A DNA stretch of 35,040 nt from a virus, in the IMG/VR virus record IMGVR_UViG_3300020463_000058, positions 1 through 35,040 of that record; one strand, 5' to 3'. The notes beneath the pieces were generated by a model. That model was given only the letters and a program-made list of their open reading frames with translations. It was not told the DNA's origin and made no database searches. A program made the translations under genes and the position numbers. Shown piece after piece: positions 1 to 35,040 of the stretch; the stretch's first letter is position 1; every line of letters begins with the position of its first letter.

Positions 1-123
1 AAAAACGAAGCTAAAGCAATCTTGTTTTTAGGACAATACTCTCAAAACAAAGACTTACTAGATGAAGTAGTTAAGACGCTAGATTTTTTAGAAGAATTTA
101 ACAAAAAAAAGGAGGAAGCATGA
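1..123 (+). CDS. C-terminal part of a small phage protein (gene cut by window edge)
   Basis: An open frame runs from base 1 to a TGA at 121-123, giving 40 residues rich in Lys, Glu and Leu and ending in K-K-K-E-E-A. It has no recognised family. It joins in frame to the incomplete gene that starts at 34996, giving a coherent 55-residue helical protein, so this is probably the 3' part of one gene split by linearisation of a circular genome. Its last codons contain the Shine-Dalgarno of the next gene, and the stop overlaps the next start (ATGA). Confidence 0.6.
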   Translation, partial: KNEAKAILFLGQYSQNKDLLDEVVKTLDFLEEFNKKKEEA

Positions 124-293
124 AAACCAAATGTAAAGATGCAGGTTTTTTAACAGAAGCAAGTTTAAATAAAATTAAAAAAGAAGTAGGTAAGCGTAAA
201 TTAATTATTTATGGTTCAACTGGTGTTGGCAAAACTACTTTTGCAAGTAAGAACCATAAAACAGTATTTATAACAACTGAGGAGAAAGCATGA
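120..293 (+). CDS. 57-residue Walker-A-only mini P-loop protein, truncated relative of the AAA_24/Sak4-like ATPase
   Basis: The ATG at 120 overlaps the previous stop and has an AGGAGG-type ribosome site. A short Lys-rich helix is followed by a beta strand and a perfect Walker A loop (G-S-T-G-V-G-K-T, residues 32-39), then a second strand ending in I-T-T-E. This is the first part of an AAA_24-type RecA fold: the full-length phage ATPase at 5231-6007 has the equivalent G-V-A-G-I-G-K-T loop and Q-T-E strand. There is no Walker B, sensor or rest of the core, so it cannot be a normal ATPase. It may be a decayed duplicate whose reading frame and ribosome site persist, or a small nucleotide-binding or decoy peptide. 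Its stop overlaps the next start. Confidence 0.65.
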   Translation: MKTKCKDAGFLTEASLNKIKKEVGKRKLIIYGSTGVGKTTFASKNHKTVFITTEEKA

Positions 294-535
294 GTAATAT
301 AGTAAAAGTAGATTGGTGGAATGAAGAGTTAGATATTTACTATCGAAAAATGGGCTATCCTAAATGTGTTTGGAAAGATAACGAAGGTTTACCTTATGGC
401 ATTTACTATTATTTTGATATAGAAAGCGACCCTTTAAATTGTGAGTGTTATTGGTATAAGACAGTTGAAGAAAGAGACAAAATATTTTTAAAAAATATAG
501 AGAACGAAGCTAAATATTTAAAGGAGGAAGTATGA
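290..535 (+). CDS. Small hypothetical protein, Trp/Tyr-rich
   Basis: 81 residues with no recognised family. The N-terminal half is aromatic-rich (WW at 9-10, and a Y-Y-Y-F run at about 39-42), and the C-terminus is a charged helix ending K-E-E-V. The start overlaps the previous stop (ATGA) and the stop overlaps the next start (ATGA). It belongs to the translationally coupled early operon. Its last codons hold the AAGGAGG ribosome site of the next gene. Confidence 0.7.
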   Translation: MSNIVKVDWWNEELDIYYRKMGYPKCVWKDNEGLPYGIYYYFDIESDPLNCECYWYKTVEERDKIFLKNIENEAKYLKEEV

Positions 536-777
536 AAAATGAAGAACTAGCATTTGATTTAACTATTAATAGTTTAAAAAGTTATGCGAAAAAATGTACC
601 AAAGATAAAGATAAAAAAATGATGAACCCTCTTGAGGGAACTTATCTTATGTCTAATTCGTTGGCTACTGCTCTATTGTATAAAGCAGAAGACCATGAAG
701 AATATTGCAAAGAAATAATAATTGAAGCAATAGAAGACGCTTACAAAGAAATTAAAGAAGCAAAAGGAATAAATTAA
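532..777 (+). CDS. Small helical hypothetical protein
   Basis: 81 residues, largely helical and charged, with an excess of Lys and Glu and no recognised domain or membrane segment. A strong AAGGAGG ribosome site lies just upstream, inside the previous gene. It is co-transcribed with the surrounding small genes, which in phages commonly encode host-takeover or accessory peptides; that role is only inferred from position. Confidence 0.7.
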   Translation: MKNEELAFDLTINSLKSYAKKCTKDKDKKMMNPLEGTYLMSNSLATALLYKAEDHEEYCKEIIIEAIEDAYKEIKEAKGIN

Positions 778-779
778 CA

Positions 780-947
780 ATGGTTAAATCAAAAGATGAG
801 ATACAAACAAAGTATTTACAAAAGGTGTTAAAAGAAGGATTAAAAAGTGTTCGTGTTATTGTGCCTAGTAATAGGGTTGAAGAAGTGAAAAGCTATGCAA
901 AAGAACTTAGAGAAGCCCATAGGGTAATAGGAAAGGACAATGAATAG
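780..947 (+). CDS. Small hypothetical protein, possibly ribbon-helix-helix-like
   Basis: 55 residues: a basic helix, a short strand (V-R-V-I-V-P, about residues 25-30), then a helix (N-R-V-E-E-V-K-S-Y-A-K-E-L-R). A strand followed by an amphipathic helix recalls small phage DNA-binding or regulator peptides, but the assignment is tentative. It starts three bases after the preceding stop, has only a weak ribosome site and probably relies on coupling. Its 3' end overlaps the next gene by eight bases. Confidence 0.6.
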   Translation: MVKSKDEIQTKYLQKVLKEGLKSVRVIVPSNRVEEVKSYAKELREAHRVIGKDNE

Positions 948-1206
948 TCAGGAACTACAATTATTTATAGAGGATTTATTACCTCATATACAAGAGCAGA
1001 ACGTAGAAGAATACTTTGACAATCTAAAACGTAAAATTGGTTTTCAATTGATAGGTAGTGAAAGAGTAGAGATAACGCCAGAAGAAAAGAATATTGCTGA
1101 AGCATTAATGAGATATGTGAGAAGCAATTTAACTACTAGATTTCAAAGTTTAAGTATGACGGAAGACAATACCTCCCCCCCAGTCTTTCGTCATACGCTT
1201 AAATAA
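940..1206 (+). CDS. Small hypothetical protein, last gene of the early plus-strand operon
   Basis: 88 residues, mostly helical; no family recognised. The ATG is preceded by an AGGA-like sequence and overlaps the end of the previous gene. The C-terminal 20 residues are polar with two adjacent prolines. It ends at 1206, immediately before a dyad at 1205-1220 and the convergent minus-strand replication operon. Confidence 0.65.
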   Translation: MNSQELQLFIEDLLPHIQEQNVEEYFDNLKRKIGFQLIGSERVEITPEEKNIAEALMRYVRSNLTTRFQSLSMTEDNTSPPVFRHTLK

Positions 1207-1220
1207 GTAAGCACTTACTT
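1205..1220. terminator. Short dyad between convergent operons (possible terminator)
   Basis: AAGTAAG at 1205-1211 and CTTACTT at 1214-1220 form a perfect 7-bp inverted repeat around a CA centre, followed by TT. It sits exactly between the last plus-strand gene and the end of the minus-strand operon, where a bidirectional terminator is expected. The stem is AT-rich and the T-run is short, so it could also be an operator-like site. Confidence 0.4.
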
Positions 1221-1263
1221 TTCAGTTTACAAACGGAGGGTGTTTACAAGCAGGGAGTGTTTG

Positions 1264-1707
1264 TTATTCAGACAATGCCCTTGCTAAAGCATGAGAAAAA
1301 CCAACTAAAAGAATATGTTTTTTGACCCTGCGTTGTTTCGGTAGAGACTTCATTGCTCTTGCCTCCTCCCCTTCGAGAGCTATAACAATTACATTACATT
1401 CAGCAAGTCTTTCTATGCCCTTCTTGATAGTCTTTCTGTTCATTCCTAAAGCCAAGCTCATATACTCATAAGAGTCCCATACCGAGTAAGAACTAGCTTT
1501 TAACCTTTCGCATAGAAGCCAAAGAATTACCTTCTCTCTAGCCCCTAAATCCTTCCTGCCGAGTTTTATTTTATACCAACGCCAAGCTACTGATTTTAAC
1601 TTAGCATAGTTTCTATATTTCTGAGTGATAGCATAGTTTACAAACGGAGAGTTTATGTCGGTATGTTCGGTTGTTATCCACCAATACTTTTCAAGTTCCT
1701 TCTTCAT
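1264..1707 (-). CDS. Winged-helix DNA-binding protein at end of replication operon
   Basis: 147 residues. The middle has a helix-turn-helix pattern (about residues 82-105, Y-M-S-L-A-L-G-M-N-R-K-T-I-K-K-G-I) followed by a strand pair (N-V-I-V-I-A-L), typical of winged-helix folds in phage replication-initiation or DnaD-like proteins. The N-terminus is aromatic-rich. It overlaps the upstream winged-helix gene by 17 bases, so the two are translated as a pair. A role in origin recognition or regulation is inferred from fold and position only. Confidence 0.65.
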   Translation of the reverse strand: MKKELEKYWWITTEHTDINSPFVNYAITQKYRNYAKLKSVAWRWYKIKLGRKDLGAREKVILWLLCERLKASSYSVWDSYEYMSLALGMNRKTIKKGIERLAECNVIVIALEGEEARAMKSLPKQRRVKKHILLVGFSHALARALSE

Positions 1708-2239
1708 ACCTTTCTGAGTTATCTACGCCTTCCATAATACTTAAATATACAGCTTCTACTTCTTCATCTAAGGAATAAATCCTTAGTCTTTTATCTTCCT
1801 CTGACCTGTCTTTCGTGAAGAAACCTCTATCTACACCTTCCCTCAAACTTGACAGCACAGATGAACGACTACCTATATATTTAGGTATGACTTCACATAA
1901 CTCTTCAAATGTAATTAAATCTTTCCCTGCCTGTCGAGAAGCTATTTCGATACACAACAAAATATTCAACCTTGTTCTTAAAAAATACTCTTGGAACTTG
2001 TCCTCCCTTTCGGTTAAGAGTCTTTTTATTCTTCGTTCTAGCCAATTCATAACAGAGACTATTATTGTTAATGAACTAATCTTTTTAAGATTTAATTCAA
2101 CACTAAAAATGTGAACATAATTACTATACTTAATAGTGGAACGCCTAAAGCGTTCCCTATATAAGTTTAATAAGTCTATGAGGGTATGCGTATGGTCAGA
2201 AACAACACGTGCTATGGGTATATGGGTGGTCAGAAACAT
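1691..2239 (-). CDS. MarR-like winged-helix protein
   Basis: The C-terminal 119 residues form a convincing winged-helix unit: long N-terminal helix, T-F-E-E-L-C-E-V-I-P helix, S-R-S-S-V-L-S-S-L-R recognition helix, then a wing with D-K-R-L-R-I-Y-S-L. The start is uncertain. An ATG at 2239 overlaps the primase-helicase stop (TAATG, a junction style used elsewhere here), but its first 63 codons contain a perfect hairpin (2138-2156) and two 12-bp direct repeats in different frames. A shorter start at 2050 would leave those as control elements. It could regulate this operon or act in replication initiation. Confidence 0.65.
   Translation of the reverse strand: MFLTTHIPIARVVSDHTHTLIDLLNLYRERFRRSTIKYSNYVHIFSVELNLKKISSLTIIVSVMNWLERRIKRLLTEREDKFQEYFLRTRLNILLCIEIASRQAGKDLITFEELCEVIPKYIGSRSSVLSSLREGVDRGFFTKDRSEEDKRLRIYSLDEEVEAVYLSIMEGVDNSERYEEGT
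2138..2156 (-). promoter_or_regulatory. Perfect 7-bp GC-rich hairpin/dyad
   Basis: GGAACGC (2138-2144), a five-base centre, and GCGTTCC (2150-2156) form a perfect stem that is unusually GC-rich for this genome. It lies in the 5' part of the winged-helix frame, upstream of the alternative start at 2050. It is not followed by a T-run on either strand, which favours an operator or RNA structural element over an intrinsic terminator. Confidence 0.45.
2193..2238. repeat. Pair of 12-bp direct repeats
   Basis: TGGTCAGAAACA occurs at 2193-2204 and again at 2227-2238, 34 bp apart. The two copies fall in different codon phases of the overlapping minus-strand frame, so they are conserved as DNA rather than protein. 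The spacing is close to three helical turns, which would suit two bound regulator molecules. Confidence 0.45.
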
Positions 2240-4107
2240 TATTCCCATTCTATTGAATTAAGAGTGCCTTTACCCTTTTCGTCTTCTAATAATTCTAATT
2301 TAAAACCTCGTCTTACTAAAGTTTTTATGTTGGTATCAGCTTCGCTATTACTTTTGACTAAAGCAGATTTAACGACTGCCATGCGATTATATTCAATGCC
2401 TTCTTCAAAACAAATCTTTTCCGTATTCTCTTCCGAGTCTAAATACATAACTGTTACAGCTCTATGAGAGTCCGTTAGAGCTGTACTACCTCTTATTGAA
2501 GACCGAGCATTTAATACTGAGTTAGTATTACCCTCAGAAATAGCTGATTTATTAAGATGGTGTATAGACAATACGCTAATACCAAATTGATTGCTCAAAG
2601 ACGCACAAAACTGAGCATACATTTGAGCTGTTTGACTGGTGTTTAAATCTCCTGAAACGAAAGATTGAATAGGGTCAATAACCAACAGTTTTAAATCTGG
2701 TATCTCCGACAAACTCTGTCGCAACTCTTCAGCATCTTCAGTTATATGCAAACCATTTTTAGAGTCTTCTTTAACAAAGATTAATGGCTTACCTAAGTTA
2801 GCAATAGACATAACGTAAGTGTCGTATTCACACTTTAAATAATCTCTATTTGGTTGTATCAAACTTAATCTTCTGGCTATTTCATCACTATCATCTTCAG
2901 CAGAGAGAATACAGCAATTGCCTTGTTGCATTATTTTATTACCAAGATATTTGCCATTGCCTTTATTTACATCTAAACACAGTTGCAGAGTCAAACCTGA
3001 TTTACCAATACCACCTACTGAAGCTAACAAAGATATTTTAGAAAGCTCCATAGTTTTTTCTACCAACCATTCTCTAGGAGGAGGGTCTTCCCTAAAATTT
3101 TTAATTGAGTATTGTTGTAATTTAAAACCTTGATTAAGTATTTCGCTTTTTACTGCACTTGGTCCAAGCTCTTGAAACATATCATTATAGTCTCCAAGTT
3201 TAGATGGTATTCTTGACCTTGCATTGCTAAGACTTGCACATATCTCTTTGCTTCTTTGTTCTCCAATGCCTGACTCGTCATGGTCAAAACAAATCAAAAA
3301 TTCAGCATTGCAAAATTTTCTTATATTTTCTAATGCTGACTGTCCAAAATTTGCAGAAAAGACACATATTGTCGGAAGCCCTGTACTCTCAAACACACTT
3401 AAACAAGTAGCCAACCCTTCCGTTACAGCAATAGTTTTTATGTTGCTCCAATCGTCCCAACCCAAACCTACTGTATAAATTCCTGACTTAACCTCAGAAG
3501 CAGAGACAAATCGTTTATTCTTTGTGGTTATATATTGAAGACTTCTCAATTCCTTGATTGTATTTCTGGTAGAATACACAGGAACAAGTAAAGATTTATT
3601 TATTTGTTTCAACCCATATACATTTTTTAACCCTTTTTTTGTGAGATACTCATGTTCAGCACATTCTCTAGCATTATTAAACCTGTTTTGCACTTCTCTG
3701 GCGGTCTCGTCATGCCTTTTCTTCCTTTCTTCCTTGCTTTTTTGGAGGTTAAGCTCAATCTTTTTATTTAGTTCAGCTTGGTCTTGAACTGATAATGTTT
3801 CTAAGGAATTTGAATAAAATTTCCATTGCTGATTAGTACGCCAATTACCATAAACACATATAAAATGTCCGTCTGTTTCGTGATAGCTATACCAACCGCT
3901 AGTTTCTCCTGCTTTATCTGGGCGTGAAACTCCTGAAGTTGCATCAACGCCACATCTAATAACTTCTCCGCTTGTATCAATATTATTAACTCGCAATCCG
4001 TCTGACTGCATTTGCTCAATCAAATCATAAATATCTTTATTTGATTGTTTATATTTTACTGTTTGTGATTGTGAATGACCTGCATAAATATCTTTGAAGT
4101 CAATCAT
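2239..4107 (-). CDS. Bifunctional primase-helicase (Toprim + RecA-fold)
   Basis: 622 residues. An N-terminal substrate or zinc-finger-like region (G-W-Y-S-Y-H, about 71-76) is followed by a Toprim core with E230-G and D275-H-D277, then G-D-Y-N-D at 305-309. A RepA/DnaB-like RecA motor follows, with Walker A G365-G-I-G-K-S370, Walker B L-V-I-D478, and S-I-H-H-L-N near 517. This fits a phage replicative primase plus hexameric helicase that unwinds DNA and primes lagging-strand synthesis. The first eleven residues (M-I-D-F-K-D-I-Y-A-G-H) match the N-terminus of the SSB-like protein at 4470-5090. With no phage polymerase found, it would work with the host replisome. Confidence 0.9.
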   Translation of the reverse strand: MIDFKDIYAGHSQSQTVKYKQSNKDIYDLIEQMQSDGLRVNNIDTSGEVIRCGVDATSGVSRPDKAGETSGWYSYHETDGHFICVYGNWRTNQQWKFYSNSLETLSVQDQAELNKKIELNLQKSKEERKKRHDETAREVQNRFNNARECAEHEYLTKKGLKNVYGLKQINKSLLVPVYSTRNTIKELRSLQYITTKNKRFVSASEVKSGIYTVGLGWDDWSNIKTIAVTEGLATCLSVFESTGLPTICVFSANFGQSALENIRKFCNAEFLICFDHDESGIGEQRSKEICASLSNARSRIPSKLGDYNDMFQELGPSAVKSEILNQGFKLQQYSIKNFREDPPPREWLVEKTMELSKISLLASVGGIGKSGLTLQLCLDVNKGNGKYLGNKIMQQGNCCILSAEDDSDEIARRLSLIQPNRDYLKCEYDTYVMSIANLGKPLIFVKEDSKNGLHITEDAEELRQSLSEIPDLKLLVIDPIQSFVSGDLNTSQTAQMYAQFCASLSNQFGISVLSIHHLNKSAISEGNTNSVLNARSSIRGSTALTDSHRAVTVMYLDSEENTEKICFEEGIEYNRMAVVKSALVKSNSEADTNIKTLVRRGFKLELLEDEKGKGTLNSIEWE

Positions 4108-4498
4108 TACCTACCCCATTACTTGCTTTTGCCTGTTCGCAATCAAGATAATGGAGAACTAATGACTCAAAAAATTTCTTTCTATCTTCTGAATTCCATT
4201 TATGTATTTCGTAAGTTTTATGTTTCTCTGCAAACTTTAAATAATTTTCTTTAGTAAGTTTTATTGCATAATCTACGCTTTCATAATTTAAATGTGCTGT
4301 TCTTTCTAAGCGTTCTCCTCGCTTTATTCTTTCTCTTATCTTTTCTATATGTTCCATGTTTTTACACACCGCATAATATTTATTATCTATTTCTAATAAT
4401 ACCGCCCCCGCAGGAGACAAACAATGTCCACAAAGGGACGGCTTATTTCTTTTTGTGTCTAGCAAAAAATTAGAAAGGAACTTCAGTATCAGGAACAA
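4100..4498 (-). CDS. Small Cys-containing replication-operon protein
   Basis: Up to 132 residues, between SSB and primase-helicase. A C-G-H-C pair near residues 23-26 and a further Cys near 45 suggest a partial zinc-binding N-terminus; the rest is charged helices. There is no ATG at the 5' end. The frame opens with TTG at 4498 inside the SSB gene, or TTG at 4465 just after the SSB stop, so the start is unresolved. It overlaps the primase-helicase start by eight bases. Function unknown. Confidence 0.6.
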   Translation of the reverse strand: MFLILKFLSNFLLDTKRNKPSLCGHCLSPAGAVLLEIDNKYYAVCKNMEHIEKIRERIKRGERLERTAHLNYESVDYAIKLTKENYLKFAEKHKTYEIHKWNSEDRKKFFESLVLHYLDCEQAKASNGVGND

Positions 4499-5090
4499 AC
4501 TTTGCTGTTTCTTCTTTAACTGGAGCTTCTATTTTTTGCTCTACAGGTTTAGCTTCAGCAGTTGGAATTTGTACTGTTGGTTGTGAACCAACTGAGTCCC
4601 AATTTTTACCTGCATAACCTTCATCTATTTCTAAAACAGAACCTTCTGTTCCGTCTGCCTTGATATACTTTCTGTTTTTCATCAAACAAGTAGCACTCTT
4701 TCCAATTAATGAGTCTGAGTTGCCACTCATTGCATCTTGTAGTGAAAGACCCATAGCCATTTGCATAGCTAGTGTGCAATCTTTACCTGCAATAGCAGTA
4801 GTATGATTTTTAGGGTCAGACACACCTTCTTTATCATAAGAAATAATGTGTTGTGCTGTTTGCGTAGCCATACGCATTGAGCTATCTATTTCCTGAACCT
4901 CAAAAGTAAATTCAAGTCTGTCAGAAATTTTACCTGCATTAGCTCCGCTTTGTGTAACCATGTCAGATAACAACTCACACCCTGCAAAAGCAAATGTATA
5001 TCTACCTTCAGGATATTCTATGTAATTAGAACTTCCTTCAGAACCTTCAGAAGAGTCATGCCCTTCATATATATTTTTAAAATCAACCAT
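4470..5090 (-). CDS. SSB-like single-stranded-DNA-binding protein
   Basis: 206 residues. The central part is strand-rich and consistent with an OB-like fold (E-Y-P-E-G-R-Y-T-F-A-F-A; R-L-E-F-T-F-E-V-Q-E-I). A low-complexity Pro/Glu/Lys linker follows, and the protein ends in D-T-E-V-P-F, the acidic-tip-plus-P-F ending typical of bacterial SSBs that recruits partner proteins. The N-terminal V-D-F-K-N-I-Y-E-G-H is nearly the same as that of the primase-helicase. The ribosome site GAGGT lies seven bases before the ATG. It probably coats ssDNA for the helicase and the Sak4-like ATPase. Confidence 0.75.
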   Translation of the reverse strand: MVDFKNIYEGHDSSEGSEGSSNYIEYPEGRYTFAFAGCELLSDMVTQSGANAGKISDRLEFTFEVQEIDSSMRMATQTAQHIISYDKEGVSDPKNHTTAIAGKDCTLAMQMAMGLSLQDAMSGNSDSLIGKSATCLMKNRKYIKADGTEGSVLEIDEGYAGKNWDSVGSQPTVQIPTAEAKPVEQKIEAPVKEETAKFVPDTEVPF

Positions 5091-5241
5091 TTTTTACCTC
5101 GCTTTTTTGGTAGTATTTTTTATTACAATCAAAGCATAAAAAAACTCCTGAAAATTTGTAATCAGCAGGTTTCTCACACTCCTCACATTTAAGTTCTTCT
5201 TCAAAATCTGGGTCATAATATTCATTGTAATTATTTTCCAA
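5083..5241 (-). CDS. 52-residue zinc-ribbon protein (TTG start)
   Basis: This gene lies between the Sak4-like ATPase and SSB and is easily missed because it starts with TTG at 5241, with AGGG eight bases upstream. It has an acidic N-terminus and then two Cys pairs (C-E-E-C at 19-22 and C-F-D-C at 36-39) separated by 13 residues: a four-Cys zinc ribbon. It overlaps the ATPase stop by 11 bases and the SSB start by 8, so the three genes are tightly coupled. Probably a nucleic-acid or protein-contact factor in recombination or replication. Confidence 0.75.
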   Translation of the reverse strand: MENNYNEYYDPDFEEELKCEECEKPADYKFSGVFLCFDCNKKYYQKSEVKNG

Positions 5242-6007
5242 TGTTCAACCCTTCCTTCATAGCTTCGCTTAAAATTTCCCAACCTTTATCCTTTTCTAGC
5301 TTGATTTCATCAGGGAGGTTGTATCTATTCTTTCCTACATGAGCTGAAGTTTCTGTAGTAAATATGTATCTGTCTTTAGATTGCGTTGTTTTTGTAACCA
5401 TATTTCCTTTATCAGCTTGTTTTTTTACTTGTCCGTATTTGTAATTCATAAAAAATATTGCGTCTGCAAACTCTGAGAATTTTGCAGAAATGCTTTTATG
5501 TAATTTGAGTTGGTATTTATCGTGTGGGTCTATGTCAGGAATTTCAATTCTTTTTAATTCAACATGACAAATCATACAAACACGCATTTTTTTCTCATTT
5601 CTTAAAGTATAAATAATATCTAAAAGTTCCTCTAACAAATCAGCAGCGTAAGTATATCCTTGTCCATAAGGTATTTCAGCTACACTTTGTTTGTTATAAA
5701 TTTGACATACTTTTTGTAGAACTAATTTTTGCAACCAATCAAGACTATCAATAATTAAACTTTGTCTGTCGTGTTCATCATCTCGTAAAGTTTTTAAGTT
5801 ATCAATTACTTCATCATAAGAATTACAAACAGGAAAAGACCAAATATTTTCATCATTTTTTATACCTGCAAGACCATCTTCCGTTTGTATATAAACAGGG
5901 TTAGGCATTGTTGACGCAGTTGACGTTTTTCCAATTCCCGCAACTCCATACAATATAAAAATTATTGGTTTAAGAACTGCTCCTTTTACTATATTTTTTA
6001 ATGACAT
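5231..6007 (-). CDS. Sak4-like RecA-fold ATPase (AAA_24 family)
   Basis: 258 residues with Walker A G21-V-A-G-I-G-K-T28, a strand ending Q-T-E (41-43), Walker B L-I-I-D87-S and C-H-V-E-L-K-R near 146-152. This matches the phage AAA_24 single-domain RecA-like ATPases (Sak4 type) that aid single-strand annealing or recombination next to an SSB. Here the SSB and a PD-(D/E)XK nuclease lie in the same operon, supporting a recombination module. Its start overlaps the previous gene's stop (TAATG-type junction). Confidence 0.85.
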   Translation of the reverse strand: MSLKNIVKGAVLKPIIFILYGVAGIGKTSTASTMPNPVYIQTEDGLAGIKNDENIWSFPVCNSYDEVIDNLKTLRDDEHDRQSLIIDSLDWLQKLVLQKVCQIYNKQSVAEIPYGQGYTYAADLLEELLDIIYTLRNEKKMRVCMICHVELKRIEIPDIDPHDKYQLKLHKSISAKFSEFADAIFFMNYKYGQVKKQADKGNMVTKTTQSKDRYIFTTETSAHVGKNRYNLPDEIKLEKDKGWEILSEAMKEGLNIGK

Positions 6008-6372
6008 TATTTCTCCTTCGTTATTATAGTTGGTTTAAGTATTGCTTTTGGTTCAAGTGCAATCTTTATCATTTCTAAAGACAAATTTTGCATTATCATC
6101 AAAGCATTTTTGTATTGAATTATCTGTTGAGCTATTCGTTCCTCAGATATTTCTTTTTTATCTTCCGATAATTGTTGTAAACAATTTATGCTAGACATAA
6201 CATTTGAAGCCAAAACTTTTGTATCGACCTTCATTTCTATATCAACATAACCATCTACTAAATCTTCCTCGTAGATTGTGACTCTGTTGCCACCCTCCAC
6301 ATCATAAGAAAACAACTCGTTTTTATTTGGAGTTGATTGCTTTTTTGGTTCTTTTTTGTTTTTCTTTTTCAT
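6007..6372 (-). CDS. Hypothetical helical protein of the recombination module
   Basis: 121 residues from the ATG at 6372, chosen because GAGG lies just upstream; a longer in-frame extension would run deep into the nuclease gene. A very basic N-terminus (K-K-K-N-K-K) precedes a small strand region and a helical C-terminal half. No family recognised. The position between the nuclease and the Sak4-like ATPase suggests an accessory recombination role. It overlaps the nuclease's 3' end by 50 bases. Confidence 0.7.
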   Translation of the reverse strand: MKKKNKKEPKKQSTPNKNELFSYDVEGGNRVTIYEEDLVDGYVDIEMKVDTKVLASNVMSSINCLQQLSEDKKEISEERIAQQIIQYKNALMIMQNLSLEMIKIALEPKAILKPTIITKEK

Positions 6373-7126
6373 ATTCCTCGCTTGATAAATATTCTTTATG
6401 TGTTTTGCAGTTAGGTTTTCTGGGGCAAAAATGACAATGTTTTCCTGCCACAACTTCTGGTTCATCTACATAACACGCCTCTATTTTTGGCTTCAACCAA
6501 TCAAAGCCCCACATAGCCAAATATTCAGAAAACATAGTTGCAGAACGTATTGGTCCGTCCTTGTGCCAACTTCTCGGTTGCACAATAACTGTTTCTATTT
6601 TCTTCTTATTTGAATATCTTGATAAAGCCATAAGCCCATAAGCTCTTAACTGTAAATTCCCGTTGCCATCTTCTCCGTCTATTTCAACTGGATACTTACC
6701 TGCTTTGTAATCAATAATTATAATTTTATCTTTTTGTAAAATTAAAATATCTGTTGTTCCCCATAAGTCAGGGTGTATTTCTGTTCCTTCTAATTTTTCT
6801 TCAATTAAAAGTTTACTTCCTTCTTCTTCAGTTAATCTCTGATTAACGTAATCACAAAACATATCAGAAGCATCTATTAATGTTTGGTCAACTTTTACTG
6901 TATGTCCTTCAAACTCTACTTCTCTGTCTAACCAATACTCTTGAAAATCTATGCCTTCAAATCTTCCTTGTAATCTCATTTCATTCATTTCGTGATTAAC
7001 GCTTCCTTCCCAAGCAGCATAGCTCCCCTCTGAAACATATCCTTCTGGCACAGTTGCACTTTTCGGACACTTAGTAGTTCTACTAAGAGCTGAAGGACTA
7101 ATAGGGGCATGAGCCAAAACAGGCAT
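6323..7126 (-). CDS. DUF2800-like PD-(D/E)XK nuclease with Cas4/AddB-type Cys set
   Basis: 267 residues. The nuclease core shows G-T-T-D126-I-L-I, then I-I-I-I-D139-Y-K141 and Q159-L-R-A-Y, the RecB/Cas4-like arrangement. A lone Cys at 20 plus C231-x2-C234-x5-C240 near the C-terminus is the four-Cys pattern that holds an iron-sulfur cluster in Cas4 and AddB nucleases. It probably resects DNA ends for the Sak4-like ATPase and SSB downstream. The Lys/Glu-rich tail overlaps the next gene. Confidence 0.8.
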   Translation of the reverse strand: MPVLAHAPISPSALSRTTKCPKSATVPEGYVSEGSYAAWEGSVNHEMNEMRLQGRFEGIDFQEYWLDREVEFEGHTVKVDQTLIDASDMFCDYVNQRLTEEEGSKLLIEEKLEGTEIHPDLWGTTDILILQKDKIIIIDYKAGKYPVEIDGEDGNGNLQLRAYGLMALSRYSNKKKIETVIVQPRSWHKDGPIRSATMFSEYLAMWGFDWLKPKIEACYVDEPEVVAGKHCHFCPRKPNCKTHKEYLSSEEYEKEKQKRTKKAINSK

Positions 7127-7321
7127 TTATCCACCCAGTTTAATTTTTTTTGATTGCAAATAATTTTCAACGTCTGATAGTTCATATCTCACAGACCTTC
7201 CCATTTTATGAAAGTCAGGTCCTTCTCCTAAATATCTCCACCTATCTAAAGTTTTAACGCTTATGTTAAGTCTTGTTGCACACTCGTCTCTGGTTAAAGA
7301 TTGTTCCATTTCTTTAGTCAT
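7127..7321 (-). CDS. MerR/AlpA/excisionase-type HTH protein
   Basis: 64 residues, essentially a single winged HTH_17 domain: L-T-R-D-E-C-A-T-R-L-N-I-S-V-K-T-L-D-R-W-R, then a wing G-E-G-P-D-F-H-K-M-G-R-S-V-R-Y and D-V-E-N-Y-L. This is the classical form of phage excisionases and AlpA-like regulators. It is the first gene of the replication operon, next to a divergent control region with dyads. Likely roles are control of that region or an excision/architectural factor for the integrase; the sequence alone does not decide. Confidence 0.8.
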   Translation of the reverse strand: MTKEMEQSLTRDECATRLNISVKTLDRWRYLGEGPDFHKMGRSVRYELSDVENYLQSKKIKLGG

Positions 7322-7451
7322 TTGTGGTAATTGTTCCTCTTTTGTTCTATGATAACCTTAGTAGGTTTTAAAAAGCAACCCTATGAAACAAAATAAATTT
7401 AATTAACCACAAATTTTAATTCTAAAAGTTGTTCTTAAAATTAAAATTCTA
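7322..7451. promoter_or_regulatory. Divergent control region of the replication and lysogeny operons
   Basis: This AT-rich 130-bp space separates the minus-strand HTH operon from the plus-strand DUF1289/integrase operon. On the minus strand TTGCTT (7373-7378) and TATCAT, 18 bp apart, make a plausible promoter. AACCT (7354-7358) and AGGTT (7363-7367) form a perfect 5-bp dyad between these two boxes. ATTTGTGGT (7320-7328) and its complement ACCACAAAT (7406-7414) bracket the region, and a plus-strand promoter probably lies to the right of the latter. This is a good candidate for the lysis-lysogeny switch. Confidence 0.5.
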
Positions 7452-7751
7452 ATGTGCAGTTATAGAGATAAACTTAAGATGGAAGGCTTAAGTTCTTCGC
7501 TAGAAGATAATCCTTGCATCTCTGTATGTTCCACAACTTATGGAACGGGGGACGTTTGCATTTGCGGAAGGACCACAGAAGAGATAGCAAAATGGAATTC
7601 TTTAGATACAGTTGATAAAAAATTAATAGTTATGAAATGTTTAAAAGACAAAAAATCTTTTCCAAGACAAAAGTTAACATTTCTTGCTAATGAAAATGAT
7701 TTAAATTTTACTGAAGCTAAAAATGTTTTTGTAAAAGGCACAACAAAATGA
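7452..7751 (+). CDS. DUF1289-like four-cysteine protein
   Basis: 99 residues. The segment N-P-C22-I-S-V-C26, then V-C36-I-C38-G-R-T-T-E-E-I-A-K-W is the DUF1289 signature (P-C-x3-C ... C-x-x-C-G-R-t-x-x-E-I-x-x-W), with one residue fewer between the last two cysteines. DUF1289 proteins are small bacterial proteins of unknown function that probably bind metal or Fe-S. It is the first gene of the plus-strand integrase operon. A shorter start at 7479 is possible; neither start has a clear ribosome site. Confidence 0.75.
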   Translation: MCSYRDKLKMEGLSSSLEDNPCISVCSTTYGTGDVCICGRTTEEIAKWNSLDTVDKKLIVMKCLKDKKSFPRQKLTFLANENDLNFTEAKNVFVKGTTK

Positions 7752-7885
7752 AATATACAGACGAAGAATTAAAATTAAATATTAAAAACCTCTATGAGCA
7801 TAGGTGGGTTTGGTATCATCTTATTCTTTGTATTCAGGTCATAATGACAAATATAATTCTATTATTAATTTTGTTTAAAATGTAA
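7748..7885 (+). CDS. 45-residue single-pass membrane protein
   Basis: The start overlaps the DUF1289 stop (ATGA) and the stop adjoins the next start. A charged N-terminal 20 residues is followed by a hydrophobic stretch rich in Ile and Leu (about residues 23-44) that would span the inner membrane, leaving almost no C-terminal tail. Function unknown; superinfection exclusion or membrane association of a neighbour are possibilities. Confidence 0.6.
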   Translation: MKYTDEELKLNIKNLYEHRWVWYHLILCIQVIMTNIILLLILFKM

Positions 7886-8013
7886 TGGGTAAAGGTTCAG
7901 ACCCACGCCCTTTTAGTGTGGATAAAAAAACATTTGAAGATAATTTTGATAGAATTTTTAGAAAGAAAAATGAGGAAAAAACCAAAAAGTCTAACAAAAC
8001 AAATAGCAGGTAA
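7885..8013 (+). CDS. Conserved small phage protein starting M-G-K-G-S
   Basis: 42 residues. The N-terminal M-G-K-G-S-D-P-R-P-F-S-V-D and the following F-x-x-N-F-D-R-I-F match a short protein that recurs in small marine phages (from memory); its function is not known. The start overlaps the previous stop. Its 3' end overlaps the DUF3310 gene in another frame, so one or both of the overlapping ends may be adjusted. Confidence 0.6.
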   Translation: MGKGSDPRPFSVDKKTFEDNFDRIFRKKNEEKTKKSNKTNSR

Positions 8014-8194
8014 TCATTATAAAGATTTAGCTATTGAGCCAATACAATATATATTAGCTAATAATCTGTCATATTGTTGCGGTAATGCTCTTAAATACAT
8101 AACCAGAAACAAAGAATCAAGAGTAGATGATTTAAAAAAAGCTATACATTATTTAGAAATGGAGCTTGAGTTAGTCCATAATCAAAAAAAATAA
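7970..8194 (+). CDS. DUF3310 protein (phage nucleotide-kinase-like small domain)
   Basis: About 74 residues from the ATG at 7970; the frame is open back to 7916. The core G-N-H-Y-K-D-L-A-I-E-P-I-Q-Y-I, then C-C-G-N-A-L-K-Y-I-T-R and D-D-L-K-K-A-I-H-Y-L is the DUF3310 signature, found in many phages as a stand-alone domain often labelled nucleotide kinase without proof. It overlaps the M-G-K-G-S gene by 44 bases and ends 40 bp before tRNA-Lys. Confidence 0.85.
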   Translation: MRKKPKSLTKQIAGNHYKDLAIEPIQYILANNLSYCCGNALKYITRNKESRVDDLKKAIHYLEMELELVHNQKK

Positions 8195-8234
8195 ACTGTA
8201 CTTTTTATAGGATTCCGAATATAAAAATTTTCGT

Positions 8235-8310
8235 GAGTCCGTAGCTCAGTTGGTAGAGCATACCCCTTTTAAGGGTAGGGTCCTCGGTTCGAACCCGAGC
8301 GGACTCACCA
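8235..8310 (+). tRNA. tRNA-Lys (anticodon TTT)
   Basis: A complete 76-nt cloverleaf. The acceptor stem GAGTCCG pairs with CGGACTC, followed by an encoded CCA. The D arm is GCTC...GAGC. The anticodon stem TACCC/GGGTA closes loop CTTTTAA with TTT in the anticodon position, and the T arm is CTCGG-TTCGAAC-CCGAG. It lies about 340 bp before the integrase, the usual place for an attP whose core copies a host tRNA gene. It may supply a lysine tRNA for this AAA-rich genome, be the attachment site, or both. Confidence 0.97.
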
Positions 8311-8320
8311 CTTCTAAATA

Positions 8321-8346
8321 TAAACGCCCCAAAAACGTCCCAAAAA
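8321..8346 (+). repeat. 26-bp direct repeat, copy 1 (possible integrase arm site)
   Basis: Copy 1 begins 11 bp after tRNA-Lys and is 24/26 identical to copy 2 at 8546-8571. Each copy contains two CGYCCCAAAA units, so the pair amounts to four short iterons. The tRNA-to-integrase location suits integrase arm-binding sites within attP. Confidence 0.6.
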
Positions 8347-8476
8347 AAACAAACAAAATTGTGCAGGTTAATTTTTGGCTTGATTACTTGTGTTTTAAAT
8401 GGAAAAAAATTAGAGGACAACTCCCTTAAAAGAACTTAATTTTTTAAAGTATGACTGTCAATATTTTTTTAACTTC

Positions 8477-8505
8477 TTGATTCTAAATATTTATTGTGCT
8501 ATTTT
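8477..8505 (+). promoter_or_regulatory. Candidate promoter for integrase
   Basis: TTGATT at 8477-8482 and TATTTT at 8500-8505 are separated by 17 bp, a sigma70-like arrangement, 27 bp before the small gene that is coupled to the integrase. The region is AT-rich, so chance matches are likely. The 8311-8531 stretch otherwise holds only the 26-bp repeat copy 1 and no convincing gene. Confidence 0.4.
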
Positions 8506-8531
8506 ATTCTAATGAATAGACAAGAGAAGCA

Positions 8532-8651
8532 ATGAGTTCTAACAATAAACGTCCCAAAAGCGTCCCAAAAATTACTACTATAAAAGAACACATGGATTTA
8601 ATGGACCAAATAAAAAATCCAAAAACAAAAGTTAAAAGGAAAAAAAAATGA
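8532..8651 (+). CDS. 39-residue basic leader protein coupled to integrase
   Basis: The ATG at 8532 has a weak AGAAG site, and the stop overlaps the integrase start (ATGA). The peptide is very basic (Lys/Arg-rich C-terminus) with no recognised domain. Repeat copy 2 (8546-8571) lies inside its coding sequence. It could be a genuine small protein or a leader that sets integrase translation. Confidence 0.45.
   Translation: MSSNNKRPKSVPKITTIKEHMDLMDQIKNPKTKVKRKKK
8546..8571 (+). repeat. 26-bp direct repeat, copy 2
   Basis: It differs from copy 1 (8321-8346) at two positions and lies 225 bp away, inside the small gene before the integrase. It contains two CGTCCCAAAA units. See copy 1 for the likely role. 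Confidence 0.6.
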
Positions 8652-9763
8652 CTGACAAAATAGTAGCTGATAAATTATTTAGCAATTTAAAAATCAGAAC
8701 TGTTGATAATAAAAAATCCTATCAGTTGATTTGGCATAAGGCAGGTGTCAAGAAGAAAAAAACAATGCCTATCAGATATGAAAACGAAAGTATAGTTTCT
8801 ATAAGAAAGAGAGCTATTAAAATATTTAATGAATTACAAGACATAGAAGAAGGCATAAAGCTACCTGTTAAACCCAAAATAAAAATTACTTATAAAGAAT
8901 TATTTAAAGACTATATAAATGATTGTGAAGTTAGAGATGTTGCTATTGAAACTATTAATCAATATCAATCTTTGTATAGCAAATACGTTGACAAAGAACT
9001 TGGCAACACCATTGTTAAAGATGTAACAAGAGCAAAAGTAAAAGAAATTTTTAGAACAATTACAAAAGATACAAAGTACCAAGCGAATAAATATTTAAAA
9101 TTCATGGTGGCTTCTTTAAATTTTGCTATTGATGAAGAAAAATATGACATTGAACATAATGTCGCTACAAATATTAAAGGGAATCCAGAAAGAAAACATA
9201 CTACAAGTTACACCGAAGAAGAAAAATTTATTTTGTTTGACAGACTTAATCAATTAGAAAACTTTAGACCTGCAAGAATTAGGTCTATAGGTTTTATTTG
9301 GTTATTAATTTTAACAGGAGCAAGAAAAGGAGAAATTGCTAATGCAAAAAGAAGTCAAATAAAAGGTAACACTATTGTTATTCCTTTTAATGAATATAAA
9401 ACAGGATTAAAAACAGGCAAGGATAGAGTTATTTATTTATCAGAACACGCTATGCAAATTATAGATAAATTAAAAGAAGTTTTACCTGACCAAGAAACTA
9501 TTACAGGAATTAAGTCTCCTCAAAAGACTTGGGATATGATGAGAAAGCAATGTAATATTCCACATATAAGACTGCATGATTTAAGACATTCTTTTGCTAC
9601 TTATTGTTTATCAGCAGGTTTAGGGCATAGACAAGTAGGCACATTATTAGGGCATCAAAGTCTTGCATCTATGCAGAGATACGGAGAAGTTATCGCAGAT
9701 GTTTCTAAAAAAAATGTGCAATTAGCAAATGATTTAATTTTGCCTGAGAGCTTGAATAGTTGA
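8648..9763 (+). CDS. int: Tyrosine-family site-specific integrase
   Basis: 371 residues. The N-terminal arm-binding and SAM-like core-binding domains (about 1-175) precede the catalytic domain. Catalytic residues are visible: R226 in T-G-A-R-K-G-E-I, H310-D-L-R313-H, H336 in G-H-Q-S, and nucleophile Y345 in M-Q-R-Y. Length and order are those of phage P2/lambda-type integrases that recombine attP with attB, here probably a tRNA gene. The start overlaps the stop of the small upstream gene. The 3' end runs 30 bases into the convergent nuclease gene on the other strand. Confidence 0.97.
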   Translation: MTDKIVADKLFSNLKIRTVDNKKSYQLIWHKAGVKKKKTMPIRYENESIVSIRKRAIKIFNELQDIEEGIKLPVKPKIKITYKELFKDYINDCEVRDVAIETINQYQSLYSKYVDKELGNTIVKDVTRAKVKEIFRTITKDTKYQANKYLKFMVASLNFAIDEEKYDIEHNVATNIKGNPERKHTTSYTEEEKFILFDRLNQLENFRPARIRSIGFIWLLILTGARKGEIANAKRSQIKGNTIVIPFNEYKTGLKTGKDRVIYLSEHAMQIIDKLKEVLPDQETITGIKSPQKTWDMMRKQCNIPHIRLHDLRHSFATYCLSAGLGHRQVGTLLGHQSLASMQRYGEVIADVSKKNVQLANDLILPESLNS

Positions 9764-10171
9764 TTTTAAACTTTGCAAAGAATTAATATTTTTCATTTCT
9801 TCGTCAGGTACAGTAAGTTTTTTCTTTTTAGAAAAAGGTACAAATTTAATATTGTTATAAGGTAAACATACCAAAGCATACATATCTATTTCGTTTAAAC
9901 CCTCTGCTCCATAGTTTCGGTCTTTAGTATGCTTTCCTCTTCGTAAATCAAAATTCCAACCTACTCTTTTAAACTTACCTTCTTTCTTGTATAGGCGTTG
10001 TTTTGTTTTAGTTTTAACTTGTACTCTATAAACAATATTGTTGTATTCAAAAACAATATCTGCATGGCTTCCATGAGGAATTATACTAACTAAATCACTA
10101 CCAAATAAGCACAAAGAAGCTGCTGTAAGATGCTCTCCACATCTACCGATTGCCTCTGTTGTTCTGGACAT
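9734..10171 (-). CDS. PD-(D/E)XK endonuclease (PDDEXK_5-like), end of late operon
   Basis: 145 residues. E13 in G-R-C-G-E-H-L-T-A, D38 in H-A-D-I-V-F and Q51-V-K53 form the PD-(D/E)XK active site in the order seen in PDDEXK_5 (I-SspI-like) and Holliday-junction-resolvase-like nucleases. It is translated from a TAATG overlap with the large ejection-protein gene, so it is made late. It could cut host or competitor DNA, resolve DNA before packaging or be injected. Its 3' end overlaps the integrase 3' end tail to tail. Confidence 0.8.
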   Translation of the reverse strand: MSRTTEAIGRCGEHLTAASLCLFGSDLVSIIPHGSHADIVFEYNNIVYRVQVKTKTKQRLYKKEGKFKRVGWNFDLRRGKHTKDRNYGAEGLNEIDMYALVCLPYNNIKFVPFSKKKKLTVPDEEMKNINSLQSLKSTIQALRQN

Positions 10172-13100
10172 TACCTGAATTGATTTATTTGTTTATCTTT
10201 AAATTTATTTAATAAATCTTTATCTCTTGATAAAAGAATTTGTTTAGCTGCGTCTTGAAAAGTTCTCATAGTGTCTTGTAAAATTTTATTTTTAATAGCT
10301 TTTGAACCATTCAAATAACCAGAACTTTTTATAATTCTTTCTAATGCTCGTTTTGAACCTAGTTCTTGTTGAATTAATAATAGTCTTTCATATTGATTAG
10401 GATTTAATTCAATTCCGTTTACTTCTCTTCTAGGCATAGAAGGATAAAATCCAACATTCATAAACTCATTATAAACAGGGTCATTATTTAGAGCTGAACT
10501 TCTTATAGGCGATAATGGACCTGCTCCAAACAAACCGCTATCTGGGGTTCTTAGCGTACCAAATATATCTCGTCTTGCTGCAAACTGTTCTGATTGTCCA
10601 ATTCTTGCTAAAAAGTTATCTGTAACATTTCTAACGTCTCTTAAAACAGGGTCGTCTAATTGTGATACATGAGCAAATACTGTTGGCACAAATGAACCTG
10701 TAAATCTTTGCACAAACCTATCTCCATATCTTGACGGGTCAGCAATAGTTTGAATAGCACTAGAAATACCAGATAAAAATGTTTTGTTTGTTAGGTTGTT
10801 AGTAACTGTGCCTGTTAACATCATAAGCAGTTTATCCATTTCTAATTTATCTGCTTCATTAGAGCTGTCAGAGTTATAAACATAGTTTCCTACTTCTTGT
10901 AAGTCAGCAGCAATACCAAATAAAATTCCTACAGGCTCAAATCTATTGTATGAATAATATTCATTACCAATTTTTATTGAATAAGGTCGCCAACCTGTAG
11001 CCATCATAGTACGTCTTTCGTTTAAATCTTTAGGTCCTTGTCCTGTAATTAAGCCACCTCCTGCTAAGAAACCTACAGTTAACATTGTTGAAGAACCAAA
11101 TAACAATCTGCCTAAAACTTCATCTCTTTCTGCCCCGCCTTTCGCTAATTTTTCTTTAAATTCTTTTGCCATAAAACCAAAAGGAGTTCTTTCTCCTGCA
11201 TACTTAACAATGTTTACAGGCGTTCTAACGAAAGGAAGAAGAAATCGCATAGCAGGGTATCTATTAATAAATGATTGTACTCCCTTCCCGTCTTTGCCAA
11301 GCTCTCTTGTAAATGTTTGATAACGCCCAACATCTGCTGCTTTGTAATCCATTGTCTTACCAAGCGGAGAATCTACTTTATTTGCATAATGACCTTTTAC
11401 AAGTTCGTTGGTTCTTTTCCAAGCAGCGTTACCTTTCAAGCCTTCTTTGTTTGCTTTACGCATAGCTTGTCCGTATATTTCTTGTCTATACGCTGCTGCT
11501 TTTAAACCTGTATCAACCCCAACTAAAACTCTGCTAGGAGTTCTTATAGTGTCTCCTACTAAATCAAACTCTCCAACTTTTAATTTACTTTTAATTGATT
11601 TTTGTTTGTTTAATTCTATTTTTGTTAAATCATCTACAAAAGCATCTGGGTTTTTAATTGATTTTAAAGCAATTCCCATACCCTCAATAGCTCCTGCAAT
11701 CGTACCAAACAATCTTGCGTTAGCTTCATTAAAGGTTAAAGCCTCTGGGTTTCTAGTTAATTTACCAATTGCTGCTCCTGTATAAAATTCTAAAGGACGC
11801 ATACCTGCTGTTAAAACACCACTTAAAAGGTTAACAAGTTGTGTTGAAGGACTTGATAATAAACCATTAATCCATACTTCAGTTAACATGTCTTTAATGG
11901 TTGGTCTATGTGCTTCTTTTAAATAATCAACCATAGCTTTAGTATCGTCAAACTCTGATAGTCTTGCTGCTAAAACATCTGGGTCTAGGTTAGTATTTTT
12001 TAAATCTTCTAATACTTTGCGTCTAATTTTTTCTGCTATTTTTTGATTAGGGGCTTTAGCTGATTCCTGTAAAGCTCTTTGAGTTCTTCCTGATTCCGCA
12101 ATTACTCCTGATTCTTTTGCAGATAGTCTATTTACTATTTCTTGAAATTCTGAAAATTTTAATTTGTCTGTTTCATTTACACTTCCTGATAGTCTTCTAG
12201 CATTGTAATCTTTTGCCACATCAAATAATTCTAATTCTGCGTCTCTAACAATTTGTCTTACCGCAGTTATATCTTCAGCGTTTAATGATGTTCCTTGTTG
12301 AATATTTAAAACATCATCAACTGTCCAACCCCTGCCTTTTGCAGCAGCATGAAGTATTGTGCCATCACTACCAAAAGCAACTCTACCTCTTCTGGCGTTC
12401 CAAAATCTTTCATTTTCATCTGCTTGTTGTTGCACAAAAGATTTTTGACTTTTGTTAAAGTCTTTTTTGTCTAAATTAACATTACCTGCAAAACCTTCTC
12501 TGTTAGGAGGAGCTGTACCTTCTGCTACCTCTTCGTCTCTAAATTTTCTTGCAGAATCAATGTTTGTGTCTTGTATAATTGTTCCCCCGTCCTGTTGAGA
12601 ACCTGTAGCAGTACCTTCTTCATCTGGCACTTTTCTATATTTATTTTTTATGCCTCTTAATCCTGCAAAAATACTATCAAAAGCAACACCAATACCAAAT
12701 CCTTCTACCGCCATTTTTAAACGTCCTTTTGCAACAGAATCATTATCATCTGCTTCAAGCCAATCAGTAAATTGGTTAGGAGCTATGTCTTGTATAAGGT
12801 TTGATAATCTTTCTTCGTCTGGACTAAAAGCAACTTGTTCTGCTGCAACTCCAATTGTTCCTGCTTTAGCAGATTTACCGACAAATGTTGTCGGAGCTTT
12901 AAGTTTGTTTAGTTTGCTAATTGAATTTATTAATTTAACACCGCCTGTGTAGGGAACAGCAAAACCTATAATGTCTCTAGCAATAGAGCCAACCATATTA
13001 GTAGGTTCGGCAACTTCAGGTAAGTCTGGTAAATCAACATTTCCAAAAGTTACATCTCTTAATAAATCTGATGCTCCTTGCAGGGTATCTCTTCCTGCCC

Positions 13101-13344
13101 CAACAACAGTTCTATAAGTGTTATCAAGAAAGCCTACGTCTTCGTCTGTAGGTGTATTTTGTTGAGAGGAGTTTTTAGTTTTAAATTTCTCAAAATAGTC
13201 TTCTTTAAAATCAGAGTTAGAATCTAAATTAGGCTCGGTTTTAAATTGTTCAAAATATTTTTCGTCATTATCAAAATTAATTTTATTAGTATCATTAGTT
13301 TTTGATTTAAACTTATTGAAATATTCTTCATTTAGTTCTGACAT
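10171..13344 (-). CDS. Large internal virion / DNA-ejection protein
   Basis: 1057 residues, the largest protein here. It has Ala/Gly-rich predicted helices and several hydrophobic patches (for example around 125-140 and 740-765), as in podovirus ejection proteins that form a conduit across the envelope. The segment R-Y-P-A-M-R-F-L-L-P-F-V-R-T-P-V-N-I and the preceding long helical region are typical of large polyvalent phage proteins. The N-terminus carries three repeats of a charged -Y-F-x-x-F-K- motif within 55 residues. Position after two smaller virion proteins supports the role. Enzymatic activity was not identified. Confidence 0.8.
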   Translation of the reverse strand: MSELNEEYFNKFKSKTNDTNKINFDNDEKYFEQFKTEPNLDSNSDFKEDYFEKFKTKNSSQQNTPTDEDVGFLDNTYRTVVGAGRDTLQGASDLLRDVTFGNVDLPDLPEVAEPTNMVGSIARDIIGFAVPYTGGVKLINSISKLNKLKAPTTFVGKSAKAGTIGVAAEQVAFSPDEERLSNLIQDIAPNQFTDWLEADDNDSVAKGRLKMAVEGFGIGVAFDSIFAGLRGIKNKYRKVPDEEGTATGSQQDGGTIIQDTNIDSARKFRDEEVAEGTAPPNREGFAGNVNLDKKDFNKSQKSFVQQQADENERFWNARRGRVAFGSDGTILHAAAKGRGWTVDDVLNIQQGTSLNAEDITAVRQIVRDAELELFDVAKDYNARRLSGSVNETDKLKFSEFQEIVNRLSAKESGVIAESGRTQRALQESAKAPNQKIAEKIRRKVLEDLKNTNLDPDVLAARLSEFDDTKAMVDYLKEAHRPTIKDMLTEVWINGLLSSPSTQLVNLLSGVLTAGMRPLEFYTGAAIGKLTRNPEALTFNEANARLFGTIAGAIEGMGIALKSIKNPDAFVDDLTKIELNKQKSIKSKLKVGEFDLVGDTIRTPSRVLVGVDTGLKAAAYRQEIYGQAMRKANKEGLKGNAAWKRTNELVKGHYANKVDSPLGKTMDYKAADVGRYQTFTRELGKDGKGVQSFINRYPAMRFLLPFVRTPVNIVKYAGERTPFGFMAKEFKEKLAKGGAERDEVLGRLLFGSSTMLTVGFLAGGGLITGQGPKDLNERRTMMATGWRPYSIKIGNEYYSYNRFEPVGILFGIAADLQEVGNYVYNSDSSNEADKLEMDKLLMMLTGTVTNNLTNKTFLSGISSAIQTIADPSRYGDRFVQRFTGSFVPTVFAHVSQLDDPVLRDVRNVTDNFLARIGQSEQFAARRDIFGTLRTPDSGLFGAGPLSPIRSSALNNDPVYNEFMNVGFYPSMPRREVNGIELNPNQYERLLLIQQELGSKRALERIIKSSGYLNGSKAIKNKILQDTMRTFQDAAKQILLSRDKDLLNKFKDKQINQFR

Positions 13345-13357
13345 TTTTTAATCATTA

Positions 13358-14509
13358 TTATAAATCAATACCTGCTGCTACTTGTTCTGACACACTTAAT
13401 CCACCTGTAAGTGATAACAACTGTTTATCTGCTTTACTTAAATTTAATTTTTGTAAATTTTCGTCAGAAAATATATCGTAACCTGTTTGTTGCTTAATAA
13501 CATCAAAGGCTTCTTGAGGTTTTATTCCTTGTTTAGTAATTAAATCACTATAAAGGTCTTGAATTTTATAACCGCCATAATCTAAAGGTAAGTCATTAGC
13601 TTTTAGATTATTAATAATTGGTTGTGCTGCTGCTACTATTTGGTCTTGTCTTGCTTTAGTATCTATAACGCCATATTCAGAAGACAATCCTGCCATAAAA
13701 TCACTATTTTTCAAAAGATTTGGACTTCTTTCTCTTAGTTCTTTAAATCTTGGGTCAGTTAAAAATAATTCTTGACCTGCTCTTATGCTGTTAGCTCTAT
13801 CGTTTCTTTCTGCTTCTGCTTTTTCTCTAGCAAGTTCATTTGTAATTCTAGTTTGTATGCCCTCTTGAACATTTCTACCGCTAAATCTGTCATCTGCCAT
13901 TGCTAATGCTTCAACAATGCCTTTATATTTTGCACTATCTCTTTTTTTTAAAGAAGCTGCTCTTTCTTCAGGAGTCATTGCTGCAAGTTCTTCAGGAGGC
14001 AAATAATCTCTTCCTCCTATTTGTGCAAAGAAATTTCCAATTTTAGTTCTGTCGTCTTTATAAGGGTCATCTTTCTTTTTGTTTTTATCTTTGTTTAAGT
14101 CTAAACCCATTCTAAGTTGGTCATAACCAGAATTAGGATTATTGATATTTTGACCTGTAATTTGACCGCCATTAAGAATAGAATCCATTGCATTATAATT
14201 TAAACCACCTGATTTAAATTTTTCATAATTAGCTATATATTCATTTGCTGTTTTACCTTGCAAGTCTATTGGCATATCTGGTTGCATAAAACTTACTTGA
14301 TTAGAAATAGCAGAATCTTTGGCTATTGATTCAGCAGCTATTTCTTCTTGCGTTTTTGGTATATATTTAGGACCGCTTCTACCTGCTCTCCCTACAGTAT
14401 TAAAATCAGGATTTAATTTGTAATTAGGGTCGTTAGACTTGTCTAAACCAAGAACCTCAAATAAAGATTTAGGATTATTATTATTTCTTCGGTTTCTTCT
14501 ATTAGCCAT
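13358..14509 (-). CDS. Internal virion protein (ejection module)
   Basis: 383 residues with an Arg/Asn-rich start (M-A-N-R-R-N-R-R-N-N-N-N), Gln/Asp/Lys-rich helical segments and no recognised enzyme domain. AGGAGG sits seven bases before the ATG. Composition and position between the 364- and 1057-residue proteins match the second ejection protein of P22/T7-like podoviruses. Function assigned by context. Confidence 0.6.
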   Translation of the reverse strand: MANRRNRRNNNNPKSLFEVLGLDKSNDPNYKLNPDFNTVGRAGRSGPKYIPKTQEEIAAESIAKDSAISNQVSFMQPDMPIDLQGKTANEYIANYEKFKSGGLNYNAMDSILNGGQITGQNINNPNSGYDQLRMGLDLNKDKNKKKDDPYKDDRTKIGNFFAQIGGRDYLPPEELAAMTPEERAASLKKRDSAKYKGIVEALAMADDRFSGRNVQEGIQTRITNELAREKAEAERNDRANSIRAGQELFLTDPRFKELRERSPNLLKNSDFMAGLSSEYGVIDTKARQDQIVAAAQPIINNLKANDLPLDYGGYKIQDLYSDLITKQGIKPQEAFDVIKQQTGYDIFSDENLQKLNLSKADKQLLSLTGGLSVSEQVAAGIDL

Positions 14510-14510
14510 A

Positions 14511-15605
14511 TTAACCTCCTATTTTCCCCCTAGCCCAACCACCAAATAAATCTGCCCCAAAACCTATAGCGTCCCCTAGACCTAGTTTTTGTTTAGATGT
14601 TCTTGTGCCTTCAGTATTAATTAAAACAGGTACTCCCGATATTGCACTTGTTGAAGCTGCAAGGTTTGTATATGGTTGATTTTGTTTTCTCATAAATTCA
14701 GAATAATCATCATCTAATTGTTGTTGAGCCATACCTCTTTGCAAAGCTCCTGACCTTGCTAAATCGTCTGAAGCCATATATTGAGTATTTAATAAATCTG
14801 TATATGCCCCATAATCAAAGTTTCTTTTAGATTCATCTAAATCAGCTTGTTTCCCCATAAATAAATTTCTTGAATCTAAATTATCTCTTGCAATGTCAAA
14901 GGCGTATTTATTACTGTCGCTTAATAAATTGTAATCCATTAAACCCATGTCTTTATCTGAAGCAGCATTAAATCTTGATTCCGCAGAAGCTAAATCCATG
15001 TCGCCTCTAGCTTGAGCCATTGCGTCTTGATAGGCACTTTGTCTTGCGTCTGTTACAAAATCAGCAGCTTGTTCATTAAAGTTTTTATTTGTTTCAGCTT
15101 CTAATATACCCGACCTAGAACCTCCATACGCATTACTGCCTATAGCTGCATCTTGGTCTGACATTAAAGACATTTGCCTATATTTATTTATGTCTCTTAA
15201 TCCTTTATCAATTACTTGGTCCGTATATGGATTCATATAGTTGTTCAAATTTCTATCTAAAATACTGCCAGTATTTACATTTCTAATATCTCTAACATTG
15301 CCTCTGCCAAAATCTTGATTAACTGATAGTTCATTTGGATTACCCATATCTACTCTGTTTTGAGTTTCATCAAACATTCTTGCAACAGGATTGTAACCCG
15401 TTGTAGTGTTATAAATATTTCTTGAAGTTCGTTGTGATGCTAATTCATCTGGGGTAAATGGAGCAACTGTTTCTCCTGTATATGGGGCAAAAGGAGTTTC
15501 ATTAATTGCCATACCCTCATTTAAAAGATATTCAAAACCTTTCTTTTGCCATTCAGGAAATTCTTGTTTTGCTGATTCTCTTACTACTGTTTTGCCTTTA
15601 CTCAT
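14511..15605 (-). CDS. Internal virion / DNA-transfer protein
   Basis: 364 residues. The middle contains N-P-Y-T-D-Q-V-I-D (about 128-136) and G-S-R-S-G-I-L-E-A-E-T-N (about 162-173), features of a recurrent podovirus virion family often annotated as internal or DNA-transfer protein. Long Ala/Gln-rich helices follow, and the C-terminus is a short Gly-rich hydrophobic segment. A Shine-Dalgarno-like AAAGGA precedes the ATG. It probably leaves the virion early in infection. Confidence 0.65.
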   Translation of the reverse strand: MSKGKTVVRESAKQEFPEWQKKGFEYLLNEGMAINETPFAPYTGETVAPFTPDELASQRTSRNIYNTTTGYNPVARMFDETQNRVDMGNPNELSVNQDFGRGNVRDIRNVNTGSILDRNLNNYMNPYTDQVIDKGLRDINKYRQMSLMSDQDAAIGSNAYGGSRSGILEAETNKNFNEQAADFVTDARQSAYQDAMAQARGDMDLASAESRFNAASDKDMGLMDYNLLSDSNKYAFDIARDNLDSRNLFMGKQADLDESKRNFDYGAYTDLLNTQYMASDDLARSGALQRGMAQQQLDDDYSEFMRKQNQPYTNLAASTSAISGVPVLINTEGTRTSKQKLGLGDAIGFGADLFGGWARGKIGG

Positions 15606-15608
15606 AAT

Positions 15609-16007
15609 TTATATATCCTTTGATATTACATATTCAGACTTAAAGCCTAATTCTTTTGGAATTTTACGAAGCCACCCTAAACGACCTCCACCATGTAAGC
15701 GTTTAATTCCACACGCTTTAGCAAAAGCCACTATTGAAGGTATCATGGATTCTAACTCCTGATAATTTCCACCACAAAAAAGCAAGTTCATTGTTTTCAT
15801 TTGTGGAAACTCAATACATTCAGTTACCATAGCTGACTTATTTCCTACCCATAAGAGGAAAATTCCATCTCTTATTCTACACTCAATATCATCTATTGAG
15901 TAGAGGTCCTGCCTTTTAACAGCTTTTTCTATATAGGGTTTAGCAAATATCCATTTGCTTTCCCAATCGTTAAACGACCTGTGTTGTGCCAATTGTTCCT
16001 GAGTCAT
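15609..16007 (-). CDS. GNAT-like small virion-module protein
   Basis: 132 residues resembling the small acetyltransferase-fold proteins found between tail and internal-core genes in podoviruses: a mixed alpha/beta core (I-F-L-L-W-V-G; M-N-L-L-F-C-G-G), then G-I-K-R-L-H-G-G-G-R-L-G-W-L-R-K and a final strand. No acetyl-CoA loop can be claimed with certainty. The start is unsure: the ATG at 16007 overlaps the previous gene by 38 bases, and a TTG at 15992 with AGGA is an alternative. Confidence 0.6.
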   Translation of the reverse strand: MTQEQLAQHRSFNDWESKWIFAKPYIEKAVKRQDLYSIDDIECRIRDGIFLLWVGNKSAMVTECIEFPQMKTMNLLFCGGNYQELESMIPSIVAFAKACGIKRLHGGGRLGWLRKIPKELGFKSEYVISKDI

Positions 16008-16197
16008 CTACTGTTAATTTATATTTTGTTCCGTTTGGACTAACCAATACTATTTCTGTGCCATCAAATCCGTTTGCTTCTATTCTTTCGCCTTTGTTAA
16101 AATTTAAAGCAGTTGAAGACTCAATATCATTAATTAAATTAGAAAAATAATTTTGGTCATACGTTTCTCTTGGTTTTGTAAATGTTTTTCTAGCCAT
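15970..16197 (-). CDS. Small tail-module protein
   Basis: 75 residues: a basic N-terminus, a helix, then a small beta-rich C-terminus (E-I-V-L-V-S-P-N-G-T-K-Y-K-L-T-V). The start overlaps the stop of the gp10-like protein (TAATG). No family recognised; probably structural or assembly-related from its position. Confidence 0.6.
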   Translation of the reverse strand: MARKTFTKPRETYDQNYFSNLINDIESSTALNFNKGERIEANGFDGTEIVLVSPNGTKYKLTVDDSGTIGTTQVV

Positions 16198-17708
16198 TAT
16201 CTTTTGCCTCTTTCTTTAACATCTGCTCTTATTTGACCAACTTTAAATAATTGGTTGGTATCTCCTGTAACAGTCATAGAGACTTGTCTAGCCGATATTC
16301 TGCAATCCGTGTACCCATCACTACTATTAAAAGAAAAGCTCCCAAAATCGGTTTCTGGTCCATTTGGCGTAAATTTGCCTTTCATAGACAAAGTTAATGC
16401 CGAAACATTGCTGCTTTCTTCATCTGTAATTAATTGATTTATTTGAGCAACTTTATCTCCTGTGCTTATTTCCATAGGAGCTGTAGTGCAAAAAGGTTTG
16501 TTGTTTCCTAAACCCTCGCTATTAAACAAAGTTGTACTTTCATGTTCAAAAATTGTGCCATTAGAAGCACAAGCCAAAGGATAGTCATTTACTCCTGAGT
16601 CTAACCAACAAGACCTATCCAAAGTTCCAACACTCCAACTATTTTCAAGATAGTTCCAAGAAACGTATTTATTAGGAGATGTTGCAGTACCAGAACAAAA
16701 AAACCATATTATTTCGTTAAAATTAGAATTGTGTCCACCTGCGGTAGCAGTTCTGTAAGGGTAATGCAAATTGTCATAAATATAATCGTGAACATCACAT
16801 GGTATTTGTTTTACTGAGCCATCAAATGTATAAAAACCATTTTCTCCAAACCAAGCTAAAAAACTACCCGTAGATACTACTGACCTTATTGATGGCGTAG
16901 CACATGAACTCCCCGCATCTTGTATGCCATAAATAAAAGGAGAACCAGAATAATACATTCTGTTTATGCCTATATCGGTAAATATAATAATATCGCCACC
17001 AAATTTTTTAGCTCCTAAAATTATACCTCCCGTTGGTATGTTTAAATCTCCTGCGGTGTTTGTAGCTGCTGCGGTCCAAGTTGAATTAGCTTCTCTTGAA
17101 GACCAAGCAACTTTTCTTGGGTCATTACCAGAACCTAAAGCTACCAAATGTCTTTCATTTGTTACTATTATTGCTTCATTATTAATAGGAGAATTTGATA
17201 TTTGTATGCCTGTTGCATCTGGACTGCCCGAACCTGCATCTGGTCGCCATTGATATATTTTGCCATCTGAACCAGAGCAAAATATTAGAAATTCGCCCCA
17301 GTTATCAAAAGCAAAAGATTTGCTATTAAAATCTAAACCTGATTGTGAACGAGCATCTCCGTAATCTTCTACTCCCCAATTAAAAGCTCCGTAGCCTAAA
17401 GGAGAACTTTGTGCATCATTAACAAAACCTGTTGGAGTTATGTTGTACCAAACATCATCATAATTAACATAAACTTTTTGACGAGTACCTACCGCCAAAA
17501 CATTTTTACCTGTATTTGTTTTGTAAGCATACATATTTGTAGGCGTACCATCTAAAGGAGTTTGTTTGTATCTATTCCAACCACCCATAGGTTGTAAAGT
17601 ATTATTTTGAAAACGTACTAAATTGCCATCAACCCACCTACCTTGATTTGTGTAATCAGTAGAATTAGTAACTATTCCTGCTTTTGGTGTAATTGGTAAT
17701 AATGCCAT
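16197..17708 (-). CDS. P22 gp10-like tail/stabilisation protein (beta-propeller)
   Basis: 503 residues made almost entirely of short beta strands with W, Y and G-rich turns, e.g. G-G-W-N-R-Y, F-L-A-W-F-G-E-N-G-F-Y-T-F and a C-terminal F-K-V-G-Q-I-R-A-D-V. This layout and the terminal strand resemble packaged-DNA-stabilisation and tail-hub proteins of P22-like podoviruses (gp10). It would close the portal channel after packaging. AGGAT lies upstream of the ATG. Homology to P22 gp10 is by pattern, not alignment. Confidence 0.65.
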   Translation of the reverse strand: MALLPITPKAGIVTNSTDYTNQGRWVDGNLVRFQNNTLQPMGGWNRYKQTPLDGTPTNMYAYKTNTGKNVLAVGTRQKVYVNYDDVWYNITPTGFVNDAQSSPLGYGAFNWGVEDYGDARSQSGLDFNSKSFAFDNWGEFLIFCSGSDGKIYQWRPDAGSGSPDATGIQISNSPINNEAIIVTNERHLVALGSGNDPRKVAWSSREANSTWTAAATNTAGDLNIPTGGIILGAKKFGGDIIIFTDIGINRMYYSGSPFIYGIQDAGSSCATPSIRSVVSTGSFLAWFGENGFYTFDGSVKQIPCDVHDYIYDNLHYPYRTATAGGHNSNFNEIIWFFCSGTATSPNKYVSWNYLENSWSVGTLDRSCWLDSGVNDYPLACASNGTIFEHESTTLFNSEGLGNNKPFCTTAPMEISTGDKVAQINQLITDEESSNVSALTLSMKGKFTPNGPETDFGSFSFNSSDGYTDCRISARQVSMTVTGDTNQLFKVGQIRADVKERGKR

Positions 17709-17714
17709 GTCTAA

Positions 17715-18470
17715 TTATATCCTAGTATCTACTCTCTTATAATGAGTTAAAAGTTCATACCATTTTGGTTTTATATCTTCCCAAACAGGAAACTCTTGTA
17801 TATTTAATTCTTTTCTAACTTCTTCTATTGGTGTTCTTAAATAGCTATGCCAATCAACAGTTAAAAACCATTTTGTTTTTCTGCCATTTTTATAACCTTC
17901 TTTTATTAATCTAAAAACACTAATAACTGGAGTATATTTTATTTTAAATAAAAAACTTCCTTTAATATTATTTTTACCAAAAGAATTTTTAAATGCTAAA
18001 AACAAACTAGCTAGACAGATAATAAAAAAACTCCAACGAAACTCTTTGCCTAATGTAAAAGATAAAACTGAAACTTCTGCTAAAGGGGTTGAATCTAATT
18101 TATTTACACAATGAATAATATCGTGTTCATTCAAAACTCCTTGCATATAAATAATATTTTTTTTTCCTTTTATTTGTGAAAGATTGTAATTTTTTTGAAA
18201 TAAATCATCTGAGTTACTTTTCCAAAATGTTTTTAATTCTGCTCCTAATGTGCCTTTTTTGTATCTTGATTTTAAAACAGTATCTTTTAAATTTTCTTGT
18301 TTATAAAAAAGTTTTGAATATGAATTTTTATTAAATCTTTTTTTTAATTTTTTGTCACAATTTTTATCTAAATCATTAACCATAGACATTACTAAATCTA
18401 AATCTGTATTGATGTAACTTTTTGATAAAGTGTAAGCTGTTAAAAATTTATAAATTTTTATGATTTGCAT
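17715..18470 (-). CDS. COQ4-family protein (ubiquinone biosynthesis-like)
   Basis: 251 residues from the ATG at 18470 (an in-frame TTG at 18488 is less likely). Hallmarks of COQ4 are all present in order: K-G-T-L-G-A-E-L (72-79), the metal-binding signature H116-D117-x2-H120-x11-E132, a following helix, then R-L-I-K-E-G-Y-K-N-G (187-196) and W207-x4-L-R-T-P-I-E-E-V-R-K-E-L-N-I (207-224). COQ4 works in coenzyme Q synthesis and is reported to act in oxidative decarboxylation and hydroxylation at ring C1, at the membrane. It lies inside the tail module, overlapping the gene before it by 13 bases, so it would be made late. Either a metabolic auxiliary gene or a domain reused in the virion. Confidence 0.85.
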   Translation of the reverse strand: MQIIKIYKFLTAYTLSKSYINTDLDLVMSMVNDLDKNCDKKLKKRFNKNSYSKLFYKQENLKDTVLKSRYKKGTLGAELKTFWKSNSDDLFQKNYNLSQIKGKKNIIYMQGVLNEHDIIHCVNKLDSTPLAEVSVLSFTLGKEFRWSFFIICLASLFLAFKNSFGKNNIKGSFLFKIKYTPVISVFRLIKEGYKNGRKTKWFLTVDWHSYLRTPIEEVRKELNIQEFPVWEDIKPKWYELLTHYKRVDTRI

Positions 18471-19162
18471 ATCATCACAACACGACAAACTTTGTCGCTA
18501 ACATTTTTTATAAAACATTTTTTGCTAGATAATTTTTTACAGTCATATTGGTCAAAATTATATTTAAATTCTTCATTTACTACATCTGGAGAAGGAACTG
18601 TAACTTCGCATTTATTACCAACTAACAAATAATTAATATTTCCAAATTTTTTAGTTTCTATTGTTTCATTTGGTTGTAAGTCAACATTGTAAAACTTATA
18701 ACCATAGTCATTTTGTAAACAACAAATAACAATCGTATCATCTTGCATTGATTCTATACTTGCTTTGCTTGTGGAAAGCTCATAATTTGCTGACCTTTCT
18801 TTCCATTCAGTTACATAACCATTCATATCTATTTCATATGAATATATGCTGTCTGTTATAGTTTTATTTCCATATACATCTTCAGGGTTGTCAGCATAAA
18901 GTTCTTCAATTTTATCTACATCTGCTTTTGATATTTCGTCTGCTTCCCATTCATAAGAAACTTTGACTTTACCTTCCATAAATAAATAATTTGTTAATGA
19001 TTTGTTTATCTTGTAATCATCAAGGTATTCTATTTTGTCAAAAGCTGGTTGTTCATCAAATTCATGTCTGCTTATTAGTTGTCCATTTTTTGCTGATAAA
19101 ACTGTTAATTGAAATTCATTATCCAAATTGACCATTTTTATATTTTCCATTGTAAATATCAT
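18458..19162 (-). CDS. Hypothetical protein of the tail module
   Basis: 234 residues with no recognised family. Acidic and strand-rich, with a Cys-containing C-terminus (C-K-K-L-S-S-K-K-C, V-C-R-V-V-M-I-C). The start is supported by GAGG eight bases upstream and follows directly on the stop of the small gene before it. Overlap with the COQ4-like gene suggests the pair are translated together. Possibly tail or receptor-related from position. Confidence 0.6.
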   Translation of the reverse strand: MIFTMENIKMVNLDNEFQLTVLSAKNGQLISRHEFDEQPAFDKIEYLDDYKINKSLTNYLFMEGKVKVSYEWEADEISKADVDKIEELYADNPEDVYGNKTITDSIYSYEIDMNGYVTEWKERSANYELSTSKASIESMQDDTIVICCLQNDYGYKFYNVDLQPNETIETKKFGNINYLLVGNKCEVTVPSPDVVNEEFKYNFDQYDCKKLSSKKCFIKNVSDKVCRVVMICKS

Positions 19163-19318
19163 TTAGATTTCCTCTGATGGGGTTATAGGATTTTCTGGAT
19201 TTATAATATAAGGATTTGCTTGTGGAGGCAGTTTGTCTGCATCTTGAAATGGAACAACAATTTCTCCATCAGGTAATTTATGAATTTCTTTTAACTGTTT
19301 GTTTTTATCGTTCATCAT
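19163..19318 (-). CDS. Small acidic/proline-rich protein
   Basis: 51 residues (or 50, from the second of two adjacent ATGs), too short to be picked up easily. The first ATG overlaps the preceding stop (ATGA) and the TAA is directly followed by the next ATG. The sequence is polar and proline-rich (about residues 31-48) with no fold assigned. It could be a fibre-assembly or attachment peptide. The tight coupling on both sides argues it is real. Confidence 0.6.
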   Translation of the reverse strand: MMNDKNKQLKEIHKLPDGEIVVPFQDADKLPPQANPYIINPENPITPSEEI

Positions 19319-19872
19319 ATTGTTATTGTAATTGTGCCATTCATTATACTGCTATTACTATTAGCATAATTAGACAAAGTTGCTGAAGGTACAGTCATGT
19401 AACCAGCTGAAAAATTAAAAGCAGAAGAAGGAAGTGTAACTGTTCCTGCTAAAGTTTGATAAGTCAATTGACTAAACTGACTAGATGAAGTTATATCTGT
19501 ATAAAATTCAATCGTGATACCTGAAACACCACTCGTTTGCACACCTTTAATATTGTAACCTCCAACATTCCACCAAGCAGTTCCACCATTAAGTGTTCCA
19601 GCGGTAACGAAAAGAGCTGTTGGAGTTGGGCTTCCTATCCAACCTGTAAAATTTGATTTAAAAAATGTTTGAGTTGTAACTGTAATAGTAGCGCTATATG
19701 TGGTACTACCAGAAGCTCCATACCATTCATTGAATGACATTTGAACTCCAGAACCTTTAGAAATTAATCCTCTAATGTCTGCATCATTTATTGATGCTTG
19801 AGTTCCAGATGTACCCCCTGCTTCAACATGAATGTCATTAAGTGAAATAGCTCCTGAAGTTTGTAAAGCCAT
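19315..19872 (-). CDS. Tail-associated structural protein
   Basis: 185 residues. The N-terminal M-A-L-Q-T-S-G-A-I-S-L-N-D-I followed by S-I-N-D-A-D-I-R-G-L-I matches a leader-like motif common to marine phage tail or fibre proteins (from memory). The rest is Ser/Thr/Gly-rich beta structure, like an adhesin tip. A strong GAGGAG ribosome site precedes it. It follows the S74-bearing fibre, so probably part of the adsorption apparatus. Confidence 0.65.
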   Translation of the reverse strand: MALQTSGAISLNDIHVEAGGTSGTQASINDADIRGLISKGSGVQMSFNEWYGASGSTTYSATITVTTQTFFKSNFTGWIGSPTPTALFVTAGTLNGGTAWWNVGGYNIKGVQTSGVSGITIEFYTDITSSSQFSQLTYQTLAGTVTLPSSAFNFSAGYMTVPSATLSNYANSNSSIMNGTITITI

Positions 19873-19873
19873 T

Positions 19874-21061
19874 TTAGACTCCTCTTAATTCTTTAAGCTC
19901 GTCTTTTAATTCTTTGATTGCTTCTATTAATAACCCAACTGTATTTTGATATTTCATTGTATGAAGGTCACTTAAACCATTTGGATTTTCTTTTGTACAT
20001 TCATCAGTTATATCTACAAGCTCAGGCACTACCTCTTTAACTTCTTGAGCAATAACTCCAATTTCTTTTTTACCTGTTTCAATTCTAGTGTATTCAACAC
20101 CTCGTAAAGCACAAACTTTGTCTAAAGCAGAATCTATTGTTTTAATTTCTGTTTTTAATCTTTTATCAGAATAAGCTGTGACATTTCCTGTCGCTATGAA
20201 ATTTCCAGAATTGTCTGTTCTTGAAGCCCAACCACCCGCTGTAGTTATAAACCCTTGAGCAGAATTGTTATCAGCATAAAGCCAACCAATTTGACCACCA
20301 CCAGAATTTTCTAGTCTTATGCCACTTACAGTAGTGTCTGCTGACCTTGAGTGCCAATAAACACTTCCTGCTTTAGCATAAAAGTGTCTAGCATTAGTTT
20401 CATTAATATAAAGACCGCTATCATTTGCAAGTCTTATCCAATTATCGACAGTCAAATAACCATTTCCCTCAGTTGCAATTAATTTAGAACCTCCGCCACC
20501 AGTTGACGCATGAAAATTATCGACTGTATCAGCATTAGTTGAAATTGTCGGTTTATTAGATAAATCATTATAAGAGCCAGAAGTTGCAACAGTAGAAAGA
20601 GAAGAACTTAAAGCGGCAACATCTACCCCATCAACAGTTCCTGAAACTGCAATATCTCCTGTGACAGAAACTCCAGAAGATGATGTTTGAAATCTTGCTG
20701 TGCCATCGTGATAAAGAGAAACGACCCCATCTGTGTCAGCTCCAATCATTACCTCATTTACAGCAACATCTGTGACCCTAAAATCATCTACTGCAATAAT
20801 TAGATTGCCTGTACCATTTTCTTTTATATAGCTGTTAGACCCATCATGGTAAATTTCTAAATCATCACCAGAACCGAATATTGCTTTTGCATTATCGTCA
20901 AAGTTTGCTGAAGCAAACCTGACATTTACTGCTGTTCCTGTTGCAGAAAATATTGCATCAATAGTGTCTAAACCTGTGTTTAATTTTCCACCCCATGTGT
21001 CAGTAGAACTGCCAACTTCAGGTTTAGTTAAATTTAAATTAGTTGTATATGTGTCTGCCAT
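19874..21061 (-). CDS. Tail fibre with C-terminal S74 intramolecular chaperone
   Basis: 395 residues. The N-terminal part is T-N-L-N-L-T-K-P-E-V-G-S-S-T-D-T-W-type virion-attachment sequence. The shaft has beta-rich and G-x-Y/S segments. The last about 98 residues are a Peptidase_S74 domain, with the S298-D-K-R-L-K motif (Ser/Lys catalytic pair for autocleavage), then I-G-V-I-A-Q-E-V and a terminal helix. The chaperone assembles the trimer and cuts itself off. Ribosome site AGGTAA upstream. Confidence 0.88.
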   Translation of the reverse strand: MADTYTTNLNLTKPEVGSSTDTWGGKLNTGLDTIDAIFSATGTAVNVRFASANFDDNAKAIFGSGDDLEIYHDGSNSYIKENGTGNLIIAVDDFRVTDVAVNEVMIGADTDGVVSLYHDGTARFQTSSSGVSVTGDIAVSGTVDGVDVAALSSSLSTVATSGSYNDLSNKPTISTNADTVDNFHASTGGGGSKLIATEGNGYLTVDNWIRLANDSGLYINETNARHFYAKAGSVYWHSRSADTTVSGIRLENSGGGQIGWLYADNNSAQGFITTAGGWASRTDNSGNFIATGNVTAYSDKRLKTEIKTIDSALDKVCALRGVEYTRIETGKKEIGVIAQEVKEVVPELVDITDECTKENPNGLSDLHTMKYQNTVGLLIEAIKELKDELKELRGV

Positions 21062-21079
21062 TTTTAATTACCTATAAAT

Positions 21080-22624
21080 TTATGCTGCAATAGTTTTTTC
21101 GGTCCATACAGTATTTGTATTATTTTTGTCTATCCATTTTATAACACCTTCAGAGCTTAATCCACTATCGCCATTGATTAATGAAACTCCAAAGAATCTT
21201 CTTACCCCTGCTGAATTCATGCCACTTGCAGCAACCATTTCCGCAGGAGGTCCAACCAAAAGTGTTACTGATTCAATACCTGCATATTGTCTTGAAACAT
21301 TAGCAGCGTTTCCATAATTAATATTCTCTTCAGAATAATAAAATAAATTTAAATTATCTGTTGAGCTTGGAGAGTATTGCACAAAAGCTCCGCTAGTTCC
21401 TGCTGTACCGCTTCTAGTTACATTTGTTGTATATATAATTCCTGAAGTCATAGCTCCTGAAGGAGTTGTGTTTTGTAATGTTCCGTCACTTTTAAATGCT
21501 TTCCAATTCGTGCCTACTCCATTAGCAGTCAATTTAGTATCTCCAGAATATTGATAAACAGGTTTGCCATTAATTGTTAGCACATAATATCCACTTACTA
21601 ATTGATAAGAAACTGTAGCTGTAACGCTAGAATCTACTGTGACAGCTTGAGTTGGGTAAACATACGCCCAACCTGAACCTGTGTAGGTAGGAGATGTTCC
21701 AGAATCCCCTGTGTAATGATATAAAGTTCTTAATTCGTTTGTTGCTGCTCCTCCACCTGTAGTAAAGGCAGAAGCTCCTGACATTTGTAAATATTCATTT
21801 CCAGAAGCATCAGTTAAGACAAAAATTTTACAAGCATTTGTGTTGTTTATGCTGTCTCGTATTTTTGCAAAACTAAAAGTGTTGTTTGCATTAGTAGAAT
21901 CTGAAACATCAAATGTATAATTGTAACCACTAGCTAAATTAAGATTTGGTTGATTAACACCATCTATTACAAAATAACCATTAGTAGTTATAGTTTTAGT
22001 TAAGTTAGGGAATAAAGGCGTATCAGTTCCCAAGTTTGAAACTTCGATACAATCTGCTGAAGCTCCCAAGTCTATTTGTATTCCTATTATATTAGGGAAA
22101 TTACTTGCTACAGATATTCCTGCAATACCTAAATCAATTTGTGTACCAACAGAAGTAAAGTTTGTTACTGCGGGTATTGTTGAAGCTCCTAAATCTATTT
22201 GTATTCCTGAAGCTGTTAAACCAGAGGATTGAGTAGTTGCTGAGACACCAATAAAAATTGGACTTGCAAAAGCGTTAAACCCTGAATCTATTTGTATGTA
22301 TGACTCTGCTTGGTCTATTTGAGTGCCATGAGCTAACCAACCGCTATTTTGTACCATTGGTAAAGGTACACCGATAGCAAGTCTTGTACCTGCATTTGGC
22401 ATAGTTGATGTAGCAGATATAGAGCTTGTTGCATTAAAAATATGATTGCCAACCGCAGAAATTCCTGCAACAGCATTTATAGTTTCATTTGTTAATGAAT
22501 ATACAAGACTTGGAGAAGGCGATATTCCTGTAGTTCCAGAAATAGTTGCCTCTCCAAAATGATAAGTTGGTGTGCCATAGTCGGCAATACCATAACTATA
22601 TTGTCCGTAACCAATGCTAGACAT
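21080..22624 (-). CDS. Repetitive beta-rich tail fibre/spike protein
   Basis: 514 residues. Residues about 95-195 hold repeats containing I-Q-I-D-L-G-A (variants T-Q-I-D-L-G, I-Q-I-D-L-G), spaced about 25-30 residues, a beta-solenoid-like pattern. The C-terminal half is Thr/Ser/Tyr-rich and probably a globular receptor-binding domain. Gene neighbours (fibre-like 127-residue protein and S74 fibre) support a tail role. GAAGGT precedes the ATG. Confidence 0.65.
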   Translation of the reverse strand: MSSIGYGQYSYGIADYGTPTYHFGEATISGTTGISPSPSLVYSLTNETINAVAGISAVGNHIFNATSSISATSTMPNAGTRLAIGVPLPMVQNSGWLAHGTQIDQAESYIQIDSGFNAFASPIFIGVSATTQSSGLTASGIQIDLGASTIPAVTNFTSVGTQIDLGIAGISVASNFPNIIGIQIDLGASADCIEVSNLGTDTPLFPNLTKTITTNGYFVIDGVNQPNLNLASGYNYTFDVSDSTNANNTFSFAKIRDSINNTNACKIFVLTDASGNEYLQMSGASAFTTGGGAATNELRTLYHYTGDSGTSPTYTGSGWAYVYPTQAVTVDSSVTATVSYQLVSGYYVLTINGKPVYQYSGDTKLTANGVGTNWKAFKSDGTLQNTTPSGAMTSGIIYTTNVTRSGTAGTSGAFVQYSPSSTDNLNLFYYSEENINYGNAANVSRQYAGIESVTLLVGPPAEMVAASGMNSAGVRRFFGVSLINGDSGLSSEGVIKWIDKNNTNTVWTEKTIAA

Positions 22625-22635
22625 TAGTTACCTTC

Positions 22636-23019
22636 TTATGTAAGCGTAATATCGAGTGCTGAAGCGTTGAATCTAAACACATCTCCTGTAGAAACTGATT
22701 TGCTTGTAGTTAAAGTACCATAAGCTAATAAATTTCCAGAGGTTGCAGCGTCAAAAACTCCAACTGCAACAACAGTACCATAGTCTGCTGTAGCTGTAGC
22801 GTATTCAATTGCTGCTGTATTAGATGCAGTTCCGCCAGAAACAGTAAATGCTCCTGATTGTCGAGCATAAGCCCCACCAGAAACTTCAGTTCCACCGCCT
22901 GTATCACTTGGAGCAGCAGTATAAAGTGCTACATATAAAGTGCTTGGAGCAGTATAAGAAGAACCACCAAAAACGTGATTCAATACTGCTGTTTCTAAAA
23001 AGTCAGAAAATCCTGCCAT
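22636..23019 (-). CDS. Small tail fibre/tail-associated protein
   Basis: 127 residues, almost entirely Ala/Gly/Thr/Ser-rich strands, starting M-A-G-F-S-D-F-L-E and containing L-Y-V-A-L-Y-T-A-A-P-S-D-T-G-G-G-T-E-V, a pattern seen in short phage tail-fibre-like proteins. A strong AAGGAG ribosome site stands eight bases before the ATG. It is encoded between the connector and the repetitive fibre. Confidence 0.7.
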   Translation of the reverse strand: MAGFSDFLETAVLNHVFGGSSYTAPSTLYVALYTAAPSDTGGGTEVSGGAYARQSGAFTVSGGTASNTAAIEYATATADYGTVVAVGVFDAATSGNLLAYGTLTTSKSVSTGDVFRFNASALDITLT

Positions 23020-23030
23020 AATAAACTCCT

Positions 23031-23684
23031 TTAAGTTTTAAAATAATAAGTTTTTTTGTTTGTCTTTCCGTATGTTTTTCTTCTTGGCAGAAGAGAACCT
23101 TTACCAAAAGACGCTTGTGCTTGTTGTACTCTTACTTCTTCTATTGCTTTATCAAAAAGCCCTGAAAAAATAGGAATTCTATTATCTTCCATTAAAAAAA
23201 TAGAAGCGTGTTTACAACACCCATATACGTAAACATCTGGAAAAGTTCTACTTACAAAGTTTTCTGTATTGGTAGAACTTAACGCAGGTACGTCTGCGTA
23301 ATATGTTAATTGTAACTCATAATCTCCGTCTGGTGTGGGACAAAGTTCAATTGCATCATCTGTTATTGCAAAATATTCTGGTCTTCCAGATACATTTCCT
23401 ATTGATGCTCTTTTTAAATCTAATGACTCTACTGTTTGTTGCATTAACAATGTATGGTCAGATGTGTTTAATTCTACATTAATACAACTAATCCAATCAG
23501 AAGGTAATTGCATATATTGAGAAGTTTTGTCTGCTGTTGCTACAGCTCTTTTAATCATCTGTTGATGTTTCAAAACCTTATTCATATCAGACTCAGCTAA
23601 TTTAATAAAAGTGTCCATTTGAGAAGTTAAATCACTTCTGTTTAAATAATTTGCAACATTAGTTTTTATTTCGTCATACGTCAT
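23031..23684 (-). CDS. Head-tail connector/adaptor protein
   Basis: 217 residues starting M-T-Y-D-E-I-K-T-N-V-A-N-Y-L-N-R-S-D, an all-helical start typical of phage gp6/adaptor proteins. A beta region follows (P-S-D-W-I-S-C-I-N-V-E-L; C-P-T-P-D-G-D-Y-E-L-Q-L-T-Y-Y) and a helical C-terminus. It overlaps the upstream gene by four bases. It would bind the portal ring and dock the tail. Confidence 0.75.
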   Translation of the reverse strand: MTYDEIKTNVANYLNRSDLTSQMDTFIKLAESDMNKVLKHQQMIKRAVATADKTSQYMQLPSDWISCINVELNTSDHTLLMQQTVESLDLKRASIGNVSGRPEYFAITDDAIELCPTPDGDYELQLTYYADVPALSSTNTENFVSRTFPDVYVYGCCKHASIFLMEDNRIPIFSGLFDKAIEEVRVQQAQASFGKGSLLPRRKTYGKTNKKTYYFKT

Positions 23685-23971
23685 ACTTTACCTTTCCAAC
23701 TTCTAAATACATGATTGTCTCTATTGTTTAGCCATTGTTTCCATTTTTCAGAGTCATTAGCCCAACCTTCTAACAAAGCCTTTTCATATATTACCATAGG
23801 GACTTCTGCTATGTGTCTAAAATCTTTTCCTGCTTTTTGTTCGCCTAAATATTGGGCGTGTTTAATTACATTTTTAACGTCTTGTTCAGTATGAATAACA
23901 GACTTGTTATCTTCAGTAGAAAACTGAGATTTAAAACCTGTTTTGTGATTTATTAATGTTGTCTTAGCCAT
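23681..23971 (-). CDS. Small head/connector-module protein
   Basis: 96 residues, basic and Trp-rich C-terminus (W-K-Q-W-L, R-S-W-K-G-K-V). No family recognised, but similar-sized proteins sit between capsid and connector genes in podoviruses. It starts after the hairpin at 23984-24007 and overlaps the connector start (ATGA). Confidence 0.65.
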   Translation of the reverse strand: MAKTTLINHKTGFKSQFSTEDNKSVIHTEQDVKNVIKHAQYLGEQKAGKDFRHIAEVPMVIYEKALLEGWANDSEKWKQWLNNRDNHVFRSWKGKV

Positions 23972-23983
23972 TTTATTATGAAA

Positions 23984-24007
23984 GAGGGTAAGAAAAATCT
24001 TACCCTC
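23984..24007 (-). terminator. Hairpin after the capsid gene (partial terminator)
   Basis: GAGGGTAAG (23984-23992) and CTTACCCTC (23999-24007) form a perfect 9-bp stem with a 6-nt loop. It lies in the only sizeable gap (60 bp) near the capsid gene, just downstream of its stop. A T-rich but interrupted tract follows on the minus strand. This fits a leaky terminator or an RNA-stabilising hairpin that raises capsid expression relative to downstream genes. Confidence 0.65.
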
Positions 24008-24031
24008 AATTCATTAGGATTATTCCAAAAC

Positions 24032-24964
24032 TTAAGTGCTTAAGTCTGCAACAATTCCGTGAGCTGCTTCATTGCTCATTTCTAAACCATACTCAGCAAG
24101 AATAAGTTTAGTATCAGCGTCTCCAACTTTAGCAATATCCATAGTCTGGAAATTTCTTAAGTAAGATACTTTAGCGTACTCAGGGTCAACTAATAACAAA
24201 GACCTATCTCTGCTTCTGTTTGAAGGAATTATTTTTAATTCTCCAAAGTCAGAGCTGTAAATAGATACTGATGCTTCTACTGTTTGAGCATCAACATTTT
24301 GTCTAGCTGAACTTCTGCCTGTAAACCCAGATATAACACCTTTGTTTACTGGACCTGCAATAGCCATTTTAGGCTCTGCTCCATTAGTAAACATAGATTG
24401 TAAAACACCTTTTAATAGTGTTTCTGTCAAACTTCTTTGTGTACCATCTGTTGCAGCAGCAGAGTTACTTCCGTCAGACCCACCTGTTCCTCTACTTTTG
24501 TTAGTAGAAATCCAAGCCTCGAATGAACGAGTTTGCCTAGCAGTAGTATTGTTACCTGTTGCTTTAGCTGTGTTTTGGCATAGAGCCACTTCCATATCTC
24601 TTTTAAGAGCTTTAGACATTAACGCCATTTGGTGTGCAAGTTCTGATTTTTTACCTGCGGGGTCTGAAGCATCCTGAGAGCCTGATACAGTCGCATCTCT
24701 TGATGAAATTTGAGCCACATTGGACTCCCTAGTTGTAGATGTACTAGCTGAACGAGAAAGTTCAAAACCTTCTAATTGACCTGTTCCAGAAGGAGTAGGT
24801 AAATTTTCAGTTTGCCAATCGAATACAACATTTGAAATGTTCTTAGAACCAATAGCACTCATAAATGGAGTTGCAGTTGGGTCAATGTTGTAAATTACAT
24901 TCGACAGGTCTTCTCTATCAGAAGTAGCATCATACGAAGTGAACGAGTTAGTTACTTTTGCCAT
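24032..24964 (-). CDS. Major capsid protein (DUF5309/SU10-like)
   Basis: 310 residues. The start (M-A-K-V-T-N-S-F-T-S-Y-D) and the segment T-P-F-M-S-A-I-G (32-39), F-D-W-Q-T-E-N-L, then G-K-K-S-E-L-A-H-Q-M-A-L-M-S-K-A-L-K-R-D-M-E match the SU10/DUF5309 capsid family (HK97 fold). A Shine-Dalgarno AAGGA is present. It lies between scaffold and connector, as in many podoviruses. Forms the icosahedral shell. Confidence 0.9.
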   Translation of the reverse strand: MAKVTNSFTSYDATSDREDLSNVIYNIDPTATPFMSAIGSKNISNVVFDWQTENLPTPSGTGQLEGFELSRSASTSTTRESNVAQISSRDATVSGSQDASDPAGKKSELAHQMALMSKALKRDMEVALCQNTAKATGNNTTARQTRSFEAWISTNKSRGTGGSDGSNSAAATDGTQRSLTETLLKGVLQSMFTNGAEPKMAIAGPVNKGVISGFTGRSSARQNVDAQTVEASVSIYSSDFGELKIIPSNRSRDRSLLLVDPEYAKVSYLRNFQTMDIAKVGDADTKLILAEYGLEMSNEAAHGIVADLST

Positions 24965-24980
24965 GATATTTTTCCTTTAG

Positions 24981-26003
24981 TTAAATTATTTGTTCAAATA
25001 CTTTAGCTGCATCTGAGATTTTCCCAGACTTAGCCACCTGTTGTCGTGCTTTCTTTAAACGTGTTGTGCTAGGTTTTCTGTTGTTAGAACTTCCTGCTCT
25101 AGCAACCTTAGTTCTGCTTTTAGCTTGAGTAGGTTTCTTTTTAACTATTTCGGATTGTTTTCGATATAACATTCCGTCTCTCATTAAAAGAACCAATCTC
25201 CAATCAGTAACAGCTCCAACTTCTTCTGGGGTAAAGCCTATTTCCTGAACATACTTTGTCATCTCTGCCCTTTCTTCGGCAGCAACTTTGTCGTCATTCC
25301 ATTCAGGAATTTTTTCAGCTAATTTGCTTCTGCCTTCTTCAATTTGAGAAACCATTTGTTGATGTAGTTTTTCTTTTTCTTCTGCATCAACTCTGTCTAT
25401 CTCTCCTTGAACAGCATTAACTTTAGCTAATCGTTCTTCCCAATCGGCTTTTTCCGTAAGATATTGAATTTGGTCTGTCTCCTTTAGAGAATCCCAATCT
25501 GGTTCAGGTCCTAAACCTTGCTTCAAAACTTCTTTCAGTCTTGGTAGCAACACCTTCAATTCTTCACGTTCCGCTTCGACACTTTCTTTAGTGGATTGAA
25601 ATTCATTTCTTTCCTTTGCTAATTCCTGCGTTTTGCGGGTGTAATCACTATTCCTACTGTAGCCTTTAACAAGTTCATCTTCCGTAACTTCTTGTTCAAC
25701 ACCATCAACTTTGACAGTATAAACTTGAGGTTGGTCAAGCTCGTTATCTTCTACTTGGTCGTCAACTGATTCTTCAGCTTCATCATCTTCAACTTCTTCT
25801 TCAGTTTCATTATCTTCAGTTTCATCTACTTCAACTTCATCAATAACTTCATCTTCCGCTTCCGCTTCTAATTCTGTTGCTTCAACTTCTTGTTCCTCAA
25901 TCTTTGCTTCTTGCTCCTCTTCAGGAGTAAGCATAGCTTCAAAAACATTAGCTGCTTTATCTATTTCGGTTTCAAAACCATTCGGCTTTGCGTTGTTGGT
26001 CAT
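24981..26003 (-). CDS. Scaffolding protein
   Basis: 340 residues from the ATG at 26003, which has an AGGTGG ribosome site (an in-frame GTG at 26012 is less likely). Residues about 25-95 are extremely acidic (runs of Glu/Asp/Val), then comes a long charged coiled-coil region, and the C-terminus is basic (K-K-K-P-T-Q-A-K-S-R-T-K). This layout, directly upstream of the capsid gene, is characteristic of phage scaffolds with a C-terminal capsid-binding basic end. Confidence 0.8.
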   Translation of the reverse strand: MTNNAKPNGFETEIDKAANVFEAMLTPEEEQEAKIEEQEVEATELEAEAEDEVIDEVEVDETEDNETEEEVEDDEAEESVDDQVEDNELDQPQVYTVKVDGVEQEVTEDELVKGYSRNSDYTRKTQELAKERNEFQSTKESVEAEREELKVLLPRLKEVLKQGLGPEPDWDSLKETDQIQYLTEKADWEERLAKVNAVQGEIDRVDAEEKEKLHQQMVSQIEEGRSKLAEKIPEWNDDKVAAEERAEMTKYVQEIGFTPEEVGAVTDWRLVLLMRDGMLYRKQSEIVKKKPTQAKSRTKVARAGSSNNRKPSTTRLKKARQQVAKSGKISDAAKVFEQII

Positions 26004-26060
26004 TTTATCCACCTTATATGTTTGTATTAACTTATTTTACCTTAAATAAAGTAAAAAATG

Positions 26061-26333
26061 TTAAATGTTCCTAGTTACCCCTCTTAGTTTATCTATTTGG
26101 GACTTGGTTATTTTCCCCTTCTCTATAATTATACGGAGATGCCTTTCGACTTCAGGGAGAATTCTTATTGCTTGATGGATTGCTTCTCTTAATTCTTTTT
26201 CTTTTTCTAAATCAGAATTAATCCATCTATTCGTATATTCTTCTTTTAACTGCATTATTGCTTTATTAAAAACTTCACTACCTAATAATGCTTCAGCTTC
26301 ATTAGAAGCTCTTATATCTTTCTCACTCGCCAT
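26061..26333 (-). CDS. Small helical hypothetical protein
   Basis: 90 residues, all helical: S-N-E-A-E-A-L-L-G-S-E-V-F-N-K-A-I, then charged helices. No family recognised. Located between the lysis cassette and scaffold; similar small proteins occur near portal or scaffold genes of podoviruses, so a head-assembly role is possible. Confidence 0.6.
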   Translation of the reverse strand: MASEKDIRASNEAEALLGSEVFNKAIMQLKEEYTNRWINSDLEKEKELREAIHQAIRILPEVERHLRIIIEKGKITKSQIDKLRGVTRNI

Positions 26334-26335
26334 AT

Positions 26336-26575
26336 TTAAGCTCCAATTAACTTATCAATTTTTGTCTCTAATCTGTTTAAATTAGAAATAACTCTGTCAA
26401 TATCTTCTGCTAAATCATCTTTTGTTACATAATTTCTAGCCATTTCTTCTCTAGTTTTATTTATTAAAATATCTATTCTTTTATTTTCTGCTGTATTTTG
26501 CCTAATAGAATAAAAAATTGGAGCAATAACTAAACTTAAAATTACATTCCAAATTAAATAACTTGTTATTTCCAT
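26336..26575 (-). CDS. Membrane-anchored coiled-coil protein, possible lysis accessory
   Basis: 79 residues: an N-terminal hydrophobic segment (about residues 4-22) followed by a charged amphipathic helix likely to be coiled coil. This is the layout of small i-spanin-like or holin-accessory proteins. It follows the M15 endolysin and is two genes from the holin, which supports the lysis role. No outer-membrane lipoprotein partner was seen. Confidence 0.6.
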   Translation of the reverse strand: MEITSYLIWNVILSLVIAPIFYSIRQNTAENKRIDILINKTREEMARNYVTKDDLAEDIDRVISNLNRLETKIDKLIGA

Positions 26576-26578
26576 TAT

Positions 26579-26962
26579 TTAGTAACTCCAAACTGTAGGT
26601 CTAACCTTGCCATTTTTAAATCCCGCTATATCTAAATGAATAAATCTTTTGTCTGTACTGCCTTTTTGACTTACGCCTATTCCTGTAAAACCATGTTTAG
26701 CAGCACTAGATATTATTTTAAATGCTTGTTTGTGAGAACACAATATATCTACTGCCAAACCCATAGAATGAGTACCTTCTTTTTCTTTTTTTATCTCAAT
26801 AGGGTGTTCTGGACTTCTATAGCCCGAAGTAATAATAAAAGGAAAATCCATTTCGTCTCTTAAACTTTGTAAAGCTACCATTAATTCTTTTTTAATTCCT
26901 TCTTTACCTGTATGACGACAAGCAAGTTCTTCTGGTCTAAAGTTTGTAAATTCCCATTCCAT
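26579..26962 (-). CDS. Endolysin, peptidase M15 (D,D-/L,D-carboxypeptidase-like)
   Basis: 127 residues from the ATG at 26962 (AGGA lies seven bases upstream; the ATG at 26968 is two codons longer). M15 zinc ligands are visible, numbered from the longer form: S-G-Y-R-S-P (48-53), H67 and D74 in T-H-S-M-G-L-A-V-D, and H111 in F-I-H-L-D. It would cut peptidoglycan peptides. It lies after the holin and overlaps a small upstream gene by about 26-32 bases. Confidence 0.9.
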   Translation of the reverse strand: MEWEFTNFRPEELACRHTGKEGIKKELMVALQSLRDEMDFPFIITSGYRSPEHPIEIKKEKEGTHSMGLAVDILCSHKQAFKIISSAAKHGFTGIGVSQKGSTDKRFIHLDIAGFKNGKVRPTVWSY

Positions 26963-27131
26963 AACCATTTCCTACACTATCTATATATTCGCCAATAACT
27001 CTTAATTCTGCGTTCATTTCTATTGCATTTTCTTGAGCTTCTTCAAAAGTGTTAGCAGTTACTACAGGTCCTTCATGGGTTTGTTCTTCCCCTGTAGAAG
27101 TTATTATAGTAATTTCAGTAAGCCACATCAT
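26937..27131 (-). CDS. Small hypothetical protein of the lysis cassette
   Basis: 64 residues with strand-helix-strand pattern (I-T-I-I-T-S-T-G-E-E; T-F-E-E-A-Q-E-N-A-I-E-M), no membrane segment. The start overlaps the holin stop (ATGA), and the 3' end overlaps the endolysin start. Function unknown; coupling places it between holin and endolysin. Confidence 0.6.
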   Translation of the reverse strand: MMWLTEITIITSTGEEQTHEGPVVTANTFEEAQENAIEMNAELRVIGEYIDSVGNGYGMGIYKL

Positions 27132-27511
27132 TTACCATGAACTCCATGTCTTTTTTCGTATGACCTTAAACCTGACATTCCTAACAATGCCATAAGAATT
27201 GTACTTAATTGTGCAAATTCAAAATCTGGCAGTTCAACGACATATCCTGTCGCACTTAAAATTGTTAATAATAATGGTTGAACAATAAAATGATAAGCCA
27301 TTGCAATAGTACATACCCAACCGACAGCAGGTCGCCAATTTTTTTGGAAACCTGAATTAGATTTTGCGTCAATTTTTAATAATTCAATTTGTGCAATATT
27401 TCTTTCGTGAAATAAAGTTTGCAATTCGTGATTTAATTTTGTTTGTAAATCTTTATCTTTAACAAACTTACCTATTATGTTTGAAACAGGCTCAATTAAT
27501 TTATCAATCAT
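27128..27511 (-). CDS. Holin, GTA-type 3-TM family
   Basis: 127 residues: a charged helical N-terminus, then N-W-R-P-A-V-G-W (about 57-64) at the start of the first membrane segment, the hallmark of the GTA_holin_3TM family, and further hydrophobic segments (about 65-90 and 100-115) before a short basic tail. It forms the membrane lesion that lets the endolysin through. It starts at an ATGA overlap with a tiny Lys-rich frame. Confidence 0.85.
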   Translation of the reverse strand: MIDKLIEPVSNIIGKFVKDKDLQTKLNHELQTLFHERNIAQIELLKIDAKSNSGFQKNWRPAVGWVCTIAMAYHFIVQPLLLTILSATGYVVELPDFEFAQLSTILMALLGMSGLRSYEKRHGVHGK

Positions 27512-27561
27512 TTTTTAGTTTTCTTTTTCTTTTTTTTCTTTTTTTTATTGTGATACGCCAT
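27508..27561 (-). CDS. Tiny Lys-rich peptide frame
   Basis: 17 residues: M-A-Y-H-N followed by nine Lys, Thr and two Lys, then a stop overlapping the holin start (ATGA). No ribosome site is visible. It may be a leader that throttles holin translation or only a poly-A artefact; a tiny Lys-rich frame next to Lys-rich small genes is consistent with either. Confidence 0.35.
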   Translation of the reverse strand: MAYHNKKKKKKKKKTKK

Positions 27562-27566
27562 AATTT

Positions 27567-27722
27567 TTATGCTTTTTTAGTATTCTTTTTCTTTCCCTTT
27601 TTTGGAAATCCTGCTTTCATATTTGCATACGCTTTAGGACTAATAGTAGAATTTTTTTTGGTTCTACTTATTCCTTTCTTTTTCCTTCTATTTATATTTG
27701 CATATAATCCACGTTTTGGCAT
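27567..27722 (-). CDS. 51-residue Lys/Arg-rich conserved phage protein
   Basis: Starts M-P-K-R-G-L-Y-A-N-I-N-R-R-K-K-K, with a very strong ribosome site (GGAGGT upstream), and stays basic to the end. The M-P-x-R-G-L-Y-A-N-I start recurs in small marine-phage proteins (from memory). Function unknown; the charge suggests DNA or RNA binding. Confidence 0.75.
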   Translation of the reverse strand: MPKRGLYANINRRKKKGISRTKKNSTISPKAYANMKAGFPKKGKKKNTKKA

Positions 27723-27732
27723 AGTTACCTCC

Positions 27733-27996
27733 TTACCATTTTACTTTATTGGACCAATAAGCAGCAGACATTTTGCCTCGCTTAATGTTCTTTCCATGTC
27801 TTGCTTTAAAAGACTTGGCTCTTTTTGTCATAGTTTTATCGCCAGTTTTTCCTTGCTGACCAAACCTAATAGTTTTTATTTTACTACCATCTTTAGCCAC
27901 AACTACATGAGATTTAGTTTTATGATTAGGTGTGCGTTTAGGCTTGTTGTAACCCGATAGACCTAATCTCTTTAATCTATTATCTCTACTTGGCAT
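27733..27996 (-). CDS. DUF6321-like basic phage protein
   Basis: 87 residues. R-L-G-L-S-G-Y-N-K-P-K-R-T-P (10-23), K-S-H-V-V-V-A-K-D-G, I-R-F-G-Q-Q-G and K-A-R-H-G-K-N-I-K-R-G-K-M-S-A-A-Y-W-S-N-K-V-K-W form the conserved pattern of DUF6321, a small basic protein of phages with unknown function. It starts at a TAATG overlap with the preceding membrane peptide. Confidence 0.85.
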   Translation of the reverse strand: MPSRDNRLKRLGLSGYNKPKRTPNHKTKSHVVVAKDGSKIKTIRFGQQGKTGDKTMTKRAKSFKARHGKNIKRGKMSAAYWSNKVKW

Positions 27997-28088
27997 TAAA
28001 ATATTCCATGTATCATGTTAAAAAAATGTACAGAACTAATCAAAATAAATGCTGTACCTAAATAAAAATACAAAATCCATTCACCCAT
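27996..28088 (-). CDS. 30-residue single-pass membrane peptide
   Basis: Starts M-G-E-W then an almost continuous hydrophobic stretch (residues 5-23, I-L-Y-F-Y-L-G-T-A-F-I-L-I-S-S-V). Both ends are TAATG overlaps with neighbouring genes, strong evidence of translation. Probable role in membrane or lysis biology, not established. Confidence 0.6.
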   Translation of the reverse strand: MGEWILYFYLGTAFILISSVHFFNMIHGIF

Positions 28089-28264
28089 TAATGAATAGTG
28101 TCCTCACTAATTAAATAAAATTTTGTTGCTCTATTAACTTTATCAATAAAAATTAATTTCATAATTCTTTCAGCTTCTTCTCTATCTGTTGCTCTAATAT
28201 CTGTACCGATTAAAACATGGTCTTCTGTTACAGCTTCGATATGAAAAACTTTAGGTATTTTCAT
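28088..28264 (-). CDS. Small hypothetical protein after the portal
   Basis: 58 residues from the ATG at 28264, which overlaps the portal gene's 3' end; an ATG at 28282 gives 64 residues but would overlap further. Pattern is helix-strand-helix with no recognised family (K-V-F-H-I-E-A-V-T-E-D-H-V-L-I). Followed by a TAATG junction to the membrane peptide. Confidence 0.6.
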   Translation of the reverse strand: MKIPKVFHIEAVTEDHVLIGTDIRATDREEAERIMKLIFIDKVNRATKFYLISEDTIH

Positions 28265-30488
28265 CTCCTTGCATTTGTCCATTAATCAATCCTTGAGGCA
28301 ATGGCATATCCATTGGCATTTCTGGTCCTGACATTGGAGGTTGAGGCATAGGTTGAGGAGGCATTTGTTCTTCTACCATATCTTCTTGCCTATCAGAGAA
28401 TAAACCTGTTGCTTGTATTTTTTGTGCATTTCTAAATTCATCATTATCTCTTTCCATAATTTTAGAAATTTCGTCCATACTAACGCTGTTGTTCCCATAT
28501 TTTGCATACAGCTCTGCCATCTTAAGACGAGTTTCAACTTCAAATTTATCTCTTTCAATATCGTCATTCATAATAATTTTCATTCTGTCAGTTTCAGCGT
28601 CAACTTTGAGTTTTTCTGCTTGGACTTCAGCTTTCATTGTTTCTGCGATAGCTAATTGTTCTTCAGCAGATGGTTTGCTGTCTTCAGGTTCGACCTGTTG
28701 CTCTGGAACATCTGGATTAAAAAATTGAGATGGGTCTGAAAAACCTGCTAACTCAATTATTTTAGTTAAGGTATTAACGTATTGTTGACCTGTAACCAAT
28801 GGATTAACAGGTCCTAATGTTTGCAATATCATTTCTTGTTTGGTTGCAACTTGATTTAAAACATTTAATTTTTCATCATCACTAGATTTGCTAATACCAA
28901 CATTGCAAATAAGGTCTTTGTCTAAATCCCAATAACGAGGGTCAACAGCAACAAATTCATTATTTAATCTAACTATATCTGCTTCTTCAGAATTTTTAAT
29001 TACCAAGTTATTTAATAACCCAAATAATTCCTTCATGCCTTCTGCAAAATGACGACAAATTAATTCTATTCTACCTTGAGCTGCTGACATTGTAGAACTA
29101 ACAGCAGCTTTTGTACTTGACTGCAAGGCATCTGCGTTTAACCCTGCTGCTGCTTTAGAAACTCCTGTGCGGTTTTCTTTTTGTTCATCTAAATATTGTA
29201 AAAAAGGAAACGCCTCTTTACCTGCAAATGGAACAGAAAAAGGTTGAACTGCCCCTGCTTGTCTCATTCTTATTGGTTGTCCAATATCATTATTTAAAAC
29301 ATCATCTATGTTTACTTGCCCTTCAACTACACCCATTCTAGGAAAAATCGAATGACCTAATGAATCTAAACTGTCTCGAACAATTTGAGATTTAACGTCC
29401 TGAATTGGTTTTAAATAATCGGCAGGGCAAGAACCAATAGCTGTGTGTGGTTCGGGGTCTGGACAAAACATAACTACAGGTATTTCATCTATAGCTTCAC
29501 AATTTATTATTTCCAACCCATTACCAACTGTGCAAACTTTTAATAATTCATCTATTCCGTCATCATCTTTGTCATAGTGAATATAATGTTCAATATATAA
29601 AATTTCTTTTCCGTCCTGTCTGTCTGGGTCGCTTAAATCTGCGTAAGGGTTTCTTGATTGTTCTTCATCAAAAGCGTCAGTTAATTCATTTGTACCTGCA
29701 AACTCTTCAATTTCTTCTCGGTCATAGCCCATAGAAACTAAATCAGAAACAGTACATATTTTTCTATGAGCAACGTAAGGAGACTCATTAAAACTTCTAG
29801 CGTTTCTTGACATTAAAATTTCTTCAGGCGGGACAGACTCAATAACTAATTGATTGTTTGCTTTAACCCTTCTAATTTTTAAGTCATAACCGATAGTCTG
29901 TTCGTTAGCTACTTCTTGTTGCGTAGCTTCATCAAAAATCATTACTTGTTCAGTTATTTCTTTTGCACTAACAACCTCAACATCTTCGTCCATAATAAGA
30001 ACTTCATATTCTTGTGGAGTTAAATCAGTATATTCGTGAGTGGTTGATTTTAAACTTTGGTCATAAAAGGCTTTTACAAAACCAGACTTTCTAATTAAAG
30101 CGTCTTTAAAAACGTCATACATTACTTTAAAACCAGAATTTTTCTGCGTAACAATATAATTAATATAATCTGTTTGTTGTTTTGCTACGGGTATGTCTTC
30201 AATGTTTGTTGGAACAAACTCAACAACTTTATTTGTGCCAAAAAAAGTTCTCATAACTGAAGGCAGCATAAATAAAACAGAATCTCTAACGTCTGTAGAA
30301 ACATATTCTGAAGAAATGTCAGAACCACCTGAAGGACTATCGCCTAAATAATATTGCGTAGATTCAGCTCGTTCCTCTCCTATTTGGTCAATATAGTCTC
30401 TAGCATCATCTAATTCTGATTTTAAAACGCTTTGTAATTCTTCTTCGTTATAGTCAACCTTATCGGTTGTTTCATTGTCATATTTCAT
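28251..30488 (-). CDS. Portal protein, P22-like
   Basis: 745 residues, close to the 725-residue P22 portal. An acidic N-terminal domain has Y-Y-L-G-D (47-51) and V-D-R/T-D-V-R-D-S-V-L-F-M-L-P-S-V-M-R-T-F-F-G, matching the P22_portal family clip/wing core. The C-terminal region is a long charged helix (barrel) and a Met/Pro/Gln-rich tail. The dodecameric portal is the DNA gate bound by terminase and connector. AGGA stands upstream of the ATG. Confidence 0.9.
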   Translation of the reverse strand: MKYDNETTDKVDYNEEELQSVLKSELDDARDYIDQIGEERAESTQYYLGDSPSGGSDISSEYVSTDVRDSVLFMLPSVMRTFFGTNKVVEFVPTNIEDIPVAKQQTDYINYIVTQKNSGFKVMYDVFKDALIRKSGFVKAFYDQSLKSTTHEYTDLTPQEYEVLIMDEDVEVVSAKEITEQVMIFDEATQQEVANEQTIGYDLKIRRVKANNQLVIESVPPEEILMSRNARSFNESPYVAHRKICTVSDLVSMGYDREEIEEFAGTNELTDAFDEEQSRNPYADLSDPDRQDGKEILYIEHYIHYDKDDDGIDELLKVCTVGNGLEIINCEAIDEIPVVMFCPDPEPHTAIGSCPADYLKPIQDVKSQIVRDSLDSLGHSIFPRMGVVEGQVNIDDVLNNDIGQPIRMRQAGAVQPFSVPFAGKEAFPFLQYLDEQKENRTGVSKAAAGLNADALQSSTKAAVSSTMSAAQGRIELICRHFAEGMKELFGLLNNLVIKNSEEADIVRLNNEFVAVDPRYWDLDKDLICNVGISKSSDDEKLNVLNQVATKQEMILQTLGPVNPLVTGQQYVNTLTKIIELAGFSDPSQFFNPDVPEQQVEPEDSKPSAEEQLAIAETMKAEVQAEKLKVDAETDRMKIIMNDDIERDKFEVETRLKMAELYAKYGNNSVSMDEISKIMERDNDEFRNAQKIQATGLFSDRQEDMVEEQMPPQPMPQPPMSGPEMPMDMPLPQGLINGQMQGDENT

Positions 30489-30491
30489 AGA

Positions 30492-32024
30492 TTATCCTAC
30501 TCGGAAAATTTTGGTCTTAATTGGTCTTTTGAAATTATACCCCATAAAGGACGTACTGCCACCTATGGCAGCAGATGTTGATGCAAAAGTAAGAGCAAGT
30601 GCATCAGCTTTGTCAGGAGATTTTATTCCACGCTTTTTCATTTCTTCTTTGCTTTCTAATTTTATTTTGCCAGAAGAAGTGTATTTATAAATAGGAGATA
30701 TTAATTCAGAAATTAATTCGTCATCATCTGGAAAACAACAATCTCTAGCAGAAAGCCATTCTTTAATTTTAAACCAAAGTTCGGCTCTTAAATTTAAATA
30801 ATTTTTTTTACTAGATGGAGACTCTCCAACATTAATTCCTCTAACTGGCATATCTAGTTCCTGTAATCTATCTACTACGCCACTTCCAACACCAATAACA
30901 TCAACTAATATTTCACTTGGTTTTGTCAAAGCTACTTGGTCATCATATTCGTTTTTAATAGCTCCACATAAAGCCATTAAATCCATAGAATTATAAGTTT
31001 TAATTTCAAGAACAGTATTACCCTGTCTTTTACATAACGCTGATTTATCGTTCCCGAAACGAGCTACGTCTAACCCCCAAACTATAGGTTCGTTTGCAGT
31101 TAACTGAACATCTCTGTTTACAGCAGCTTTACATAAGTCTATCGGAATAACAGTATCATCATCATAATTAGGAAATTGACCTAACACCTCTACTTTAGCT
31201 ACAGTAGATTCTTCCCCGTACTGCTCTAACATACTATGAAATAATTTTTGGTCCGTCCCTTCGACAGTTCGAGAGTCTATTTGTTCGTTTTGCCAAAAAC
31301 TACGCTTACTATGAAAACTATCAAAGAAAGGTCCTGTATTTCTTCTAGGGTTAGAGAAGGTAAACCAATACCTGTCTTTTGTTGGCTCTGTAAAAAACCC
31401 TTCGCTTACTGAATAAATAGGGTTTGGAATACCTGAAGCCTCGTCCATTATTAAACAAACACCATAAGAACTGTGTATTCCTGCAAATGCGTCTGGATTT
31501 TCTTCACTCCATAACTGAGCTTGGGCGTAGTAATAACCTGTATCTATTTTTAGGTCATTTGTAAGCCTTTCATCAAACCATTTAGCAGGTCTTATAGTAG
31601 TTGCTGTTTTTTCCCACCAATGACCATTAATAGATAAAGTTAGCCACTTACCTAATTCCGCCCATGTTCTACTTCTAAGCTGTTGTTCTGTGTTTGCTGT
31701 TACAATTACAGTAGAACCCAGTCTGGTTGATAAAATCCATAGTATTATCCATGAAACTAATGCTGATTTGCCTATACCCCTACCACTTGCTACTGCAAGT
31801 CTAAACATTTCAGGAATATCTACTGTTTCATTTCTAGCTATATGTTTTGCAATATCTTTTAAAATTTTTTCTTGCCACTTTCTAGGACCTGTAAAACCTT
31901 CAAGGGGGGTATCTTTCATGCCCCAACTAAAGCAAAACTTAACAAAATTATACGGATTATCCTTAATATCTAAGGACCATAGTTCCGTCATTAATGCTTT
32001 TTCTTCCTCTGGTTTATATTTCAT
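30492..32024 (-). CDS. terL: Terminase large subunit
   Basis: 510 residues. ATPase: Walker A G81-R-G-I-G-K-S87 and Walker B C-L-I-M-D194-E195. Nuclease: G-L-D319-V-A-R-F-G, E-I-L-V-D375-V-I-G-V-G-S-G and S-P-D-K-A-D-A-L-A-L near the end, the RNase-H-like metal sites. It drives DNA into the prohead and makes headful-like cuts with TerS. Start overlaps the preceding frame (ATGA). Confidence 0.95.
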   Translation of the reverse strand: MKYKPEEEKALMTELWSLDIKDNPYNFVKFCFSWGMKDTPLEGFTGPRKWQEKILKDIAKHIARNETVDIPEMFRLAVASGRGIGKSALVSWIILWILSTRLGSTVIVTANTEQQLRSRTWAELGKWLTLSINGHWWEKTATTIRPAKWFDERLTNDLKIDTGYYYAQAQLWSEENPDAFAGIHSSYGVCLIMDEASGIPNPIYSVSEGFFTEPTKDRYWFTFSNPRRNTGPFFDSFHSKRSFWQNEQIDSRTVEGTDQKLFHSMLEQYGEESTVAKVEVLGQFPNYDDDTVIPIDLCKAAVNRDVQLTANEPIVWGLDVARFGNDKSALCKRQGNTVLEIKTYNSMDLMALCGAIKNEYDDQVALTKPSEILVDVIGVGSGVVDRLQELDMPVRGINVGESPSSKKNYLNLRAELWFKIKEWLSARDCCFPDDDELISELISPIYKYTSSGKIKLESKEEMKKRGIKSPDKADALALTFASTSAAIGGSTSFMGYNFKRPIKTKIFRVG

Positions 32025-32281
32025 AAGCTATAGGGTGGCAGAGATGTAAGACGAGGAGAAAAGATGTGAACACCTCTGCCGATTTGAATTCGGCTAATTG
32101 TAAGGAACGCCAATTCAAACAATATTTTTGTAAAAAAATAAAAAAATTTATTTCTACTGTTATTATTATAACACGTACACGCTACAATTTTAGGGGGGGT
32201 TATCGCATTTATTACAGGCACGAAAAACGCAGACGCAACGCCTAAAATACAGGGGAATATTCTATAAAGGGAGTTAGTCAT
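32021..32281 (-). CDS. Doubtful 86-residue frame between terS and terL
   Basis: An open frame overlaps the terS 3' end by eight bases and the terL start by four, consistent with coupling. However, its residues are unlike its neighbours (Phe/Ile/Cys-rich, with N-N-N-S-R-N-K-F-F-Y-F-F), and the DNA contains a strong extended -10 sequence, a poly-T tract and two alternative hairpins. The N-terminal 30 residues could be a membrane segment. It may be a real membrane peptide, or an untranslated terL control region. Confidence 0.3.
   Translation of the reverse strand: MTNSLYRIFPCILGVASAFFVPVINAITPPKIVACTCYNNNSRNKFFYFFTKILFELAFLTISRIQIGRGVHIFSPRLTSLPPYSL
32078..32120 (-). promoter_or_regulatory. Alternative hairpins before terL
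   Basis: GCCGA (32078-32082) and TCGGC (32090-32094) form one stem. A longer, slightly imperfect dyad uses the GAATT-containing right part of that stem with TTTGAATTGGC-like sequence at about 32110-32120. They cannot both form, a hallmark of attenuator-like leaders. Position just ahead of terL fits control of the late operon, though both stems are modest. Confidence 0.4.
32165..32173 (-). promoter_or_regulatory. Extended -10 promoter element upstream of terL
   Basis: On the minus strand, TGTTATAAT is a perfect extended -10 (TGN-TATAAT). The -35 region at 17 bp is weak, as allowed for extended -10 promoters. It would start transcription of terL, portal and downstream genes independent of terS. 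Confidence 0.4.
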
Positions 32282-32756
32282 TCTCTTCTATCTCCTTATC
32301 TTCTAGGTTTTTAAAATCTCCCTCTATTGTTTGGGGCGTATTTGGGACGCTTTCCAGTCTCTCCCTTGCGTCCTTGAGAATATTATTTAAATTTAAATCA
32401 ACTTTTATCTGTGCGTCTTCGTCTTTCCATTGTCCGTTCTCTCCTCTCGATTTTAACCAAAATATTTGAGCATTAACGCTAGGATTATCGGGTTTGGTTG
32501 CACTTTCATATAGGGCATTTGCTACAGTCATCATTGCTTTTGATTTCCCTCTTTCCATAGCCTTAACAAAATTAACACTTCTTTTTTTGTTTCTATGTAA
32601 TGTGAGCCATGAGATAGGAGGGTTTAATGCTTGTGCTACTTGCTTTTCACTTAATCCTAAACCGAATAATCTTTCCACTTCTTTAAAATCTAGCTCAATT
32701 TTTTTTCGTCCTGCTTTTGCTTTTTTGATAGGTTTATTATCTTTTTTTGTGTTCAT
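32274..32756 (-). CDS. terS: Terminase small subunit
   Basis: 160 residues. N-terminal Lys-rich tail, then an HTH (F-K-E-V-E-R-L-F-G-L-G-L-S-E-K-Q-V-A-Q-A-L) typical of DNA-recognising TerS, a helical oligomerisation part (K-A-M-M-T-V-A-N-A-L-Y), a W-L-K-S-R-G-E-N-G-Q-W segment and an acidic C-terminus. First gene of the late operon. It selects phage DNA for packaging by TerL. No strong ribosome site is seen upstream. Confidence 0.85.
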   Translation of the reverse strand: MNTKKDNKPIKKAKAGRKKIELDFKEVERLFGLGLSEKQVAQALNPPISWLTLHRNKKRSVNFVKAMERGKSKAMMTVANALYESATKPDNPSVNAQIFWLKSRGENGQWKDEDAQIKVDLNLNNILKDARERLESVPNTPQTIEGDFKNLEDKEIEEND

Positions 32757-32876
32757 TTTTGCTTTTATTGTGTCTTTTTTATCACTTTTTGAATATTTTT
32801 TTATATAGCTAATATCCTTTATTTTAAAGGTTTTTCTTTGATTTTGTTAATTTATTTTAACTTTTTTTTGATTTAG

Positions 32877-32918
32877 TTGTTTACATCTAGGATAGATTTC
32901 TATAATATCTGTCCTAGA
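32877..32918 (+). promoter_or_regulatory. Promoter and dyad operator of the ArdA operon
   Basis: TTGTTT (32877-32882) and TATAAT (32901-32906) are 18 bp apart (17 bp if TGTTTA at 32878 is the -35). An inverted repeat, TCTAGGATAGA (32886-32896) and TCTGTCCTAGA (32908-32918), matches at 10 of 11 positions and straddles the -10, so a dimeric repressor bound there would block polymerase. Strong AAGGAGGT follows before ardA. Confidence 0.65.
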
Positions 32919-32950
32919 CATTTAAAAAACCAGTAAGGAGGTATAAAAAA

Positions 32951-33475
32951 ATGACTAACAACAAAGACGAGAAAATAAAAATATATGTGGCTTCTTTAGA
33001 AGCATATAACTCAGGTCGAATGGTTGGGGACTGGATAACCCCTTGCGATTATTCAGATTATGAAAGTTTTCAAAATGCTATTAAAAAAGCTACTAAGAAC
33101 GCAGACGAGGTAGCTGTTCACGATTACGAAGGAATTAATCTTCATACTGAGTATCCAGACTTTGAAAAACTTTATGAATTTGCAAAAGGTTTAGAGGATA
33201 GCTATTTAGATAACGAGGTTATTTTCGCTTTTGCAGAACATACAGGAGAAGACCCAGAATTTGATTTAATAGCTAAAGCAGAAGATTATTATGTAGGAAC
33301 TTTTGAAAACTTTAGAGAATATGCAGACGATTTTGCTGATGAAATGCTTGGACAACAAAAGGATAGTTTTTTAACCAATTATTTTGATTACGAAAGTTAT
33401 GCTCGAGATTTAGAGTACGATTTTATTGTATGTCATGTATCAGGTTATAACGTGGCAATATTTAACAATTGTTAA
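32951..33475 (+). CDS. ardA: Antirestriction protein ArdA
   Basis: 174 residues, highly acidic. The start I-Y-V-A-S-L-E-A-Y-N-S-G-R-M-V-G-D-W-I (11-29) and the C-terminal block L-T-N-Y-F-D-Y-E-S-Y-A-R-D-L, Y-D-F-I-V-C-H-V-S-G-Y-N-V-A-I-F are ArdA signatures. ArdA mimics bent B-DNA and blocks type I restriction-modification enzymes, so the incoming phage genome survives. AAGGAGGT stands nine bases before the ATG. First gene of the plus-strand early operon, under the dyad-operator promoter. Confidence 0.95.
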   Translation: MTNNKDEKIKIYVASLEAYNSGRMVGDWITPCDYSDYESFQNAIKKATKNADEVAVHDYEGINLHTEYPDFEKLYEFAKGLEDSYLDNEVIFAFAEHTGEDPEFDLIAKAEDYYVGTFENFREYADDFADEMLGQQKDSFLTNYFDYESYARDLEYDFIVCHVSGYNVAIFNNC

Positions 33476-33492
33476 AGGAGGTAAGGAAAACA

Positions 33493-33569
33493 CTACTACT
33501 GAAGACGCTAATGCAGAAACACCCTTTTTTCCTCACATTGTTAAAGTTAGAAAAGAGGGTGTCTAGTAG
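33493..33569 (+). ncRNA. Hammerhead-like self-cleaving ribozyme, type I (copy 1)
   Basis: Stem I is CTACTA (33493-33498) with TAGTAG (33564-33569). The core C-T-G-A-A-G-A (33499-33505) is followed by a short stem II (GC / GC around TAAT), G-A-A-A (33516-33519), and stem III of 13 pairs (33519-33531 with 33550-33562, one G-U). Then comes G-T-C, with cleavage expected after C33563. Order and bases are those of hammerheads (CUGANGA, GAAA, NUH). A caution is the C-A mismatch at the first stem II pair, usually G-C. It lies in the leader of the gene at 33615. Confidence 0.8.
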
Positions 33570-33593
33570 AGGGAATAATCCCAACACACAAAA

Positions 33594-33610
33594 GCCAAAA
33601 GGCAGGAGGC
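33594..33610 (+). promoter_or_regulatory. GCC-tetraloop-GGC hairpin and Shine-Dalgarno (leader 1)
   Basis: GCC-AAAA-GGC (33594-33603) is followed at once by AGGAGG and the ATG at 33615. The same element follows the second ribozyme. After cleavage it would be close to the new 5' end and may hold the ribosome site open or protect the end. Confidence 0.65.
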
Positions 33611-33614
33611 AGAA

Positions 33615-33890
33615 ATGCAAAATATTAAAGATGTTCAAATAGAACAAGCCAGACACCCTTTAAGGAATAATGTTCCGTCTTGGTTGTTAGGACTTTTTGA
33701 AAATTATGATGGCGTTCATTTAACGAACCATGAAGACGAAACAGAAAAAGCAGACTTATTAATTTGTGCTGAAGCTGTTATAGACATAATAAATAATGAC
33801 TTTACAGGGTACAACGTAGAAGTTTCAGCGAATGATTTAGTTGATTGCTATATACATGACAGTATTTGTAGCCCTTTAAATGCAGGTTAA
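33615..33890 (+). CDS. Small hypothetical protein behind ribozyme 1
   Basis: 91 residues with an acidic and Asn-rich composition (N-H-E-D-E-T-E-K-A-D), with strands and helices but no recognised family (N-N-V-P-S-W-L-L-G-L-F-E-N-Y-D-G-V; E-V-S-A-N-D-L-V-D-C-Y). Start defined by the strong AGGAGG at 33604-33609. Its acidity and ArdA adjacency suggest another anti-host-defence factor, unproven. Confidence 0.7.
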   Translation: MQNIKDVQIEQARHPLRNNVPSWLLGLFENYDGVHLTNHEDETEKADLLICAEAVIDIINNDFTGYNVEVSANDLVDCYIHDSICSPLNAG

Positions 33891-33894
33891 ACCA

Positions 33895-33957
33895 GTCTAT
33901 CTGAAGAAGTTTAATACAGAAACGCTTTATTTTAGGAGGAGATAAAGCGTCATAGAC
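33895..33957 (+). ncRNA. Hammerhead-like self-cleaving ribozyme, type I (copy 2)
   Basis: Stem I is GTCTAT (33895-33900) with ATAGAC (33952-33957). The core C-T-G-A-A-G-A (33901-33907) is followed by short stem II (GT / AC around TTAAT), G-A-A-A (33919-33922), and stem III ACGCTTTAT with ATAAAGCGT (33922-33930 / 33942-33950), nine perfect pairs. G-T-C puts cleavage after C33951. Stems I and III differ in sequence from copy 1 but keep pairing (covariation), and the core is unchanged. An A-A mismatch replaces the first stem II pair. The 11-nt loop of stem III contains AGGAGG. Confidence 0.85.
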
Positions 33958-33962
33958 AAAAA

Positions 33963-33978
33963 GCCGAAAGGCAGGAGA
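33963..33978 (+). promoter_or_regulatory. GCC-GAAA-GGC hairpin and Shine-Dalgarno (leader 2)
   Basis: GCC (33963-33965), GNRA tetraloop GAAA, GGC (33970-33972), then AGGAGA and the ATG at 33985. Homologous to leader 1 element at 33594-33610. Confidence 0.65.
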
Positions 33979-33984
33979 CAAACA

Positions 33985-34155
33985 ATGAAAATAACAAACT
34001 ATAAAAATTACAAAATAAGAGAAAGTAAAGGCACAAAACGTATTGCTAAATCAATATTAATTGAAGAGCCAAACGGAGATATTTTACTCTTGATTGCTAA
34101 TAAACCTAAAACTGTAAAAGAAGCTAAACAATATATAGACAAAATTGGAGAATAA
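33985..34155 (+). CDS. Small hypothetical protein behind ribozyme 2
   Basis: 56 residues with strand-helix pattern: I-T-N-Y-K-N-Y-K-I-R, then I-L-I-E-E-P-N-G-D-I-L-L-L-I, then a C-terminal helix. No family recognised. Start defined by AGGAGA at 33973-33978. Not seen as a long frame because of its size. Confidence 0.7.
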   Translation: MKITNYKNYKIRESKGTKRIAKSILIEEPNGDILLLIANKPKTVKEAKQYIDKIGE

Positions 34156-34158
34156 ATA

Positions 34159-34320
34159 ATGAATAAGAAAAAAAGATTTATAGCGACTAGAGAATATTCT
34201 CGTGAAGAGTATTGTTTTATTGATGCTTACACTTTAGAGGAAGCTGAAAAAATAGCTGAAAATGAAGAGTTAAATTGGGAGTTAGAAGGTGAAACAGATG
34301 AAGTTGAGGTTAAGGAATGA
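34159..34320 (+). CDS. Small acidic protein
   Basis: 53 residues: basic N-terminus, then R-F-I-A-T-R-E-Y-S-R-E-E-Y-C-F-I-D-A-Y-T-L-E-E-A-E-K-I, and a strongly acidic C-terminus. The pattern F-I-A/V...A-x-T-x-E-E-A-E-K is common in phage accessory proteins. Its stop overlaps the next start (ATGA). Confidence 0.65.
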   Translation: MNKKKRFIATREYSREEYCFIDAYTLEEAEKIAENEELNWELEGETDEVEVKE

Positions 34321-34454
34321 ATAAGAAACAAAAAAGATTGAGACTTAAAAGACTTAACGCACAAAATAAACTGTATAAAAAAACTGGTTACTGGAGTTAT
34401 AAGCAGTTGGGATATGCTTCTCTTCACGAGTCACAAGCGAGGGACGAATTATGA
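34317..34454 (+). CDS. Small basic protein
   Basis: 45 residues. Very basic start (M-N-K-K-Q-K-R-L-R-L-K-R-L), then an aromatic stretch G-Y-W-S-Y-K-Q-L-G-Y. Both ends are ATGA overlaps. Function unknown; charge suggests nucleic-acid contact. Confidence 0.65.
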   Translation: MNKKQKRLRLKRLNAQNKLYKKTGYWSYKQLGYASLHESQARDEL

Positions 34455-34705
34455 CTGATAATTACAACAAAGAATGGATTGAGCAGAGACTTTATACAAT
34501 CAAACGTGAGCAGGAATTAGAAGGAGATAGTATGTACCCTAAGACTTATGAAAAACTTACGTTAGAAGCCATAGAATTAAGGCAGAAGCTAAAATCTTTT
34601 GAAGAAGCCGAACCAAAATTAAGTGAGGAGGAAGAAAAGCAGAAAGATTTAGATTGGGACAGATTTTTTAGACACATGGAGGGCAAATTTAAAAATGAAA
34701 AATAA
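34451..34705 (+). CDS. Helical charged hypothetical protein
   Basis: 84 residues, almost all helix with Glu/Lys-rich heptad character (residues 10-65) and a basic end. Likely coiled coil. Start overlaps the previous stop. Confidence 0.7.
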   Translation: MTDNYNKEWIEQRLYTIKREQELEGDSMYPKTYEKLTLEAIELRQKLKSFEEAEPKLSEEEEKQKDLDWDRFFRHMEGKFKNEK

Positions 34706-34865
34706 AGATTACAAGGACATATTTTTTCTAGCAATGGAGTTAGATGAATACCAAAGAAAGATGTTAATTATGGTTTTAGTTTCTTCCATGTTAACTGATT
34801 TAAGCAATCAAGAAGCTATAACTTTTATAAGAATACTACAGGAGGTAACCAACGAAGAAGTATGA
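34695..34865 (+). CDS. Small helical hypothetical protein
   Basis: 56 residues: Lys-rich start, then hydrophobic helix M-L-I-M-V-L-V-S-S-M-L-T (about 24-35), then a charged helix. It overlaps the previous gene's end by 11 bases and the next start by four. May associate with membrane; otherwise unknown. Confidence 0.6.
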   Translation: MKNKDYKDIFFLAMELDEYQRKMLIMVLVSSMLTDLSNQEAITFIRILQEVTNEEV

Positions 34866-34999
34866 AAAAATTTACAATTACAGGAGAGTTTGAATTCAAA
34901 GATATTGAAGCTGAAACAGAAGAAGAAGCTATTGAGCTTGTTGAAGATGCTTTAAGGGACTTAAATAATATATGTTACGAAGTTAAGGAGGAAGCATGA
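34862..34999 (+). CDS. Small acidic protein ending K-E-E-A
   Basis: 45 residues: K-F-T-I-T-G-E-F-E-F-K-D-I-E-A-E-T-E-E-E-A-I-E-L-V-E-D-A, a strand then helix. The fold pattern resembles small phage proteins that precede coupled genes. Its last codons contain AAGGAGG for the next gene (ATGA overlap). Confidence 0.65.
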   Translation: MKKFTITGEFEFKDIEAETEEEAIELVEDALRDLNNICYEVKEEA

Positions 35000-35040
35000 A
35001 ACAAGCAGATAAAAACTTTTTAGATGATGTGTACGATACT
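34996..35040 (+). CDS. Start of a small gene cut by the window edge
   Basis: The ATG at 34996 has AAGGAGG upstream and overlaps the preceding stop. Fifteen codons (M-K-Q-A-D-K-N-F-L-D-D-V-Y-D-T) run to the end of the window, in frame with the open frame at base 1, suggesting one 55-residue gene split by the break. Confidence 0.6.
   Translation, partial: MKQADKNFLDDVYDT

Follow-up and report, generated by a model that had tools for sequence, protein, structure and literature searches.

Introduction

Hammerhead ribozymes cleave their own RNA to leave 2',3'-cyclic phosphate and 5'-hydroxyl ends, and nearly all of them carry a G10.1-C11.1 pair at the start of stem II. Tandem hammerheads in phages, some flanking ardA, cleave in vitro and in vivo (E. 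coli), and a role in mRNA processing was proposed for them (Perreault et al. 2011, PMC3088659). The systems named in the sections of that paper used here are A. tumefaciens, A. caulinodans and C. scindens, with ardA contexts in A. tumefaciens and Legionella. In the same sections, mispairs at 10.1-11.1 were filtered out of the search, an active natural U10.1-U11.1 is reported, and U.U is the best-tolerated mispair in the mutational work cited (PMC3088659). In the haloviruses HF1 and HF2, a transcript end was mapped at a hammerhead before an early gene (cited in PMC3088659).

Here we analyse two hammerhead-like elements, W1 and W2, in a viral record of 35,040 bases, all of which is hereafter the window. 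They share with RF00163 type I the stem order, full catalytic core, A15.1-U16.1 and NUH cleavage triplet. They depart from it in three features: the mispaired 10.1-11.1, a stem I of strictly 6 bp with an A.A-plus-A cap, and a loop II of the form UNAAU. As with the prophage hammerheads of Perreault et al., several elements on one transcript flank single phage genes, beside ardA and near integrase genes (PMC3088659), but those studied here belong to a marine phage lineage, number up to 14 per record and keep a fixed spacing of stop codon, ribozyme and ribosome site. HHphage of HF1/HF2 is likewise a viral hammerhead just before an early-gene start codon with a transcript 5' end near the cut site, whereas its viruses are an archaeal-host group and it has core insertions instead of a stem II mismatch (PMC3088659).

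Tandem hammerheads flanking phage genes, including ardA, and the mRNA-processing proposal are thus already known (PMC3088659), and the window repeats the ardA link (PF07275). New are the density and extent of the arrays, the gene-junction geometry, the poor Rfam coverage and a recurrent A.A subclass, which is present here and is not described in the consulted text of Perreault et al., where mispairs were filtered out except for the active U.U (PMC3088659). A search of open-licence literature found no papers on marine-phage hammerheads; an earlier description elsewhere is possible. We consider it likely that W1 and W2 are type-I self-cleaving hammerheads between genes of one polycistronic transcript, splitting the operon mRNA of a marine, probably temperate tailed phage into gene-length messages.

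Two elements with a type-I hammerhead layout

The window was searched with a structural descriptor (stem I of at least 5 pairs, stem II of at least 2, stem III of at least 4) and with R1, a covariance model built from 20 relatives without the window sequence. The elements and their parts are as follows.

33493-33569, + strand: W1, hammerhead element of type I layout (descriptor match; chance test; R1 14.6 bits, E 0.12)
33499-33505, + strand: W1 core CTGAAGA, positions 3-9 (from the sequence)
33506-33515, + strand: W1 stem II, with a C.A mismatch at 10.1-11.1, two G-C pairs and loop TAAT (from the sequence)
33562-33563, + strand: W1 U16.1-C17, predicted cut after C33563 (from the hammerhead layout)
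33895-33957, + strand: W2, type I hammerhead element (R1 41.0 bits, E 5.4e-9; descriptor match)
33901-33907, + strand: W2 core CTGAAGA, positions 3-9 (from the sequence)
33908-33918, + strand: W2 stem II, with an A.A mismatch at 10.1-11.1, two pairs and loop TTAAT, the A.A subclass form (18 elements, 14 loci)
33950-33951, + strand: W2 U16.1-C17, predicted cut after C33951 (from the hammerhead layout)

Both elements lie where an earlier note on this DNA had placed them, and they are the only descriptor matches in the window. Each has the parts described there: a 6-bp stem I, the identical core (CUGAAGA as RNA), a short stem II, GAAA, a long stem III and GUC. Read 5' to 3', W1 is CTACTA / CTGAAGA / C GC TAAT GC A / GAAA / stem III / TC / TAGTAG, and W2 is GTCTAT / CTGAAGA / A GT TTAAT AC A / GAAA / stem III / TC / ATAGAC. 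The earlier count of 13 and 9 pairs in stem III stands for W1 only when A15.1-U16.1 is included (12 pairs otherwise), and becomes 11 for W2. The core C3 U4 G5 A6 N7 G8 A9 / G12 A13 A14 / A15.1-U16.1 / H17 is complete in both copies, three stems surround it with stem I open, and the predicted cut positions agree with this layout. The pair at 10.1-11.1, normally G-C, is C.A in W1 and A.A in W2. Single-sequence minimum-free-energy folding misses stem II of W2, although stems I and III do form, and folding was left out as evidence for the elements.

Chance does not readily produce such elements. Across 13,340 first-order Markov windows (935 Mb, both strands) the descriptor gave 49 weak matches, none of which combined a stem I of at least 6 pairs with a stem III of at least 9. 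Applied to all loci fetched by then, it gave 310 matches on the forward sequence and 0 on the reversed sequence.

Relatives, covariation and covariance models

Two relatives by terminase (88% and 76% identity), whose genomes share the layout of the window, have four hammerheads and one, respectively, at the corresponding place. Searching with the pattern of a single stem I led to 9 contigs, and with that of a single stem II to at least 120 stretches. In all we collected about 250 distinct elements in 125 loci, though the loci are not all separate and a few of the elements, for example in L233 and L141, could be chance matches within coding sequence. Related records contain 3-14 elements each, on the same strand and between genes. 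Stem I is exactly 6 bp in this family, with G-C as pair 6 in 92% and A.A at position 7 in 92%, and loop II is mostly UNAAU.

In an alignment of 20 sequences of the canonical class, 15 of 17 pairs change on both sides and 99.7% of cells are paired; the covariation score is 0.893 against 0.184 for shuffled sequences, and every slid register fails. Because the descriptor itself selects for some pairing, a scan with the A.A pattern, which required none, is less circular evidence: stems I and III were complete in 14 of its 47 matches, and stem III was interrupted in 4 others that shared this stem I. The stems thus differ in sequence while their pairing is kept, all three covarying among relatives, as expected of the conserved RNA structure that had been proposed from the two copies. 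Relatives also keep every core base, and RF00163 recognises relatives, which supports the type-I identity. Judged from these comparisons, the predicted fold and its conservation are well established.

Ordinary intercistronic hairpins (RNase III sites, attenuators or terminators) that resemble a hammerhead core by chance are scarcely credible as an explanation. Stem III is a long hairpin, and the early mRNA of T7-type phages, which is processed by RNase III, provides a precedent. However, CUGANGA, GAAA, the UH bases and the exact 6-bp stem I around the junction are invariant across the family and have no role in such elements; this reading is already contradicted by the conserved core, and the simulated windows gave nothing comparable (0 of 13,340). 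No terminator-like site was found in the region, and a terminator or attenuator was rejected.

A covariance search had been proposed as a check, and its outcome was divided. R1 found W2 clearly, whereas the score of W1 is in the background range, a result of its divergent stem II; the core, stem I, stem III and position of W1 are intact. On the sequence evidence W2 is therefore secure by two methods (descriptor and covariance model) and W1 by one. With R1, three records gave 14, 13 and 11 copies; Methylophilales phage MEP301, a Flavobacterium elemo phage and Pelagibacter phage Jormungand gave a single copy each, those of MEP301 and Jormungand being canonical. Carriers among cultured phages fall into three lineages: Methylophilales MEP301, Flavobacterium elemo phages and Pelagibacter Jormungand/Ran.

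At the gathering level, Rfam gave no match in the window and missed nearly all relatives. Searched directly, RF00163 (Hammerhead_1) did not find W1 or W2 even at E ≤ 1. In the array record G006 the same search gave 12 matches, 10 of them at E < 0.01 and one above the cut-off, and this supports family membership independently. The miss in the window points to a limit of the model rather than to the chemistry, because canonical relatives fall below the cut-off as well. The RAGATH-1 hammerhead (RF03152) did not match the window elements. It has a sub-threshold likeness (34.4 of 56.3 bits) to a fifth hammerhead-like element of relative L092 (7584-7655), which has a longer, bulged stem II and scores 21.3 bits with R1.

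DNA BLAST of the region against isolates gave nothing useful. A BLAST match to Staphylococcus phage PSU4 (H26) was rejected: it lacks the hammerhead core and is a plain hairpin followed by T. Elsewhere, L130 (record G001, 8351-14669) has 14 hammerheads in about 6.3 kb, where the genes tested are mostly of unknown family, and L259 has three (3751-4835); its contig is assigned to a Streptomycetaceae MAG and is probably phage sequence that was misbinned.

The mismatch at 10.1-11.1

The mismatch noted at the first stem II pair is present in both elements, but its two forms differ in recurrence: A.A is found in other phages, and C.A in at most one other possible example. Among 113 neighbours not chosen by the seed patterns, 10.1-11.1 is G-C in 99, has an extra base before the G-C in 7, and is A.A in 3 and U.U in 2; the remaining two, both C.A, are copies of W1.

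The A.A class comprises 18 elements in 14 loci, W2 included, built of A.A, two pairs and a five-base loop that is mostly UNAAU. Its stems covary on their own, with 97.6% of cells paired (mismatch left out) against 64.5% when shuffled, and some phages have both A.A and canonical members (L107 and L185 are examples). BLAST of isolates with an A.A element gave nothing convincing (best E 0.6). Its recurrence with covarying stems, and the precedent of an active natural U.U (PMC3088659), make A.A a plausible natural hammerhead variant. Both A.A and C.A may slow the reaction, since U.U is the best-tolerated mispair in the mutational work cited by Perreault et al. (PMC3088659). The A.A subclass probes to what extent a hammerhead can do without the best-conserved pair of stem II.

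Watson-Crick pairing of loop II with the stem I flanks was not above that of shuffled sequences, and such a pseudoknot was rejected. Strong conservation of both the UNAAU loop and the A.A/A flank of stem I is what a non-Watson-Crick contact between loop II and stem I would call for.

The C.A of W1 is nearly unique. A scan for a C.A subclass gave 51 contigs, almost all without stems, and its sole possible W1-like element is in L308 (3396-3438), with a stem II identical to that of W1 (CGCTAATGCA), a 6-bp G+C-rich stem I and a 2-bp stem III. The match in L322 looks like a coincidence in repetitive sequence.

A rather doubtful but serious reading is that W2 is active and W1 has decayed or become very slow, serving now mainly as a stable mRNA hairpin. 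The near-background R1 score of W1 (14.6 bits, E 0.12) fits this, as do its C.A mismatch, its loop II of 4 nt and its C-G at stem I pair 6, which is nearly always G-C in the family. Neutral decay, however, would soon break the core, the cleavage triplet, the 6-bp stem I with its A.A cap and the 12-pair stem III, all of which are intact, and the identical stem II recurs in the possible L308 element.

Position at gene junctions

The surroundings of the two elements contain the following features.

32880-32908, + strand: possible sigma-70-type promoter ahead of ardA, TTTACA-17-TAATAT as scored (weak)
32951-33475, + strand: ardA-like antirestriction gene directly upstream of W1 (PF07275 ArdA, E 6.6e-26; phrog_2059, E 3.6e-26)
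33571-33582, + strand: small hairpin GGGA-ATAA-TCCC in the leader that W1 cleavage would leave (fold of 33564-33617)
33594-33608, + strand: predicted hairpin GCC-AAAA-GGC joined to an AGGAG ribosome site (fold; same module in L088/L089 and L092/L096 leaders)
33615-33890, + strand: 91-aa gene behind W1 (74% identical relatives in two other phage contigs, L088 and L089)
33963-33977, + strand: predicted hairpin GCC-GAAA-GGC joined to an AGGAG ribosome site (fold)
33985-34155, + strand: 56-aa gene behind W2 (open frame with ribosome site)

The genes at 33615 and 33985 are, as had been described, open frames with ribosome sites (AGGAG) just 3' of the elements. A protein search found no relatives of the 56-aa protein. 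The record has terminase, portal and internal virion protein genes on the minus strand and small genes at its right end on the plus strand; the 'early' status of the genes behind W1 and W2 is suggested by their place in a small-gene cluster that includes ardA and runs divergently to the structural genes. The region has about as many promoter-like sites as chance predicts (10 against 9.1), and a TATAAT overlaps the scored TAATAT, 2 bases upstream.

Across the family, counting from the start of each element, the median end of the upstream stop codon is at +1 nt, and the distance from cut to next start codon has a median of 26 nt (10th-90th percentile about 19-40). The arrangement of stop, ribozyme and start holds for 83% of elements against 11% of random positions, so that placement at gene junctions, as read from the sequences, is firm. 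In the window the stops lie about 17 nt (W1) and about 4 nt (W2) upstream of the elements, and the predicted cuts 51 nt (W1 leader) and 33 nt (W2 leader) before the start codons.

It is unlikely, though worth weighing, that these are real hammerheads acting as regulators, in which ribosomes completing the upstream gene would sit on stem I and the core and cleavage would occur only at low upstream translation, coupling operon decay to translation. In about half of the family the upstream stop does lie inside stem I (70 of 221), in the core UGA (33) or beyond (27), an overlap that may only reflect compact genomes and the UAA/UGA within the motif. Against it, the stop is just upstream of or exactly at the element in 88 of 221, and both window stops are upstream. 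Coupling to translation could apply to those elements that the stop overlaps, and less readily to the two in the window.

The preferred reading remains processing of the operon mRNA; cleavage, end chemistry and the effect on mRNA we infer. Each element would fold after transcription and cut its own RNA at GUC. The upstream message would end in a folded ribozyme with a 2',3'-cyclic phosphate, and the downstream message would begin with a 5'-hydroxyl and a short leader in which a hairpin is joined to the ribosome site. This would probably serve to give gene-length mRNAs with protected ends, each decaying and translated separately, and perhaps shielded from 5'-monophosphate-dependent decay. The elements thus suggest that these phages divide their own messages, one gene to a piece, with no enzyme involved.

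Hammerheads can also rejoin the ends they cut, and a gene lying between tandem copies could be released and closed. That these ribozymes cut and re-ligate RNA into circles or spliced products is nevertheless highly improbable here: array members stand at many successive junctions, not in pairs, and such products were sought in tandem phage arrays and none found, according to the part of Perreault et al. used here (PMC3088659).

Hammerheads at many successive junctions of some phages, at fixed spacing to stop and start codons, bear on the purpose of bacterial and phage hammerheads, and this placement together with the three cultured lineages makes the mRNA-processing idea directly testable. We are evenly divided on a broader proposal: that one widespread marine phage group processes its messages generally by dense hammerhead arrays (up to about one per gene junction), and that the A.A subclass within it is a working hammerhead, with the mismatch stacked on the core G.A pairs and a reduced stem II, which goes unnoticed by standard models and filters.

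Judging by the small plus-strand genes at the left end (window 1-1206), the break in the record may fall within the right-end gene cluster, and further elements may therefore be missing from it. A tRNA (8235-8307; anticodon loop CUUUUAA, probably Lys) adjoins a tyrosine integrase gene (8648-9763; PF00589), and the phage is therefore probably temperate with a tRNA attachment site.

A ribosome-site-like sequence, AAAGGAGG (33474-33481), overlaps the ardA stop close before W1 and is not followed by an ATG. In L088 (about 3090-3170 and 3510-3610; same in L089), the relative of the 33615 gene is preceded by an apparent TTGACA-type promoter and the same hairpin-ribosome-site leader (GCCGAAAGGCAGGAG) instead of a hammerhead, and that module is repeated at a second, downstream gene. 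Because the module stands there behind an apparent promoter and not a ribozyme, the hairpin-ribosome-site is a separate module.
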